A stretch of 64,000 nt of DNA from contig JAGVAP010000061.1 in assembly GCA_020060215.1 (NCBI GenBank), positions 23,143 to 87,142 on the forward strand, written 5' to 3'. The stretch is from Deltaproteobacteria bacterium (GTDB lineage Bacteria; Desulfobacterota; DSM-4660; Desulfatiglandales; HGW-15). Below the pieces are notes generated by a model, which had not been told where the DNA came from, searched no databases, and saw nothing but the letters and a program-made list of their open reading frames with translations. The translations under genes were made by a program, and so were the position numbers. Of this stretch, positions 1 through 64,000 are shown piece by piece; position 1 is the first letter of the stretch, and every line of letters starts with the position of its first letter.

Positions 1-6
1 AAATCC

Positions 7-22
7 CGCCACGAAGACACGA
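7..22. repeat. Fragment of dispersed GAAGACACGAAG-type repeat
   Basis: The motif CGCCACGAAGACACGA is one arm of a repeat seen again, in either orientation, at 18161-18185, 23342-23367, 43813-43838 and 44871-44928. Positions 1-106 otherwise show no gene; this is the 3' side of the leftward GTPase gene. Confidence 0.6.
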
Positions 23-106
23 CCGCCGCCGCGCCGGAGTGGCGCTGTGGCGCATCACCAGGACACGATACGGTGTCTCACCGCCTTCGCGGCAGATCTT
101 CTGACC

Positions 107-1093
107 CTAGATATGGAATTCCGCTACGTCCCCGTCCTGCAGCACATAATCCCTCTGAACCATCTGGCCGTCGTAGACCGCCTTTCCCCAGATCCTTGCG
201 TACTTCAGTTTTTCCTGAAAATCCTTGTGGATCTTGACTGCGAGGTCCTCCAGCGTGCTCTCCCTCGGCAGCACGAAGGGCGATTTCAGGTCGGGGTCTT
301 TCCCGGGCGCCTTGGTATACACCCTGATGATCCGAGCCATTTCATAGACCCGCTCCATCAGGGCATGGAGGTTCCTCTTGCCGGCGACCGAGATGGCGAG
401 CGCCGGGAGAACGGTTTCCGCGAGCTCCAGAAAGACCCTGTAGTCCTCCTCATCCTCCGGCCTGTCCACCTTGTTCACCGCCAGGAGCATCTTCTTCATG
501 AAGGGGGGTTTTTTCAGGTCCTCCGGGGCAAGCGTCCCTTCGGGAAAGATGCGCCACTCGGCAAAGGTCGAGAGGGAAAGCTCCAGATTCCCGATGGGAT
601 CGCCGTGGAGGTCGAGCAGGATCAAAAGGATGTCGGCCCTCCTCAGCAGATCCGGGAGATAGGGGTCCACGTATTCCCTGCTCAACGGGGGCGTGTCGAT
701 GAACTGGAACTGGATGTTCTCGTAGGTGGCCATTCCCGGTGTCGGTTTCCATGTGGAGTGCGGGAAGTCCGCAATCTCGGGTGCGGCGTTGGTCAGGGCT
801 GCCAGGAGGGACGATTTGCCGGAGTTGGGAGGTCCGGTCACCGCCACCTGCGCCGCCCCCTCCCTGTCTATGGAATAGGCCGTCTCCCTCCTGGCGCCGC
901 CTTTCTTCTGCTGGGCCTCCGCTTTGAGCTTGGCCACCTTGCGGCGAAGATCGGCCTTGAGCTTATCCGTGCCCTTGTGCTTGGGCATGATGGCCAGCAT
1001 TTCTTCCAGGGCTTGTACCTTCTCGTCGGCCGTTCTGGCATCCCGGAAGCGCTTCTCGGCCTCAAAGTACATGGGCGGCAGGTTGGCTGGCAT
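107..1093 (-). CDS. TGS-domain GTPase of the Obg/DRG superfamily
   Basis: Predicted cytoplasmic GTP-binding protein of 328 residues; its cellular role is not established. A helical N-terminal part of about 85 residues precedes the G domain. The P-loop GPPNSGKSS lies near residue 87, DTPP stands where DxxG is expected, and NKVD is the base-recognition motif. The last ~70 residues form a TGS domain (FVLPRESTLEDLAVKIHKDF), usually linked to RNA or ribosome contact. I chose ATG 1093 because MPANLPPMYFEAEKRF is a typical N-terminus of this family; a TTG at 1132 is also possible. No same-strand partner lies next to it. Family confident, function not. Confidence 0.85.
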   Translation of the reverse strand: MPANLPPMYFEAEKRFRDARTADEKVQALEEMLAIMPKHKGTDKLKADLRRKVAKLKAEAQQKKGGARRETAYSIDREGAAQVAVTGPPNSGKSSLLAALTNAAPEIADFPHSTWKPTPGMATYENIQFQFIDTPPLSREYVDPYLPDLLRRADILLILLDLHGDPIGNLELSLSTFAEWRIFPEGTLAPEDLKKPPFMKKMLLAVNKVDRPEDEEDYRVFLELAETVLPALAISVAGKRNLHALMERVYEMARIIRVYTKAPGKDPDLKSPFVLPRESTLEDLAVKIHKDFQEKLKYARIWGKAVYDGQMVQRDYVLQDGDVAEFHI

Positions 1094-1353
1094 CTTCTCG
1101 ATCCAGGCGGATGGTCCAGGGAGGAACCCCAAAGACCTAAGTCGATGCTCATAATCTAACAGAAGGAGGGGCGTTCTTCAATGGAACAGGTCGTCTCGCA
1201 ATTCGTGGCCGGTTGTTGGGTTGTTCTCGACCAAGGGAGAGAAAGGGGAAGTGAGGATCGGGGGGAAGGAAGAAAGGCGGCATAATCCAAACCTGTTGAA
1301 AACTTCCCTCCCTGGATATACTTGGATATATAGATCCAGGAGGAAACAGGGCG

Positions 1354-2184
1354 ATGATACCAAGGAGAAAACTGGGGAAGACCGATATGGAGGTCACGAT
1401 CTTCGGGCTCGGAGGCGAGGGGATCCTCCGCACCTATGACTACGAAGATCAGGCCTACCGTCTGATCAACAGGGCCATCGATCTCGGCATCAACTACTTT
1501 GAATCCGCCAGGGCCTATGCGGGGAGCGAAGCCTATTACGGGCTGGCCCTCAGAGAAAGGAGGAGGGAGATCTTCCTCACCAGCAAGTCCCATGGAAGGG
1601 ACAGCGGAACCGCAATGGAACACCTTCGGCAGACCCTCAGGAACATGAAGACCGACTACCTCGACCTGTGGCAGGTGCATGACGTGAGGACCGAAGAAGA
1701 CATCCGCGAGATCTTCGGCAGGGGAGGGGCCATCGAGGCCTTTGCAGAGGCCAGGCAAAAGGGGCTCGTTCGCTACATCGGCGTGACCGGACACCATCAT
1801 CCGCTCGTCATCAGAAAATGCATTGAGATGTACGATTTCGACACCGTGCTCCTTCCGGTCAACCCTGCGGAACCCTTTTACCGCAGCTTCATCGAGCATG
1901 TCCTCCCCCTGGCCGGCCGGAAGGAAATGGGTGTGGTGGCCATGAAGGTCTATTTCAGAGGGCTCATTGCCAAGGTGCCGGAGTATGCCGGGATGGAGCC
2001 GTTCTTCAGGTTTGCCTTGTCCCACCCGGTGTCCACGGCCGTGATCGGCTGCGACAGTATTGAACAGCTCGAAAAGAACGTGTATTTTGCGGAGTCGTTC
2101 ACCCCTATGACCCAGGAAGAGATGACGGGAATGATGGAATTCGTCGAGCCCTATTCCAGACAGCTCATGTACTACAAGCCATGA
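1354..2184 (+). CDS. Aldo/keto reductase family protein
   Basis: A (beta/alpha)8 NADPH-type oxidoreductase of 276 residues. It starts RKLGKTDMEVTIFGLGGEG, as single-domain AKRs do. The active-site Tyr (ESARAYAGSE), Lys (LTSKSHGR) and His (LWQVHDV) are present, but the usual catalytic Asp of the FDTA motif is Glu (FES). The C-terminal phosphate-binding strand is seen as STAVIGCDSIEQLEKN. A strong ribosome site (AGGAGG) lies upstream of ATG 1354. Its stop overlaps the next start as ATGA at 2181-2184, so it is translationally coupled to the nucleotidyltransferase gene. The substrate cannot be told. Confidence 0.85.
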   Translation: MIPRRKLGKTDMEVTIFGLGGEGILRTYDYEDQAYRLINRAIDLGINYFESARAYAGSEAYYGLALRERRREIFLTSKSHGRDSGTAMEHLRQTLRNMKTDYLDLWQVHDVRTEEDIREIFGRGGAIEAFAEARQKGLVRYIGVTGHHHPLVIRKCIEMYDFDTVLLPVNPAEPFYRSFIEHVLPLAGRKEMGVVAMKVYFRGLIAKVPEYAGMEPFFRFALSHPVSTAVIGCDSIEQLEKNVYFAESFTPMTQEEMTGMMEFVEPYSRQLMYYKP

Positions 2185-3074
2185 AGGCCATGATCCTCGC
2201 AGCAGGATTCGGGACCAGGCTCCGCCCCCTTTCGGAAAAGAGGCCGAAGCCCCTCGTGCCCGTGGCCAACAGGCCCGTGATCCTGAGGAATATGGAATAT
2301 CTCCGGGCTCACGGGGTCGGGGAGATCGTGGTCAACACCCACCACCATGCCCCACAGCTGACGGAGTTCCTGTCGCTCCATCGTCCTCCGGGTATGCGGG
2401 TGGAGGTACGTGTGGAGCCCGAGATCCTGGGAACCGGGGGCGGGATCAGGAACACGGCCGATTTCTGGGGGAAGGACCCGTTCGTGGTGATCAACGGGGA
2501 TATCCTTACGGATATCGATATCACCGAGGCCTATCGTGAACACCTCAGGACCAGGCCCCCGGCCACGCTGATCCTGCACGATCAGCCGGCCTACAACAAG
2601 ATCAGGGTGGAGGGCGGCCGAATCACCGAGATACCGAAGGCGTACGGCAAAGAGGGGCTCGCCTTCACGGGGATCCATATCATGGAGCCCGAGATCCTGG
2701 TCCATATCCCGGAAGGATTCTCGGACATCGTGGACTGCTACCGGGCCCTGATCGGCTCCGGGACAGAGATCGGCTCCTTTGTGTCCCGGCGCCATTACTG
2801 GCGCGACATCGGGAACCTCCCCGACTACTTCGAGGCGAACCGAGAGCTCGCCCGCGGACCTTTCACCCTGGGCGCAGGCAGCGAGATGCATCCTTCGGCG
2901 GGGTGGAAGGATTGGGCCGTGATTGGAGAAAACTGCCGCCTGGGGGAAGAGGTGGAGATCTCGCGCTCCATCCTGTGGGAGGGGGTAAGTGTGAGGGCCG
3001 GGGTGAAGGTGACGGACTGTGTGGTCACCAGCGGATGCACGGTGGAGCAGGATTGCAGCAACGCTATTTTGTGA
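2181..3074 (+). CDS. NDP-sugar pyrophosphorylase family protein
   Basis: Likely transfers a nucleotidyl group to a sugar 1-phosphate. The nucleotide-binding signature AAGFGTRLRPLSEKRPKP opens the protein, VVINGDILTDID carries the metal-binding Asp, and the last ~50 residues look like a short left-handed beta-helix (ENCRLGEEVEISRSI). At 297 residues it is the size of mannose-1-phosphate guanylyltransferase-like and MurNAc-1-phosphate uridylyltransferase-like enzymes; the sugar cannot be assigned. It overlaps the aldo/keto reductase stop by 4 bp. No downstream partner gene; a 419-bp gap follows. Confidence 0.8.
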   Translation: MKAMILAAGFGTRLRPLSEKRPKPLVPVANRPVILRNMEYLRAHGVGEIVVNTHHHAPQLTEFLSLHRPPGMRVEVRVEPEILGTGGGIRNTADFWGKDPFVVINGDILTDIDITEAYREHLRTRPPATLILHDQPAYNKIRVEGGRITEIPKAYGKEGLAFTGIHIMEPEILVHIPEGFSDIVDCYRALIGSGTEIGSFVSRRHYWRDIGNLPDYFEANRELARGPFTLGAGSEMHPSAGWKDWAVIGENCRLGEEVEISRSILWEGVSVRAGVKVTDCVVTSGCTVEQDCSNAIL

Positions 3075-3129
3075 AGCCGGCGGTTTTCAGGTCGAGGATG
3101 AGTCCGACCCGGGGCAGGAGGAAACCGCT

Positions 3130-3300
3130 TGAAATCCAAATATCCAAGCCCCAATGACAAATCAGACCCAAATGACCAAGATGCAGGAAAGAGATAGGAA
3201 TCAGGCGCCGGAAGCCTAGGCCCTTTCGTTCGGTCTTGAGTTTTTGAATTGGGATCCTGGCATTGTTCGATATCTGGCATTCCGCCCTTTGACATCTCAA
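3130..3300. repeat. Palindromic CAAAT/CCAAA-rich dispersed repeat
   Basis: The gap 3075-3493 holds an A/C-rich arm (ATCCAAATATCCAAGCCCCA, near 3134) and a T/G-rich, roughly complementary arm (GAATTGGGATCCTGGCATT, near 3246). The same type recurs at about 41508-41668 and 52873-53005. No ORF with coding character lies here; the rest of the gap holds the lysS promoter. Confidence 0.6.
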
Positions 3301-3413
3301 TCCCACTCCCGTGGGGGCGCGTCCCTTCCGCAACAAAAAGGGCCGCTCACCCGAGTTCACCGACCCCCGGCCCGTCCGACCGTCCTTTTACCTTGACTAT
3401 CGCGGGTATTTGG

Positions 3414-3442
3414 TTTACAAGCTTACGTTCAACTTATATAAA
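3414..3442 (+). promoter_or_regulatory. Sigma-70-like promoter of lysS
   Basis: A -35 box TTTACA (3414-3419), a 17-bp spacer and a -10 box TATAAA (3437-3442) each match the consensus at five of six positions. It sits in the only AT-rich patch of the gap, about 50 bp before the lysS ATG. Confidence 0.65.
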
Positions 3443-3493
3443 TAATTAAATAATGTCGACAAAAGGTCGGCTAAACAGTACCTTCAGCTCATC

Positions 3494-4975
3494 ATGGAAA
3501 AGATCAGCAATCTGTTCGAGGAAAGAAAGAAGAAGGCCGAAGACCTGAGGGGGATGGAGGTCCCCCTCTACCCGGCGGGTTTCCCGGTCACCATCACCGC
3601 CGCGGAGGCCGTTCGGCGGTTTGGAGAAGTGGATGCACAAACCCTGGAGCAGCACGGGGAGACCTTTGCCATGGCCGGCAGGATCATGTCCCTTCGCGAC
3701 TTCGGCAAGGCATCCTTTGTCCACATCAAGGACCGGAGCGGCCGGATCCAGGCCTACATCCGCAAGGACAAGGTCGGGGAGCACTCCTTCAAGGTCTTCA
3801 AGCTCATCGACATCGGTGACTTCATCGGGATCAAGGGGAGGTTTTTCAGGACGAAGACCGGGGAGTTGACCATCCTGGCCGACGAGGTAAAGCTCCTTTC
3901 AAAGTCCCTCAGGCCCCTTCCGGAGAAGTGGCACGGCCTCACCGACGTGGAGACCCGCTACAGACAGAGGTATCTGGACCTCATCGTCAATGAATCCGTG
4001 CGGGACCTCTTCGCACTCCGCAGCAGGGTCATCCAGTTCATCCGGGAGTTCCTGATCGCCAGGGACTTCCTGGAGGTCGAGACCCCCATGATGCAGCCGA
4101 TCCCGGGCGGGGCGACGGCCAAGCCGTTCAAGACCTATCACAATGCCCTCGGGATGAACCTCTACCTTCGGGTGGCCCCCGAGCTCTACCTCAAGAGGCT
4201 CGTCGTGGGCGGGATGGAGCGCGTCTTCGAGATCAACCGCAATTTCCGGAACGAGGGGATCTCCGTAAAGCACAACCCCGAGTTCACGATGCTCGAATTC
4301 TACATGGCCTATGCCACATACCACGACCTGATGCTCCTCACGGAAGAGCTCTTTCGAGAACTGCTGCTGCGGATCCGCGGCACGACGACCATCGAGTACC
4401 AGGGACAGCCGATCGATTTCTCGCCCCCATGGCCCAGACTCTCCTTCATGGATGCACTCAAGGGGGCGGGGATGAGCGGAAGCGCACTGGGGGAGCTCGG
4501 CGCCGCGATCTCCTTTGCCAGGGAAAGAAACATCGTCCTGTCCAAGGAAGACAGCCTGGGCAAGGTCCTGACCAAGATCTTCGACCAGCTGGTGGAGCCC
4601 ACGCTCTGGAATCCCACCTTCGTTTACGGCTACCCCATCGAGATCTCGCCGCTCTCCCGCCGGAACGACGAGGTCCCCGAGATCGCAGACCGTTTCGAGC
4701 TCTTCATCGGCGGCAAGGAGATCGCGAACGCCTTTACGGAGTTGAACGACCCGGTCGATCAGCGGGAGCGGTTTGTCCAGCAGGTCTCCCTTCGGGAGTC
4801 GGGGGACGAGGAAGCGCAGTTCATGGACGAGGACTACCTTGCGGCCATGGAGTACGGCCTCCCCCCTACCGCCGGGGAGGGCATAGGGATTGACAGGGTG
4901 ATCATGCTCCTGACCGATTCTCCGTCCATCAGGGATGTGATCCTGTTTCCCCACATGAGGTCGCGACAGGACTGA
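3494..4975 (+). CDS. lysS: Lysyl-tRNA synthetase, class II
   Basis: Charges tRNA(Lys) with lysine in the cytoplasm. The 493 residues match bacterial LysS length. An N-terminal OB-fold anticodon-binding domain (about 55-160; [20 protein letters not shown]) precedes the class II core, with motif 2 [21 protein letters not shown] and motif 3 [23 protein letters not shown] 3494 has only a weak ribosome site. It is followed after 2 nt by the lol permease gene, so tRNA charging and lipoprotein export are probably on one transcript from the promoter at 3414-3442. Confidence 0.97.
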
Positions 4976-4977
4976 AG

Positions 4978-6204
4978 ATGCTCTTTGAGTTGTTCATTGC
5001 GTCCAGGTATCTCAGGGCCAAGCGAAAGCAGGCGTTCATCTCCGTCATCACCATCATCTCCGTCGTGGGCGTCATGATGGGCGTCATGGCCCTCATCGTC
5101 GTGCTCTCGGTCATGAACGGCTTCAGGGAAGATCTCATGTCCAAGATCCTCGGTGTGAATTCCCATCTCCTGATCCTCAGCCACGAGGGGGCCTTCAATC
5201 GTTACAAGGAGATCGCCGGCCGGGCGGAGGGCGTCGAGGGGGTCGTCGCAACAACCCCTTTCATCTACAGCCAGGTTATGTTAAACAGTCCCGCCGGCGT
5301 ATCGGGAGCGGTTCTCAGGGGTTTGGACACGGCCACGGCAGGGAAGGTGATAGCGGTCGACAGGATGGTCAAGAGGGGGGATCTCCGCGCGCTGGACGAG
5401 ACCCAGGGCGGGCTGCCGGGCATCATTCCGGGAACCGAGCTGGCCAGGCAGCTGGGGGTCCAGCCCGGGGACGAATTGACCGTGGTCTCCCCCCAGGGCA
5501 AGCTGACGCCCATGGGGAGGGTCCCCGAGAGCCGAAAGTACAGGGTGGTGGCCCTGTTCGATTCCGGGATGTATGAGTACGATTCGTCCATGGTGTACGT
5601 CTCCATCCGGGAAGCCCAGGATCTGCTCGGGATGGATGACCGGGTGAGCGGGATCGAGGTGAAGGTGCAGGACGTCAACAGGTCCGATACCATTGGAGAG
5701 GCCATCACCAGGGTCCTTCGGTATCCCTTCTGGACCAAGGACTGGAAGGTCATGAACCGCAGCCTCGTCTCCGCCCTGAAGCTCGAGAAGATCACCATGT
5801 TCGTCATCCTCACCATGATCGTCCTGGTGGGTGCCCTGAACATCATCAGCACCCTGGTCATGGTGGTCATGGAAAAGACCCGGGACGTGGCCATCCTGAG
5901 GGCCATGGGCGCCAGCGCCAGGAGCATCATGTCGGTCTTCATGGCTCAGGGGCTCCTGGTCGGCCTGGTCGGGACCTTGGCGGGGCTGCTGGCCGGCCTT
6001 GGGATCTGCCGCCTCCTGGGGAAGTACAAGTTCATCAAACTGCCGGCCGACATCTACTACATCTCCACACTCCCGGTCAGGGTGGAGGTCCTGGATGTCG
6101 TCTATGTAACCTCAGCCGCGGTGCTCATTTCCTTCATCGCCACGCTCTATCCCTCCTGGCATGCATCGAGGCTCAACCCGGCGGAGGCTTTGAGGTACGA
6201 ATGA
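4978..6204 (+). CDS. lolC: Lipoprotein-releasing ABC transporter permease (LolC/LolE)
   Basis: Inner-membrane permease that extracts mature lipoproteins for transfer to LolA and the outer membrane. 408 residues: one N-terminal membrane segment after ASRYLRAKRKQAFISVITI, a large periplasmic domain (about 50-265) and three C-terminal segments (FxsX-type permease; MEKTRDVAILRAMGAS). Only one permease gene is present, as in many Desulfobacterota and unlike the LolC plus LolE pair of enterics, so C/E cannot be distinguished. It begins 2 nt after lysS and is followed by the matching ATPase gene. Confidence 0.93.
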   Translation: MLFELFIASRYLRAKRKQAFISVITIISVVGVMMGVMALIVVLSVMNGFREDLMSKILGVNSHLLILSHEGAFNRYKEIAGRAEGVEGVVATTPFIYSQVMLNSPAGVSGAVLRGLDTATAGKVIAVDRMVKRGDLRALDETQGGLPGIIPGTELARQLGVQPGDELTVVSPQGKLTPMGRVPESRKYRVVALFDSGMYEYDSSMVYVSIREAQDLLGMDDRVSGIEVKVQDVNRSDTIGEAITRVLRYPFWTKDWKVMNRSLVSALKLEKITMFVILTMIVLVGALNIISTLVMVVMEKTRDVAILRAMGASARSIMSVFMAQGLLVGLVGTLAGLLAGLGICRLLGKYKFIKLPADIYYISTLPVRVEVLDVVYVTSAAVLISFIATLYPSWHASRLNPAEALRYE

Positions 6205-6220
6205 CCCAGCAACGGGGTGG

Positions 6221-6907
6221 TTGGAGAGACTGGTGCTAGTCCTGGAGAGCGTTCAGAAATCGTTCAAGCATGATCATACCGTCATCGAGGTCTTGAAGGG
6301 AGTCGATCTTACCCTGCGGCAGGGCGACAGCATGGCCGTCGTCGGCGCCTCCGGGGTGGGGAAATCGACCCTTTTGAACATCATGGGAACGCTTGAGCCC
6401 CCTACGTCCGGAGTGGTCCGGTTCCAGGAACGGAACGTGACCGGAATGGAGGAAGCGTCTTTATGCAGGTTGAGAAACCGGGAAATGGGGTTTGTTTTTC
6501 AGTTTCATCACCTGCTGCCTGAGTTCACCGCCCTCGAGAACACGATGATGCCCGCCCTGATCGCCCGTCTACCCCGGTCCAGTGCCGTGGAGATGGCGAT
6601 TCAGATCCTCAAGAGCGTAGGTCTCGAGAGACGTCTGACCCATCGCACCGGCGAACTCTCCGGGGGAGAGCAGCAGAGGGTCGCCATCGCAAGGGCCTTG
6701 GTCATGCGTCCGAAGGTCCTGCTCGCCGATGAGCCTACCGGTAATTTGGATTCGAAAACAGGAGAGGGTGTGGGTGACCTGCTCCTTGAATTTAACCAGA
6801 GAGAAGTCCTCGCCATGGTGATCGCCACCCACAACCGGCGACTGGCCGAGAAGATGTCCAGGCGGATGGAGATCGTGGATGGTCGGATTCATGAGGAGGA
6901 AAGGTAG
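6221..6907 (+). CDS. lolD: Lipoprotein-releasing ABC transporter ATPase
   Basis: ATPase that powers the LolC/E permease. 228 residues with Walker A GASGVGKST, Q-loop (FVFQFHHLLPEFTALEN), signature LSGGEQQRVAIARALV, Walker B VLLADEPTGNLD and the H-loop (VIATHN). The LolD-specific region LLPEFTALEN is present. The start is TTG 6221, after a GGGGTGG stretch; GTG 6233, preceded by GGAGAG, is an alternative. The 3' end overlaps the start of bamA, indicating translational coupling. Confidence 0.95.
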   Translation: MERLVLVLESVQKSFKHDHTVIEVLKGVDLTLRQGDSMAVVGASGVGKSTLLNIMGTLEPPTSGVVRFQERNVTGMEEASLCRLRNREMGFVFQFHHLLPEFTALENTMMPALIARLPRSSAVEMAIQILKSVGLERRLTHRTGELSGGEQQRVAIARALVMRPKVLLADEPTGNLDSKTGEGVGDLLLEFNQREVLAMVIATHNRRLAEKMSRRMEIVDGRIHEEER

Positions 6908-9560
6908 CGCGCTTACAGCGGGTATTCTCCTGGGGCTGGTACTCTGGTCCGTGCCGTTGGCCCGGGTCGCGCAGGCGCAGGAGAAGAAGACGGTGGCCAT
7001 ACTGCCCTTCAGGGTTCATTCCCTGCAACCCCTGGAGCAGGTGAGGGTGCAGCTCCAGGAGATGTTCTCCTCCCAGATGGGAAAGGAAGGGCTCCAGGTG
7101 GTGAAGATCGAGGAGGTCAACGATCACCCCATGGCCCGCCTCCCCGTGCTGGAGGCCAAGGATGCGGTTGCGCTCGGTAAAGATCTGAATGCCGATTTCG
7201 TCATCCATGGGAGCCTGACCCATATCGGCCGAAAGATCAGCCTGGATGTGAAGGCGGTGGATGTGCATTCCGCGAGGCCTCCCTTTTCGCTGTTCGTGGT
7301 GGAGGACGACATCGAAAAGCTGTCCGACGCCGTGGAGCGGGCGACCCACAGCCTCTCCAACCAGATTGCCGGTTTCATCCAGATCGACTCGGTGATGGTC
7401 AAAGGGAACCGGCGCATCGAGGCCGAGGCCATCCTGGCGGTGGTGGAGAGTCGGAAAGGGGACCGACTCGACCAGGAGAAACTCGACAAAGACCTGCGGG
7501 CGATCTATGCCATGGGTTTTTTCAAGGAGGTCGATCTTGAGATCGAGGACGGCCCCAAGGGAAAGGTCGTGATCGTCAACGTGACCGAGAAGCCCTCCAT
7601 CTCCAAGATCGCCTTCGAGGGGAACAAGAAGGAGAACGAAGATAACCTGAAAAAAGAGATTGGAATCAAGCTCTATTCCATCCTGAACCAGAGCGAGGTG
7701 AAGCAGAGCATCAACCGACTGAAGGAGTATTACCGGCAAAAAGGATTCTACAACGTCGAAATCAATAGCGACATCCGGGAGATCCCCAACAACGAAGTGG
7801 CCTTGACCTACAAGGTCGACGAGGGGAAGAAGCTCTATATCACGAAAATCGCATTCACCGGCAACACCCATTTCAGCGATCGCGAGTTGAAGAAGCTGAT
7901 GGAGATCAGCGAGAAGGGGATCTTCTCCTTTATCACCAAGTCCGGGCTGCTCGACAGGAACAAGCTGGAGTTCGACCTCCAGAAGGTTGCCGCCTACTAC
8001 CACAACCACGGCTACATCCGGGCCAAGACAGGGGAGGCCAAGGTCGCCACGAGCGAAGACGGAATCACCGTTACGATCGAGGTCGTGGAAGGGGAGCAGT
8101 ATGGGGTGGACAAGGTCCGGATCACGGGCGATCTGCTGAAACCCGAAGAGGAACTCCTCAAGAAGGTGAAGATCGGAAAGGAGAAGCACTACAGCAGGGA
8201 GGTCGTGAGAAAGGATACCATCGCCCTCAGGGACACCTACGCGGATGAGGGGTACGCCTACGCCGAGGCCGTGCCGCAGATCGAGGAGGACGACCAGCGA
8301 AAGATGGTGGATATCACCTACCGGATGTCCCAGAAGAGCAAGGTGCGATTCGAGCGTATCAACGTCACCGGGAACAACGTCACACGGGACAAGGTGATCC
8401 GGCGCGAACTGAAGGTCGCCGAAGGGGAGTACTTCAGCGGCAAAGACTTGAAGAAAAGCACCCAGAACCTGCATCGCCTCGGGTTTTTCGAGGACGTGGA
8501 GATCCAGAACAAGAAGGGCAGTGAGGACGATCTCATGGTGCTGGACGTGGCCGTGAAGGAGCGGCCCACGGGCTCCTTTTCCATCGGCGCGGGCTACAGC
8601 TCGTTCGACAAAATGATCGGGATGTTCAACATCTCGCAGAATAACCTGTTCGGGCGGGGGCAGAAGCTTGCGGCCACAGGATCCATCGGCAGCAGGACCA
8701 CCGAGGTGGATCTCAGTTTCACCGAACCGTGGCTCTTCGACAGGCCGATCTCGGCCGAGGTCGACCTCTACAATTTCGAGCGGGAGTATTTCGAGTACAC
8801 GAAGGACAGCCTGGGGGGCGCACTGCGATTCGGGTTCCCTTTAGGCCTGGATGATTATACCAAGGGCCTGGCCGGGTATGGCTACGAGACCGCGGACATC
8901 AGCGATGTGGCCGACAATGCATCCATTGCGATCAGGGACATGGTGGGAACGAACGTCACCAGCAGCGCCACGGTCGGGATCCGCCGCAACTCCAAGGACA
9001 GGCCCTGGAACACGCGCGAGGGGTCGTACAATCAGTTCACCTATGAGTATGCCGGAGGTCCTCTGGGGGGCGATGTGGGGTTCGACCGCTATCAGGCCAC
9101 CTCCGCCTGGTTCTTCCCTCTGCCCTGGAACACCGCTTTCATGGCCCAGGGAAGATGGGGACTGGTCGTACAAAGGGACGACGAAAAGCTGCCCGTCTAC
9201 CAGAAGTTCCGGTTGGGGGGGATCAATACGATCCGCGGGTTTGACGACTACTCCGTCTCACCCAGGGATCCGCGGACAGGGGACAGGATCGGCGGTGAAA
9301 AGATGGCCATCCTCAACCTGGAATACCGATTCCCGCTCATCCGAGAGCAGGGTATCATGGGCGTCCTGTTCTTCGATGCAGGCAACTCCTGGACCGATGA
9401 GCAGGGGTATGACTTCGGCGACGTCAAGAAGTCGATCGGCACGGGAATCCGATGGTATTCTCCCATCGGACCCCTTCGTCTCGAGTATGGATGGGTGATC
9501 GGGCCCGAAGGGGATGAGCCCTCCGGAAACTTTCATTTCTCGGTGGGGGGGCTCTTTTGA
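6879..9560 (+). CDS. bamA: Outer-membrane protein assembly factor BamA
   Basis: Inserts beta-barrel proteins into the outer membrane. 893 residues: signal peptide (about 1-33, cleaved near AQAQ), an extra ~140-residue globular domain starting KKTVAILPFRVHS, five POTRA repeats (about 175-560) and a C-terminal 16-strand Omp85 barrel. The loop-6 motif appears as IRGFDDY, and the last residue is Phe, as expected for an outer-membrane protein. ATG 6879 overlaps lolD by 29 bp; ATG 6891 (MRRKGS) is an alternative start. The N-terminal extra domain resembles the TolB-N/curli-assembly-like domains seen in other Desulfobacterota BamA and is absent from E. coli BamA. Confidence 0.96.
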   Translation: MVGFMRRKGSALTAGILLGLVLWSVPLARVAQAQEKKTVAILPFRVHSLQPLEQVRVQLQEMFSSQMGKEGLQVVKIEEVNDHPMARLPVLEAKDAVALGKDLNADFVIHGSLTHIGRKISLDVKAVDVHSARPPFSLFVVEDDIEKLSDAVERATHSLSNQIAGFIQIDSVMVKGNRRIEAEAILAVVESRKGDRLDQEKLDKDLRAIYAMGFFKEVDLEIEDGPKGKVVIVNVTEKPSISKIAFEGNKKENEDNLKKEIGIKLYSILNQSEVKQSINRLKEYYRQKGFYNVEINSDIREIPNNEVALTYKVDEGKKLYITKIAFTGNTHFSDRELKKLMEISEKGIFSFITKSGLLDRNKLEFDLQKVAAYYHNHGYIRAKTGEAKVATSEDGITVTIEVVEGEQYGVDKVRITGDLLKPEEELLKKVKIGKEKHYSREVVRKDTIALRDTYADEGYAYAEAVPQIEEDDQRKMVDITYRMSQKSKVRFERINVTGNNVTRDKVIRRELKVAEGEYFSGKDLKKSTQNLHRLGFFEDVEIQNKKGSEDDLMVLDVAVKERPTGSFSIGAGYSSFDKMIGMFNISQNNLFGRGQKLAATGSIGSRTTEVDLSFTEPWLFDRPISAEVDLYNFEREYFEYTKDSLGGALRFGFPLGLDDYTKGLAGYGYETADISDVADNASIAIRDMVGTNVTSSATVGIRRNSKDRPWNTREGSYNQFTYEYAGGPLGGDVGFDRYQATSAWFFPLPWNTAFMAQGRWGLVVQRDDEKLPVYQKFRLGGINTIRGFDDYSVSPRDPRTGDRIGGEKMAILNLEYRFPLIREQGIMGVLFFDAGNSWTDEQGYDFGDVKKSIGTGIRWYSPIGPLRLEYGWVIGPEGDEPSGNFHFSVGGLF

Positions 9561-9574
9561 TCGCGGATGAAGCC

Positions 9575-9763
9575 TCCACCTCCGGTGGAGGTCCCGGACA
9601 GGGTTCGCCCGATCCGGCGAGAAGCGGGGCAGTGTTCAGTAAAAGACCGTTTCAGATCCTGAACGCTGAACACTGAGCTCTGAACACTTGGAAGAGGCGA
9701 TCGTTTGAACCGAGCTTAGGGGGGCCGCCTGAGGCCACCCGCTCTGCGGGTGGAGTCTCACTT
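9575..9763. repeat. Composite palindromic intergenic repeat
   Basis: The bamA-skp gap holds CCACCTCCGGTGGAGGTC, then GTGTTCAG/CTGAACAC inverted repeats (near 9632-9676), then a 43-bp block (9721-9763, GAGGCCACCCGCTCTGCGGG core). The first and last blocks recur in the gap at 61085-61163; the 43-bp block matches at 40 of 43 positions. Confidence 0.7.
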
Positions 9764-9815
9764 TATGAGCGAACTGAAGTCTCTTGTTTGCACCACGAGA
9801 GAAAAGGGGGAGGAT

Positions 9816-10355
9816 ATGATACGTCTCATCGTTTATCTGATGGTCGGTGCCTGCTTTGTTTTACTTTCGGCTCTGGACAGCGTTGCAGCGCCGCCGGTGA
9901 ACGCCAAGATCGGCGTCGTGGACATCCAGAAGTTCCAGAAGAAGTCGAAACACTTCCAGGCGGTCGGCGCGAGGGTGAAGAAGAAATTCGACGCCATGCA
10001 GCAGAAACTGGATGAGGAGAGGAACGGACTGATCAAGCTGGAGGACGACCTGAAGAAGCAGAGCATGATGCTGAGCCTGGATGCCCAGGAGGACAAAAAG
10101 AGGGAGCTGGAGAAGAAACGGAGGTACTACAAGTACATCTACGAGGACCTCTCTCAGGAGATGAAGGATGTGGAGGCGGAGGCCACCTCGGACATCGGCA
10201 AAGAGCTCGAAAAGATCGTCAAGAAGATCGCCGATAAGGAGGGCTACACGCTCATCCTTGAAAAGCGCACCCTCGGGCTGATCTACTACAGCGAAGCCAT
10301 CGACCTCACCGATCGCGTGGTAGAGGCCTACGATGCCTCAAAACCGAACCAGTAG
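9816..10355 (+). CDS. OmpH/Skp-family periplasmic chaperone
   Basis: Holdase that keeps unfolded outer-membrane proteins soluble on their way to BamA. 179 residues: signal peptide (about 1-24, IRLIVYLMVGACFVLLSALD), the first strand AKIGVVDIQKFQKKS and a long charged coiled coil (about 50-145), as in Skp. ATG 9816 is chosen because GGGGGAGG lies directly upstream and the signal peptide begins there; an upstream GTG at 9750 would break it. Position between bamA and lpxD is the usual one. It overlaps the lpxD start if that is ATG 10333. Confidence 0.9.
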   Translation: MIRLIVYLMVGACFVLLSALDSVAAPPVNAKIGVVDIQKFQKKSKHFQAVGARVKKKFDAMQQKLDEERNGLIKLEDDLKKQSMMLSLDAQEDKKRELEKKRRYYKYIYEDLSQEMKDVEAEATSDIGKELEKIVKKIADKEGYTLILEKRTLGLIYYSEAIDLTDRVVEAYDASKPNQ

Positions 10356-11412
10356 TATGGAACGCGGGAAAAACCCCACCCTTACACTCGAAGCGCTCTC
10401 CGAGCGTCTGGGCGGCGAGGTCTGCGGGGATAAGACCGTCCTGATCAGCGGGATCAATTCCCTGCGCGATGCGGTCCAGGGAGAGGTGTCGCTGTACATG
10501 GACCGCCGGTACGACGATGCCCTGAAGAGCACGAAGGCATCGGCCGTCATCGTTCAGCGGGTTACGGAGCATTTCCCCGGCCCCCAGGTGGTCGTGCCCA
10601 ACCCGGGCCTCGCTTATGCGGAGGCCGCCCATCTGTTCTGCCCGCCCCTGGTCAGGTTCCCCGGGGTGAGCCGTGAAGCGGTCATCCATGAGACCAGCAC
10701 CATCGGCAAGGATGTATCCATCTATCCCCTGGTGTACGTCGGAAAGGATGCGGTCATCGGAGACGGGGCCACCCTGTTTCCCGGGGTCTATGTCGGAGAC
10801 GGCGTCTCCATCGGGAGGAATACCGTCATCTACCCGAACGTTGCGCTTCTGCCGGGGGTCACGATCGGCGAAGAGGTGATCATCCACGCGGGGACCGTGG
10901 TGGGCAGCGACGGCTTTGGATTCGTGAGACACGGGTCCAGGAGCGTGAAGATCCCCCAGCTCGGGACGGTGCAGATCGACGACCACGTCGAAATAGGGGC
11001 GAACAGCGCCATTGACCGCGCCGCGCTTGGAAAGACGTGGATCAAGAGCGGCGTCAAGACAGACAACCTTGTCCAGATCGCCCACAATGTCACGATCGGC
11101 GAAAACTCGATCATCGTGGCCCAGACCGGCATCTCCGGGAGCGCGACCATAGGAAGCCAGGTGATCATCGGCGGGCAGGTCGGGATTGCCGATCACGTCG
11201 AGGTCGGCGATCGCGTGATGATCGGCTCCCAGTCCGGAGTGGCCAAATCCATACCCGCGGGAGAGGTCGTCTCCGGCTCACCCACCCTGCCGCATCGCTT
11301 GTGGCTGAGGACCAGGGGACTGCTCGCCAAGCTGCCGGAGCTGAATGAGAGAATACGGGGCCTGGAGAGAAAGATTGCCGAGCTGGAGAAGCGGTTGTCC
11401 GGTGATTCGTAG
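10333..11412 (+). CDS. lpxD: UDP-3-O-acylglucosamine N-acyltransferase
   Basis: Third step of lipid A synthesis: N-acylates UDP-3-O-acyl-glucosamine with acyl-ACP. 359 residues: N-terminal uridine-binding domain (about 15-110), a left-handed beta-helix of hexapeptide repeats (about 115-320) and a C-terminal helix (LNERIRGLERKIAELEKRL) that trimerises. The catalytic His is in DNLVQIAHNV. ATG 10333 overlaps the skp-like gene; ATG 10357 is an alternative that lies just after its stop. Followed by fabZ and lpxA, the standard order. Confidence 0.96.
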   Translation: MPQNRTSSMERGKNPTLTLEALSERLGGEVCGDKTVLISGINSLRDAVQGEVSLYMDRRYDDALKSTKASAVIVQRVTEHFPGPQVVVPNPGLAYAEAAHLFCPPLVRFPGVSREAVIHETSTIGKDVSIYPLVYVGKDAVIGDGATLFPGVYVGDGVSIGRNTVIYPNVALLPGVTIGEEVIIHAGTVVGSDGFGFVRHGSRSVKIPQLGTVQIDDHVEIGANSAIDRAALGKTWIKSGVKTDNLVQIAHNVTIGENSIIVAQTGISGSATIGSQVIIGGQVGIADHVEVGDRVMIGSQSGVAKSIPAGEVVSGSPTLPHRLWLRTRGLLAKLPELNERIRGLERKIAELEKRLSGDS

Positions 11413-11433
11413 ACCTTACGATGGAGCTGAGTA

Positions 11434-11877
11434 ATGAATCTGCCCCTCCTCTACGACCAGATCACGAGAATCCTCCCCCACCGCTATCCGTTCCTGCTCG
11501 TGGACAGCATCACGGAGCTGGAGCCACACAAGAGGGTGGTGGGGATCAAGAACGTGACGGCGAATGAACCCTTTTTCCAGGGCCACTTCCCGGGGAACCC
11601 GATCATGCCCGGGGTCCTCATCATCGAGGCCATGGCCCAGACGGGCGGCGTGCTTGCACGGTTATCCTTCCCGGAAGTCCTTGAAAAGGAGGAAAGCAAG
11701 GTCTTTTTCATGGCCATGGAACGTGTAAAATTCAGGAGGCCCGTCATACCCGGGGATCAACTCATCCTGAACCTGGAGGCCCTCCGAACAGGCAGCCGGA
11801 TCTGGAAGATGGCCGGAAAGGCCTTTGTCAGAGAGAATCTGGTTGCGGAAGCGGAACTGATGGCCTCCATCGGGTAG
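11434..11877 (+). CDS. fabZ: 3-hydroxyacyl-ACP dehydratase
   Basis: Dehydrates 3-hydroxyacyl-ACP in fatty acid elongation and so competes with the Lpx acyltransferases for hydroxyacyl-ACP. 147 residues, the usual length, with the hot-dog fold active-site segment GHFPGNPIMPGVLIIEAMAQ (His and Glu). It lies between lpxD and lpxA, which balances fatty acid and lipid A flux. GGAG-type ribosome site before ATG 11434. Confidence 0.96.
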   Translation: MNLPLLYDQITRILPHRYPFLLVDSITELEPHKRVVGIKNVTANEPFFQGHFPGNPIMPGVLIIEAMAQTGGVLARLSFPEVLEKEESKVFFMAMERVKFRRPVIPGDQLILNLEALRTGSRIWKMAGKAFVRENLVAEAELMASIG

Positions 11878-12079
11878 ACCGCGTCTCACGGAACTCCCGA
11901 AACCCGGATATCCCAAATCAGGGGGGGAGCTTGCCGCACGGGCGGCAAGATTGATCGAGCAGGAAAACTTTACCGGGTGTCAGCCTGGAGTCTCAGGTCT
12001 TCACTGTTCAGGTGTCAGGGAATCGATGGGATTACCCCCAACTTGACGAAGTTTTATACAAGAGGTCGTTGAAACAGAG

Positions 12080-12853
12080 ATGAGCATCCATCCCACGGCC
12101 GTGGTGGCCCCCGGCGCCGAGATAGCAGCAGATGCGGAGGTCGGTCCCTACTCGGTGATCGGAGGACACGTGAGCATCGGCAGCGGCACCGTCATCGGAT
12201 CGCACGTGGTCATTGAAGGGCACACCCGCATTGGAGAGCGGAACAGGATCTACCCTTTCGTCACCCTCGGCACCCCTCCTCAGGACACGGGCTATCGGGG
12301 TGAAGATACGAGGCTGTTCATCGGGAACGACAACATCATCCGCGAGTATGCGACCATCCATCGGGCGACGACCAAGCAGGAGTGGGTCACCACGGTCGGC
12401 GACGGGAATTATCTGATGGCCTATTCACACATCGCGCACGACTGCGTCCTGGGGAACCGTGTCATCCTCGCCAACGTGGTTACACTCGGAGGCCATATCC
12501 ATATCGGGGATTGCGCAAACCTCGGCGGGCTCGCGGCCGTCCATCAGTTCGTCCGGATCGGCCCCTATGCCTTCGTGGGCGGAAAGTCCGGTGTGGACAG
12601 GGATGTCCCCCCGTTCATGATTACGGCAGGCGAAAGGGCCAAGCTGTACGGAATCAATCGAAAGGGCCTCAGCCGCCACGGATTCCAGCCGTCCACCATA
12701 GACGGATTGAAAAGGGCGTTTCAGATCATCTGGAGGGACAGCCAGCGGCTGCCCGATGGGATCCGCAAGGCACGGGAGGAGATCCCCTCCACCCCCGAGC
12801 TGGAGACGCTCCTCTCCTTCCTGGAGAGCTCGAAGCGTGGGATCCTGAGGTAG
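12080..12853 (+). CDS. lpxA: UDP-N-acetylglucosamine acyltransferase
   Basis: First step of lipid A synthesis, in the cytoplasm. 257 residues of hexapeptide beta-helix (about 1-190) and a helical C-terminal domain (about 195-257). The catalytic His is in MAYSHIAHDC; QFVRIGPYAFVGGKSG is typical of LpxA. The gap to fabZ is 202 bp and contains no gene. Acyl-chain specificity cannot be judged by eye. Confidence 0.96.
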   Translation: MSIHPTAVVAPGAEIAADAEVGPYSVIGGHVSIGSGTVIGSHVVIEGHTRIGERNRIYPFVTLGTPPQDTGYRGEDTRLFIGNDNIIREYATIHRATTKQEWVTTVGDGNYLMAYSHIAHDCVLGNRVILANVVTLGGHIHIGDCANLGGLAAVHQFVRIGPYAFVGGKSGVDRDVPPFMITAGERAKLYGINRKGLSRHGFQPSTIDGLKRAFQIIWRDSQRLPDGIRKAREEIPSTPELETLLSFLESSKRGILR

Positions 12854-13003
12854 GCAGGACCGGGGGAATGGAATGGTGGAAATCTCGGAAGGGTGGGTGA
12901 GATACCGGAGATGGACTTATGGAATACCGTCCACCATTCCGTTATTCCATGATTCCGTCATTCCATCACTCCACGATTCCATTTCCGGCATTGTGGGGGC
13001 GCG

Positions 13004-13828
13004 ATGAACCGGTCCCCCGATGACAGCCGGGAGACGGTCGGCCTCATTGCAGGGGGAGGTCAGTTTCCCCTGAGAATCGCGGAGGCCGCCAGGAAGAAGG
13101 GGCACCGTGTGGTCGTCGTGGCGCACCAGGGCGAAACGGACCCGGCGCTCGAGGAGAGCGTGGACGAGACGGTATGGATCAAACTCGGCCAGCTCGGGCA
13201 TCTGATCCGCGCCCTCAAAAAGAGGAAAGTCAGGCGCGCGGTCATGGCGGGCACCATCACGAAGAAAAGGATGTTCGAGAACATCCTCCCGGACATCAAG
13301 GGATTGATGGTCATGTCCAAGCTGGCTGTCTTCCACGATGACGACATCCTGAGGGCCGTTGCCGCGGAAATGGCCAAGGAGGGGATCGAGATCGTCGGCT
13401 CGGCCGGATACGTCCCCGAGTTGCTGGCCCCCGCAGGATGCCTCACCCGGAGAAGACCCTCGAAGACCGAGGAGGATGAAATCCGGTTCGGGTGGTCCAT
13501 TGCAAAGGAATTGGGCCGGCTCGACATCGGACAGTGTGTGGTGGTGCGGAAAAAAACGGTCCTGGCCCTGGAGGCCCTGGAAGGCACGGATCAGACCATC
13601 CTCAGAGGAGGCAGGCTGGCCGGTGAAAAGGCGGTAGTGGTGAAGGTCAGCAAGCCGAACCAGGACCTGCGCTTCGATGTCCCGTCCGTGGGGCTCGATA
13701 CCGTCAGGGTCATGGCCGAGGTCCGGGCCGCGGTGCTGGCCGTGGAAGCGGGAAAGACACTGATGTTTGACAGGGCCGAGATGGTATCCTATGCAGATGG
13801 ACAGGGGATATGCATCACGTCTCTCTGA
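13004..13828 (+). CDS. lpxI: UDP-2,3-diacylglucosamine pyrophosphatase LpxI
   Basis: Hydrolyses UDP-2,3-diacylglucosamine to lipid X and UMP; LpxI replaces LpxH in many non-gamma proteobacteria. 274 residues, the normal LpxI length, with the N-terminal motif VGLIAGGGQFPLRIAEAARK and the conserved segments MAGTITKKRMF, HDDDILRAVA and RFDVPSVGLDTV. Its position between lpxA and lpxB supports the call. The C-terminus overlaps no ORF of confidence; the next gene begins 20 nt after the stop. Confidence 0.95.
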   Translation: MNRSPDDSRETVGLIAGGGQFPLRIAEAARKKGHRVVVVAHQGETDPALEESVDETVWIKLGQLGHLIRALKKRKVRRAVMAGTITKKRMFENILPDIKGLMVMSKLAVFHDDDILRAVAAEMAKEGIEIVGSAGYVPELLAPAGCLTRRRPSKTEEDEIRFGWSIAKELGRLDIGQCVVVRKKTVLALEALEGTDQTILRGGRLAGEKAVVVKVSKPNQDLRFDVPSVGLDTVRVMAEVRAAVLAVEAGKTLMFDRAEMVSYADGQGICITSL

Positions 13829-13847
13829 ACAAGGGCATGGCAACAGG

Positions 13848-14828
13848 ATGAAGATTCGTAACAATCGCGCTCAATTGAAGGTCGGGGTGATCGGGGTCGG
13901 TCACCTGGGGGAGTACCATGTCCAGAAGTACAGGGCCTTGCCGTCGGTGAGCCTGGTGGGGATCGCGGACACCAATCGCTCGCGGGCCAAGGAGATTGCG
14001 GAAAGGTATCAGACCCAGGCCTTCGCCGGCCACATGGACCTGCTGCCGCACGTGGAAGCGGTGAGTCTCGCGGTCCCGACCGAGATGCACTTCGAGGTGG
14101 CCAAGGATGTCCTCTCCTCGGGGGTTCACCTGCTGGTGGAAAAACCGATCACCTACCAGCTCAAACCGGCGGACACCCTCATCCGGATGGCGGAGAAGAG
14201 GGATCTCGTTCTCCAGGTGGGGCTGGTCGAGAGGTTCAATCCTGCCGTGGTAAGGATGGAGGGCATGCTGAATCAGCCGCTCTTCCTGGAGTCCCACCGG
14301 ATGAATGTCTTCACCCCCCGGGGTACGGATGTGGACGTCGTGCTCGACCTCATGATCCACGATCTCGATATCATCCTCCATGTCGTGGATTCGGAGGTGA
14401 AGAAGATCCACGGGGTGGGCATGTCCGTGATCACCCCCAAGACGGACATCGCCAATGCAAGGCTCATCTTCGAGAACGGGACCGTGGGCAACCTGACGGC
14501 CAGCCGGGTCGCCGACAAGAACTTGCGAAAGATCAGAATCTTCCAACCGGACTGTTACCTTCACGTAAACTGTCTCAAGCGGGAACTGACCGTGACGAGG
14601 CTGGACGGCAAGAGGGGTCCGAGTCGGCTGCCTCAGGTCATCTCGGACAAGATCGAGTTCCCGGGGAGCGATCCCCTCGCGGATCAGATCGCCTCGTTTG
14701 TCCGAGCGGTCCTCAACAAGTCGAAACCTGTGGTATCCGGGCAGGATGGAAGACGGGCACTCAAATTCGCCCTGGCGATCATCGACCAGATCGAGAACGG
14801 CTGCAGGCGGTTCCAATCCCCTGCATGA
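13848..14828 (+). CDS. Gfo/Idh/MocA-family oxidoreductase of the lpx cluster
   Basis: NAD(P)-dependent sugar oxidoreductase fold, 326 residues. The N-terminal Rossmann motif is VGVIGVGHLGEYH, followed by AVPTEMHFEVAKDVL and the catalytic-region motif VEKPITYQ, with a C-terminal alpha/beta domain. ATG 13848 is preferred to an upstream TTG/ATG set inside lpxI. The same gene sits between lpxI and lpxB in other Desulfobacterota. GnnA, which makes 3-amino-3-deoxy sugars for lipid A, belongs to this family, but the partner aminotransferase GnnB is not seen here. Its 3' end overlaps the lpxB reading frame. Confidence 0.85.
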   Translation: MKIRNNRAQLKVGVIGVGHLGEYHVQKYRALPSVSLVGIADTNRSRAKEIAERYQTQAFAGHMDLLPHVEAVSLAVPTEMHFEVAKDVLSSGVHLLVEKPITYQLKPADTLIRMAEKRDLVLQVGLVERFNPAVVRMEGMLNQPLFLESHRMNVFTPRGTDVDVVLDLMIHDLDIILHVVDSEVKKIHGVGMSVITPKTDIANARLIFENGTVGNLTASRVADKNLRKIRIFQPDCYLHVNCLKRELTVTRLDGKRGPSRLPQVISDKIEFPGSDPLADQIASFVRAVLNKSKPVVSGQDGRRALKFALAIIDQIENGCRRFQSPA

Positions 14829-15999
14829 TCCGGCAGACACCTTTCTGATCGTCATCGTGGCCGGGGAGGCATCCGGGGATCTGCACGGCGCGAACCTGGT
14901 CCGGGCGATCCGGAAGCTGGCGCCGACGGCCCGGTTCTGCGGGATCGGTGGAAAGAGGATGGAGGATGCGGGAGTGAGCATCCTCTTCCCGTCCTCCGAG
15001 ATGGCCGTCGTAGGGCTGACCGAGGTCTTTTCCCGACTCTTCTTGATCCGGCGGGTCTACCTGCAGTTGAAGAACATCCTTCGCGCGCAAAGACCCGACC
15101 TGCTGATCCTCATCGACTACCCGGATTTCAACCTCCTTCTCGCACGGGCGGCGAAGAGATTCCGTGTCCCGGTCCTCTACTATATCGGCCCGCAGGTCTG
15201 GGCGTGGCGGCCGGGGAGGGTGAAGAAGCTCGCGAAGCGGGTCGATCGGATGGCGGTGATCCTGCCCTTTGAGCGGCAGTTCTACGGGGAAAGGGGCATG
15301 GCCGTCGATTACGTCGGGCATCCCCTGATGGACATCGTGCCGGAGCGGGTGAGCCGGGAAGAGATCCTCAGGGGGTTCGGGATCTCCGAAAGGGGTCCTG
15401 TCATCGGCCTCCTTCCGGGGAGCAGGAAGGAGGAGGTGACCAGACTCCTGCCTCTGATGGTCGAAGCGGCCGAGGTCCTCTCGAGGGATCATCCTCGCCT
15501 GGCATGCCTCTTGCCCCTGGCGCCCACCATCTCCGCCGAACTGGTCCACGCCCTGATCAGGGGCTCCCCGCTTCCCATCCGGATCGATGACGACATCTAC
15601 CGGGTGCTGGCAGGGAGCGATCTGGTCCTGGTAGCCTCAGGGACGGCGACCCTCGAGGCCGCCATCATGCAGACGCCCATGATCGTCGTGTACCGGGTAT
15701 CCCCGCTCTCCTTCCGGCTCGGGAAGTGGGTGGTCAAGGTCCCCTACATCAGCCTGGTCAACCTGATCGCGGGCCGGGGGATCGTGCCCGAGTTGATCCA
15801 GGAAGGGGCCTCGCCCGCAAGAATTGCGCAGGAGGCGGAGTCCATCCTGGGCTCTGGCGAGAGAAGAGAAATTATGCTACAGAGGCTGAAGAAAGTGAGG
15901 GAGGCTCTCGGGGGAAGATCCGCGTCCGAGAAGACCGCGAGAATTGCGGTGGAGATGATAGAGACAAAGGGCGTCTGTCGCCCGCTTCCGCCTTCGTGA
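14746..15999 (+). CDS. lpxB: Lipid-A-disaccharide synthase
   Basis: GT19 glycosyltransferase that joins lipid X to UDP-diacylglucosamine, a peripheral inner-membrane enzyme. The core begins FLIVIVAGEASGDLHGANL, followed by IDYPDFNLLLA, IGPQVWAWRPGRVKKLAK, DYVGHPLMD and LLPGSRKEEV; the C-terminal motif SGTATLEAAIMQTPMIVVYR is present. The start is uncertain: no ATG lies close to the core, and ATG 14746 (AGG just upstream, 417 residues) or a CTG at 14821 are the candidates, both inside the 3' end of the Gfo/Idh gene. The overlap implies coupling. Confidence 0.94.
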   Translation: MEDGHSNSPWRSSTRSRTAAGGSNPLHDPADTFLIVIVAGEASGDLHGANLVRAIRKLAPTARFCGIGGKRMEDAGVSILFPSSEMAVVGLTEVFSRLFLIRRVYLQLKNILRAQRPDLLILIDYPDFNLLLARAAKRFRVPVLYYIGPQVWAWRPGRVKKLAKRVDRMAVILPFERQFYGERGMAVDYVGHPLMDIVPERVSREEILRGFGISERGPVIGLLPGSRKEEVTRLLPLMVEAAEVLSRDHPRLACLLPLAPTISAELVHALIRGSPLPIRIDDDIYRVLAGSDLVLVASGTATLEAAIMQTPMIVVYRVSPLSFRLGKWVVKVPYISLVNLIAGRGIVPELIQEGASPARIAQEAESILGSGERREIMLQRLKKVREALGGRSASEKTARIAVEMIETKGVCRPLPPS

Positions 16000-16050
16000 C
16001 CGCAGCGCCGCTTCGGCGCGACGGCGGTCGCTAGAGAACGCAGAGGTTCC

Positions 16051-17418
16051 ATGGCCAAGACCATTCTGGTCGTCGATGACGAAGAGAGCATCCTTCAGTC
16101 CCTCGAGGGGATCCTGACCGACGAGGGGTTCGAGGTCATCCTCGCGGGGAGCGGCGTTGCGGCCCTGCAGAAGATGGACGGGCTCCCGGACCTGATCCTG
16201 CTCGATATTTGGATGCCCGACATGGACGGCAACGAGACCCTGGTGAAGATCAAGGAGATCCACCCCAGGGCACAGGTTATCATGATGTCCGGCCATGCGA
16301 CCATAGAGACGGCGGTGAAGGCGACGAAGCTGGGGGCCTACGACTTCATCGAAAAGCCCCTTTCCCTCGAAAAAGTGCTCCTTTCCGTGCAGAATGCCCT
16401 CGATCACCGCAGGCTGGAAGAAGAGATCCATCTCCTCAAGGAAAAGGAAAAGAAGAAGTACCGGATCACGGGAGACAGCGACGCCATCCGGCAACTCAAG
16501 GAGCAGATCAGGATTGTGGCCCCCACCAACGCCTGGGTGCTGATCTCGGGGGAAAACGGCACGGGAAAGGAGCTGGTGGCCCATACCATACACCGCCTGT
16601 CCAGGCGCAGCCAGAAACCCTTTGTGGAGGTGAATTGCGCCGCCATCCCCGAAGAGTTGATCGAGAGCGAACTCTTCGGTCACGAAAAGGGCGCGTTCAC
16701 GGGCGCCAGCGCCACCAAGAAGGGAAAGTTCGACCAGGCGCACGAGGGGAGCCTCTTCCTGGACGAGATCGGGGACATGAGCCTGAAGGCCCAGTCCAAG
16801 ACCCTCCGGATCCTCCAGGAGCAGAAGTTCGAGAGGGTCGGCGGATCCAGGACCATCCAGGTGGATGTGCGGGTGATTGCGGCCACGAACAAGGACCTGG
16901 AAAGCGAGATCGAGAAAGGGAGATTCAGGGACGACCTCTATTTCCGGCTGAACGTGATCCCCATCCGGGTTCCCCCGCTGCGCGACCGGGTGGAGGATAT
17001 TCCAAGCCTCGTCAAAGAGTTCCTGACGGAGTTCTCGCTCCAGATGAACCTGGATTCGAAGGAATTCAGCAGCGAGTCGCTCGCGCTCCTGAAGCGTTAT
17101 CACTGGCCGGGGAATGTAAGGGAGCTGAGAAACCTGGTGGAGAGGCTGCTCATCATGACGCCCGGACCGGTCATCGAGGCCAAGGACGTTCCGCCGCCCT
17201 TCAGTCAGCAGGCCAGGATGGATGAAGAGTACGCGTCGATCTTCATGCCTTCCTCCTACAAGGAGGCGAAGGGGAACTTCGAAAGGGCGTTCCTTGCCAG
17301 GAAGCTGCGGGAGTTCCACGGCAACATCACGCAAACGGCCGATGCCATCGGGATCGAAAGGAGCAATCTCCACAAAAAGATCAAGGCATACGGGCTGGAA
17401 CCGCCTCGATCCCAGTAG
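16051..17418 (+). CDS. Sigma-54-dependent response regulator (NtrC/NtrX type)
   Basis: Transcription activator of 455 residues. Receiver domain (1-120) with phospho-acceptor Asp in LLDIWMPDMDG; AAA+ domain (about 140-380) with Walker A GENGTGKE, the sigma-54 contact loop GAFTGA and Walker B LFLDEIGDM; Fis-type helix-turn-helix at the end (GNITQTADAIGIERSNLHKKIK). NtrX is the closest well-known relative by architecture. No histidine kinase gene is adjacent in this window. Its last 38 bp overlap the 3' end of the convergent ysxC gene. Target promoters are unknown; the sigma-54 site at 39835-39850 is a possible one. Confidence 0.92.
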   Translation: MAKTILVVDDEESILQSLEGILTDEGFEVILAGSGVAALQKMDGLPDLILLDIWMPDMDGNETLVKIKEIHPRAQVIMMSGHATIETAVKATKLGAYDFIEKPLSLEKVLLSVQNALDHRRLEEEIHLLKEKEKKKYRITGDSDAIRQLKEQIRIVAPTNAWVLISGENGTGKELVAHTIHRLSRRSQKPFVEVNCAAIPEELIESELFGHEKGAFTGASATKKGKFDQAHEGSLFLDEIGDMSLKAQSKTLRILQEQKFERVGGSRTIQVDVRVIAATNKDLESEIEKGRFRDDLYFRLNVIPIRVPPLRDRVEDIPSLVKEFLTEFSLQMNLDSKEFSSESLALLKRYHWPGNVRELRNLVERLLIMTPGPVIEAKDVPPPFSQQARMDEEYASIFMPSSYKEAKGNFERAFLARKLREFHGNITQTADAIGIERSNLHKKIKAYGLEPPRSQ

Positions 17419-17983
17419 CCTGCCGGATCCTCCCCCATATCTCCTCCCGGCCTACCCTCGATTTCGCCGAAAAGACCACCGGCGCCATGGGGGCGACCTC
17501 CTCCAGCTGGGCTCGGATCCGCTTGACCCGCTGCAACCCCTGCTGGCGGGAGAGCTTGTCCGACTTCGTGAGGACGAGGATCGGCTCCTTTCGATAGGTC
17601 CGCAGCCACCGCAGGAGGTCCAGGTCGCCGCGAGCGGGTTCCCTTCGGATGTCGAGGATGACCACCACGGAGGCCAGGTTCGGCCTGTTCCGAAGATACG
17701 CCTCGACCATCTCCCCCCAGGACTTCCTCTCCTCGAGAGAGACCTTTGCATATCCATAGCCGGGGAGATCCACGAAATAGAGCCGCCCTCCCACGTCGAA
17801 GAAGTTGAGTGCGCGTGTCCTGCCGGGCGTGCTCCCGGTCCTCGCGACCTTTCTCCGGTTGAGGAGGACGTTGATGAGCGTGGATTTCCCCACATTGGAG
17901 CGGCCCGCGAAGGCGATCTCGGGCTTGTCCGCAGGGGGATAGTGGCTCTCCCGAAAAGCGCTCTTGATAAAGGTCACTTCCAT
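17381..17983 (-). CDS. engB: Ribosome biogenesis GTPase YsxC/EngB
   Basis: GTPase needed for 50S subunit maturation. 200 residues, typical length, with G1 GRSNVGKST, G2 TPGRT, G3 DLPGYGYA (the YihA/YsxC signature) and G4 TKSD. It is convergent with and overlaps the response regulator by 38 bp. Upstream is a 211-bp gap with repeats. Confidence 0.95.
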   Translation of the reverse strand: MEVTFIKSAFRESHYPPADKPEIAFAGRSNVGKSTLINVLLNRRKVARTGSTPGRTRALNFFDVGGRLYFVDLPGYGYAKVSLEERKSWGEMVEAYLRNRPNLASVVVILDIRREPARGDLDLLRWLRTYRKEPILVLTKSDKLSRQQGLQRVKRIRAQLEEVAPMAPVVFSAKSRVGREEIWGRIRQATGIEAVPARMP

Positions 17984-18128
17984 CGTTCAACATCCTCGCC
18001 ATGAAGTCTTCATGGTGCCTACTCGCTCCAAAGATAAATTTACCCCTGCTCCTGAAAATCGGCCAACCCGGGAATGCCAAGAATACAAGGGTAAAGTCCC
18101 TGGTGACCCCAGCCTTCACTTCGGCCCT

Positions 18129-18185
18129 GGACATTGGACATTCTGATCTGGACATTCCCCTGGTGTCTTCGTGTCTTCGTGGCGG
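18129..18185. repeat. GGACATT and TGTCTTCGTG dispersed repeats
   Basis: In the gap 17984-18194, GGACATTGGACATTC (18129-18143) and TGGTGTCTTCGTGTCTTCGT (from 18161) are present. Both words occur together again near 43715-43838. A perfect CCATGAAG-T-CTTCATGG palindrome lies at the left side of the gap. Confidence 0.6.
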
Positions 18186-18194
18186 AATGGGGTT

Positions 18195-19412
18195 CTAACG
18201 GTTTTTCAGGTAGGCCTCTATCCTGTTCAGCCCTTCGTGGATGCGGTCGATCGAGTTGGCATAGGAAAACCGGAGGAACCCTTCCGCGTTCCCGCCGAAA
18301 TCGATCCCGGGGGTGACGCCTACACCGGCATTCTCGAGCATCTCAAATGCGAGCTTGTACGAATCCATGGAGAGGTGCTTGGCATTGACCAGGACGTAGA
18401 AGGCCCCTGCAGGTTCGACGGGCAGGCCGAAGCCGAGCTCTTTCAACCTGCGGATCATGATCTTCCTGCGTTCGTTGTAGGTCGCACGCATCCTTTCCAC
18501 GTCGGGCCCCGCCTTGGTCAGCGCGGCCACCCCCGCCCACTGGCTCACGCTTCCGGCGGAGATGTAGAAGTTCTGCTGGATCTTCTGGATGGGGCGCACG
18601 AATTCCTTCGGCGCAACGATGTAGCCGAGCCGCCATCCGGTCATGGCATAGGCCTTGGAAAAACCGTTCAGGACAAAGACCTTATCCGTGAACTCCAGCA
18701 GGGTGTGTTCTCGTTCCCCATAGACCAGGCCGTGATAGACCTCGTCCGAGACGATGTAGGTCCCCATCTCTCCGATCTCCTTCATCCTCTCCGGAGGGAG
18801 GAGATTCCCGGTCGGGTTGGCGGGGGAGTTGACGAGAATGGCGCGGGTCCTGGCCCCGATCTTCTTCCGGATGTCCTCGGGCCTGAGCTGAAACCCGTCC
18901 TCTTCGTGCCCTTTGACGGGGACCGGCACTGCCCCGAGGAATCGGGCGAAGTTCGGATAACAGGGATAATGCGGGTCGGAAAGGATGATCTCGTCCCCCG
19001 GTTCGAGGAGGGCGGAAAAGAGCATGAAGAGCGCGGGCGACGTCCCGGATGTGACGATCACCTGGTCGGGGGTGATGGTGACGCCGTACTTCGTGAGGTA
19101 ATGGCTGCAGATCGCCTCCCTCAGTTCGGGGATGCCGAGGCTGTGGGTGTAGTGGGTGTGGCCCTTCCGGATGGCCTCCACCGCGGCCTCGCAGATGCAA
19201 TCGGGCGTGGGAAAATCAGGCTCCCCGATCTGGAGGTGGACGATGTCCCGCCCGGCCTTCTCCAGTTCGTGGGCCCTTTCCAGGACATCCATCACGATGA
19301 AGGGGGGGATGTCTCGGGACCTCAGGGTGGGTCCCGCCTTGCATCGGCTCTCTTCAAGGTACGGCATCCTGTCGGCAGGTCCGTGGCTATCCGCGTCTTT
19401 CACTCGCTTCAA
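18195..19412 (-). CDS. Pyridoxal-phosphate aminotransferase, class I/II
   Basis: Fold-type I aminotransferase of 405 residues, probably acting on an amino acid such as aspartate or alanine. The substrate-binding region IGEPDFPTP, NSPANPTGN, the SDEVYHGLVY segment and the PLP lysine in NGFSKAYAMTGWRLGY are clear, and the C-terminal Arg lies in GFLRFSYA. TTG 19412 has AGG-rich upstream sequence and overlaps the TPR gene by 26 bp; ATG 19367 is an alternative. It is the last gene of the leftward hisI-hisG-TPR group. The exact substrate cannot be fixed. Confidence 0.9.
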   Translation of the reverse strand: MKRVKDADSHGPADRMPYLEESRCKAGPTLRSRDIPPFIVMDVLERAHELEKAGRDIVHLQIGEPDFPTPDCICEAAVEAIRKGHTHYTHSLGIPELREAICSHYLTKYGVTITPDQVIVTSGTSPALFMLFSALLEPGDEIILSDPHYPCYPNFARFLGAVPVPVKGHEEDGFQLRPEDIRKKIGARTRAILVNSPANPTGNLLPPERMKEIGEMGTYIVSDEVYHGLVYGEREHTLLEFTDKVFVLNGFSKAYAMTGWRLGYIVAPKEFVRPIQKIQQNFYISAGSVSQWAGVAALTKAGPDVERMRATYNERRKIMIRRLKELGFGLPVEPAGAFYVLVNAKHLSMDSYKLAFEMLENAGVGVTPGIDFGGNAEGFLRFSYANSIDRIHEGLNRIEAYLKNR

Positions 19413-20151
19413 GGAGCCTCTTCGCCTCCATCTTGAACTGTCCGGCCTTATCCACGTTAATGGCCTGGAGGATCAGTTGCCGCGCCTCTTCGCGGCGGTT
19501 AAACCGGAGGAACACATTGGCCAGCTGCAGGTACGGCAGCGGACGCTGAGGGTCGAACTGGATGGACGACTTGTAGGCATCGATCGCCTCCTGCCACTGC
19601 CGCAATCCCTCATGGGCGATTCCCATGTTCAGATAGGCGTCGCCGTACTCGGGAAAGACCTCGACGGCCTTTGCGCAAGCCTGCAGGGCCTTCTCATGCT
19701 GCCCCAGGAACAGGTAGGAGGCGCCGAGGTTGTTGTAGGCCAGGAAACGGGAGGGATAGATGAGGTCGGCGGCAGCCCTGGCAAAGAGATCGACGGCCAT
19801 GGCGTGCTTGCCTTCCGATGCATACACGATTCCGAGGTTGTTCATCGCATCCGAGAAACCGGGTTTGATCTGCAGGGCCTTCCTGAAATGGGCCGCCGCC
19901 CTGTCCTGCTGCTCGAACCGGGCATAGGCGAGACCGATGGCATTCTGCAGCTCCTCGTTCTCCGGGTCGGCGGCCTCCGCTTCGAGGAGCGTCTTCAGCG
20001 CCGCCTGCCGGTTTCCATCGGCAAGGAGCGTCATTCCGAGCTTCAGCTTTGCCTCGGTCTGGGCCTTGGTGACGGCCTGGTCCTGCACACAACCCGGCAT
20101 GGGCGCAAAGACCAGGAGACAGAGCAGGAGGGCAGGGAGCGTTCTCTTCAT
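19387..20151 (-). CDS. TPR-repeat protein, exported, PilW/PilF-like
   Basis: 254 residues: a hydrophobic signal (KRTLPALLLCLLVFAP) ending MPGC, a weak lipobox, so possibly a lipoprotein, then about six tetratricopeptide repeats (e.g. ALQIKPGFSDAMNNLGIVYA, AVEVFPEYGDAYLNMGIA). Such proteins are scaffolds; PilW/PilF-type lipoproteins assist secretin assembly, but no pilus gene is here. ATG 20151 is chosen because it overlaps the hisG stop as TGATG and opens the signal peptide. Function otherwise unknown. Confidence 0.85.
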   Translation of the reverse strand: MKRTLPALLLCLLVFAPMPGCVQDQAVTKAQTEAKLKLGMTLLADGNRQAALKTLLEAEAADPENEELQNAIGLAYARFEQQDRAAAHFRKALQIKPGFSDAMNNLGIVYASEGKHAMAVDLFARAAADLIYPSRFLAYNNLGASYLFLGQHEKALQACAKAVEVFPEYGDAYLNMGIAHEGLRQWQEAIDAYKSSIQFDPQRPLPYLQLANVFLRFNRREEARQLILQAINVDKAGQFKMEAKRLLEASERRG

Positions 20152-21023
20152 CAGATCACCTTGTTCAGGGGGTACTCGATGATCCCCTCGGCACCGGCCT
20201 TCATCAGCCTGGGGATGAGGTCTCTCACCACCTTGGACTCCACGATCGTCTCCACGGAGAACCATTTCGTGTTGTAGAGGCCGGCGACCGTCGGGGCGTT
20301 CAGGCTGGGGAGAATACGGACCACGGTTTCCAGCTGCGGCTCCGGGACGTTCATCTTCAGCCCCACCAGCTTTTCCGCCCTGAGGGCCCCCTTCAGGAGC
20401 ATGATGATCTGGCCGATCTTGTCGCGCTTCCACGGGTCGCGGTACGAGTCCTTGTTCGCGATGAGCCGGGTGTTGGAGGTCATCAGCTCATGGATGATCT
20501 TGAGCCCGTGGGCCCGGATGGTGCTGCCGGTTTCGGTCACCTCCACGATCGCATCCGCAAGGCCGGAGATGATCTTGCCCTCGGTCGCTCCCCAGGAGAA
20601 CTCCACCTGGACATCGATCCCCTTTTCCCTGAAGTACTTCGTGGTGAAATTCACCAGCTCCGTGGCGACCTTCTTCCCCTGGAGGTCTTCGATCTTCCTG
20701 ATGTCCGAGTCTGCGGCCACGGCCAGGACCCAGCGCGCCGGGTTGGTGCTCACCTTGGAATAGACCAGGTCGTCGACCGTGACCACGTCGGATTCGTTCT
20801 CCTCGATCCAATCCTTTCCCGTGAGCCCCGCATCGATGGTCCCGTTCTCCACATACCGGGACATCTCCTGGGCCCTGCACAGCGTGAACTCGAGGGTCTC
20901 ATCGTCGACATCGGGGAAGTAGCTCCTGCCGTCGATGCTGATCTTCCAGCCCGACTTCTCGAAGAGCGTGACGGTCGCCTTTTCGAGGCTCCCCTTGGGT
21001 ATGCCGAACTTCAGCTTGTTCAT
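20151..21023 (-). CDS. hisG: ATP phosphoribosyltransferase, long form
   Basis: First step of histidine biosynthesis, feedback-inhibited by histidine. 290 residues is the long HisG form, with a C-terminal ACT-like regulatory domain (about 215-290, [19 protein letters not shown]). The catalytic part has [21 protein letters not shown], the [12 protein letters not shown] segment and the PRPP-binding [16 protein letters not shown]. It overlaps hisI by 4 bp (ATGA) and touches the TPR gene by 1 bp. Confidence 0.96.
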
Positions 21024-21397
21024 TTCCGATACACCTTCTCCGGATCGAATATCTTTTCGCCGACCACCGTGACACTGCCGTCCGGGCCGATCTGGTTATG
21101 GAAGCAGCTCTCGTACCCCGTGTGGCAGGCCGCGCCGCCCACCTGCTCCACCTTGTAAAGGATGGTATCCCTGTCGCAGTCCAACCGGATCTCCATGACC
21201 TTCTGCACGTGGCCCGAGGTCCCGCCCTTGTGCCAGAGCTCGTTCCGCGAGCGGCTCCAGTAATGGGCCTCGCCGGTCTCCAGCGTTTTGTCCCAAGCGA
21301 GCCGGTTGACGTAGGCCAGCATCAGGACCTTCCCGTTGCGGTGATCCTGGACGACCGCGGGCAGGAGCCCGTTTCCTTTTTCGAAATCAGGAAGCAT
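21020..21397 (-). CDS. hisI: Phosphoribosyl-AMP cyclohydrolase
   Basis: Third step of histidine biosynthesis, opening the adenine ring of PR-AMP. 125 residues, single-domain form without the HisE part. Zn and substrate motifs are seen in [33 protein letters not shown] and CHTGYESCF. Coupled to hisG, so hisI-hisG form one unit; other his genes are outside the window. Confidence 0.95.
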
Positions 21398-21527
21398 CGT
21401 ACGACCCTTTCAAGTGAGCCCATAAGATAACATATGGGAAGGTTAGCGCAAGCGGAAATCCGGACCAAGATGTTCTCTCGTCCCTCGTCCCAGGGAACCG
21501 CAGGTGAACGGTCGTCCAAGCGGAGCG

Positions 21528-22571
21528 TCAGCGAAGCGGTCGTTCGAGCGCGCTCTTCTTCCCGGCCAGCTGCCCGCAGGCGGCGCTGATGTCCCGGCCT
21601 TTGCTCTTGCGGATGATGGCGGTGAATCGGCGATCGATGAGGATCTCCTGGAAGCCCTGCACCCTCTCGTCGGTCGGGGGCGACAGGTCGAGCCCCTCGT
21701 GGGGGTTGAGCGGGATCAGGTTGATCTTGGCCTTGATGCCCGAGAGCAGCTTCGCCAGCCTCACCGCATCCCGATCGCGATCGTTCACGTCCCGGATCAG
21801 GATGTACTCGAAGGTGATCCTCCTCCCGTGCGGGAGGGGAAACTCCCTGCATGCGGCCATGAGGCTCTCGAGGGGATAGGTTCGGTTGATCGGCATCAGG
21901 AGATCCCGGGTCCTGTCGTCCGCCGCGTTCAGGGAAACGGCCAGGTTCACGGTCACCTCTTCGCCGAGCCTTCGGATCTGGGGGACCAGCCCGGAGGTGG
22001 AGAGGGTGACTTTGCGGTGGGAGAAATTCATGCCTTCCAGATCCACGATGTTCCGGATCGCCCTGGTCACGGCATCGTAGTTGGCAAGGGGCTCGCCCAT
22101 GCCCATGAGCACCAGGTTGGTCAACCGGTCCGGGTCGGCCATGGAGCGCCTGACCTGGATGACCTGGTCCACGATTTCGGAAGGTGTGAGGTTGCGCTTG
22201 AGCCCCTGCTTGCCGGTGAGGCAGAAGCGGCATCCCATGGCGCACCCGGCCTGGCTCGAGATGCAGAGGGTGAAATGGCCCCGCTCCGGGATGAGCACCG
22301 ACTCGATGAGGTTTCCGTCATGGAGCCTGAAGAGATGCTTCCGGGTGCCGTCCCTGGATTCCTGGACCTCCGTTTCCTGCAGGACCTGCAGCAGGGCCCC
22401 GCGCTCCAGGTTCCGCCGGGCGTCCCGGGAGAGGTTGGTCATCTCCTGAAACGACGCCGCAAGCCCCTTGAAGATCCACTGTCTGATCTGGGCCGCCCGG
22501 TACGGCTTGAGGCCGATGGTCTCGACCCACTGCCTGGTCTCCTCCAGGCTCAGCCCCTTGATGTCAATCAT
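21528..22571 (-). CDS. rlmN: Dual-specificity 23S rRNA/tRNA methyltransferase RlmN
   Basis: Radical SAM enzyme that methylates C2 of adenosine 2503 in 23S rRNA and A37 in some tRNAs. 347 residues. The cluster motif is GCAMGCRFCLTGKQG, the GMGEPLANYDAV SAM-binding motif follows, and the acceptor Cys near the C-terminus is in ISAACGQLAG. It overlaps the next upstream gene by 8 bp. Confidence 0.96.
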   Translation of the reverse strand: MIDIKGLSLEETRQWVETIGLKPYRAAQIRQWIFKGLAASFQEMTNLSRDARRNLERGALLQVLQETEVQESRDGTRKHLFRLHDGNLIESVLIPERGHFTLCISSQAGCAMGCRFCLTGKQGLKRNLTPSEIVDQVIQVRRSMADPDRLTNLVLMGMGEPLANYDAVTRAIRNIVDLEGMNFSHRKVTLSTSGLVPQIRRLGEEVTVNLAVSLNAADDRTRDLLMPINRTYPLESLMAACREFPLPHGRRITFEYILIRDVNDRDRDAVRLAKLLSGIKAKINLIPLNPHEGLDLSPPTDERVQGFQEILIDRRFTAIIRKSKGRDISAACGQLAGKKSALERPLR

Positions 22572-23256
22572 CGCGGCAGGACCTCGTTGCGGCGGCCGAA
22601 GGGTTGGCGTAAAGGGTCCGCATCTTCGCCAGCTCCCACACGTAGTCGTAGAGGTGGAGCCCCTTGCTGGCTGCGATGATCTCCCCGTCCTCCACGCCGA
22701 TGCAGGAGCCCATGTATTCCTTCAGGAGCTGGATGGCGCCAAGGTTCGCGGGGAACCCGTTCCACAGGTCCCACGAGCGGAAGTAGACGACGAAGTGGAG
22801 CCTGCCGTCCATGATCCTGGTGTCGATGCCCCTCAGGCATGGGGGGTCGGTCTGCAGGATGCACTCGGGCTCCCCCACGGTCATGTAGGCCTGGTTCGTG
22901 GCATGGCCGTCCTCCCTGTACATGCGGATGACCTCTTCGATCTGTCGCTCCAGGTACTGACCATAGGTGTACTCCTCCCCTTCCTGCCTGGCCGAGGTCA
23001 TGAGGTAGGGGAGGTACTGCTCGAGATACCCTTCGGCCACAGGGTTGGGAATGCCGAAAGAGGGAGGGATATCCGGCAGGAGGGGACGGACGCAGGGAAA
23101 CTTGATATGGACGGTGACATAGTCGAATTCCAGCCGCTTCTGTCCCTTGTAGCTGCCCCGCTCGATGGTGTACTCCCGGCCCTTCTCCAGGAGCCGGTAC
23201 ACGCACTGAAACCAGGCATCCGGCAGATCCCGCGCCTCGATGAACTCCAGATTCAT
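22564..23256 (-). CDS. Thymidylate synthase-like protein, archaeal type
   Basis: 230 residues with the ThyA-fold active-site arrangement: a Cys in QTDPPCLRGID, followed at the right distance by YFRSWDLWNGFPANLGAIQLL, which matches the dUMP-binding RSxDxxxGxPxN region of ThyA. The overall shape and length resemble methanogen thymidylate synthases rather than E. coli ThyA (264 aa). The catalytic role (dTMP synthesis) is inferred; a hydroxymethylase-like role is possible. The gene overlaps rlmN by 8 bp and is translated first. ATG 23256 with GGAGG-like upstream sequence. Confidence 0.75.
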   Translation of the reverse strand: MNLEFIEARDLPDAWFQCVYRLLEKGREYTIERGSYKGQKRLEFDYVTVHIKFPCVRPLLPDIPPSFGIPNPVAEGYLEQYLPYLMTSARQEGEEYTYGQYLERQIEEVIRMYREDGHATNQAYMTVGEPECILQTDPPCLRGIDTRIMDGRLHFVVYFRSWDLWNGFPANLGAIQLLKEYMGSCIGVEDGEIIAASKGLHLYDYVWELAKMRTLYANPSAAATRSCRDD

Positions 23257-23341
23257 GCAGTGTCGTCCCTCCTACTGTGATCAGATCCTGCCCAGGAAGG
23301 CACTAGACACAGCATCGTGTCACGGAAACGTGTCACGTACT

Positions 23342-23554
23342 TTGGTGTCTTCGTGTCTTAGTGGCGGAGCTTATTGCGGCCCTCAGGCCGGTATTAGGAT
23401 TCTGCAGTCCGGCCAAGGCTTTGTCAATTCCAAATGGTTCCAGGGTGGAGGATGCAGGATCCGGAGAACCGAAGGTCGGGTGCATCTGCTCTCCGAATCG
23501 CTTCGACGCTGATCGCAGTTGTGTAGGATGGGTGAAGCGGAGCGAAACCCATCC
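23342..23554. repeat. Two dispersed repeats in the 23.3-23.7 kb gap
   Basis: The 431-bp gap 23257-23687 carries a TTGGTGTCTTCGTGTCTTAG copy (from 23342) and one GTAGGATGGGTGAAGCGGAG copy (23523-23554) of the repeat that forms a perfect inverted pair at 52685-52772. GTGTCACG direct repeats lie near 23320. No gene seen. Confidence 0.7.
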
Positions 23555-23687
23555 AACCGGCCAGCGCCGCGGCGGGCGGCTGGGCTGAACAGGATCGCTC
23601 GAGGATCCGGGCATTGATGTTTTTGCGTTGTCTCCGACAGGGACGATCCCGTATGATCGTTCAAACCGGCAAAAAAGGAGTGGAACC

Positions 23688-24809
23688 GTGGCACTGAAAG
23701 AGCGGATCAGGGAAAAGGCATTGGAACTGGGGTTCGAAGACGCGGGTTTCACCGGCGTGGAGCCGCTGGACCTGTACGTCCGGGAGATCGAGTCCAGGCC
23801 GGAGAAGATGTACGCGTGGGTGCAGACCGAACGCTTCAACGTCCGTCGAGGTGCCGAGTTCGGCCGAAAACATCCCTGGGCCGGATCACTGCTGGTCCTG
23901 ATCCGAAACTACCACCGGCGGGCCTTCCCGCCGCAGTTGATCGGGACCATCGGCCGCTGCTACCAGGTGGATGAGCGCAAGGAACAGGGGACCGAGCACA
24001 GGCGCTTGACCGATTTTTTCGCTTTTCTAAAGAGCGAGGGCATCCGTTTCTGGTTCGAAGGGGAACTGCCCGCCCGCATGTCTGCGGCCCGCGCCGGTCT
24101 TGTGACCTACGGTAAGAACTGCTTCGTCTATGCGCGGAACAGCATGCTGGGCTCCTCGTGGCTTGAGAGCATCCCGCTGATCCTGGACGCGGAGATCGAG
24201 CCGGATCGGCCGTCCATCGAGCTGGGCTGCCCCGAGTGGTGCCAAAACGCCTGCATCGCCGCCTGCCCTACCCATGCCCTGTATGGGCCGCTCAAGATGA
24301 ACCCCCTCCTCTGCATCGCCTTCAACACCTACCATGCAGAAGGCATGACCCCGGTGAAGCTGCGGGAGCCCATGGGGACCTGGGTGTACGGATGCGACCG
24401 CTGCCAGCAGGTCTGCCCGCGCAACCAGCCGTGGATGCAGCAGTCCCTCCCGGAGAACCCTTCCCTCATGGCACGGGCGCCCGACTTTGCCCTGGCCAGG
24501 CTCCTTACGATGGACGAAGATCATTACCTAGGCAAGGTCTGGCCCCTGGCGTTCTATATCTCCCGAAAGGAGATCTGGAGATGGCAGATGAACGCGGCGC
24601 GGGCCCTGGGAAACCTCGGCGACCGCAACCATGTCCCGGTCCTCCTCGAGTCCCTGGCCCACAGCCCTTACGAAGAAGTGCGGGCCATGGCTGCCTGGGC
24701 GCTGGGTCGGCTGGGCGGCGCGCCGGCGCGGAAAGGGCTTGAGGCCGGAAGGGAGCGGGAGTCAGGCCTGGTCAAGGAGGAGATCGAATCGGCCTTGTCC
24801 CGTCTCTGA
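23688..24809 (+). CDS. QueG-like 4Fe-4S protein with HEAT repeats
   Basis: 373 residues related to epoxyqueuosine reductase (QueG), a cobalamin/Fe-S enzyme of tRNA queuosine modification. An N-terminal QueG-like domain (1-190), two Cys clusters and C-terminal HEAT-like repeats (NAARALGNLGDRNHVPVLLE, EVRAMAAWALGRLGG) follow the QueG plan. The first cluster reads CPEWCQNACIAACP, spacing 3-3-3, whereas QueG has 2-2-3; the second is CDRCQQVCP. I therefore call it QueG-like, not QueG. GTG 23688 is set by AAGGAG upstream. It could act in a different reductive reaction. Confidence 0.75.
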   Translation: MALKERIREKALELGFEDAGFTGVEPLDLYVREIESRPEKMYAWVQTERFNVRRGAEFGRKHPWAGSLLVLIRNYHRRAFPPQLIGTIGRCYQVDERKEQGTEHRRLTDFFAFLKSEGIRFWFEGELPARMSAARAGLVTYGKNCFVYARNSMLGSSWLESIPLILDAEIEPDRPSIELGCPEWCQNACIAACPTHALYGPLKMNPLLCIAFNTYHAEGMTPVKLREPMGTWVYGCDRCQQVCPRNQPWMQQSLPENPSLMARAPDFALARLLTMDEDHYLGKVWPLAFYISRKEIWRWQMNAARALGNLGDRNHVPVLLESLAHSPYEEVRAMAAWALGRLGGAPARKGLEAGRERESGLVKEEIESALSRL

Positions 24810-25176
24810 GCCGGGCGGGCCTGTCTCTTGCGCTTTCAACCTTGTGGAGCAAGCTCTGGAGATGAATGCACAAGCCGAGCAGATGAAAGGCATCGGTGAC
24901 GATTGGCACTCTTGTAGGCGGAAGCTGCGCCCCTTCTTTGGGATGCCCTCCTGGGCGAGCAGGAGGGATGGCTGGGTCCACCAAGGAAGGAGCCCCCAGG
25001 AAGCAAGAACCGCGGGTTATCAGCTTTTCGCGTGCGGTTTGCTTTCACTCTTCATATCCAGACTCCGCCTTTACTGTCATATGCAGACGATATCTGCGAC
25101 GGAATTAGCTCCTAATCTCCCGGGGTAGGGTGGCAACCTTATGGCAAGGTATCTCAGATTAAGGAGTGTTAAGGAA
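24810..25176. other. Gene-free gap at the left edge of an AT-rich island
   Basis: No ORF with coding character, tRNA or terminator stands out. A GCCCTCCTGGGCG-AGCAGGAGGG inverted repeat lies near 24940-24970. Base composition shifts from GC-rich to AT-rich across this gap, marking the likely left boundary of acquired DNA. Confidence 0.5.
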
Positions 25177-28100
25177 CTAGTTCACGCGCAAGTTTTGAAT
25201 GTAATCTGATAAGAAATCTATCCGAAGGAATACAGCCCCAAAATCTTTGGGGGGGAATCTAGTCCACCAGTAAGTCAAACGGCTCACGTAAATTGTTTCT
25301 ACTCTAGGGTGCGCCTTTGATTCCATTGGCCATCCCAGAGCATTTGCGATCTCAAAGAGGTGCATCTGCAAATAGTCTCGCCTTTTGTTAATCTGCTCAA
25401 AGTGACCGTTGTCCATCCCGGGCTTTCCAAAAATCGTCTCCCTGAGTCTCTTCGCATCTTTTAGACAATGTACAGGAAGCAGATCCTTGCACTCAATGTT
25501 AAGAACTACCTTCCTATCGGGGCAGAATGCTAAGACGTCATAATCTCCAAGCTCTTTTGGATGCGCGTTTTTCGGTTTGAGTTTGTGAAGTCTAAGGTTC
25601 TTCCTTGCATGAGGAGTGTATCTCAAGACTATCTCCAAAGCCTTGTCAGCCAAGGAATCCTCTATGAGCTTCTTTTCACTTCTCAACACTCCTTCTATGG
25701 ATTTAGATTCAAGGTCCGTAGGCAGCATTCCTCTAGTAACAGCCCCGGACCATATAATCCCTGCTCTCCTTGTGGAATAAGGACCCCAATGATATCTCCT
25801 CCCTATTCGTATCAGAGGTCTTATGTTGTACCTAGAGAATCTCTTCCTGTATTCCCATACCGGCAAGTCGAAACAAGGTGTATCTTGGCCTAAAACGCGC
25901 AAAACCTCATCCCTCTTCAGAGTCAGAAAATTAATTACCGATTCGACCACTTTATGGGTAATGCCCGGGACCTTGTCTATACAACTTTTCCCTATTTGGT
26001 TACTTGTTGCAGAATAGCTCGGGCTTTCTGTGATTCCGTTTAGCGATGACGGCCAAAAAGTAAGAATCTGAAGAACACTTATCATCTCTGTAAAGCTGAA
26101 CCCCAGATCCTTCTTAGCGGCATAGTCTAATTCCAACAGAAAATCATCCGCTGGTCTAGGCGACTTTACTCTGTCCTCCCGCCGACCACTTGTCCCTAGT
26201 TCAATACTTGCCATCTCATGAGAGAACGCTTTTTCATCCTCTTCTATTCCTCGGTCATACACAACTTCAACCAGGTAATCTCGATTCAACTTCATGCCAA
26301 CAGAGAATAACTCGTAATGCAAGTTATCACTTGCGCTATAAAAAACATGCAACCAGTCAATCAAGGCAATCAGGTACTGGAATTGGTCTTTCCCGAGTAC
26401 CTCTTTCCCTCTTGGTTGAAGCTGAACAAATTTCTCGATTAAGTATCTATAGTTTTTGTGTTTTCTAAGGAATTCATTGTGTTCTCCTGCATACCTAATC
26501 TCGGGCTCATAATCTACTTCATGAGTTATCGCGTTCTGAAGGGTATAACAACTTCGTTCATACTCGTCATTAAGAGCGTCAATCCGGGCCAGCAAAAATG
26601 GAACATCATTTCCAAAGTCGTGACGGCCAACCTCATGATCTATTTCAGAAACTATCCCATCTCTTAGGACATCCAGAATTCCCTTTGCGTCTTCAAGTTC
26701 ATAGGCAGTCTCCTCTTTTAGGCCGAGTTCTCTTGCAATTTCAGCAACCCGTTTCTTAGCCTGTTTGAAATGTTTTGGCTCAGGCACAAAAGGACTTATC
26801 AGTTCCGGAAATGCGGCAAATTTATCCGTGATGAAAAGCTTAAACCTAGGCTTACCAGCCCTTGTCTTTTCCAACTTCTCTCTGATTGAACCAAGTTGTG
26901 AATCAGGAGCTACTTCGTTCAACTGTTCTATGACTTCCAACAGTATATCAACGTCGAAGGAGCGATCATCAGCCTCTAAGAGTGCTTTTGAGACTCTTTC
27001 ATCGTCATAAACAATACGTACGGCATGTTCACCAAGACCTGGAAAGCCAATGTCGCTGCGCCAAAGAGTTGTGATTTTGCACAAGTGAGAGAGATGTTCA
27101 AACCTGTCATTATTCGCCACGATAGAAAGAGGAAACACATTCACATGAAGTCTATCATAGCGTTTGAAGAAAAGGTGCTTCTCGATGATTGAAATTCTCT
27201 GAGACATTGAGTCTTCTAAGCATTCCATCAGGAGGTTTGATATATTTCCTCGGGGATAATCCATTTCATGAAATGGTGCGGTTATGGTCACACAAGTGGA
27301 GCCAATCTTGCAGAAGAGGACGGCTCCGAGATAACCCCTCGCGATTAATCTTGTTCGTGTCTCCGTCTCTTTTTCAATCCTCCAAGCTCGTGGGTGATCA
27401 AACGATCCAGCCTCGGGGAACAACTTCCAAAAACTAGATAGAGTTTTGAACCTCCTACTCGTTCCCCAGTGTGGATCAAGCGAGATAAACGTAGGCTGAA
27501 TAGCTCCGCTAATGAGGACTCCCTCAGAATCCTTGAATGAAGCGAACATGTCCAACATGCTTAAAAACGAATGAGTATGGCCTGACAATCCATCAAAGTA
27601 TTCGAGAAAATCTGCAAAGTCATCATATTGATCCATCTCATCTATGATGCCCAAGAATGCATCGAGGAACATGAGTCGACCAGGCGTGGATTTGGGCATT
27701 CGAATAGGTCCTAATTCGGTTGAAACTTGAGGAACCACAATAATCAGTTCAGGCTTAAGCATGGCTTTCCCAGACTCAGAGCGAAACTGCACATTTTGCC
27801 TATCAATATGCATAGCGAGTGTAATAGGTTGGGATGAAGCCAATAAGATGGCCTTCTTCAGGTCCTGTGAATTCCTTTTGATTTCTTGCTCAGTTGCCTT
27901 AGAAGACGCCGAAGGTTGCGTCATAAACAGCATTACCAGCCTGTCTCTCGACACAAATGCCACAGGGAACAACGTGTGGTGTGGAACTCCTTTTTTATCT
28001 AGTGCGCTTACCAAACGCAGGGCATTGCCTCTCCTCTGGCGCTTTTGAATATACTGAAATAGCTCGGCGCCTAATCTAATGGAATATCTAACTCGATCAG

Positions 28101-29070
28101 GCTCAACGATAGAGTTATACCTCTGGTACATACTGCTCCATTTATCAAATAAAACGGCAGAATACCTCCTTGGAAGGATGGGATAATACCTGCAGCCGTC
28201 CTTGACAAAAAATGCTCGAAGTAGCGCGCCAGTGAATATCATTTCGCTGAATTTCTCATAATTCAGCGAATCTTTGGGATATTTTCCAAGCTCTACGCTG
28301 AACTCTATCAAGAATGGTTCAGGAATCATTGCGTGAGGATTGAAGCCTGTGTAGAATAGTCGCACATTTCGCCAAAAGCCAGCTGGAGGTAGTTCGATGT
28401 TCCCTGGCGAAATTTGTAAACTTTCGCTGTTGGGTTGGCAGTTTATCCGAGTGATTATCTCCTCCTGCAATCTCAAACAGTATTGGAGTTCAGTCATCGG
28501 ACTTCTGTTTGAATGTCGCATATATTCATTATCATATGGCCCATAGATCATTTGGAAGAGCGCCAGGTATTCATTTGTATTGGATAGTTCGCTGCCATAG
28601 AACATCTTATAGTTCTTTTCCTCGTGGTGGAACTTCACTTCACCCCAGTCGGGCTCTGGAACAAAGTCTTCCATTGAGGGAAAGGATGGAACTAGTCGAT
28701 AAGCCTTATTGAAGAAGGACTTAAAATCACTATAGGTAGTTATAGAGTCCTGTTCGGAAAACTCATCGGCTCTAATGGTTGCAAAAATTGCAGTGAGGAG
28801 TAGGTGCTTAACGGGGCTGGCAATGTTTGGAAGCCAGATGCTTGAAACGAAAAGTGAGACTGCAACATCATTGGCGCTATATTCACGAAAAAGCGCGTAA
28901 ATCGGCTTGATAGACGACCGATACGACTTCCTCATTTCATTTTGCTTCTGTATGAGGAAATTCTCAAAGGTATTATCCATGTCCTTCATCTTGGCGATGG
29001 CGAGAGAGCCGTGTACATTAAACTGATTTTGTAAGAGTGCGATCTCCTCCTCGAAGGTTCTGTCACCCAC
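25177..29070 (-). CDS. Large unknown protein with C-terminal PD-(D/E)XK-like nuclease motif
   Basis: I do not recognise the family. 1297 residues, no signal peptide, no convincing membrane segment, no Walker A motif. The last ~130 residues look like a restriction-endonuclease fold: GDYDVLAF (Asp near 1176-1178), strand VVLNIECKD (Glu 1193, Lys 1195), then a helix EQINKRRDYLQ whose Gln fits motif IV. The ~1000 residues before it are mixed alpha/beta, helix-rich and without repeats. Codon and base use are clearly AT-richer than all neighbours, which indicates recent transfer. GTG 29070 is the most upstream start before an in-frame stop; ATG 28989 is possible. A lone giant nuclease gene in an island suggests a defence role; this is inference. 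Confidence 0.8.
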   Translation of the reverse strand: MGDRTFEEEIALLQNQFNVHGSLAIAKMKDMDNTFENFLIQKQNEMRKSYRSSIKPIYALFREYSANDVAVSLFVSSIWLPNIASPVKHLLLTAIFATIRADEFSEQDSITTYSDFKSFFNKAYRLVPSFPSMEDFVPEPDWGEVKFHHEEKNYKMFYGSELSNTNEYLALFQMIYGPYDNEYMRHSNRSPMTELQYCLRLQEEIITRINCQPNSESLQISPGNIELPPAGFWRNVRLFYTGFNPHAMIPEPFLIEFSVELGKYPKDSLNYEKFSEMIFTGALLRAFFVKDGCRYYPILPRRYSAVLFDKWSSMYQRYNSIVEPDRVRYSIRLGAELFQYIQKRQRRGNALRLVSALDKKGVPHHTLFPVAFVSRDRLVMLFMTQPSASSKATEQEIKRNSQDLKKAILLASSQPITLAMHIDRQNVQFRSESGKAMLKPELIIVVPQVSTELGPIRMPKSTPGRLMFLDAFLGIIDEMDQYDDFADFLEYFDGLSGHTHSFLSMLDMFASFKDSEGVLISGAIQPTFISLDPHWGTSRRFKTLSSFWKLFPEAGSFDHPRAWRIEKETETRTRLIARGYLGAVLFCKIGSTCVTITAPFHEMDYPRGNISNLLMECLEDSMSQRISIIEKHLFFKRYDRLHVNVFPLSIVANNDRFEHLSHLCKITTLWRSDIGFPGLGEHAVRIVYDDERVSKALLEADDRSFDVDILLEVIEQLNEVAPDSQLGSIREKLEKTRAGKPRFKLFITDKFAAFPELISPFVPEPKHFKQAKKRVAEIARELGLKEETAYELEDAKGILDVLRDGIVSEIDHEVGRHDFGNDVPFLLARIDALNDEYERSCYTLQNAITHEVDYEPEIRYAGEHNEFLRKHKNYRYLIEKFVQLQPRGKEVLGKDQFQYLIALIDWLHVFYSASDNLHYELFSVGMKLNRDYLVEVVYDRGIEEDEKAFSHEMASIELGTSGRREDRVKSPRPADDFLLELDYAAKKDLGFSFTEMISVLQILTFWPSSLNGITESPSYSATSNQIGKSCIDKVPGITHKVVESVINFLTLKRDEVLRVLGQDTPCFDLPVWEYRKRFSRYNIRPLIRIGRRYHWGPYSTRRAGIIWSGAVTRGMLPTDLESKSIEGVLRSEKKLIEDSLADKALEIVLRYTPHARKNLRLHKLKPKNAHPKELGDYDVLAFCPDRKVVLNIECKDLLPVHCLKDAKRLRETIFGKPGMDNGHFEQINKRRDYLQMHLFEIANALGWPMESKAHPRVETIYVSRLTYWWTRFPPKDFGAVFLRIDFLSDYIQNLRVN

Positions 29071-29222
29071 CGGACCACGTCCTTCTTCGAATGAGTCGTC
29101 CCGGAGCAGATCCTAAATAGAGAAGTCCCCCTCCTCTCTGAGGATTGCCACCATGCAGCGAACCAGTTAATTCTGTAAATGGTTCCTTTCATGATTTGCA
29201 GTCTCGTGGTTCAGTAAAGGAC

Positions 29223-29372
29223 CTAGGGCAGGACCCTAGCAGCCGCTAAGAGAATAAAATTCGCAATAGCGGTTTCTTCGGTGAAGAAGCTGCCAACAAA
29301 GCAGCTCCATCCGGCCAAAACTAGGGCGACAGGTGCAAACGTTCTCGCCTTGTCGAACACGTCTTTGACCAT
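29223..29372 (-). CDS. 49-residue membrane protein upstream of the nuclease-like gene
   Basis: A short ORF whose ATG (29372) is preceded by GGAAAGGAG at good spacing. The product has one clear membrane segment (FAPVALVLAGWSCFVGSFF) and a second weaker hydrophobic stretch (TAIANFILLAAARVLP). It lies about 150 bp upstream of the 1297-residue gene on the same strand and shares the AT-rich island, so the two may be co-transcribed. No family recognised; a membrane-anchored partner or a toxin-like peptide are possible roles but unproven. Confidence 0.5.
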   Translation of the reverse strand: MVKDVFDKARTFAPVALVLAGWSCFVGSFFTEETAIANFILLAAARVLP

Positions 29373-30229
29373 AGCAGTCACTCCTTTCCACCAGGAAGGT
29401 TTCAAGTTCCGGCTGCTAAGGCTGCCCTGCTCCGCACTCTGGCGTCGTGCCCTAGATCCTCCATCTTACTCTGGCACTGATCAATCCACGCGCACAACGT
29501 TTGAATTCATGATTCAGGATATCTTTTACTGCCGCAAGAAATCCAGAAAGCCACGTGCGCAAAGGCCCAGTTCTCATCCGAGAAACTGAGCCTTTGCTAT
29601 CCTCTCAATCCCCTTCATGTCAGAACCTCTGTTTTGAGGTTTCTCTGAAACTTTGTTTTGTCAAAAGCTGGAATAACCTAGACCTGTCATAGGGTTATGT
29701 CAAGGTTTAATGTCGAAAAAGGGATTCTGGGGATGATGGACTTTCTGTGACCGGATCTTGAGAGACTTGGGCAAGCTGTATCCTTCACTCCCTGATCACT
29801 GAGGTTATCCCTCTTATTCTTCATCTGGAGATCCTACTGGCCGAACATCCTTGGAGTGCATAGATCTGCTCTCTGTACGTAAAAAAGCAGAGGGAGTCGA
29901 AATGGCCCTGGGTATCTTGGATATCCTTCTTCTACCACAGAATATCCGCCCGTCCGGGAAATCTCGAGTATGTTTGAAATACCCACGCTTTTGGGAGGAG
30001 GATTCTTGTTCATTCGCAGAGTGTTCGAACAGGGGATCACATCAGCACGGTGCTTTCGAAGCAGTTCGTCCGTTCGGCCATCTGTGCAAGGCATGGCGGC
30101 CGAGGACGGCAGAATCGCCCCGTTTCCGTCCCCGATCAAACCGAGCAGGGAATCAAAAGGTGTCTATTGTCTCACGGCAAAGGTGGAAGAGCGTGATCAG
30201 GAGGGCCTCGCCGGAACCGAGGTCTTCAC
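29373..30229. other. Long gene-poor stretch at the right end of the island
   Basis: Several ORFs of about 100 codons overlap on both strands, but none shows coding character or a family signature. A strong inverted repeat GCAAAGGC...GCCTTTGC lies at 29559-29597 with a matching inner stem (CAGTTCTC/GAGAAACTG); it lacks a U-tract, so terminator use is uncertain. GC content rises again after about 30000. It may hold decayed genes. Confidence 0.45.
29559..29597. repeat. Long perfect-arm hairpin
   Basis: Arms GCAAAGGC (29559-29566) and GCCTTTGC (29590-29597), extended inward by a nearly perfect second stem. Possible transcription terminator or RNA structure upstream of the small membrane protein gene. 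Confidence 0.55.
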
Positions 30230-30580
30230 TTATTCCGGCACGCGCCAACGGAGGCCCTGGAACCTTGCGTAGTCGCGGTCGAGTGTGATCCATTCACAGC
30301 CCGACTCCATGGCCAGGGCAGCGAACCATGCGTCAGGCACCATGTTGCCACGGGCGTCCGCCTCGGCGCAAAGTCGGGCGAAAGATCTCCCAATGCCGCT
30401 CGGCTTCACGAAGACCTTCGGATGAGTAGTGACGCGGATGACGCCGCTCAATACCTGCGGAGCCATGCCGTAGCGGCTATCTCCATTAACCACACCATCG
30501 AGCCAGGAACGGCATCTTTCATGCTCGGATGAATCCGACCTAAAGGCATGCACGAGGATGTTGCCGTCGGGGAGGATCAC
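30230..30580 (-). CDS. vapC: PIN-domain ribonuclease toxin VapC
   Basis: Predicted Mg-dependent RNase toxin of a type II module. 116 residues with the first acidic residue in PDGNILVHAF, the middle acidic helix in MVPDAWFAALAME and the last cluster in WITLDRDYARF, the PIN-domain set. GTG start at 30580 overlaps the antitoxin stop as GTGA, so translation is coupled. RNA target unknown. Confidence 0.88.
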   Translation of the reverse strand: MILPDGNILVHAFRSDSSEHERCRSWLDGVVNGDSRYGMAPQVLSGVIRVTTHPKVFVKPSGIGRSFARLCAEADARGNMVPDAWFAALAMESGCEWITLDRDYARFQGLRWRVPE

Positions 30581-30816
30581 GACCCTTTCATGGCCTCCTC
30601 CAAATCACTGGACCGGTTCAGGTCGACCCCTGGAAGGACGCCACCCGTGGCCTTGGACACAGGCAGATCAACGCGCCCCCGTCGACCCGGTTTCGGCTTG
30701 GCCACAACGAGCTTCAGGGCGTCTTCGATCAGCGAGGTCAAGGTACGCCCTTCCTCAGCCGCTCGTTTTTTCGCGCGCCGGAGGAGCTCATCCTCTATCC
30801 TGATAGTAGTTCTCAT
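30577..30816 (-). CDS. vapB: Ribbon-helix-helix antitoxin VapB
   Basis: 79 residues. The N-terminus MRTTIRIEDELLRRAKKRAAEEGRTLTS is a ribbon-helix-helix DNA-binding domain; the C-terminal tail (about 45-79) would wrap and inhibit VapC. The AT-rich stretch just upstream (30817-30850, CATAAATATG) is the likely autoregulated promoter, as is usual for such modules. Confidence 0.86.
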   Translation of the reverse strand: MRTTIRIEDELLRRAKKRAAEEGRTLTSLIEDALKLVVAKPKPGRRGRVDLPVSKATGGVLPGVDLNRSSDLEEAMKGS

Positions 30817-30925
30817 GCATCAGGACATATTTATGAATCATCTATATGTCAACACCGCGCCCCGGTGATTTCATGCAGGAAATCCCCCTCTTCTCCCGGG
30901 TGGGCCCGCAGCCACTCCTCCCTCT

Positions 30926-31270
30926 CTAGAGTATATGCGGCTTCAGGAAGAAGAGCGCCAGACAGGCCGCGAGGATGACGGCGTTCAGCGCGGAGCAGCG
31001 GAGGCCGTCCCGGAGCAGCGGCCGCAGCTTCCCGTTGGTGGCGCGGCTTATGCCCTTGAAGGCCCTGCGGAGGCACATGAGGTAGTTGGCAAAAAGACAG
31101 GTGCCCACGATCAGAAAGACCTTTATGAGCATGCTCCCCCCGAGCTCATCGGAGGGGGTCACCAGGGTTTTCCCCAAGGCAAACCCCAGAAAGATGTTGG
31201 CGAGAACCGTCAGCATCGGGAAGTTCTGGAAAGACAACGTTCTTCTGAGGGAATAGATCAGGCTTTGCAT
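30926..31270 (-). CDS. Small integral membrane protein, unknown
   Basis: 114 residues with three hydrophobic segments (about 18-33 MLTVLANIFLGFALG, 47-66 MLIKVFLIVGTCLFANYL, 92-110 NAVILAACLALFFLK) and basic loops. ATG 31270 has GGAG at good spacing. No family recognised. It diverges from the PsiE-like gene across a 190-bp gap. Confidence 0.65.
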   Translation of the reverse strand: MQSLIYSLRRTLSFQNFPMLTVLANIFLGFALGKTLVTPSDELGGSMLIKVFLIVGTCLFANYLMCLRRAFKGISRATNGKLRPLLRDGLRCSALNAVILAACLALFFLKPHIL

Positions 31271-31460
31271 GCGCGACTCCGCTGGATCTGGTTAAAAGCC
31301 GGGCAAGGGTAAGGGAAAACAGGGCTCAAGTCAAGTTTTGAGTCTTGAGTCACCCAGCGAAACGACTATGCCGTATGGATAATGAAATCGAGGTGAAGAC
31401 ATGATATATTTCGCCCCCATGGTCCGGCTGTCCCCTTTTGACGCCCATTGAGATGAGGTC

Positions 31461-31889
31461 ATGCGAATGTACGTTTTCCTGAAGAGATATGAGAGATTCA
31501 TTATCCAGTCCCTGATGGTGATGATGGCGGTCGTGCTGGGGCTTGCCACCCTCGATCTCGGGTGGCTCATCATCAAGGACATCCTGAAGTCTCCCTACTT
31601 CCTTCTCAGCGTCGATGATTTGATCGAGATATTCGGGCTCTTCATGCTGGTGGTCATCGGCATCGAGCTGCTGGAGACCATCATGAAGACATACATCACC
31701 CAGGGCCAGCCCCACTATGAGGTCGTCCTGTCCGTGGCCATCATCGCCATCGCCCGGAAGGTCATCATCGTGGATGTAAAGGATGTCGGCAGCTGGACCC
31801 TGGTCGGAATCGCCGCCATCCTGATTGCCCTGACCCTCGGGTACTTCCTGATGAAAAGGAGTCAATCCGAAGACCAGCCGAAGAAATGA
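31461..31889 (+). CDS. PsiE-family membrane protein
   Basis: 142 residues with four membrane segments (about 15-38, 50-70, 85-103, 110-128), and the pattern of phosphate-starvation-inducible PsiE proteins (ETIMKTYITQGQPHYEVVLSVAIIAIARKVIIVD). Biochemical role of the family is unclear. GATGAGG precedes ATG 31461. Neighbours give no further hint. Confidence 0.8.
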   Translation: MRMYVFLKRYERFIIQSLMVMMAVVLGLATLDLGWLIIKDILKSPYFLLSVDDLIEIFGLFMLVVIGIELLETIMKTYITQGQPHYEVVLSVAIIAIARKVIIVDVKDVGSWTLVGIAAILIALTLGYFLMKRSQSEDQPKK

Positions 31890-32059
31890 TCCGCTTCCGG
31901 CTCGCCAGGGGTTCCCTCCCCCCCATCACTTCTCTCTCCATCCTCGTCCCTTTTTTCGACGATTCCGGCACGCTGCGACCCCTTTTTCCCCTAAACCCCC
32001 ATCCTCTGGTGGAGCAGTGTTCAGGGTCGTTGCAGATGAAGCGGCGAGTCGAGCTCAAG

Positions 32060-32185
32060 AGGTGCGCAACGCACCTGTCTTTTCAACCCCGGCGCATCGC
32101 CGGGATAGGCTACGGGAGAGATTTTGCCGAAGCGAGACCCGTCCTTGAGGGCTGGTCGCTACGGACTTGGAAGTCAGGTGACTTC
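32060..32185 (+). other. Hairpin-rich leader before a chemoreceptor gene
   Basis: The 408-bp gap 31890-32297 contains three perfect 7-bp stems: AGGTGCG-CAA-CGCACCT (32060-32076), CCCGGCG-CAT-CGCCGGG (32088-32104) and GAAGTCA-GG-TGACTTC (32170-32185). An ACGGG/CCCGT pair lies between the second and third. It could be a structured 5' leader; it does not match the c-di-GMP riboswitch core I know. No ORF of note. Confidence 0.4.
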
Positions 32186-32297
32186 GGAGGAGGAGGGTGC
32201 TCCAAGGCGGTGAATGTCACACCGTGTTACAAAAGTGTTCAAGGTTCGACCCTCGCCTGTCGATTTCAACGATAACAAGCAACGGGGAGGTCCGGTC

Positions 32298-34007
32298 ATG
32301 GCTCTCAGGATGACATTAGGAAAGAGGATCGCATCGATCGTGCTGCTCATGCTGGTCCTGATCTCGGCGGTCGGCGCAGCCGGATACATCGGGCTGAGAC
32401 AGGTCCTTGGGGTCACGGAGTTTTACAGGGAAGTCCAGGAACTGAGCAAGGGTGTCTCCGCCGTCCAGGGGGCCATGGAGCGTTACCTGCTTGCAAATGC
32501 CATGGACGAGCAAGGCGTGCAAGAAGGTATGATCAAGGAGATACGAGCGTGCCTCCAGGATGCCTCGAAAAAAGCGGAGGCGGTCAACGGAAGCAAGAAC
32601 ATCCATACGGAATGGAGAGAGCGGGTCGGTTCCATAGAAGAGAGGCTTCAGGATTATTCCCGCCTCATGAATAACTATTTCATCTCCGACGGATCCAAGA
32701 AGGAGATCCAGGGGAAAGTGGAGGCGCTCTTCGATCCTATGTTTGACGCGGTGAGCAAAGGAATACTCTGGTTCGACGAAGAGTTGAGCACGTTGAAGGT
32801 ATTCAGGGGGATTTCCTCGGCCTACCTGAAAAAGAGCTCGGAAGAGAACTGGAGCAGCGCGGCCAAAGACCTGGAAGCCGCAGACAAGGCGATCGAAGCC
32901 TGGCAAAACAGGGTGAACGCGATGGAGCATATGCGTGACTCAGGCGCCGCCCTCAATCGCGCATACGAAGGCATCAAGAAGGGATTGGAAGAGCATCATG
33001 CAGTCGTCCTCCAGCAACGGGACCAAAGGGCCAAGATGGAGGGGTTGCGGAGCGAACTGGAAAAGATCTGTGATGATCTCGGACAAGCCAGCCTTGTAAA
33101 CCTGCGCGGGCAGACCCGCAGCTCCGTCGCATTCATCTTCGGCTTTATCCTGACGGCCCTGGTCGTCGGGGTCGGTTATGCCACCTTTTCCGCCCGAAGG
33201 ATCGTGGGGAGACTCCGGAACGTCATCGACGGGATCGCCGAAGGCGCCCAGCAGGTCTCCTCGGGTGCGGCCCAGGTCTCGGCGGCCAGTCAGTCCCTGG
33301 CGCGGGGGGCGTCGGAGCAGGCGGCCTCGATCGAAGAGACCTCTTCGTCTTTGGAAGAGATGTCTTCCATGACCGCGAACAATGCGGATCGCGCGGGCGA
33401 GGCCAACTCGCTCATACAGGAGGCCAAGGGGGTGGTGTCCGACACGAACACGACCATGTCCGAGCTGACTCGGTCCATGGAGGGGATATCGCGATCGAGC
33501 GAGGAGACCTCCAAGATCGTCAAGGCCATCGATGAGATCGCATTCCAGACCAATCTGCTGGCGCTGAACGCCGCCGTCGAGGCGGCCAGGGCCGGCGAAG
33601 CGGGGGCGGGTTTCGCCGTGGTGGCGGACGAGGTGAGAAACCTGGCGATGAGAGCCGCCGAGGCGGCCCGGAACACCTCCGGCCTCATCGAAGACACCAT
33701 CAAGCGCGTGAAAGGGGGAGCCACCCTGGTGACCAGGGCCAACGATGCCTTCGCATCGGTGGCCGCAAGCGATGCGAAGGTGGCGGGCCTCGTGGGCGAA
33801 ATCGCCGCTGCCTCCAAAGAGCAGGCCCAAGGCATCGAGCAGATCAACAAGGCGGTGGCTGCCATGGACAAGGTCGTTCAGCAGACCGCAGGGAGTGCCG
33901 AGGAGTCTGCCAGCGCCGCCGAGGTAATGAACGGACAGGCGGAGCAGATGAAGGGGTTCATCCGCGATCTGGCGGTACTGGTCTCGGGTGAACAGTCATT
34001 GAAATGA
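32298..34007 (+). CDS. Methyl-accepting chemotaxis protein
   Basis: Transmembrane chemoreceptor of 569 residues. An N-terminal membrane segment (about 12-32, [19 protein letters not shown]), a helical periplasmic domain of about 260 residues, a second membrane segment ([21 protein letters not shown]) and the cytoplasmic coiled coil. The hairpin tip is [33 protein letters not shown] 32298 has GGGGAGG before it. Ligand unknown; the sensor looks like a four-helix-bundle type. Confidence 0.93.
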
Positions 34008-34177
34008 CGGAATAGTCCACCCGTCGCACGGTTCGTCCCTGAAAGACTCCCTTCCGCCCGCCACGGTTCCCTTGGGAATCCGTCCCGGTCCCACCCCTTT
34101 GGCCTTCGGGTCTTCTGCCGGAAATTCCACATGAAAAAGGTCCATGTCCAGCGAACACATCTGTCACTTTACGCTCC

Positions 34178-34191
34178 TGTAACATGTGACA
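34178..34191. promoter_or_regulatory. Near-perfect palindrome in the rhodanese upstream region
   Basis: TGTAACATGTGACA is palindromic at 12 of 14 positions and lies about 175 bp before the rhodanese ATG. It could be an activator or repressor site. The gap 34008-34364 has no other gene-like feature, apart from a GGTGCGC/GCGCACC hairpin (34318-34340). Confidence 0.35.
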
Positions 34192-34278
34192 TTCCCCCCG
34201 ACCTCCTCGTTGGCTGTGATTCCACTCAAGTATCTGGGAATACACCGGCTTTCAGAAAAATTCCGAAACTTGCCTGTT

Positions 34279-34294
34279 AGGCGCAGTTCTTGCT
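34279..34294 (+). promoter_or_regulatory. Possible sigma-54 promoter of the rhodanese gene
   Basis: AGGCGCAGTTCTTGCT has GG and GC separated by exactly 10 bp, and a perfect TTGCT -12 element, but the -24 element AGGCGC deviates from TGGCAC. About 70 bp before the ATG. Confidence 0.35.
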
Positions 34295-34364
34295 CAAAAG
34301 GAAGGCACCGAACGAATGGTGCGCCTGTCTATTGCGCACCTACCTTGAAAGGAGGAGTAGAGTC

Positions 34365-34940
34365 ATGGACAGGAGATTCAGAGAGTTCGCAGTGCAGTTT
34401 TGTATGGTCTTGGGGTTGGCGTTCCTGCTGGTTGGAACAGGGTTTGCAAAAGAGGTCAACAAGGGGGAGATCCCCGCCGAGCACCTCACCAAATCGTGCA
34501 AGAAGATGCCCTGGGGTGTGGCCGTATGGGACCTGGATGAGGCGATCTCCGCCATGAACAATGGCGAGAAGGTCCTGTGGATCGATACTCGGCCGGCCAG
34601 CTTCTTTGACAAAGGGACGGTTCGAGACGCCGTCTGCATGCTGTACGACAAGACCGGTCAGGGGGAAAACGATCTGGACGCCAAGAAGCTCGAAGAGGCC
34701 GTCAAGAAGGCCGGGCTCACCAAGGAAACGGCCAAGATCGCTTTCTTCTGCCAGGGGCCGGAATGCCACCGTAGCTACAACGCCGCATTCATGGCGGTCA
34801 CCAGCTGGGGTTATTCGCCGCAGAACATCATCTGGTTCAGAGACGGTTACCCTGAGCTTTTCAAGCAGGTCAAGGCAAGCGCCGGTCTCAAGCGAAAGGC
34901 AAAGACCTACTTGAGCGACAGCGCCGTAAGCCAGCTTTAA
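34365..34940 (+). CDS. Exported rhodanese-like protein
   Basis: 191 residues: signal peptide (about 1-29, CMVLGLAFLLVGTGFAKE) and one rhodanese domain. The active-site loop begins at Cys129 in FFCQGPECHRSYNAA, a six-residue loop type compatible with sulfur transfer; DTRPASFFDKG is the substrate-side strand. ATG 34365 has an excellent AAAGGAGG site. It likely handles sulfane sulfur in the periplasm. It lies between two chemoreceptors and near the VKOR-thioredoxin gene, a redox-linked context. Confidence 0.85.
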   Translation: MDRRFREFAVQFCMVLGLAFLLVGTGFAKEVNKGEIPAEHLTKSCKKMPWGVAVWDLDEAISAMNNGEKVLWIDTRPASFFDKGTVRDAVCMLYDKTGQGENDLDAKKLEEAVKKAGLTKETAKIAFFCQGPECHRSYNAAFMAVTSWGYSPQNIIWFRDGYPELFKQVKASAGLKRKAKTYLSDSAVSQL

Positions 34941-35005
34941 ATCCGAGCCTGGTTCCATGGGCAGTGACCTGGAGTCGGGCGACATGGAAACGGGAGGAGG
35001 GTGTC

Positions 35006-36751
35006 ATGTATCGGAATCGGTCCATCAACTTCAAGATCATCAGCCTTTTCAGCGCATCATGTCTCCTGCTGCTGCTGGTGACCGCCTGGATGCAGTACCG
35101 CCACATGGAGCTTTCCGATTCCGAGAGCGCCAGGGCTTTTCGCAAGAGCAACCTGCTGGTCCAGCAAAGCGTCCTCACCCAGCAGAATCGCATCCTTGAC
35201 GAGGCCCTGATCTACATCCTGAATTACGCCGAGGTCACGAAGCTTGCCGAAAACCCGAGGGACGACAACGCCAGGCTGATCGTGAGCGGTATGTACACTT
35301 CTCTTGAACAAGAGAAAAACATGACGCGCTTCATCGTTTACGACAAGGAGTTCCAGGTCATTGCCCAGCACCACGAGAAATCTTTACCGGATCGCTCCAA
35401 CCGGCTTGCCGGAAATCTCGAGCCGCTGTTCCGGGAGAGCGCGGCCAAACTCAACAACGTGACCTACTACCGGGGAGCCGAAGGCGCGAACCCGCCGTTC
35501 CCGGTGGAATACTGCGGGGCCACGGTTCTCACCGACAAAAAAGACAAGCCCATCGGCTATGTGGAGGTGGCCCTCCCTCCGGAGGCATGGGTCACAGAGA
35601 TCTCGGAGCTCACCCGGATTCCGGCGGCGCTCCTCGACCCCCAGACGAACCGCTTTGTCTTTGCGTCCGATCCCCAACTCTACGAGGAGATCGGAAAGCA
35701 GCGGAAGGGAGCCCAGAACCGGGATGGGTCGGAGCGATATCGGATGGAAGGAATCCATTACCTTTCCGACTGCATCCCGCTCCTTGGCCCGGACAAGGTC
35801 CCGGTTTCCTGGCTCTGGCTTACCCAGGACAATACCGGGCCGATGAAGGACCGGCAGAGGAGCATGATCCAGGGAACCCTGCTCTTCCTGGCCCTGAGCG
35901 CAGGCAGCATCGGTGTGGCCTGGTTTCTGCTCCGGCGAAGCATCATCCGTCCGGTGCAGACGGCTATCGATGGCCTGACGGAGAGTGTGCTCGAACTGAG
36001 CAAGGGGGCCGGTGAGATGCACGAATCCAGCCGCAGCCTCGCAGAGGGGGCGAATACGCAGGCGGCCTCCCTGGAGGAGACCTCCTCGACGCTGGAAGAG
36101 ATCGCAACCACGACGCGGCAGAACGCCGAAAACGCGGGACAGGCCAACCAATTGATGCAGGGTGCCGCGGAGGTCGTTCAGCGGGCCACCGCTTCTTTCG
36201 GCTATCTCAGGTCGTCGATCCAGGGGATCGCCGAGGCCAGCAGCAAGACCTCCGGGATCATCAAGACCATCGACGGAATCGCGTTCCAGACCAATCTGCT
36301 CGCACTCAACGCCTCGGTGGAGGCGGCCCGGGCCGGGGAGGCCGGCGCGGGATTCGCGGTGGTGGCCAACGAGGTCCGGAACCTGGCCCTGCGCGCCGCC
36401 GATGCGGCCCAAGACACATCCGGCCTGATCGAGGCCACGGTCACCAAGATCGAAGAGGGCCAGGAACGGCTCAAGGCGGCCGACCAGTCCTTGAGCGAGA
36501 TCATCGACAGGACGGGAAAAGTGGGCGGCCTGGTCGGGGAGATCGCCTCGGCCTGCGCCGAACAGGCGGACGGGATCTCGCAGGTGAACCGCGCCGTTTC
36601 ACAGATCGACCAGGTGATCCAGCAGAACGCGGTCAGCGCCAACGGCTCCGCCGACCTCTCTGCAGTGATGAACCATGGGGTAGGCCGGATTCAGGACCTG
36701 GTGGAGATGCTGGAGGCGGTCATCCGGGGCGGAGCCAAGGAACCGTCCTGA
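35006..36751 (+). CDS. Methyl-accepting chemotaxis protein with Cache-like sensor
   Basis: 581 residues. N-terminal membrane segment (FKIISLFSASCLLLLLVTAW), a periplasmic domain of about 250 residues with Cache-like features (VIAQHHEKSLPDRSN, LLDPQTNRFVFASDP), a second membrane segment (GTLLFLALSAGSIGVAWFLL) and the signalling hairpin [33 protein letters not shown] 35006 follows GGGAGGAGG. The signalling domains of this and the 32.3-kb receptor are similar but their sensor domains are unrelated. Confidence 0.92.
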   Translation: MYRNRSINFKIISLFSASCLLLLLVTAWMQYRHMELSDSESARAFRKSNLLVQQSVLTQQNRILDEALIYILNYAEVTKLAENPRDDNARLIVSGMYTSLEQEKNMTRFIVYDKEFQVIAQHHEKSLPDRSNRLAGNLEPLFRESAAKLNNVTYYRGAEGANPPFPVEYCGATVLTDKKDKPIGYVEVALPPEAWVTEISELTRIPAALLDPQTNRFVFASDPQLYEEIGKQRKGAQNRDGSERYRMEGIHYLSDCIPLLGPDKVPVSWLWLTQDNTGPMKDRQRSMIQGTLLFLALSAGSIGVAWFLLRRSIIRPVQTAIDGLTESVLELSKGAGEMHESSRSLAEGANTQAASLEETSSTLEEIATTTRQNAENAGQANQLMQGAAEVVQRATASFGYLRSSIQGIAEASSKTSGIIKTIDGIAFQTNLLALNASVEAARAGEAGAGFAVVANEVRNLALRAADAAQDTSGLIEATVTKIEEGQERLKAADQSLSEIIDRTGKVGGLVGEIASACAEQADGISQVNRAVSQIDQVIQQNAVSANGSADLSAVMNHGVGRIQDLVEMLEAVIRGGAKEPS

Positions 36752-36787
36752 GCGCGGATATCCGGCTGAACGCAGCAGGAGGACCCC

Positions 36788-37741
36788 ATGGCCACTCGTT
36801 CCCAAAAGATCTTCTCTTCCATGATGACCGGGCTCTTCGGACTGGGGCTGGCCTTTACGCTCTATCTCTCCGCCCTTTCCACCTTCACCGAGGCGGGACT
36901 GCTTTGCGATCTCATGGGAAGCGATTGTCTCGGCGCCATCCATTCGGCCTATGGTCGTGTTATGGGGCTTTCAGTGGCCTCCCTGGGCCTCGGCTACTTT
37001 ACGTTTCAGATGGTGCTTCTGGCGGCTGTCCGGGTCATGCAACATACCCCCGGCGCGGCCTTTCTCGCAAAAGTCCAAACGCTGGGCGCCACGGCGGCCA
37101 TGGGGGTGAGTCTTTTCTTCGTCTATGTCCTGCAGTTTGTCCTGGATCAGGGTTGTGTCGCGTGCTACGGGGTCCATGCAGTCAATGCGGCGGTCCTTGC
37201 CCTTTGCCTCGTCAGGCACCTTGGGGAAAGAGAGACCCGTTCCGGCTTTTTCCCCGGCTTCTTGCCGTTCAGGCTCGAGTTGGCTTCCGCCCTCGCGATC
37301 CCCCTTCTCCTGGCGGCGAACGTCACGCTGGCTGCAGGTTTTCTGGAGTCCAAGATCCTCATCCAGGGCGAGCAGAAGAAGATTCGCGACAACCTGGACT
37401 ACTATCGATACCTCCACCACTCCTCAACCCACCACTCCTTTACGGTCGCGCAGGACGATGCGGTCATCGGCGAACCGGCCATTGCCCTGCACCAGATCGT
37501 GCTCCTCCACAAGGACGGCTGCGGCCACTGCCGGGCGGCGAAGGAAAAACTCACAGAGATCGTTCAACGGTACGACAGGGCGGTCTACCTGGTCGTCAGG
37601 GAAGTGAGCCGCATGGCTCCATCCGAACTGGAACGGCTGCAGGTCCGGCAGGTCCCGGCCGTCTTCGTCGACGGCCGATTCGCTGAAGGATGGCAGGTCC
37701 CCGGGTTCCTGGACGCCTTCACCCTGGACTGCGGGTGCTGA
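36788..37741 (+). CDS. VKOR-thioredoxin fusion, disulfide-forming membrane protein
   Basis: 317 residues. An N-terminal vitamin K epoxide reductase domain with about five membrane helices carries the loop pair Cys40/Cys47 (GLLCDLMGSDC) and the CxxC at 123/126 (QGCVACYG) that oxidises quinone. A C-terminal periplasmic thioredoxin-like domain (about 225-317) has DGCGHCRAAK (Cys245/248). Bacterial VKOR fusions replace DsbB plus DsbA. ATG 36788 follows AGGAGG-type sequence. It probably makes or maintains disulfides in exported proteins, in the same strand order as the rhodanese gene. Confidence 0.88.
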   Translation: MATRSQKIFSSMMTGLFGLGLAFTLYLSALSTFTEAGLLCDLMGSDCLGAIHSAYGRVMGLSVASLGLGYFTFQMVLLAAVRVMQHTPGAAFLAKVQTLGATAAMGVSLFFVYVLQFVLDQGCVACYGVHAVNAAVLALCLVRHLGERETRSGFFPGFLPFRLELASALAIPLLLAANVTLAAGFLESKILIQGEQKKIRDNLDYYRYLHHSSTHHSFTVAQDDAVIGEPAIALHQIVLLHKDGCGHCRAAKEKLTEIVQRYDRAVYLVVREVSRMAPSELERLQVRQVPAVFVDGRFAEGWQVPGFLDAFTLDCGC

Positions 37742-38040
37742 CCCCCTGGAACCGCAGCCCTCCAATCCACCATCCACTTTTCGTCTGATTCGTCGACGTC
37801 CGCCGGTTCGGGGGTTCTCCTTTCGACGAGCAGGCGTCCGATGCAAGGCGCATCGATATCCCGAGGAGCGAGTCGCAAAGACCCGTACGTCCCGGCAACC
37901 CTGCCCCGGCGTAAGCGAGGGACGAGGGCAACGCAGCAGAGGGTGGTCATGGTGAATCGCGGCCGCTCCGATCCATTTGACGGCATGAGGCCGACATGCT
38001 AAGAGAAGACGTCTAATCGTCAGAGAAACCGGCTGAGCAC
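37742..38040. other. Non-coding gap with a hairpin
   Basis: No gene seen. A perfect CGATGC-AAGGC-GCATCG hairpin lies at 37840-37856, inside a block that reads like a dispersed repeat rather than a regulatory leader. Confidence 0.4.
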
Positions 38041-39708
38041 ATGAATTCTCCATACAAGCTGATATGCGTCGGCCTTCCGGATGGGTCATCCGAACTCCTC
38101 CACCGGGAACTGCCTCCGGGCTCATTCCAGATTCAAACCACCCGGGGTCTGGAGGAGCTGGTGGGGGCTCTCAAGCAGGGGATACCGGACCTGATCTTCA
38201 TGTCTGCGGAGATCAAGGAATTCGATCCTTTTCTGCTGTGTGCGAGGCTTTCCAAAGGCGCTGCCGCCGTCCTCATGATCTCCGAGGCGCCGACTCGTGA
38301 GCTCCTCATCAAGGCGGCAAGGCACGGGGCCATGGATGTGCTGGTCAGTCCCTTCCAGCCCGGGACGGTCGGACCGAAGACCGACCGCGCCCTCGTGAAG
38401 ATCGGAAAGAAAACACCTCCGGAAGGGCTGGAAAAAAAAGTCAATTTCGGTGTCGCCAAGTCTCCTTTCGACAAGGTGAAGGTCCTTGTCAAGAACGTGA
38501 AGGAGGTGCTGGCCCTTCCATTTGCGGTCGTCAAGATCATCCGCCTCTGCAACGACCGTTCGGCAAGCGCCTCGGATCTCGAGAAGCCGGTCCTGTCGGA
38601 CCCTGCCATCGCAGCGATGATCATGCAACGGGCAAACTCCGCGGCCTATGCCGGAGTAGGCAAGGCCACCAACATCCAACGGGCGGTGATGAGGATCGGC
38701 ATGAGGGCGACGAGAAACATCGCCGCATCCTTTTCGGTCTTCAAGCTGTTCTCCAGCGAGGAGAGGAGCTTCGGGTTCAACCGGATCTGGTTCTGGCTCC
38801 ATTCTCTCACCACGGGAATCTGTGCTCAGAACCTGGCCACAATGCTCAAATACCGGCAGCCCGAAGACGCCTTCCTTGCCGGCCTTCTCCATGACATCGG
38901 CAAGATGGTGCTGGATGACTTCATGAACGAGGAGTTTCACAAGGCCCTTCGCACGGCCAATGCCGAATCCATTCCCATGTGCATGGCGGAAAAGGCCGTC
39001 TTCGAGGCGAACCACTCCTATATTGGTTCCAAAATATCGGAAGCCTGGGGGTTTCCACCGGTGATCGCCGAGGGGATAGGACGTCATCATCTTTATGAAA
39101 CGATTGCGGTGGAGAGCGGCCAGCTTTCCATGGGGGCAATCGTGTGTCTGGCCAACCAGATGGCCAAGGCCCTGAGGGCAGGCAGCGGCGGTGATCATCT
39201 TGCGGAGCGCGAGGCAGCGCCCCTCTGGAGGCAGCTTCCAGGGGGAATACCCTGGAAGACAATCATCGAGAAGATCTTTGCAGAGCTGAAGGCCTACTCC
39301 GAGGTCCTTGAGATCCCGCCGGAGCAGTTCCAGACCGATCTTCCTCAGGAACAAAGAGGCAAGGTGGGCATCTTTGTCCCGCGCGGTGCGATCTATGGTC
39401 CACTCCTTCAGATGGCCTCGGTGCGGGAGGGCTTCGACCCCGTTCTTTTCTCATCTCTCGGCGACAACAACCTGAAAGACCAGGAATTCGCCGCAGTGAT
39501 AGGGGATCTTACCGCCGTCCAGAAGAGCGAAGAGGCCATGCAGCTTTACGAGACCCTGGCCTCTCTCTCGGCAAGGACCATCATCCTTCCCCGTACCGAC
39601 GGAAAGGAGAGGCCTTTCAACCTGGATTTCTTCTGGCTTGAAACCCAGATCGGAGCCCCCCCGTCAGGGTCCGAAACCAGGGGAGCCGGTGTGGAAGATG
39701 ACGAGTAG
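38041..39708 (+). CDS. HDOD-domain signalling protein with degenerate receivers
   Basis: 555 residues. The first ~115 residues are a receiver-like fold (YKLICVGLPDGSSELL) that lacks a clear phospho-acceptor: the position reads FMSAEIKEFD. The HDOD domain (about 150-360) shows RIGMRATRNIAASF and LLHDIGKMVLDDF. The last ~120 residues resemble another receiver-like or regulatory domain (GKVGIFVPRGAIYGPLLQMA). HDOD proteins relay signals in chemotaxis, competence or cyclic nucleotide pathways. ATG 38041 has a weak ribosome site. Likely linked to the chemoreceptor cluster to its left. Confidence 0.82.
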   Translation: MNSPYKLICVGLPDGSSELLHRELPPGSFQIQTTRGLEELVGALKQGIPDLIFMSAEIKEFDPFLLCARLSKGAAAVLMISEAPTRELLIKAARHGAMDVLVSPFQPGTVGPKTDRALVKIGKKTPPEGLEKKVNFGVAKSPFDKVKVLVKNVKEVLALPFAVVKIIRLCNDRSASASDLEKPVLSDPAIAAMIMQRANSAAYAGVGKATNIQRAVMRIGMRATRNIAASFSVFKLFSSEERSFGFNRIWFWLHSLTTGICAQNLATMLKYRQPEDAFLAGLLHDIGKMVLDDFMNEEFHKALRTANAESIPMCMAEKAVFEANHSYIGSKISEAWGFPPVIAEGIGRHHLYETIAVESGQLSMGAIVCLANQMAKALRAGSGGDHLAEREAAPLWRQLPGGIPWKTIIEKIFAELKAYSEVLEIPPEQFQTDLPQEQRGKVGIFVPRGAIYGPLLQMASVREGFDPVLFSSLGDNNLKDQEFAAVIGDLTAVQKSEEAMQLYETLASLSARTIILPRTDGKERPFNLDFFWLETQIGAPPSGSETRGAGVEDDE

Positions 39709-39834
39709 CCCTGCCAGAACCGGCCTGCCCATTATTTTGCGTCTGAGCCCAATACCGGGCTGGAATGATCGTATCCATTTCGCCCTTAAAGCAAAAAGAC
39801 ATTATCAATCAAACACTTGAATTTACCATCCTGT

Positions 39835-39850
39835 TGGCACATGCATTGCT
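39835..39850 (+). promoter_or_regulatory. Sigma-54 promoter (-24/-12) of the 40-46 kb operon
   Basis: TGGCACATGCATTGCT matches the consensus TGGCAC-N5-TTGCW at every defined position, with GG and GC separated by 10 bp. A transcription start near 39862 would leave a leader of about 130 nt before the small-subunit ATG 39995. The gap 39709-39994 otherwise holds nothing gene-like. Confidence 0.85.
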
Positions 39851-39994
39851 TTGCTTCGCTTCCGTAAACAGAGGGTGGACGCCGGCGGACACATCGGGTG
39901 TCTTGGCGGTCACTATACCCACCTCGAGTGGAGGACCCGGCTCACGGGACACCCTGTCGGAGTTCACCTATCTTTAAAGAAGAAGGAGGTTGAT

Positions 39995-40273
39995 ATGGTT
40001 GATTTTCTGGTCCATGAAGCATCGGACAACGTGGGGGTCGCCACGAAGGACATCAAGTCGGGTGAGAGCGTCAAGGGGTTGTTCATGGACAGCCAAAAGG
40101 CAACGGAACTGAAGGCGCTCATGGACATCCCCCTTGGACACAAGATCGCCTTGAAGGATCTGAAGACCGGCGACGGCGCGATCAAGTACGGGAACGACAT
40201 CGGCAAGATCGTGGCCGACGTGAAAAAAGGCGAACATGTGCATATTCACAATCTCAAGACAAGAAGGTGGTAG
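39995..40273 (+). CDS. SAF-domain small subunit of a UxaA/SuyAB-type lyase
   Basis: 92 residues, a stand-alone SAF domain ([39 protein letters not shown]). In altronate and galactarate dehydratases this domain is the N-terminus of a ~500-residue protein; in (2R)-sulfolactate sulfo-lyase it is a separate subunit, SuyA. GAAGGAGG precedes ATG 39995. The large subunit starts 2 nt after the stop. The split layout favours a SuyA-like role, but the substrate is not proven by sequence reading. Confidence 0.75.
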
Positions 40274-40275
40274 CG

Positions 40276-41439
40276 ATGAAGAGTCCAAAGTTCATGGCAT
40301 ATAGACGCGAAAACGGCCGCGTGGGAATCAGAAACCATGTGGTGATCCTCCCACTCGACGACCTTTCCAATGCCGCATGTGAGGCGGTGGCAAACAACAT
40401 CAAGGGAACCCTTGCGCTTCCCCATGCCTACGGGAGACTCCAGTTCGGCGAAGACCTCGAGCTCTTTTTCAGGACCATGATCGGCACCGGCAGGAATCCG
40501 AACGTGGCGGCCGTGGTGGTCATCGGGATCGAACCGGATTGGACCAACAGGATCGTGGAGGGCATCGCCGCCACCGGCAAACCGGTGAAGGGGTTCTCCA
40601 TCGAGCGAAGCGGCGACATCCAGACCATTGCCATGGCCTCTCGCCAGGCCAAGGAGTATGTCCATTGGGCCACGGAGCTTCAGAAGTCCGAATGTTCCCT
40701 GAACGAGCTCTACGTATCCGTGAAATGCGGGGAGTCCGATACCACATCAGGCCTCGCATCGAATCCCACGGTCGGAAACGCCATCGATAAGCTGGTCGAG
40801 ATGGGAGCCGTCTGCTCTTTCGGAGAGACGTCCGAGATCACGGGAGCGGAGCTCATTTGCAGGTCCCGCGCCGCCGCCCCGGAGGTGGGGGAGCATTTCA
40901 TGAGGGTGTTCAACGAGTACAACGACTTCATCATGAAAGAGAAGACAGACGATCTCTCCGGCTCCCAGCCGACCAAGGGCAACATCCGGGGCGGGCTCAC
41001 CACGATTGAGGAAAAGGCCCTGGGAAACCTGCAGAAGATCGGCAAGAAGGCCAGGTACGTGGGCGTGCTGAAACCGGCTGAAGAGCCCAAGGGAAAGGGC
41101 CTCTGGTTTATGGATACCTCTTCCGCGGCAGCGGAGGCGGTGACCCTTTGGGCGGCCTCCGGTGCGGTCGTCCACCTCTTTCCCACCGGACAGGGGAACA
41201 TCATCGGAAACCCGATCGAGCCGGTGATCAAGCTTTCGGCCAATCCCCTCACCTGCAGCACCATGAGCGAGCACATCGACCTCGATGTCTCGGCCATCCT
41301 CCGGGGGGAGTTGACCCTGGATCAGGCCGGGGATCTGCTGCTTGAGATGGTGGTCCGGACCGCGAACGGGCGATTCACGGCTGCGGAGGCCCTCGGCCAT
41401 CGGGAATTCGTCCTGACGAAGCTCTACCGGAGCGCTTAG
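40276..41439 (+). CDS. UxaA-family catalytic subunit, SuyB-like
   Basis: 387 residues, the large catalytic domain of the UxaA family of Fe-dependent 2-hydroxy acid lyases. Signatures: [38 protein letters not shown] (cysteine and Glu near the active site), [17 protein letters not shown], and [18 protein letters not shown]. The absence of a fused SAF domain and the ~390-residue length are as in SuyB, which eliminates sulfite from (R)-3-sulfolactate to give pyruvate. Other 2-hydroxy acid substrates (altronate-, galactarate-like, or a dehydratase) remain open. GTG 40267 is a possible longer start. Downstream are a TTT transporter and a LarA-like gene. Confidence 0.75.
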
Positions 41440-41507
41440 CTGTGACCATCCGCCTCTGGCGGAGACACGGAAAGGCTCTACCGGTCCTGGGTTGTAACCA
41501 GGCCACT

Positions 41508-41668
41508 TGAAATCCGAATGTCGAATATCGAAATCGGACAAATGAATTCAAAGCCAAATGTTCAGAGAAGAAAAGGCGGGAAAGCAAGGCCGCGATCTTC
41601 GGTTTGACCATTTGGATTTTGGTCATTGAAGTTGGTTTCGGGTTTCGTGCTTCGGATTTCGAGTTATC
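41508..41668. repeat. Palindromic CGAAAT/CAAAT dispersed repeat
   Basis: Between the lyase and tctB: left arm GAAATCCGAATGTCGAATAT, right arm GGGTTTCGTGCTTCGGATTT; the arms are complementary in type. Same family as 3130-3300 and 52873-53005. Confidence 0.6.
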
Positions 41669-41689
41669 TGCGAAAGAAGGGGGACGGCC

Positions 41690-42145
41690 ATGCAAAGAAA
41701 GGATCTGATCGGAGGCCTCTTCTTCATGGCCGCCGGGTTCCTCTTCACCATCTACTCCCGAACCGTGGATATCGGCACCTGGGAGGAGCCGGGACCGGGC
41801 TTTCTTCCCTTCTACGGCGGCATCCTGATGATCGTCATGACCGGACTGCTTGTGGCCAAGGATCTGTACAAGACCGTCCGGTCGACGGAGCCCTTTTTCG
41901 CAGAGAGGGATTCCTGGAAGAGGGTGGCCGCAACGGCCGTCGCCCTGATCGCCTTCAACTTCCTTCTGCGGCCCCTGGGTTTCGTCCTGGTCACCTTTTT
42001 GTTTGTAGGCTTCCTCGTGAAATTCGTCTTTCCCCAGGGGTGGATCAAGTCCATGGTCACCGCGACCCTGGCCACCGCCTGTGCAAGGTTCATCTTCGTG
42101 AATCTTCTCGAGATCAATTTCCCCAAGGGAGTGCTGGGGTTCTGA
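41690..42145 (+). CDS. tctB: Tripartite tricarboxylate transporter small subunit TctB
   Basis: 151 residues with four hydrophobic segments (about 8-25, 38-55, 85-108, 118-135). It is the small membrane subunit of a TTT uptake system for a carboxylate. A family with low sequence conservation; the call rests on size, topology and the adjoining tctA, which starts 1 nt after the stop. GGGGGA-type ribosome site before ATG 41690. Confidence 0.85.
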   Translation: MQRKDLIGGLFFMAAGFLFTIYSRTVDIGTWEEPGPGFLPFYGGILMIVMTGLLVAKDLYKTVRSTEPFFAERDSWKRVAATAVALIAFNFLLRPLGFVLVTFLFVGFLVKFVFPQGWIKSMVTATLATACARFIFVNLLEINFPKGVLGF

Positions 42146-42146
42146 G

Positions 42147-43676
42147 ATGGAGGGCACAACGGATATCCTGGGGTTTCTTCTTCAGGGCGCGCAGGTAGCC
42201 TTACAGCCGACGAACCTGGCCTTCTGTTTCATCGGGGTGCTCATGGGTACGCTGGTGGGGGTCCTCCCGGGACTGGGACCGACCGCAGCCATCGCCCTTC
42301 TTCTGCCGGTGAGCTTCCACATCCCGCCGGTGTCCACCATCATCATGCTCGCAGGGATCTATTACGGCGCCATGTACGGCGGCTCCACCACCTCCATCCT
42401 GGTGAACATCCCGGGCGAGGCCGCATCCGTGATCACCTGCATCGACGGGCACCAGATGGCCAAGAACGGGCGGGCGGGTCCGGCGCTCGGAATCGCGGCG
42501 TTCGGTTCCTTTATCGCGGGAACCGTGGGGGTCATCGGGATCACCATGGTGGCCCCTCCCATGGCGAAGTTCGCGCTTGCCTTCGGCCCTGCCGAATACT
42601 TCTCGCTCCTGCTCCTGGGCATCGTGATCATCATCTACATGTCCACGGGCTCCATCCTGAAGGATCTCATCGCGGCCATGTTCGGTCTGCTCCTGGGCAC
42701 GATCGGGATGGACAACATCTCCGGGACCCAGAGGTTGACGTTCGGGGTGCTGGAGCTGACCGACGGCATCGGCTTCATTCCTGCGGTCATGGGGCTCTTC
42801 GGCATCTCCGAGATCCTGCTGAATGTGGAGAAGATGATCGTGACCACGCTGGTCACCGACAAGGTCAAGGGGCTGTTTCCCAGTCTCAAGGATTGGAAAG
42901 AGTCCTTCTGGCCCATGATCCGGGGGACGGTGCTCGGGTTCTTCATCGGAGTGCTCCCGGGACCGGCGCCGGTGATCTCCACCTACAGCTCCTACGCCAT
43001 GGAGAAGAAGCTCTCCAAGACGCCCCGGAAGTTCGGCACAGGACACATCGTGGGCGTTGCAGGGCCGGAGGCTGCAAACAATGCGGCATCCAGCGGCGCC
43101 ATGATCCCCCTCTTCACGCTCGGCATCCCGGCGAACTCGGTCATCGCGGTCCTCCTCGGCGCATTCATGATCCACGGACTCCAGCCCGGCCCCATGTTCA
43201 TCACCCGTTACCCGGATGTCTTCTGGGCGGCCATCGTCAGCATGTACCTAGGCAATGTCATGCTCCTGGTCCTGAACCTGCCCCTGATCCCGCTCTGGGT
43301 CAAGGTGTTGAGGGTCCCCTACACGATCCTCTTTCCGCTCATCCTGATGTTCTGCCTGATCGGCGTCTACAGCCTCAACTTCAGCCAGGTGGAGATCAGC
43401 CTCATGATCGGATTCGGGATCCTGGGTTACCTCATGAGGAAGTTCAAGTTCGAAATGCCGCCCCTGGTCCTTGCCCTCGTGCTTGGGCCCATGATGGAGA
43501 GCAATCTACGGCTGACTCTGCTCATCTCCCAAGGGGACCCGACCGTATTCCTGAGGAGACCCGTTTCCGCGGTGTTCATGGCCGTTTCCGTGCTCCTGAT
43601 CCTCTCGACCATGATCCCCGGGATACGGAAGCGAAGATCCAGTTTTCAGGAAAAGCTCGGAGAAGAAGAGGGATAA
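42147..43676 (+). CDS. tctA: Tripartite tricarboxylate transporter large permease TctA
   Basis: 509 residues, about 11-12 membrane segments; the family motif GVLPGLGPTAAIALLLPVSF near residue 35 and NNAASSGAMIPLFTLGIPAN in the second half are diagnostic. It forms the channel with TctB, and receives substrate from the periplasmic TctC. SlcHFG, a TTT system, imports sulfolactate in Chromohalobacter, which makes a sulfonate substrate a possible reading of this cluster. Confidence 0.95.
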   Translation: MEGTTDILGFLLQGAQVALQPTNLAFCFIGVLMGTLVGVLPGLGPTAAIALLLPVSFHIPPVSTIIMLAGIYYGAMYGGSTTSILVNIPGEAASVITCIDGHQMAKNGRAGPALGIAAFGSFIAGTVGVIGITMVAPPMAKFALAFGPAEYFSLLLLGIVIIIYMSTGSILKDLIAAMFGLLLGTIGMDNISGTQRLTFGVLELTDGIGFIPAVMGLFGISEILLNVEKMIVTTLVTDKVKGLFPSLKDWKESFWPMIRGTVLGFFIGVLPGPAPVISTYSSYAMEKKLSKTPRKFGTGHIVGVAGPEAANNAASSGAMIPLFTLGIPANSVIAVLLGAFMIHGLQPGPMFITRYPDVFWAAIVSMYLGNVMLLVLNLPLIPLWVKVLRVPYTILFPLILMFCLIGVYSLNFSQVEISLMIGFGILGYLMRKFKFEMPPLVLALVLGPMMESNLRLTLLISQGDPTVFLRRPVSAVFMAVSVLLILSTMIPGIRKRRSSFQEKLGEEEG

Positions 43677-43714
43677 AATGTCCAAGGGAAGAGGAAGAAG
43701 TCTGAAGAATGTCC

Positions 43715-43811
43715 AATGTCCAATGTCCAAGGGAATGGATGAATGCCCGACGTACAAGGTAGAACGCAAGATGTCCTTCTTCTTGTCTCTTGCTTCTGCG
43801 GTTGGACATTC
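43715..43811 (+). repeat. 97-bp inverted repeat, copy A
   Basis: Matches the reverse complement of 51655-51751 at 96 of 97 positions. The ends carry AATGTCCAA and TTGGACATT, so the unit itself is palindromic at its termini. It lies in the tctA-tctC gap, next to a TTGGTGTCTTTGTGACTTAG repeat (43813-43838). Confidence 0.9.
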
Positions 43812-43875
43812 CTTGGTGTCTTTGTGACTTAGTGGCAGAATTTGACTGCAAACAACCATGAAAGGAGAACGGAAG

Positions 43876-44850
43876 ATGAGAACGAAGAAAATCTTGGCCT
43901 TCTTGGCCGCTGTCCTGCTGATCGGTTCCATGGGGATCCCCCTTGCGCAGGGGGCCGAGTACCCCGAAAAGGAGATCAACTATATCATTGCGTTCAATCC
44001 CGGCGGGGAATCGGACATCGAATTCCGGATCATGCAGCCTTTCCTGGAAAAGGCGTTCGGTGTGAGGTTCGTCCCCGAATACAAACCGGCCGCAGGGGGG
44101 GCGCTTGCGTGGAATTTCCTCAGCGCCGCCACCCCTGACGGATACACCATCGGCGGGTTCAACGCACCTCACATCATCACGCAGCCCCTGACCATGAAGG
44201 ATGTCAATTACACCACGGACGGGTTTCGCTATCTGGCCATGATCGAAAACACCCCGGTTGCACTCTGCGTGAAGAAAGACTTTCCGGCGAAGAGCCTCAA
44301 GGAGTTCATCGCGTATGCGAAGGCCAATCCGGGCAAGGTGACTGCGAGCGGGGTCGGGAAGAACTCCGGTCCTCATCTTGCGGTCCTGCAGTTTCAGAAA
44401 CTGGCAGGGGTGAAGTTCACCTACGTGCCCTTTCAAGGGACAGGGCAGCTGAAGCCGGCCATCATGGGCGGGCACGTGGACGCGGCATTCACCAACTCGC
44501 CCGCAGCGGTGGAGATGATGCCCCTCGGGATCCGTTGCCTCGCCGTCGGAACGGAAAAGCGGATGCCTCAACTCCCCGACGTCCCCACCTTCATGGAAGG
44601 GGGAGTCCGGTACACGCCGCGCATCGACAGGGGGATCTTCGCGCCCAAGGGCCTCCCCACGGATATCGCGGACAAGCTGGAAAAGAAGCTCTTCGAGATC
44701 GTCAGCAGCAAGGAGGTTCAGGCCAAGCTGATCGAAGGCGGCTTCGTGCCCAACCCCATGAAAGGGGCTGATGCCGAGAAATACATCCTGGGGCTCGCGG
44801 CCGACCTCAAGAAGCTGATCCAGGAAGAAGGACTGATGCAGACCAAGTAG
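43876..44850 (+). CDS. tctC: Tripartite tricarboxylate transporter binding protein TctC
   Basis: Periplasmic substrate-binding protein, 324 residues, with a signal peptide (RTKKILAFLAAVLLIGSMG, cleaved near AQGAEY) and the Bug-family fold: KEINYIIAFNPGGESDIEFR, VEYKPAAGGALAW region, and TASGVGKNSGPHLAV. ATG 43876 has GGAGAACGGAAG upstream; ATG 43858 lies too near for a site of its own. Separated from tctA by about 200 bp containing inverted-repeat copy A. Confidence 0.93.
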   Translation: MRTKKILAFLAAVLLIGSMGIPLAQGAEYPEKEINYIIAFNPGGESDIEFRIMQPFLEKAFGVRFVPEYKPAAGGALAWNFLSAATPDGYTIGGFNAPHIITQPLTMKDVNYTTDGFRYLAMIENTPVALCVKKDFPAKSLKEFIAYAKANPGKVTASGVGKNSGPHLAVLQFQKLAGVKFTYVPFQGTGQLKPAIMGGHVDAAFTNSPAAVEMMPLGIRCLAVGTEKRMPQLPDVPTFMEGGVRYTPRIDRGIFAPKGLPTDIADKLEKKLFEIVSSKEVQAKLIEGGFVPNPMKGADAEKYILGLAADLKKLIQEEGLMQTK

Positions 44851-44870
44851 CAGGCACCAAGGAGAAGATC

Positions 44871-44928
44871 CGCCACGAAGACACGAAGACACAGATAGAT
44901 TCTTCGTGTCTTTGTGACTTTGTGGCAG
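44871..44928. repeat. Palindromic GAAGACACGAAG repeat
   Basis: Arms CGCCACGAAGACACGAAGAC (from 44871) and CTTCGTGTCTTTGTGACTTT (from 44902) could form a hairpin between tctC and the LarA-like gene. Same family as 18161-18185, 23342-23367 and 43813-43838. Confidence 0.75.
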
Positions 44929-44985
44929 TCATCCTTTTCCCCTCTTTCCAGAAGGGGGGCAGGGGGGATTTGGAGCGGGAGGTCT

Positions 44986-46224
44986 ATGGAACGTTTGAAG
45001 ATGGCCAGGGTCCGGCAGCATTTTGCCAGGCCTCGGATTGAAGATGTGGCTGGGGAGATCGGCAGCCAGATGCAGCGCTTTGCCGGAGCGATCCGTCCCG
45101 GGATGTCGATCGCCGTCACGGCAGGGAGCCGGGGCATCAACGGGATCCCCTCGATCCTCCGGACCGTCGTCCTCAACCTTCGCAGGATGGGGGCGGAGCC
45201 GTTCATCATCTCCACCATGGGAAGCCATGGGGGCGGGACGCCTGCGGGACAGGAAAACCTGCTAAGGCACCTCGGGATCACCGAAGAATCGGTGGGGGCC
45301 CCTCTTCGCATCACCTCGGACACCGTCGAAGTGGGGACCACCGAAAAGGGGAGGGTGCTCTACGCCGACGCAGAGGCCGTGAAGGCGGACGGGATCTTCG
45401 TGGTCAACCGGATCAAACCGCATACGGCCTTCCAGGACGCCCTGGCAAGCGGTCTCTTCAAGATGATCACCGTCGGCCTGGGAAAGGTCCCGGGCGCGAC
45501 CCAGGTGCACAACTTCGGGTCCATGGAGATCTATTCGGCCATGGTCGAGCTCGGCCGCATGGCCTTGACCAGGCTGCCCATCCTGGGCGGCCTCGCCATC
45601 GTCGAAAACAGCCTGGATGAGACGGCGCGTCTGGAGGCCGTGCTCCCGCAGGAGATGGAGGAGCGCGAATGCGTGCTCCTGAAGTACGCCACGGGCCTGC
45701 TTCCGCGCCTGCCGCTGGAGGCGCTGGACCTGGTCGTCATCGAGGAGATGGGGAAGAACTTCAGCGGCACGGGGATGGACACCAACGTCATCGGCCGATG
45801 GAAGGGTGTGGAGGTCAGCATGCCCATCAGGCCGGAGATCAGGAGGGTCGTGGTGCTCGGGCTCTCTCCGGCTTCGGAGGGGAATGCGAACGGCATCGGG
45901 CTGGTCGACTTCACCACCCGCAAGCTGGTGGAATCGATCGACTGGAAGGCCACCCTGACCAATGTGCGCACAACCGGGTTTTGGGAGCGCGCCTTCTGCC
46001 CCCCCTTTCCGGGAAGCGACCGCGACGCGGTCCAATGGGCCCTGGAAAGCCTGAAGCAGCCGGCGGAGAAGCCGGTGGTCGCGGCCCGCATCCGAAACAC
46101 CCTCCACCTGGAGGAGCTCTGGTTGACCGAATCGGCCCTGGCAGGGGCGGACCGGTGTGAGAGGGTGGGGGAGTTTTGTCCCCTGGAATTCAACGATGAG
46201 GGGGACCTGCTGCCGGGAAGATAG
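44986..46224 (+). CDS. LarA-like protein (nickel-pincer racemase family)
   Basis: 412 residues related to lactate racemase LarA (DUF2088 N-terminal domain). The motifs STMGSHGGGTPAGQENLL and VVNRIKPHTAFQDALASGLFK keep the His and Lys positions expected to bind the nickel-pincer cofactor and substrate. LarA homologues race or epimerise various 2-hydroxy acids. ATG 44986 follows GCGGGAGG. In this operon it could interconvert isomers of the imported acid before the stereospecific lyase acts. Substrate unknown; larB/C/E are not in the window. Confidence 0.8.
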   Translation: MERLKMARVRQHFARPRIEDVAGEIGSQMQRFAGAIRPGMSIAVTAGSRGINGIPSILRTVVLNLRRMGAEPFIISTMGSHGGGTPAGQENLLRHLGITEESVGAPLRITSDTVEVGTTEKGRVLYADAEAVKADGIFVVNRIKPHTAFQDALASGLFKMITVGLGKVPGATQVHNFGSMEIYSAMVELGRMALTRLPILGGLAIVENSLDETARLEAVLPQEMEERECVLLKYATGLLPRLPLEALDLVVIEEMGKNFSGTGMDTNVIGRWKGVEVSMPIRPEIRRVVVLGLSPASEGNANGIGLVDFTTRKLVESIDWKATLTNVRTTGFWERAFCPPFPGSDRDAVQWALESLKQPAEKPVVAARIRNTLHLEELWLTESALAGADRCERVGEFCPLEFNDEGDLLPGR

Positions 46225-46260
46225 AACGTAGTGCGGGTTGCTGGTGAAGGAAACACCCGG

Positions 46261-46332
46261 CTGCAGGGGCGAGCTCCCGCCCTCGAACCAGGACGGAGCG
46301 AAGGGATCGAAACCGGGAGGTCGCTCCTGCAG
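46261..46332. terminator. Inverted repeat between convergent genes
   Basis: Arms CTGCAGGGGCGAGCTCCCG (46261-46279) and CGGGAGGTCGCTCCTGCAG (46314-46332) pair at 17 of 19 positions, in the gap between the LarA-like gene and the convergent TRAP permease. Could act as a two-way terminator or be another dispersed repeat; there is no U-tract. Confidence 0.5.
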
Positions 46333-46393
46333 AAGACATGAAAAGGATTGAAGCGGTCCGCAACGTGACGACAGACGACCAACCGCGAACGCT

Positions 46394-47704
46394 TCACTGC
46401 ACCATGCTCGGCAGCCACAAGGCGAGGGGCGGCCAGCTGATGATCATGGCCATGATGACGACGTCGAAGAACATGTAGGGGACCGAGGCCTTCACGATAT
46501 CCCCGTAGGTGACGTCCTTGGGGGCCACCCCCTGCATGACGAAGAGCAGCATGCCGAAAGGCGGAGTGATCTGCCCCATCTCCAGGTTGATCAGCATGAG
46601 AACGCCGAACCAGATCGGGTCGAACCCGAGGGCATTGCAGATGGGCATGAAGACCGGCAGGCATACCATCATGATCGAGACCGTCTCCATGAAACATCCC
46701 ATCAGCGCAATGATCACCTGCATCACGATCAGGATGACGATGGGATGCACATCGAGACCCTTGACCAGCTCCACGAGGCCGGACGTTGCACCCGAAAACG
46801 AAAGGATGCTGCTGAATGTCTTTGAGGCCGCGATGATCATGAACACCATGACCGTGACCTCCAGCGATCCCTTCAGGGAGTCCCTGAGCATGGGCCAGTT
46901 GAACCGGCCGTAGGCGATATTGACGACCAGGGTGGCAAGGACGCCGGTTGCGGCCGCTTCCGTCGGGGTGGCCACGCCCAGGATGATCAGTCCCAGGACC
47001 ATGAAGATGATGAAGGCCATGGGGACCATGTATTTCACGGTCAGGAACAGTTTTCTGCGCAAGGGGGTCGGATCGGTTACGAACCGAGGAGCATGGCGAG
47101 GGTCCATCCAAGAGTGGCTCACGATGTACAGCCCGAACATCAGGCCCAGGATCGCCCCCGGAATGGTCCCTGCCAGGAGGATTCCGCTGACCGAGATCTG
47201 ACCGATGCTCGCCAGGACCACGGCAAGGGCCGAAGGGGGGATCAGCATGGCCAGCCCTCCCACCCCGATGATGGGGCCGACGGACATGTATTTGCTGTAC
47301 CCCCGCTTTCTCATCTCGGGCAAGAGAACGGTTCCGAGCATCGCCGTATTGGCCATGGTGGAGCCGCTGGTGGCGGCAAAGATGGTTCCGCTCAGGGCCG
47401 CCAGCAGCCCGAGCCTGCCGGGGAGACGGCCCAGCCACCGATCCAGGATGTCCAGGGTCTCAAAGGCGAGCCTGGAATGGTACATCAACTCGCCCATGAG
47501 GATGAAGAGAGGGACCGGGGTCACCACAAAGGTCGAAAGGGAAGTGAAGATGTGGAGGTTCAGGTGCCTGAGCCCGGCCGAGCCCATGAGAAGGGCGATG
47601 CTGATCACATCCATCAGCAGGAAGGAGAAGGCAATGGGAAACCCCATGAGCAGCAGGAAGACCAGCCCCCCGATAAAGAACAGCAGTACGGCCCACCACT
47701 CCAT
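46394..47704 (-). CDS. dctM: TRAP transporter large permease DctM
   Basis: 436 residues, about 12 membrane segments, with the DctM signatures LMGFPIAFSFLLMDVISIALLM, GSTMANTAMLGTVLLPEM and PTEAAATGVL. Sodium-driven import of an organic acid with the DctP binding protein. Last gene of the leftward operon; 4 bp separate it from dctQ. Confidence 0.95.
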   Translation of the reverse strand: MEWWAVLLFFIGGLVFLLLMGFPIAFSFLLMDVISIALLMGSAGLRHLNLHIFTSLSTFVVTPVPLFILMGELMYHSRLAFETLDILDRWLGRLPGRLGLLAALSGTIFAATSGSTMANTAMLGTVLLPEMRKRGYSKYMSVGPIIGVGGLAMLIPPSALAVVLASIGQISVSGILLAGTIPGAILGLMFGLYIVSHSWMDPRHAPRFVTDPTPLRRKLFLTVKYMVPMAFIIFMVLGLIILGVATPTEAAATGVLATLVVNIAYGRFNWPMLRDSLKGSLEVTVMVFMIIAASKTFSSILSFSGATSGLVELVKGLDVHPIVILIVMQVIIALMGCFMETVSIMMVCLPVFMPICNALGFDPIWFGVLMLINLEMGQITPPFGMLLFVMQGVAPKDVTYGDIVKASVPYMFFDVVIMAMIISWPPLALWLPSMVQ

Positions 47705-47708
47705 CGCG

Positions 47709-48215
47709 CTAGCCTCCGTATCCTTTTCTCAGCCCTTCGATGAACCTTCTCAGGAATTGCAGGGAAAGGAGCAGGAACCCGAAAGGGATCACCATGAGGA
47801 CGTATCCCTTCGGGACATCGACCGCCTGGACATCGATGACGTTTCTTTCGATATGCTCCCATGTGGATGAAGAGCAGAAGTAACAGAGACCCGCGCACAG
47901 GATCAGCCCAAGGAGATTGTGGGCCAGTCCGAAGAGCAGTTTTCCCCGTTCACCGAGGCGGCCCGTGACGATCTGGATGGAAACATGCCGGTTTCTCATC
48001 AGGAGGTAGGCCGTGCCGAGGAACGTGATCCAGAGCATGGCATACTCGTTGAACTGGACCACCCAGATGGGACCCATGATCCTGAGGCTCCGGGTCAGGA
48101 TGGAATAGCAGATCGAAAAGGTGCAGAACAGAAAGAGTCCGGCGGCCACCACGGCCAGTCCGGAGCATAACCTGTCCAGTAGCTTGATCACGGCGCGCTC
48201 CCCTGAACCACTCAT
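47709..48215 (-). CDS. dctQ: TRAP transporter small permease DctQ
   Basis: 168 residues with four membrane segments and the DctQ features WVVQFNEYAMLWITFLGTAYLL and NRHVSIQIV. Couples to DctM. Start at ATG 48215 is tentative because an in-frame choice of GTG further in exists. Between dctP and dctM. Confidence 0.92.
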   Translation of the reverse strand: MSGSGERAVIKLLDRLCSGLAVVAAGLFLFCTFSICYSILTRSLRIMGPIWVVQFNEYAMLWITFLGTAYLLMRNRHVSIQIVTGRLGERGKLLFGLAHNLLGLILCAGLCYFCSSSTWEHIERNVIDVQAVDVPKGYVLMVIPFGFLLLSLQFLRRFIEGLRKGYGG

Positions 48216-48289
48216 TCATTGAATCGCACGGAGGACACAGCGTTGCTCCTTCACCCGCGTCACCCGTGCGATCCGTGTAGTCTTCGGCC

Positions 48290-49294
48290 CTACTGCTTCT
48301 TCGTGATCATCTTGAGGATCTTCTCGCTCTCCACCGGGGCCTTCTTGCTGACCACCTCGTACATGGCTTCCCGGGCGATCTTCTTGTACTTCTCCGCCTC
48401 CGCCGGCGGGAGCTCGATGAAGGTCATCCCTTCCTTCTTGAAAGAGTCATACTCCTCCTTGATCTTCTTTTCGATGTTGCCGAATGCAACGCGCGTCATC
48501 TCATCCGCCTGCCTGGAGAGAAGGTCCTGCAGGTGCTTGGGCAGCTTCTTCCAGACATCCAGGTTCACCAGGAGCGAATGGCAGGGCTGATAGACCCCGG
48601 GGAAGACCAGATACTTCGAGGGCTTCACCAGTCCGAAGTCGCGGATGGTATGGGCCGGGAGGATATAGCCGTCGACCACGCCCCGCTCCATGGCCGTGTA
48701 GACATCCGAAGGGGGCATCTGCACCGGAGAGGCGCCGACCGCCTTCATGAACGGCACATTGGTGGGAGAGACCCTGACCTTCATCCCGTTGAGGTCGGCG
48801 ACGGTCTTGATGGGCTTGTTCAGGAAGAGCTGGAACACCACGCCCGTTCCCGGTCGCCCCAGGTACTGCGCGTTCACCTTCTTGTTGTGGAGCTCGTTCA
48901 GATAATCGAACACGCCCGCGGCCTTTTCCTCCCAGGGCTTCATCTCGGTCAGGCTCATGAGATCCCCTTCAGGCATGACCGACACGTAGTAGCTGGGGGC
49001 GGAGAGGACCAGGTCGACCAGGCCCGTCCGGAGGGCCTCTACCTGCTCATTGGTGTGGATCACGTCGGGCCCCCCCTTGAACACGATCTTGAGCTCGCCC
49101 GGGTGTTTCTGATCCGCCTCTTTCTGCACCTTCTCGATGAACAGCAGGAGATTGGAGGTTTCAAAAGCGGTCTTCGGCCACGCGCTGATGCAGTTGATGG
49201 TGGTGGGCGCCGCAAGGGCCGAGGCCGCTCCGAAAACAAGAAAGGCCCCGACGGTCAGAAGGACGGTTTTCTTCAGGTTCTTCAACTTCGACAT
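48290..49294 (-). CDS. dctP: TRAP transporter substrate-binding protein DctP
   Basis: 334 residues, signal peptide about 1-28 (TVLLTVGAFLVFGAASALAA) and the DctP fold: KPIKTVADLNGMKVRVSPT, the Arg of which pairs with the substrate carboxylate, and MERGVVDGYILPAHTI. ATG 49294 follows GAAAGGAGG. Substrate is not readable from sequence, but the neighbouring 2-hydroxyacid dehydrogenase suggests a hydroxy or oxo acid. Confidence 0.94.
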   Translation of the reverse strand: MSKLKNLKKTVLLTVGAFLVFGAASALAAPTTINCISAWPKTAFETSNLLLFIEKVQKEADQKHPGELKIVFKGGPDVIHTNEQVEALRTGLVDLVLSAPSYYVSVMPEGDLMSLTEMKPWEEKAAGVFDYLNELHNKKVNAQYLGRPGTGVVFQLFLNKPIKTVADLNGMKVRVSPTNVPFMKAVGASPVQMPPSDVYTAMERGVVDGYILPAHTIRDFGLVKPSKYLVFPGVYQPCHSLLVNLDVWKKLPKHLQDLLSRQADEMTRVAFGNIEKKIKEEYDSFKKEGMTFIELPPAEAEKYKKIAREAMYEVVSKKAPVESEKILKMITKKQ

Positions 49295-49335
49295 GGTAAT
49301 GCCTCCTTTCTGATGTTGGCGTTGATGTAAATGCG

Positions 49336-50283
49336 CTAGCTTCGCTCGATGAGGTTGACCAGGTTGCGTCTCTCTCCCCGCAGATACCGCCGCAGGTTCT
49401 CCTGGAAGACCACCACCGCCTGTTTCGTATAGATGTCGGCCATCCCTCCCACATGGGGTGAGATGATCAGGTTCTCCAGTCCCCAGAAGGGATGATCGGA
49501 GGGAAGGGGCTCCTTCCAGAATACGTCCAGGGCCGCGCCGGCGATCTTCCTCTCTTTCAGGACATGGAGAAGGGCATCCTCATCCACCGTCTCTCCCCGG
49601 CCGATGTTCAGGAAGAAGGCCGTGGGCTTCATCCGGGCGAATGCCGCCGCATCGATCATCTTCCGATTCTCCGGGGTGGAGGGGGCGATATCGACCACAT
49701 AATCCGCCTCGGCCATGGCCTCGTGGAGGCGGTCCATACCGAAAAACCGGTCCACGGCATCGACCTTGCGCTGAACCGGATCCACTCCGATCACCGTCAT
49801 CTCGAAGCCCTTGCACTTCCGGGCAAGGGATTCCCCGATGACGCCGATTCCCAGGATGGCCACCTTCTTCTGCCACAGCAGCGAGGTCGGCCAGCGCTGC
49901 CAGACGCGCTGATCCTGGTTCCGGACCATTTGGGGGAACTTGCGGTTGAGCGCGATCATCAGCATGATCGCCAGCTCCGACATCTGAGGACCGTGGATGC
50001 CTCGGGTGGAGGTCAGGATCAGGTCCTTGCGGGCCTTGAACGACGGCAGCTCCTCGATATAGTTGGTTCCGGTGATGATGGTATGGATCCATTTCAGGTC
50101 GGCGGCCCGTCCCAGCAGGGAATCGGAGAAACGAAGCGTCACCAGGACCTCGGCCTGCTCGATCATCCGGGCCGCCAGGTCCTCGTCTCTTGCGGTCATG
50201 AAGTTCACCTGGGGAAATTCCTCGGTCAGATAGCTTTTGAATTCCTCGGGATCATGTTCGCGGGTGTAGATCAAGACGTTCAT
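49336..50283 (-). CDS. D-2-hydroxyacid dehydrogenase, NAD-binding
   Basis: 315 residues of the D-isomer-specific 2-hydroxyacid dehydrogenase family. NAD motif ILGIGVIGESLARKCKG, then the catalytic Arg (APSTPENRK to NIGRGETVDEDALL region), Glu and His (LIISPHVGG). CCAAGGAG precedes ATG 50283. Interconverts a 2-oxo acid and its (R)-hydroxy acid; with the TRAP genes just downstream, the substrate is probably the imported acid. A role like that of the sulfolactate dehydrogenases SlcC/ComC is possible but not shown. Confidence 0.88.
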   Translation of the reverse strand: MNVLIYTREHDPEEFKSYLTEEFPQVNFMTARDEDLAARMIEQAEVLVTLRFSDSLLGRAADLKWIHTIITGTNYIEELPSFKARKDLILTSTRGIHGPQMSELAIMLMIALNRKFPQMVRNQDQRVWQRWPTSLLWQKKVAILGIGVIGESLARKCKGFEMTVIGVDPVQRKVDAVDRFFGMDRLHEAMAEADYVVDIAPSTPENRKMIDAAAFARMKPTAFFLNIGRGETVDEDALLHVLKERKIAGAALDVFWKEPLPSDHPFWGLENLIISPHVGGMADIYTKQAVVVFQENLRRYLRGERRNLVNLIERS

Positions 50284-50396
50284 GTCACAGCTCCTTGGGG
50301 TCTTGCCGGATTCCGGCTTTTCCCGGAACGGCGTAGCTCTACCCGTTCCATTCCCCCCCCCCCTGGGCGGGAGGGGAATGGGGAGGGGGATCGATG

Positions 50397-51587
50397 CTAG
50401 AGGACGATGATTTCCTTGGGCGTCTTGTGGATGCAGGGTGAAAGCCCGTCCTTCGTGACGATGTAATTGTCCGTGACGCCCGCCCAGACCGTTTTGGTGA
50501 CGGCATTGGGGTGAACCGTGAGGTTCATGCCGGCCATGATCTTCAAGGGTTCGTCGTCACGGATGAGCGGCCGTTCCACCAGGTCATACCCCTGTCCGTG
50601 GGCATAGAGTCGGCTCTCGGGGAGGTAACCCTTCCCTGTGAGGAAGGCGTTGTTCGCATCCCAGACCTCCTTGCAGTCGGCGCCCGGCTTCAGCATGCGA
50701 AGGGAGACCTGCTGGGCCTCCAGGGCCGTCCCGAAGGCGTCCTGCAATTCCTGCGAGGGCTTCCCGATCGAGAAGACCCTGCCGACCTCGGTATAGAACC
50801 CGCCCGGCCCGTTGACCTCGATCAGCACCGAGATCTGGTCCCCCTCCTTGACCGTCCTGTTCTGATAGCGGCGAGGTGCAAAGGGCACCGCCGTTCCCTG
50901 AGGCCCCGAGGCGACCAGGATCAGCTGCCGCTCGCTGCCGCTCAGGGTCGTGTGATAGAGGGCCTCGGCATAGATCTCGAAGTCCTTCATGCCCGGCTTG
51001 ATGGTCCTGCTCAGGTGCTCCATGGCCGCGTCCTGCAGCGCCGCGGTTCCCTGGATCAGCTCCAGCTCTTCCGGGCTCTTGACCACCTTGATGCGGTCCA
51101 CGTCGTCGGTTGCATCCACAAAGACGGCGCCGGGGAGATTTCTGCTGACGTATTCAAAGAAATTCATCGGGATGTAGGACTTTCCCACGAGGCCGATGGT
51201 GGCTCCCTTCTTTGCTTTCAGGACGCCGACCACGAGCTCGGCGTCATAGGTGCCGGTGTAGTGAGCGGACGGGAAGTAGGGCGCACCCAGCCTCTGTTTG
51301 ACGCCTCGAACCGCCCACGGAGGGGGTCCCGGGTCCGCAGGAGGCCTTGCCCCGGGGGAGACCAGGGTCATCTCCTCGTCTGCCGCAAAGATGACCGTGT
51401 AGGGATAGCTGTGCCTCGCCGGGATGTCCGTAAACCATTTGACATAACCCCCGAGGAACTCCTCATCGTTGCGCGCGATGAGATAATCGATCTTGCGTGA
51501 CTTCATCATCTCGCGAACAGCCTTCCAGCGACGCTCCAACTCGGCATCGGAAATGGACGTGCTCAATCGCTGTTTCGGGTCTTCCAT
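50397..51587 (-). CDS. M24 (creatinase/Xaa-Pro peptidase) family protein, altered metal site
   Basis: 396 residues. N-terminal creatinase-N domain (about 1-165) and a C-terminal pita-bread fold. Usual M24 metal ligands are not all kept: the DxG strand reads VLIEVNGPGGF, the second Asp of the SDxTR motif is Glu (FYTEVGR), and the last Glu of the EDT motif is replaced (AGVTDNYI). The His in YAHGQGYD is kept. It therefore may not be a peptidase; creatinase works without metal on a C-N bond, and other family members cleave amide or dimethyl-sulfonio substrates. Downstream are the dehydrogenase and the TRAP genes in the same direction. Confidence 0.8.
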   Translation of the reverse strand: MEDPKQRLSTSISDAELERRWKAVREMMKSRKIDYLIARNDEEFLGGYVKWFTDIPARHSYPYTVIFAADEEMTLVSPGARPPADPGPPPWAVRGVKQRLGAPYFPSAHYTGTYDAELVVGVLKAKKGATIGLVGKSYIPMNFFEYVSRNLPGAVFVDATDDVDRIKVVKSPEELELIQGTAALQDAAMEHLSRTIKPGMKDFEIYAEALYHTTLSGSERQLILVASGPQGTAVPFAPRRYQNRTVKEGDQISVLIEVNGPGGFYTEVGRVFSIGKPSQELQDAFGTALEAQQVSLRMLKPGADCKEVWDANNAFLTGKGYLPESRLYAHGQGYDLVERPLIRDDEPLKIMAGMNLTVHPNAVTKTVWAGVTDNYIVTKDGLSPCIHKTPKEIIVL

Positions 51588-51654
51588 AGGTTCATCCCCC
51601 TTTCAAAGATGTCTACATGCTCACGAAGACACAATGTCCAACTGCAGAACCGCA

Positions 51655-51751
51655 GAATGTCCAACCGCAGAAGCAAGAGACAAGAAGAAGGACATCTTGC
51701 GTTCTGCCTTGTACGTCGGGCATTCATCCATTCCCTTGGACATTGGACATT
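51655..51751 (-). repeat. 97-bp inverted repeat, copy B
   Basis: Reverse complement of 43715-43811 with one mismatch. It lies between the M24 gene and the IclR gene. The two copies are 7.8 kb apart and oppositely oriented, so they bracket tctC, the LarA-like gene and the whole M24-dehydrogenase-TRAP set. Confidence 0.9.
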
Positions 51752-51753
51752 CC

Positions 51754-52533
51754 CTACCCGCTGTACCCCAACCGCCTTGAAATCAGATCAGCCGCGCGCA
51801 TGACCAGGGGCACGAACCTTTCCAGTGCGCCATTCTCGGCCATTCGGTACACGGGGCCGGCCGTGCTGACCGCTGCGACCACCTTCCCGCTCCGGTCTCT
51901 GATCGGGGCCGCCAGCGACAGGACCTCCCCCTCGTTCTCGGCGTAATCCATCGCATATCCCGATCGCCGGACCTTCTCCAGTTCGGCCCTGAGATCCGCA
52001 ACCCGGGTGATGGTGTTCCCCGTGCGCCGCTTCAGTTGGACGGTGCGGAGATACGCCTTGAGCTCTTCCTCGCTCAGATGGGCGAGCAGCACCTTCCCCG
52101 TCCCCGTGCAGTAGGCGGGCAGCTTCCGGCCGACGTAGGACATCATCCGGATGGGCCGGGAGCATTCGACCTTGTCGATATACACGACCTCATTTTCTCG
52201 AAGGATGCTCAGATGGGTGCTTTCATTGCACCGGGCCGCCAGCTCCGAAAGATGGGGTCTCGCGGCCTGAGGGATTCCGGTCAGGTTGATGTAGACGCTG
52301 CCGATCTGGTACAGCTTGATGGTGAGGCCGTATCGGCCGCTCTCAGGGTCTCTTTCGAGGAGCCCCGCCTTTTCCAGGGAAAAGAGGAGCCTTGTGACCG
52401 CGGCCTTGTTCAGTCCCAGGTTCCTGGAGATCTCCGCATGGGTGGAGGTGGGTTTTTCCAGGCTGAAGGATTCGAGGATCTGCGAAGCCCGAAGAACCGA
52501 GTTGATCGCGTACCTCTCGCCTGCTGGATTCAT
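51754..52533 (-). CDS. IclR-family transcription regulator
   Basis: 259 residues from ATG 52533: N-terminal winged helix (AINSVLRASQILESF, HAEISRNLGLNKAAVTRLLFSLEKAGLLE) and a C-terminal effector-binding domain (about 85-259) with the usual PAYCTGTGKVLLAHLSEEEL segment. GTG 52542 is an alternative start. It is first in the leftward catabolic group and lies next to a perfect palindrome. Likely controls the TRAP/M24 genes and itself in response to the substrate. Confidence 0.92.
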   Translation of the reverse strand: MNPAGERYAINSVLRASQILESFSLEKPTSTHAEISRNLGLNKAAVTRLLFSLEKAGLLERDPESGRYGLTIKLYQIGSVYINLTGIPQAARPHLSELAARCNESTHLSILRENEVVYIDKVECSRPIRMMSYVGRKLPAYCTGTGKVLLAHLSEEELKAYLRTVQLKRRTGNTITRVADLRAELEKVRRSGYAMDYAENEGEVLSLAAPIRDRSGKVVAAVSTAGPVYRMAENGALERFVPLVMRAADLISRRLGYSG

Positions 52534-52544
52534 GAAGCGCACCT

Positions 52545-52562
52545 GGTTTCAATATTGAAACC
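52545..52562. promoter_or_regulatory. Likely IclR operator
   Basis: GGTTTCAATATTGAAACC is a perfect 18-bp palindrome with an AT-rich centre, placed 12-29 bp before the regulator's ATG. Several IclR-family proteins (KdgR type) bind TGAAAC/GTTTCA-like palindromes, so autoregulation is likely. Confidence 0.7.
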
Positions 52563-52684
52563 CAGATTATGATGCGAAACTCCTTGGTGTCAAGGGAAAT
52601 GGGTCGCGGGGTCCAGGGTCCGGAAGTCGAGGTCCGGATCCACGGCCAAATATCACCTGAGCCCGAGACGCGGTTCGCAAATGC

Positions 52685-52772
52685 GTAGGATGGGTGGAGC
52701 GGAGCGAAACCCATCGGCTTTGACCTGGCGCGCCTTGAATGGATGGGTTTCGCTCCGCTCCACCCATCCTAC
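52685..52772. repeat. Perfect 31-bp inverted repeat pair
   Basis: The gap 52543-53070 has no gene. Arms at 52685-52715 and 52742-52772 are exact reverse complements (core GTAGGATGGGTGGAGCGGAG), with a 26-bp loop. A single near-identical copy is at 23523-23554. From 52873 to 53005 follows a CCAAAT-type palindromic repeat (also at 3130 and 41508). Confidence 0.9.
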
Positions 52773-53070
52773 AATCCCGTCAAGGGAACTTGGGTTTCGA
52801 GGTCACGGGGTCCAATCAAGGGTCGTGGGTGGGTGGAAGAACCGGATGGGCTCGGGATGAAGAAGGAATCGTTGAAATCCAAATGCCAAAACCCCAAATG
52901 AGCAATCAAGCCCAAAGGACAAAATCGAAACAAGGCCCCTGAATCAGAGGGACTCAGGTTCTGGATCTGGCCTTTGACATTGCTCCTTTTGGCTTTGACA
53001 CTAGGCCGGGGTCCGGGCTGCAAGCGGCAGTCCGAGGCGTCTCACACCCGAAGCCCAAGCCCCGGGCCTT

Positions 53071-53592
53071 TTAGGCCGTTTTGAGGCCCCCCGACATGAA
53101 TCCCTCCAGGATCTTCACGGAGGCCTTTTTCGCCTTGGACCGGTGGAGATCTTCGACCGCTCCGAATCCGAGGGCCCTGGTCGTGCAGGTGTGCACGCAG
53201 GCCGGGTCCATGCCCGCGGCGACCCGGTCAACACAAAGATTGCACTTGCTCATCTTTTCACCGGGAAGGAAGCGGGGAGCCCCGAAGGGGCAGACCATGG
53301 CGCATGCCCTGCATCCGATGCACAGGTTCTGGTCCACGTGGACCACGCCCGAATCCGCATCCCGGAAGATGGCCTTTTTCGGGCACACGTTCAGGCATGG
53401 GGCGTCCGTGCAGTGAAAGCACGCCAGGGACACAAAGTGGATCTGCGCGGAGGGGTACTCTCCGGTCTCCACCCGGACAACCTGCCGGAAGGAAGGCCCC
53501 TCGGGCGGCAGGTCGTTCTGGTCCATGCAGGCCACCACGCACGCCATGCATCCTGTGCAGCGAGCCAGATCAAAGGAAAAACCCAGTTGCAT
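53071..53592 (-). CDS. 4Fe-4S ferredoxin, DmsB/HycB type, subunit of a Mo enzyme
   Basis: 173 residues with four clusters of Cys (CTGCMACVVAC, CFHCTDAPCLNVCP, CIGCRACAMVCPFG and CNLCVDRVAAGMDPACVHTC), the electron-transfer subunit layout of DMSO reductase-like complexes. ATG 53592 is set by GGGAGGATA upstream; the longer frame lacks a ribosome site. It follows the catalytic Mo subunit by about 180 bp, so the two probably form a complex in the cytoplasm. Confidence 0.9.
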   Translation of the reverse strand: MQLGFSFDLARCTGCMACVVACMDQNDLPPEGPSFRQVVRVETGEYPSAQIHFVSLACFHCTDAPCLNVCPKKAIFRDADSGVVHVDQNLCIGCRACAMVCPFGAPRFLPGEKMSKCNLCVDRVAAGMDPACVHTCTTRALGFGAVEDLHRSKAKKASVKILEGFMSGGLKTA

Positions 53593-53771
53593 AGTATCCT
53601 CCCGTAAGCGTCGGTCATGAAACATATGGAACAAGCCCGCGTCGGCAACCGTAAATGCATCTACTTTTCAGTAGCCAGCCAGAGTAACGCGGACACGTTC
53701 ATACGGAACTTTTCAGGCTTCTCCATCCTGTCCATCCTGTTGATCCTGTCTGGCCTCTTTCATGTCTTCGA

Positions 53772-55916
53772 TCATCCCTCCTCCTTGCGCACTTCGCAGA
53801 GCAGCGACTTGAATCCGGGAAAGCCGGAAATGGGGTCCAGGTAGTCCGGCTCGATCAGCAGGTTTACGTCCGCCTCCGGCCATGCATGATAGATGTTGGC
53901 AACCCCCGGCGGTACGACCTCGGTCAGGTTGGCGCGTACCTTGAGCGAACCCCTCGGGGTGGAGAGGGAGACCCGGTCTCCATTGGATATTCCCCTGGAA
54001 GAGGCGTCCTTCGGGTGGATGTCCACGCTCGGGTCCGGGCGCAGGGAGCGCGTCCAGCCCAGCCGGAAGGTCCGGGAGTGCTGGTACATCGGGAGGCGGG
54101 CGCCCGTGGTCAGGATGAGGGGGAATTTCTCGGCCACCTCCGGGGTGGACCGTGGGCCGAGTTGCGGCTCCCGGAAGGTGGGGAGTCCGTCCAGCCCCGC
54201 GCTCTTCAGGAGGGTGGAGCTGAATTCCATCTTCCCCGTGGGCGTGGGAAAGCCGGTTTTGCGGTACTTGGCGTAAGGGGGCAACTTGGCCTGTCTCGGC
54301 CTCAACCCCGCAGGGTGTTTTTTCAGCTCAGCCACGGTGAGCCCGGATGGTTCGAGAATCCAGTCGACCGAAGCCTCATAGCCCTTCTGCATCAACTCGT
54401 CGTCCGGGGCAATGCGGCGGGCCAGGTCGTAGATGATCTCCGCATCGGACCGGGACTGCCAGAGGGGCTCGATCACCGGCTGGGTCCACATGACATGGCT
54501 TTCCACCCACACCTTGAGCTCGCTCCTCTCGAAGGAGGTGCACGCCGGGAGCACCACATCCGAGAGCCTGGCGGTTTCGGTCATGAACAGGTCGACGTTC
54601 ACCAGGAAATCGAGCTTCCTGAGGCTCTCGAGCATGAAGTCCGAACCGGGCCACATGCGGTAGCGCATCCCGAAGCCCAGGAGGGCGCGGACGGGGTAAG
54701 GCTTGCCGCTCCGGATCTGGAAGGGGAGGTGCATGGCCTGGGCCTCTTCCACCAGCTTGGACCAGACCGGATATCTGTCCTGCCCGATGCGGGGGGCCAT
54801 CTGATCCCATGGCCTGGACTGCTCGAACTGCAACTCCCGCGCGGGGAGACCGGCGGGTACGTAGAGCCAGGTGGGCGGCGCAACGTAATTGCCTCCCTTC
54901 ACATCGAAGTTGCCCGTGAGCCCGACCAGGGCAATCAAGGCCCGATGGTTCTGGAGGCCGTTCGTATGATGTACCGTGGGGCTGGCGCTGTTCATCATGG
55001 CCGCGGGCTTGCTGGTAGCGTAGAGCCTTGCCGCGCCGATCATGACGTCGGCAGGGACCCCGGTGATCTCCTCGGTCGCCCGGGGAGTGAAGCGGCCCAC
55101 ATACTCCCTGTACTCTTCGAACCCATGGCTGTAGTTGTCGACGAACTCCCGGTCGTAGAGCCCTTCTTCGATCATGACACGGGCCATCCCCAGTGCAAGG
55201 GCGCCCGACGTCCCGGGGCGGATCCGGAGATGAAAGTCCGCATGGGCCGTCAGCGGGGTGTTCAACGGTCCCACCTCGATGATCTTCAACCCCCGCTCCC
55301 TTGCGTCCAGCAGCCGCCGGACGGCGGAGGTGTTGCTGTGGAACGGGTTGGTGCTCCACACCAGCAGACACTTGGCGTTCGGGACGTCCGGGGGGCCGTA
55401 GTAGCCGTAGTTCAGCTTGGCGGCCATGGCGGTGGCCTGGTAGCAGGTGCTTGACTCGGTGCAGTAGTTGGGGGAGCCGAAGCTGTGGGCCAGCCGCTTC
55501 AGGAACGGTCGCATCCACTTGCTGTAGCCTGCAAAGAAGGCGACCGACTCGGGGCCTGACTCCTCCTTGATCCGGAGGAGCCTCTCTGCGATCGTCTCCA
55601 TGGCCTCTTCCCAGGTGACGGCCTCGAAGTCGCCGGAGCCCTTTTCCCCCCTCCTCACGAGGGGGGTGTGGATGCGATCCTGGTGGTAGATGTACTGCCT
55701 GCTGGCGGCCCCTTTCGAACAAAGGGTTCCCTGGCTGTGGGGATGACCCTTGCTCCCCTCCACCTTGATGATCACCCCGTCCTTCACATAGGCGTCGATG
55801 CCGCAGTGGGAGAAGGGATTGCAGATGGCGCAAATGGTTTTCCTCACCTCGATCCCTGCATCCCCGCCGGGAATCTTGCCGTTTGTCCTGACCTTCAACG
55901 ATGTCCGCTCACCCAT
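53772..55916 (-). CDS. Molybdopterin oxidoreductase, DMSO reductase family, cytoplasmic
   Basis: 714 residues. N-terminal [4Fe-4S] site CAICNPFSHCGIDAYV...CSKG (about 30-70), then bis-MGD domains; the region SPNYCTESSTCYQATAMA likely supplies the Mo-ligand Cys. C-terminal molydopterin-dinucleotide-binding domain (GISNGDRVSLSTPRGSLKV). There is no twin-arginine signal, so it works in the cytoplasm. AAAGGAG precedes ATG 55916. Substrate unknown; relatives include formate dehydrogenase, thiosulfate reductase and acetylene hydratase-type enzymes. The adjoining MetV-like and ferredoxin genes suggest a ferredoxin-linked redox step. Confidence 0.9.
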   Translation of the reverse strand: MGERTSLKVRTNGKIPGGDAGIEVRKTICAICNPFSHCGIDAYVKDGVIIKVEGSKGHPHSQGTLCSKGAASRQYIYHQDRIHTPLVRRGEKGSGDFEAVTWEEAMETIAERLLRIKEESGPESVAFFAGYSKWMRPFLKRLAHSFGSPNYCTESSTCYQATAMAAKLNYGYYGPPDVPNAKCLLVWSTNPFHSNTSAVRRLLDARERGLKIIEVGPLNTPLTAHADFHLRIRPGTSGALALGMARVMIEEGLYDREFVDNYSHGFEEYREYVGRFTPRATEEITGVPADVMIGAARLYATSKPAAMMNSASPTVHHTNGLQNHRALIALVGLTGNFDVKGGNYVAPPTWLYVPAGLPARELQFEQSRPWDQMAPRIGQDRYPVWSKLVEEAQAMHLPFQIRSGKPYPVRALLGFGMRYRMWPGSDFMLESLRKLDFLVNVDLFMTETARLSDVVLPACTSFERSELKVWVESHVMWTQPVIEPLWQSRSDAEIIYDLARRIAPDDELMQKGYEASVDWILEPSGLTVAELKKHPAGLRPRQAKLPPYAKYRKTGFPTPTGKMEFSSTLLKSAGLDGLPTFREPQLGPRSTPEVAEKFPLILTTGARLPMYQHSRTFRLGWTRSLRPDPSVDIHPKDASSRGISNGDRVSLSTPRGSLKVRANLTEVVPPGVANIYHAWPEADVNLLIEPDYLDPISGFPGFKSLLCEVRKEEG

Positions 55917-55938
55917 TGATTCACTCCTTTGCCACCGG

Positions 55939-56646
55939 TCAAAGCTCGTCATTTCCCTTGCCGCCTGCCGCCGGTCGAATTGCCGTGATCTCCGCGTAAC
56001 GCTGGGTCCTGGGGCCGCCGGACCTGTCCAGTGACCAGTCCTTCGGGGGCTGGATCCTCTCGTAGAGGTCCAGCCGGTTCAGGCTGGTCAGCCGGGCGAT
56101 GATCAGGGCCCATCCACAGTCCACGCCATGGCCGATCTCGCATTTCCCTTCCCTGGACCCGCCGCAGGGCCCGTTGAACAACCGTTTGGCGCAGCGTGCC
56201 ACAGGGCAGACGCCTCCGGTGTAGGCCAGGACGCAATCGCCGCAGCCGTAGCACTTCTCCGTCCACACCCCGGGTTCGTCCATCGCACCGAGGAAAGTCG
56301 TGTTCAGGGCCGGAAGGACGGGCGTGTCGGTGAAGACGGAGGAGAGGGTCTGGACCCCGGCGCCGCAGGCCAGGGACAGGATCGCCCCGCAGTCCGGCGG
56401 TGGTTTCAGGAACCCCTTGGCCATGTCACGCTCGCACTGCCTCTCGATCGTCCTCACCTCGAAGGACGGGACTTGCCCCGCGTACAGTCGGGGATCGGAG
56501 AGCTCCCTGGAAAGCCGCGCCGCCTCCTTTTCGCCCCCGGTCAGACAAACCGTCACGCACGTGCCGCAGCCCAGGACAAGGACCTTCCCGTATCCCGTCA
56601 CCAGGGCCGCTACCTCCTCCACGGGCTTGGGCCTTCCTACGATCAA
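55939..56646 (-). CDS. MetV-like protein (MTHFR C-terminal domain family)
   Basis: 235 residues of the 'methylenetetrahydrofolate reductase C-terminal' family (MetV). Features: VLVLGCGTCVTVCLTGGEKEAARL, GAILSLACGAGVQTLSSVF, and the Cys-rich YGCGDCVLAYTGGVCPVARCAKRLFNGPCGG, which bind Fe-S or Zn. In acetogens and sulfate reducers MetV partners the flavoprotein MetF; metF is not in this window. TTG 56646 overlaps the upstream gene's stop as TTGA and follows GGGAGCGGG, so the start is well set. It probably passes electrons between the ferredoxins and the Mo enzyme. Confidence 0.85.
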   Translation of the reverse strand: MIVGRPKPVEEVAALVTGYGKVLVLGCGTCVTVCLTGGEKEAARLSRELSDPRLYAGQVPSFEVRTIERQCERDMAKGFLKPPPDCGAILSLACGAGVQTLSSVFTDTPVLPALNTTFLGAMDEPGVWTEKCYGCGDCVLAYTGGVCPVARCAKRLFNGPCGGSREGKCEIGHGVDCGWALIIARLTSLNRLDLYERIQPPKDWSLDRSGGPRTQRYAEITAIRPAAGGKGNDEL

Positions 56647-57059
56647 CGTCCCGCTCCCTTCGCCGAGTCCCCGGAGCCGAGGGCGTGAAGCCAACCCGTC
56701 ATGGCGGTCTCGCTGCGATGCCGGGGGCAGAGGACTTCCATTTCCTCCTTGAGCCGCTCCGAGATCATCCCTCGCAGCCTTGCCGAGCACACGGGCTCCC
56801 CGCAGACCGAGCAGGGGACGGTGTCCATGGAGACGACACTCTCCCACGTCCCCTGCAGAAACCGTTCGAACTCGACGGCCCCCTCCGGGCAGATGCGCCA
56901 GCAGTGACCGCACCGCGCGCAGAGAAGGGGGTTGTGCAGGAGGGACCTCCTCCCGGCCCGGTCTTCATGACTCAACGCCCTGGCAGGGCAGCTCTGCACG
57001 CAGGCCAGGCACCCCGTGCACTTCTCATTGACCTGAAAATTGGACATCTCCTCTCCCAT
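56643..57059 (-). CDS. Dicluster 4Fe-4S ferredoxin
   Basis: 138 residues: CTGCLACVQSCPARAL (about 14-29) and CARCGHCWRICPEG (about 47-60), then a Cys pair (CSVCGEPVCS) and a helical tail. Carries electrons within the cluster. ATG 57059, or ATG 57047, which directly follows GAGAGGAG. Coupled to the MetV-like gene by a 4-bp overlap. Confidence 0.85.
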   Translation of the reverse strand: MGEEMSNFQVNEKCTGCLACVQSCPARALSHEDRAGRRSLLHNPLLCARCGHCWRICPEGAVEFERFLQGTWESVVSMDTVPCSVCGEPVCSARLRGMISERLKEEMEVLCPRHRSETAMTGWLHALGSGDSAKGAGR

Positions 57060-57273
57060 GAAGAATAAAGCTTCAAACCGCCAATACGCGAAGGACGCAA
57101 AGCAAGACTGGTCTTATCCCCTGCCGGGTAGTTCTCCGGCAGGGGATTGGACCGACTTGCGGTTCGCTTCGCTCCACCCACCCCCACCTGCGCTCTGAAA
57201 AGAGGGGTGGGATTCTTTCTTTCTCTGCGCCCCTGCGTCTCTGCGCGAGACCCGTCCTTTGGGTCTTCGCGGT

Positions 57274-57750
57274 TCAATTCTTGCCCCGCTCCGCTTCCAC
57301 CAGCCTGCGTGAAAAGTCCGGGAGGTGCAACATCCCCGTCTCATGCCGCTCCATGTACAGGAGCGCCCTGGGCTCGCAGACCCGCACGCACTCCGGGGCG
57401 TGTCCGCAGAGGTCGCACTTGAAGGACCTGCCGAGATCCTCGTCGAAACGCATGGCGCCGAAGGGGCATGCAAAGAGGCACATCCGGCATCCGATGCACC
57501 GGTCGTGGCGGATCATGACCCTTTCGTCCTCACCCCTGAAGATGGCCTCCACCGGACATACCTTGAGGCAGGGGGGATCCGAGCAGTGCATACAGAGGAC
57601 CGGGAACCGGAATCCGCCGGGGCTGTCGTTGCCGATCACCCGGATGCAGCTCCAGGACGGGTTGTTCCGGCCCGTCCGTCTCAAGGAGCATGCCTTTTCA
57701 CAATCCAGACAACCGTTGCATCGAGTGGGTTCAAGTGCGATGGATTTCAT
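57274..57750 (-). CDS. Multi-cluster 4Fe-4S ferredoxin, first gene of the redox operon
   Basis: 158 residues with Cys groups CNGCLDCEKAC, CMHCSDPPCLKVCP, CIGCRMCLFACPFG and CDLCGHAPECVRVC, again the DmsB/HycB arrangement with four clusters. It differs enough from the 53.1-kb ferredoxin to be a separate subunit. The leftward sigma-54 activator gene ends 175 bp upstream. No promoter can be placed with confidence. Confidence 0.88.
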   Translation of the reverse strand: MKSIALEPTRCNGCLDCEKACSLRRTGRNNPSWSCIRVIGNDSPGGFRFPVLCMHCSDPPCLKVCPVEAIFRGEDERVMIRHDRCIGCRMCLFACPFGAMRFDEDLGRSFKCDLCGHAPECVRVCEPRALLYMERHETGMLHLPDFSRRLVEAERGKN

Positions 57751-57925
57751 GGTTTTCGTTTCGACAGGCTTTCACCAGGTCGGTGTGCGAGGGCATCCCG
57801 GGGCTTGCCTTCAGCGGTTGTCTTACCACACTGGAAGACCGCAAGTCTATCAGAGAGAGGCGCAACTTGATGTTCATCCATGAAATCGCGATCGCTGCAG
57901 CTTGATCGGCCGCTTCAGCCCGGTA

Positions 57926-59908
57926 CTAGCCCAGGCCGAATTCCCTCATCTTGCGGTAGAGCGTGCTTCTGGCGATATTGAGCTGTCTGGCCGCCCTGGA
58001 GACATTCCCGTCGCACTCGGACAGGGTCGTCTCCACGGCCTTCCTGAAGGTGTTCTGCAGCGACGAAACACCGTGGTCCCGGTAGTTTGGATGCAGGGTC
58101 CTTTCGGGGATATGGATCTTCTGGATCGTATTGCCCTGAGACAGGAGGAGGGCGCGCTCGATGCAGTTCTCCAGCTCCCGCACATTCCCGGGCCAGTGGT
58201 ATCCCTCCAGGATCTCGAGGACCTCCTCGGAAATCCTGGGCCTGGGCATCCCCATCTCTCTGCACAACCGCTTCATGATGTGATCGATCAGGAGCTCGAG
58301 GTCTTCCTTTCTCCGGCGCAAAGGGGGGATGTAGATCTCCACCACATTCAGCCGGTAGTAGAGGTCCTTGCGGAAGTTGTCGTTCTCCACTTCGGCGATG
58401 AGGTCACAGTTGCTGGCGGCCAGGACCCTGACGTCGATCGGAATGGTCCGGGTATCCCCGAGTCGGAGGATCTCATTCTGCTGCAGCACCCGGAGCAGTT
58501 TGGCCTGAAGATCGAGTGGAAGCCCGTTCACCTCGTCGAGGAAGAGGGTCCCCCTGTTGGCCAGCTCGAACTTGCCCACCATGCCTTCCCTGCGGGCCCC
58601 CGTGAAGGCCCCGCCCCTGTACCCGAAGAGCTCCGATTCAATGAGGTCCCGCGGAATGGCGGCGCAGGAGATCGCCACAAAGGGCTCGTTCCTCCTGCCG
58701 CTCTCGTTGTGGATGGCCTGAGCGAAGAGCTCCTTGCCCGTGCCGCTCTCCCCGATAATGAGAACCCGGGAATTGGTCTTGGCCGCAATCCGCGCCAGCT
58801 CGACCTGCCTCAGGAACTCCGGATCCTTTCCCTTGATGTCGGAGAGCCGGTACTTGGCGTAGTTCCCGCCGATCTTCTTGGCGATGCGGATCACCTGGTG
58901 CTTTTCGGCAAGGGTGATGATGGCGCCGATACCATGCCCCGAGGAGTCCCGAATCGGGTCGATCGAGCACATGTAGTTCCTGTGGCCGACAGGGCACGAG
59001 AATCCGATCTCCGTGTCCGAAAAGTAGTTCCGGCTCTTGAATGCGCGCATGAGCGCGGCCTCCGGCCGGATCTCCTGCGCGAGGCTCTTCCCCACCACCT
59101 GATCCGGTTCCACCCCGAGCATGTTGGCGGCCGTCTTGTTGATGTGCGTCGTCCTCAGATTCATGTCCACAGCGATCACCCCGCCCGCAATGGAGTCGAA
59201 CACGAGGCTGAGCATGGAGTTGAGGCGAAGCTTTTCGTCCGACAGCTCCCTCTCGCGGAGCTGGCTCCCGATCGTCTCTGCTGCGGCGGACACAAGGGCC
59301 AAAGTGTGTTTGTGCCGCCCCATGGACCGACCGGAGAGGGTGATCACCCCCAGGATCTCCCCCCTGCTGCCGCGGATGGGGGCCGAGGAGCAGGTCCATG
59401 GGTGAAAGGAGACGTTGAAATGCTCGGCGCCCGTGAGCTGGATGGGTCTCCCCTCCATCAGGCACATGCCGATGGCATTGGTCCCCGCGTGCTCGATGTC
59501 CCTGATGCACCCCGGCTGGTAATAGTTCTGCCCCGCCATCTCCATGATCTCCTTGTCCCCGCCCACGAGAAGGACGCAGCCCGACCGCTCGGAGACGCTG
59601 ACGATGAACCCCGTGTCCCTCACGGAGATCTCGATCATGTCCATCACGGGCCGGGCGATCTCGACAAGGTCCCGGCTCTCCCTGAGGAGCCTTGCCAGCT
59701 CCCCTGCGGGCACCAGTTGCGGAGCGGCGTCGGCGAGCGGATCGATGCCGATCTCAAGACATCTCTTCCAGGAGCGGAGGACCTCCGGCCGGATCTCCGC
59801 GGATGCGGGCTCGCCCTGGATGACGACCTTCTCCCACCCTTGCCTGGCCGGGTCCTCGACGGTATGGGGGTGCATTCCCGATCTGGTCACCAAGCTGATC
59901 TGTTTCAT
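57926..59908 (-). CDS. acoR: AcoR-type sigma-54-dependent activator (GAF-PAS-AAA-HTH)
   Basis: 660 residues. An N-terminal GAF-like sensor (about 60-200, [20 protein letters not shown]), a PAS domain (about 220-330), a sigma-54 AAA+ domain (Walker [15 protein letters not shown], Walker B LFLDEV) and a Fis-type HTH ([21 protein letters not shown]). This is the AcoR/DhaR plan. ATG 59908 with GAGGAG upstream. Opposite lipA lies the dehydrogenase operon with a perfect sigma-54 promoter (61453-61468), the probable target. It could also serve the redox operon downstream. Confidence 0.9.
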
Positions 59909-60018
59909 GTGGCTCCAACTCCTCGATGCTCTCGGAGCAAGTCCGTTCACGCTTCGACACTCCGGGGTGGACGGGTCCCTTCGATCCCTCAGGGTGAGCG
60001 GGCCGAACGGCCGCCTCC

Positions 60019-60891
60019 CTACGGGGCCGATATCCCGGCAGAGGCCTCCCTGTAAAGCCGCTCGGCCTCGTATGAGCTCCTGACCAGGGGCGAGCTCGCC
60101 ACCCCGGTGAAACCCATCCGCAGACCGGCGCCCTCGTATTCCGCGAACTCTTCGGGGGGGACATACCGCACGACCGGGTGATGTTCTTTCGAGGGCGCCA
60201 GGTACTGCCCCAGGGTGAGGAGACGGCATCCTGTGCTGCGGACGGCCTGCATGGTGTCGATCACCTCCTGCCTGGTCTCGCCCAGCCCCAGCATGATCCC
60301 TGATTTCGTCACCAGGAGAGGCCGGTGAGCGGACGCCCGTTCGAGCAGCTCCAGGGAACAGCGGAAATCGGCCTGGGGCCTGACCTCCGGATACAGCCTC
60401 GGAACCGTCTCGATGTTGTGGTTGAGCACCTCGGGTCTCGCCTCCAGGACCCTCTCCAGGGCCTCCCGGTTCCCGTGGAGATCCGAGATGAGGAGCTCGA
60501 TACCCATACCGGGCCGGGCCTTTCTGATCGCGGCGACGGTATCGGCGACCTGTCGCGCCCCCCCGTCCGAAAGGTCGTCGCGGGTGACCATCGTGAGGAC
60601 GCAGAAGTTCAACTGCAGCTGGGCGACCGCATCGGCGATCCGGCCCGGCTCGGCCGGGTCGACCGGGTGCACGGAACTCTTGTCCACGGCGCAGAAGGTG
60701 CAGCGACGGGTGCAGCTCGGCCCGAGCAGGAGGAACGTAGCGGTCCCCCGGCCGAAGCATTCCATCTGGTTCGGGCACTGCGCCTCGACACAGACCGTAT
60801 GCAGTCCCCTCCCTTCAACCGCAGCGCGAACCGTGGCGTTGAGGCCGGGGGGAGGCAGCCGCCTCCTGAGCCATTTCGGTTTTGGTTCCAT
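60019..60891 (-). CDS. lipA: Lipoyl synthase
   Basis: Radical SAM enzyme that inserts two sulfurs into octanoyl groups on E2 or GcvH. 290 residues. Auxiliary cluster CVEAQCPNQMEC, SAM cluster CTRRCTFC, and the C-terminal RSSY of VRSSYEAE. ATG 60891 is chosen because the family starts with K.KWLRRRLP. Adjacent to the E1/E2 genes, whose E2 needs lipoyl; lipB or lplA is not seen here. Confidence 0.95.
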   Translation of the reverse strand: MEPKPKWLRRRLPPPGLNATVRAAVEGRGLHTVCVEAQCPNQMECFGRGTATFLLLGPSCTRRCTFCAVDKSSVHPVDPAEPGRIADAVAQLQLNFCVLTMVTRDDLSDGGARQVADTVAAIRKARPGMGIELLISDLHGNREALERVLEARPEVLNHNIETVPRLYPEVRPQADFRCSLELLERASAHRPLLVTKSGIMLGLGETRQEVIDTMQAVRSTGCRLLTLGQYLAPSKEHHPVVRYVPPEEFAEYEGAGLRMGFTGVASSPLVRSSYEAERLYREASAGISAP

Positions 60892-61084
60892 TGAATGCAA
60901 GCGATTTCTCCGATCAGACGGGACGGCCTGCCCGGGGTTTCGCCTGGCAGGCAGCATCTGCAGGATGGCCGATCACTGAGAAGTCCCGGATGTACTTAAG
61001 AACGGTCAAAAGACTGTCCCAGAATAGTACAGGAGAGGAAGGGAATCAAGAGGGACATTGGTCCCTGGTCACCCTTTGAAATCT

Positions 61085-61163
61085 CCACCTCTGGTGGAGG
61101 ACCGGGGAGCCCCCCTCGGGGGGGCCACCTGAGGCCACCCGCTCTGCGGGTGGTGGCTCACTT
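61085..61163. repeat. Composite repeat, second copy
   Basis: In the 682-bp gap 60892-61573. CCACCTCTGGTGGAGGACC and the 43-bp block (61121-61163, GAGGCCACCCGCTCTGCGGG core) match the blocks at 9575-9763 but are closer together here. The rest of the gap contains GGGAC-ATTG-GTCCC (about 61052-61065) and TGTCTC...GGGACA (about 61338), which may be activator sites. Confidence 0.7.
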
Positions 61164-61452
61164 GTCCCTGTGGATATGCGCTCGAGGGTGCCGTGTTCGC
61201 GGGCCGCGTCCCGCTCAACCCGCAACCCGCAACCAACCGCTCATCCCAAACCCACAGGACCGATCACGATGAACAGAGGACAAATGACCGATGACCGGTG
61301 CAGACGATACCGTCTCCCTCCGCCGCGAATCAATACAACTGTCTCGTTTTGGGACACCGAGAACAGACTCCGGATTCAGGCCCCGATCGTGTGGAGAGGA
61401 TATACCCGAAAGATCCTTGCGGCTTACAGGTATTCCCCTACGCATTCCCCTC

Positions 61453-61468
61453 TGGCACATCGATTGCT
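61453..61468 (+). promoter_or_regulatory. Sigma-54 promoter of the acoABC/pdh-like operon
   Basis: TTGGCACATCGATTGCT-type site: TGGCACATCGATTGCT, exact for TGGCAC-N5-TTGCW, with GG-N10-GC. About 105 bp before the E1 alpha ATG, and facing away from the AcoR-type activator gene. Confidence 0.88.
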
Positions 61469-61573
61469 AACACCCGGAGGGGGTGTATCACTGCAGCACC
61501 GGCCCACCCCTTCTCTCAGGCAGGAGCCACGGGGCGGGGAAAACACATAACGGTTTTTTGGGGGAGGAGTTCA

Positions 61574-62548
<975 letters not shown>

Positions 62549-62549
62549 A

Positions 62550-63533
62550 ATGATGAGAGAGCTGACTTATGCCCAGGCGCTCAACGAAGCGCTGAAACAA
62601 TGTATGCAGGAGGATGAGCGGGTCATTCTGCTCGGGGAGGACATCGGCCTCTATGGAGGCATCTTCCAGGTATCGGCCGGGCTCCTCGGCGAATTCGGCC
62701 CCGGCCGTATCATCGACACGCCCATCTCGGAGGCGGGGTTCGTGGGCGCCTGCGTGGGCGCCGCCCTCACGGGGATGCGTCCGGTGGCCGAGATCATGTT
62801 CATCGATTTCACCACCTGCGCCATGGACATGATCATCAACCAGATGGCCAAGATGCATTACATGTTCGGCGGCCGGGGCCGTGTGCCCATGGTCCTCCGT
62901 ACGAATATCGGGGCCGGGCGGGGAACGGGCGCGCAGCACTCCCAGAGCTTTCACGCCTTCTTCGCCCATACCCCGGGTCTCATCGTGGCCACGCCGTCGA
63001 CCCCCCACGACGCGAAGGGGCTCCTGATCGAGGCCATCAAGAACGACAACCCGGTAGCCTTCATCGAGCACAAGAAGCTCTACATCGAGAAGGGCCCGGT
63101 CCCGGAGGAGATGTACCGCATCCCCTTCGGCAAGGCCGAGGTCAAAAGGCGGGGCAGGGACGTCACCATCGTGGCGACCCATGCCATGGTCCTGCGCTCC
63201 CTGAATGTCGCCGGCGAGCTGGCCAAAGAGGGGATCGACATCGAGGTGGTGGATCCCAGGACCGTCGTGCCCCTGGACAAGGAGACCATCCTGGAGTCCG
63301 TGAAGAAGACCGGGAGGCTCCTCGTGGCCGACGAAGGGACCAAGATGTGCGGGGCGGCCGGCGAGATCGCAGCCATGGTGGCCGAGGAGGGGCTGTTCTA
63401 CCTGAAGGCTCCGGTCGCCAGGGTCTGCTCTCCGGACACGCCGGTGCCGTTCTCTCCGCCTCTCGAGAAGGCCTACATCCCTGATGAAAAGAACCTGCTG
63501 CCCGCCATCAGACGCCTGATGGAATACGCATAA
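62550..63533 (+). CDS. acoB: 2-oxo acid / acetoin dehydrogenase E1 beta
   Basis: Second E1 subunit, 327 residues. VILLGEDIGLYGGIFQVSAGL, DTPISEAGFVGACVGAALTGMRPVAEI, and C-terminal VARVCSPDTPVPFSPPLEKAYIPDE are typical. It starts 2 nt after acoA (ATG 62550 or 62553). Together with E1 alpha it forms the active tetramer that feeds the E2 encoded next. Confidence 0.92.
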   Translation: MMRELTYAQALNEALKQCMQEDERVILLGEDIGLYGGIFQVSAGLLGEFGPGRIIDTPISEAGFVGACVGAALTGMRPVAEIMFIDFTTCAMDMIINQMAKMHYMFGGRGRVPMVLRTNIGAGRGTGAQHSQSFHAFFAHTPGLIVATPSTPHDAKGLLIEAIKNDNPVAFIEHKKLYIEKGPVPEEMYRIPFGKAEVKRRGRDVTIVATHAMVLRSLNVAGELAKEGIDIEVVDPRTVVPLDKETILESVKKTGRLLVADEGTKMCGAAGEIAAMVAEEGLFYLKAPVARVCSPDTPVPFSPPLEKAYIPDEKNLLPAIRRLMEYA

Positions 63534-63649
63534 GGAAATTGGCTGCGCAACTTTCCTGCAACGCCTTGCCTGCGGCAAGGCTCTTCATCCCGCTCACAGA
63601 GCGGGCGCCGCATAGAATCGCGGAGCGATTTTGTTAAGGAGGAAGAGCT
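63534..63649 (+). other. Hairpin-containing intergenic leader
   Basis: Two stems, GCCTTGCCTGCGGCAAGGC and CCCGCTCACAGAGCGGG, separate acoB from the E2 gene. They could tune E2 levels or be dispersed repeats. An AAGGAGG site ends the gap. Confidence 0.45.
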
Positions 63650-64000
63650 GTGGCAGTTGAAGTCGTAGTGCCCATGCTCGGCGTCACGGTCGAGAGAGGG
63701 AAGATCGTAGAGTGGCTGAAGAAGGAAGGTGATCGTGTCGAGAAGGGCGAGATCATCTTCATCGTCGAAGTGGAGAAGGCGACGACCGAGGTGGAGTCCC
63801 CCGCGTCGGGCATACTGGCCAAGATCATTCTGCCTGCCGGCGTCGAGGTCCCCATCCTCAGCCTGGCGGCGGTGATCACGGCCCCGGGGGAAGAGCTGCC
63901 CGCCAGGTACGCGGAGGCGGGTGGAGCGGTCCCCGCCGAGGCGGCGCCGGACACCGTCTCCGAGACCACCCCCCAGGAACCGGCCTATGCCGCCCCACCC
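63650..64000 (+). CDS. acoC: Lipoyl-domain acyltransferase E2, truncated by the window end
   Basis: First 117 residues of E2 from GTG 63650, after a perfect AAGGAGG. An N-terminal lipoyl domain (about 1-80; VPMLGVTVERGKIVEWLKKEGD) has the modified Lys in EVEKATTEV, followed by an Ala/Pro-rich linker (AAPDTVSETTPQEPAYAAPP) that runs off the edge. The catalytic domain is outside. Acetyl-group acceptor of the complex; needs LipA. Confidence 0.9.
   Translation, partial: MAVEVVVPMLGVTVERGKIVEWLKKEGDRVEKGEIIFIVEVEKATTEVESPASGILAKIILPAGVEVPILSLAAVITAPGEELPARYAEAGGAVPAEAAPDTVSETTPQEPAYAAPP

Follow-up and report, generated by a model that had tools for sequence, protein, structure and literature searches.

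A large, compositionally foreign gene in a deltaproteobacterial contig encodes a putative nuclease partly related to the anti-phage protein Upx

The locus and its surroundings

The window analysed here, a 64,000-nucleotide stretch of a deltaproteobacterial contig, carries on its minus strand (25177..29070) an open reading frame of 1297 codons that appears to be a large nuclease gene related to Upx. The encoded protein has up to 1297 residues; its GTG start is uncertain, because the N termini of relatives are ragged and the match of the family profile to the window protein begins at residue 30, and Met28 or Met31 may be the true start. Base composition sets the gene apart: G+C content lies between 0.427 and 0.453 in the four 1-kb segments covering 25001-29000 and between 0.555 and 0.675 in the other 60, with the sole exception of 0.489 at 29001-30000, bearing out the impression of an earlier, sequence-only reading that the gene is AT-richer than its neighbours. 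The same difference is seen by codon position (0.50/0.36/0.46 in the large gene versus 0.62/0.47/0.80 in a neighbouring queG-like gene). The gene is real and compositionally foreign.

The queG-like neighbour shows 71% identity to one genome in the phylum of the L021 genome (Desulfobacteraceae), is matched at 1e-50 in 51 of 395 genomes of that phylum, and has no match at 1e-60 in the 57 and 295 genomes examined from two other phyla; the host may therefore belong to the L021 phylum or one close to it. When four stretches around queG were compared in search of an empty site, queG itself was the only substantial shared stretch, accompanied by a few weak matches, and these stretches did not define an insertion site. 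Direct repeats flanking the island are short, promoter and terminator scans gave no excess over shuffles, and there was no Rfam match and no tRNA. The only defence-type neighbour seen within the window is a VapBC-like pair.

A second open reading frame, of 49 residues with a weakly hydrophobic stretch, lies on the same strand (29223..29372), 152 bp upstream of the large gene, and has a good ribosome site, AAGGAG. It had been proposed as a small membrane partner; in a two-gene system, the peptide would anchor or regulate the nuclease. A tblastn search of 82 loci, however, found no homologue of the small frame (best other match, E 0.64), which speaks against such a partner; its hydrophobicity is modest (best 19-residue mean, 1.81), and the hydrophobic small ORFs found within 500 bp upstream of the family gene at 12 of 66 loci seem, by eye, unrelated to one another. 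A two-gene system of this kind is very hard to credit. SNIPE (PMC13190303), described as a membrane-bound defence nuclease that cuts DNA at injection, resembles the idea in placing a nuclease at the membrane, but the window's small ORF shows no conservation.

Domain organization and the putative active site

The large protein can be divided into two halves. The N-terminal half (residues 1-689; 27004..29070, minus strand) contains motifs conserved in the family, among them ED..PE.DWGE and DPHWG, and is presumed to be a sensing or regulatory part; a profile search of it against solved structures detected no relation. The C-terminal half (residues 690-1297; 25180..27003, minus strand) is homologous to Upx and to PDB entry 9wuf_A, and ends in a PD-(D/E)XK-like region (residues ~1100-1297; 25180..25773, minus strand) recognized both from a crop of residues 1050-1297 (E 1.3e-11) and from its motif. 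Homology and motif together suggest that the C terminus adopts a PD-(D/E)XK nuclease fold.

The putative active site, D1176-x-D1178 ... E1193-C-K1195 (25486..25545, minus strand), had been placed correctly by the sequence-only reading. Asp1178, Glu1193 and Lys1195 are identical in all 180 aligned sequences of at least 1150 residues, an alignment that includes some duplicates between the protein and locus lists, and position 1176 is Asp in 176 and Glu in 4; identity among the aligned relatives goes down to 25% with the catalytic residues still invariant. Further downstream, the conserved residues of this alignment are Lys1204, Asp1205 and Arg1230. A downstream Gln had also been assigned to the motif; if Gln1226 was meant, it is not conserved: of 59 sequences, 35 have K at this position, 17 have R and 3 have Q (split or short copies are excluded from both the 59- and the 180-sequence counts). 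The reported lack of an ATPase motif holds for Walker A, the sole ATPase motif tested, which has two matches in the 180 sequences, at unrelated places.

Relationship to Upx

The earlier statement that the protein belongs to no recognized family is correct for Pfam, where the window protein matched none, and gives way to weak Upx matches in PADLOC (1.2e-4) and NCBIfam (6e-5). The relationship is far clearer between profiles: profile A2 matched the Upx profile A5 with E 6.4e-17 and a probability of 98.8%, compared with 1.3% for a reversed control and at most 0.1% for three column shuffles. PADLOC Upx was matched at E <=0.1 by 26 of 37 diverse family members (best, 5.1e-12). Among solved chains, 9wuf_A was found by the whole family profile (E 2.4e-11) and by the C-half profile (E 4.3e-16), and no other chain fell below E 0.2 in either search. 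The identity of 9wuf_A follows through a chain of near-exact matches: it aligns end to end (1-1272, 2896.6 bits) with the protein P0135, and 512 of its residues recur with 100% identity in two plasmid copies. Over 844 residues one of these copies is in turn 100% identical to P0135, and NCBIfam recognizes it as 'anti-phage protein Upx' with 1482.9 bits (E 0), below the 1900-bit cut-off as the copy is a fragment.

Upx (NCBIfam NF042954, PADLOC PDLC02221, PDB 9wuf_A) is an already known single-protein anti-phage family, and like the window protein it is a single large polypeptide, of 1240-1272 residues compared with about 1250-1297 in the window clade. Homology extends over the C-terminal half, in the same order, and includes the PD-(D/E)XK motif with its ECK signature, at 16% identity in the profile alignment; after ECK the window family continues with KD..R..IFG and Upx with NYSEVASQLSEYQG. 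The upper limit of this homology is loose, with alignments starting anywhere from about residue 560 to 770. No kinship with Upx was detectable for the N-terminal part, whether in crops of residues 1-300 (probability 0.6%) and 1-420 (0.4%) or in a middle crop, 280-700 (1.4%). Against the curated NF042954 cut-off of 1900 bits, the window protein scores 20.4 bits and the L044 member 23 bits. The window clade thus lies far below that cut-off and has an N-terminal part of its own; it is best read as a distant sister clade to Upx, apparently unnamed. Because homology is detected for roughly the C-terminal half only, any transfer of mechanism from Upx covers half of the protein; the literature searched yielded no paper on how Upx works, on 'Upx-like' proteins, on the accessions of the E. 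coli relatives, or on 9WUF. Since the family has no name in the versions of Pfam, NCBIfam and PADLOC used, defence surveys relying on those may miss it.

Distribution of the family

A protein search gave 124 family proteins, the window protein included, and 108 of the 120 listed (again including it) are 1150-1305 residues long. The family is widespread, the 75 genome loci retrieved coming from records of many bacterial phyla, yet it is sparse within the samples taken and often carried on islands. Relatives occur in 11 of 5,426 E. coli genomes, 10 found with one DNA query and 1 with a second, and both of the regions read for the first query sit in an ssrA/intA island; in the phylum of the L044 genome, 3 of 398 genomes have a relative, L044's own counted. 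The G+C content of the family gene is below that of the distal flanks at 48 of 60 loci, and at least 3 points lower at 33. A viral origin was considered and set aside: the 29 pattern hits obtained in viral contigs included no relative, and 50,697 phage records searched with one query, P0119, gave no match.

This distribution bears on whether the protein might instead be a nuclease of mobile elements or of housekeeping DNA processing, serving replication, transfer or repair. PD-(D/E)XK domains occur widely, in DNA repair as well as in mobile elements, and integrase-type genes (labelled by eye) lie near several loci. Sparse occurrence in E. coli and in the L044 phylum, the negative viral searches, kinship with Upx, and the defence genes near some loci nevertheless argue against a role outside defence, which we consider decidedly improbable.

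Gene neighbourhoods of relatives

Defence genes do adjoin the family gene at some loci; the small membrane gene, with no homologue in the 82 loci searched, does not. Type I restriction-type genes lie 50 bp upstream at L006, on both sides at L011 (13 bp upstream, 167 bp downstream), and 3.6-8 kb away at L057. At L046 the family gene directly follows genes for GajA and a GajB-type helicase, and pairs of OLD-type and helicase-type genes adjoin it at L060 and L071. A NACHT protein and a protein of ~490 residues are found beside it in 7 of 75 loci, and a 1248-residue protein, which recurs with Fic, in 5 of 75. These Gabija (GajA/GajB), type I restriction and NACHT/LmuA-like operons are genomic neighbours of some members, made up of separate genes unrelated to the family protein.

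Such neighbours raise the possibility of an accessory role, with the protein a nuclease effector that needs a partner (a NACHT sensor, Gabija, restriction genes or the 1248-residue protein); the window copy would then be an orphan, left behind when its operon was lost, and might do nothing by itself. Tight coupling on the same strand is consistent with this: at six loci the first start of the NACHT gene falls between -7 and +13 bp relative to the stop, at five the end of the gene for the 1248-residue protein falls between -43 and +13 bp relative to the mechanical start, and the helicase-type gene of L046 is coupled at -8 bp. The E. coli relatives, too, lie in gene clusters, of two genes at L081 and three to four at L080 and L082. 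At many other loci, however, no recurring neighbour was found: in all, the 1147 ORFs compared, those of the window among them, gave 18 clusters present in at least three loci. In addition, Upx is catalogued as a single protein, and the window gene is intact with every motif present. We therefore regard dependence on a partner as unlikely.

None of the window genes between 15 and 40 kb falls within the 18 recurrent clusters, and many loci, among those listed, have neighbours that look ordinary or are unrecognized by eye. Genes within 3 kb of the family gene matched 105 PADLOC families at 1e-20 (133 of 268 genes sampled) and genes at least 6 kb away matched 73 (148 of 241 sampled), the families not being tied to single genes and the sample excluding genes of <130 or >1300 residues and six clusters (NACHT, ~490 residues, 1248 residues, Fic, one integrase-type and one of 148 residues). 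These counts do not separate near from far, and adjacency is thus not proven special.

Proposed function

The window gene is probably a horizontal acquisition that encodes an anti-phage nuclease related to Upx and works as a single-gene system. We infer a role in phage defence for the window protein. The earlier suggestion of a new antiphage system survives in part: the nuclease tip, the foreign island and the defence context of relatives are supported, whereas its novelty is weakened by the Upx-like C-terminal half and its partner is unsupported. As a single-gene system, the protein would remain inactive until a sign of infection meets either the clade-private N-terminal part or the shared middle region, whereupon the C-terminal PD-(D/E)XK domain would cut DNA, the target being either phage DNA, as in restriction, or, indiscriminately, the DNA of the cell, as in abortive infection. 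Because there is no Walker A motif, activation is more likely to come about by binding than by ATP-driven translocation.

More tentatively, and with doubt outweighing belief, the family might represent a portable nuclease module whose sensors can be exchanged. A single conserved nuclease half would then be combined with two or more N-terminal parts without detectable kinship, those of Upx and of the window clade, and the family would serve as an extra effector in Gabija, type I restriction and NACHT operons as well as alone, as in the window. Tight coupling to these three systems at some loci offers a way to ask directly if an extra nuclease common to defence systems has been recruited. Since the effector half alone is common to both, comparison of Upx with the window clade could show which half senses phage. 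A lactococcal relative is without most of the N-terminal part: this 892-residue hypothetical protein of Lactococcus plasmid pFI430 (L079), which has no NCBIfam match at 0.01, is missing the first ~420 positions of the family profile and covers positions 421-1206 with E 2.1e-46.

The nuclease gene and its relatives

The large gene singled out by the sequence-only reading is real and intact, an open reading frame (ORF) of 1297 codons at 25177-29070 on the minus strand, and its AT-richness relative to its neighbours is borne out: the ORF has 43-45% G+C, as against 55.5-67.5% elsewhere in the window, except in an adjoining 1-kb segment (48.9%). At third codon positions, G+C is 0.46 as compared to 0.80 for a gene on the left (23628-24809) with Fer4_16 and HEAT domains, which from this make-up we take to be queG-like, and 0.76 for a chemoreceptor gene. 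On the right, ~1.1 kb upstream of the ORF, lies a VapBC-like toxin-antitoxin pair (PIN plus VapB, 30230-30816) of host-like G+C, with chemoreceptor genes beyond it. The 49-residue ORF (29223-29372) proposed as a membrane partner is modestly hydrophobic, has no homologue in 82 loci, and is left out of the nuclease system.

A protein search (E of 1e-3 or better) gathered 124 proteins including the window protein; among the 120 of these that were listed, the nearest relative has 59% identity to it and 108 have at least 1150 residues. The genome collection held 99 relatives, of which 80 were retained, representing 75 distinct loci. Many loci are from Pseudomonadota, a phylum name assigned from the genus names in record titles; other titles name Planctomycetota, Thermodesulfovibrionia, Chloroflexi, Elusimicrobia, Patescibacteria, Omnitrophota, Ignavibacteria, Pyrinomonadaceae and one Micrarchaeota archaeon. 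Members occur in 3 of 398 genomes sampled across the phylum of the genome carrying locus L044, itself among the three, and in 10 of 5,426 Escherichia coli genomes by one DNA query and 1 of 5,426 by another. The E. coli matches are annotated 'hypothetical protein', and insertion sequences break one of the ten copies.

Conservation was assessed with 180 aligned sequences of at least 1150 residues, the window's included, some loci duplicating proteins of the protein list. The PD-(D/E)XK-like motif noticed earlier holds across the family: Asp1178, Glu1193 and Lys1195 are invariant, and position 1176 is Asp in 176 sequences and Glu in four. Lys1204 (176/180), Asp1205 (179/180) and Arg1230 (179/180) are also kept, and Glu1137 (Glu in 148, Asp in 15) is a possible motif-I glutamate. 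The downstream Gln of that reading, if Gln1226, is not conserved among family sequences; the lack of an ATPase motif stands as to Walker A, a pattern found in two of the 180, at unrelated places.

Kinship with Upx

In single-sequence scans, the window protein gives only a short weak match to the anti-phage protein Upx (residues 1154-1197), and the PDB chain 9wuf_A appears at E 0.03. Profiles make the link firm: 9wuf_A is found at 2.4e-11 and 4.3e-16, the family profile recognises the Upx protein P0135 at 1.3e-19, and hhalign of the family against 35 Upx sequences gives E 6.4e-17, over 906 columns after realignment or 654 in the plain local alignment (family positions 547-1247, Upx 580-1269). 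Controls scored 1.3% (reversed Upx) and at most 0.1% (shuffled columns). Crops of residues 690-1060 and 1050-1297 match Upx at E 2.8e-9 and 1.3e-11, whereas 280-700 reaches 1.4% probability and 1-300 and 1-420 stay below 1%; because of these scores along the protein, the upper limit of homology is not sharp. The chain 9wuf_A, named 'Restriction endonuclease' by its depositors, aligns to P0135 end to end. Over a 512-residue stretch it has 100% identity to two Salmonella plasmid copies, and NCBIfam assigns one of these copies, a fragment, to Upx. From the crops and these identities, the two clades have the effector half in common and, as far as detected, not the other half. Upx is said to originate from a 2020 screen.

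Two plasmid proteins, both annotated hypothetical, are shorter. An 892-residue relative on Lactococcus pFI430 (L079:4924-7602) corresponds to the family's C-terminal two thirds (profile positions 421-1206, 2.1e-46), and a 787-residue Upx relative on Sinorhizobium pHRB800 (L078:5401-7764; E 3.6e-144, profile positions 449-1226) apparently lacks the N-terminal third.

The claim that the protein belongs to no recognised family survives for the Pfam copy scanned, which gave no match; the protein is far below the NCBIfam Upx cut-off and only weakly seen by PADLOC. The precomputed Pfam annotation PF28173.1 is attached to every one of the 120 proteins listed for the Upx search and to family members P0033, P0121 and P0130, although these three and P0135 had no match in the copy scanned. 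Searches of the literature library found no paper on this clade or on Upx mechanism; papers that mention Upx include PMC12629846, PMC10855318, PMC13367071 and PMC13249269.

The window gene probably encodes a defence nuclease related to Upx. The conserved motif and the homology support nuclease action as the effector step. The target may be phage or host DNA, and the N-terminal part would sense an infection trigger; a single chain combining sensor and effector is the most likely design.

Gene neighbourhoods

Clustering of 1147 neighbouring ORFs, including the window's at 15-40 kb, gave 18 clusters present in at least three loci; restriction, helicase-type and integrase-type labels were assigned by eye. 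A ~1470-residue NACHT protein and a ~490-residue protein without a Pfam family accompany the nuclease in the same 7 of 75 loci (L031:9932-19600, L033, L034, L045, L050, L055 and L017, whose NACHT copy, tested for domains, has an LmuA-like N-terminal stretch) and in E. coli (L080:17842-28774). Two of the ten E. coli regions were read, and both are ssrA/intA islands that carry a NACHT gene followed by two further genes. The recurrent cluster could be a multi-gene defence system not yet described. Beside such companions, the family protein might instead be an accessory effector whose partner the window copy lacks, which we consider unlikely; the single-chain nuclease is favoured.

Directly upstream of the family gene in five loci (L044:6080-9826, L028, L038, L070, L072) is a gene for a 1248-residue protein with no Pfam or PADLOC match and no significant PDB match. 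A Fic-type protein (DUF4172 and Fic domains, tested on the L039 copy) is found in seven loci, including all five of these, where it lies downstream on the other strand. In the one E. coli region from the second DNA query, a 1248-residue-type gene lies immediately upstream, with integrase genes close by.

Integrase-type clusters occur in five and three loci, type I restriction-type genes in three (3.6-8 kb away at L057) and OLD/GajA-type genes in three. PADLOC scans gave aggregates not tied to single genes. Of the 105 families matched by 133 near genes, the first 25 include type I and IIG restriction, JetC, GajB, PtuB, Old and DrmMI; of the 73 matched by 148 far genes, the first 25 also include methyltransferase, specificity, AbiE and mad2, so the contrast is no evidence for adjacency. 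The family gene adjoins GajA (assigned by PADLOC) and a helicase-type gene at L046:6159-13750, or OLD-type and helicase-type pairs at L060 and L071, as if it were a third Gabija gene. At L013, the family gene shares a 40-bp overlap with an upstream gene that has a weak MmeI match (E 6.1e-4).
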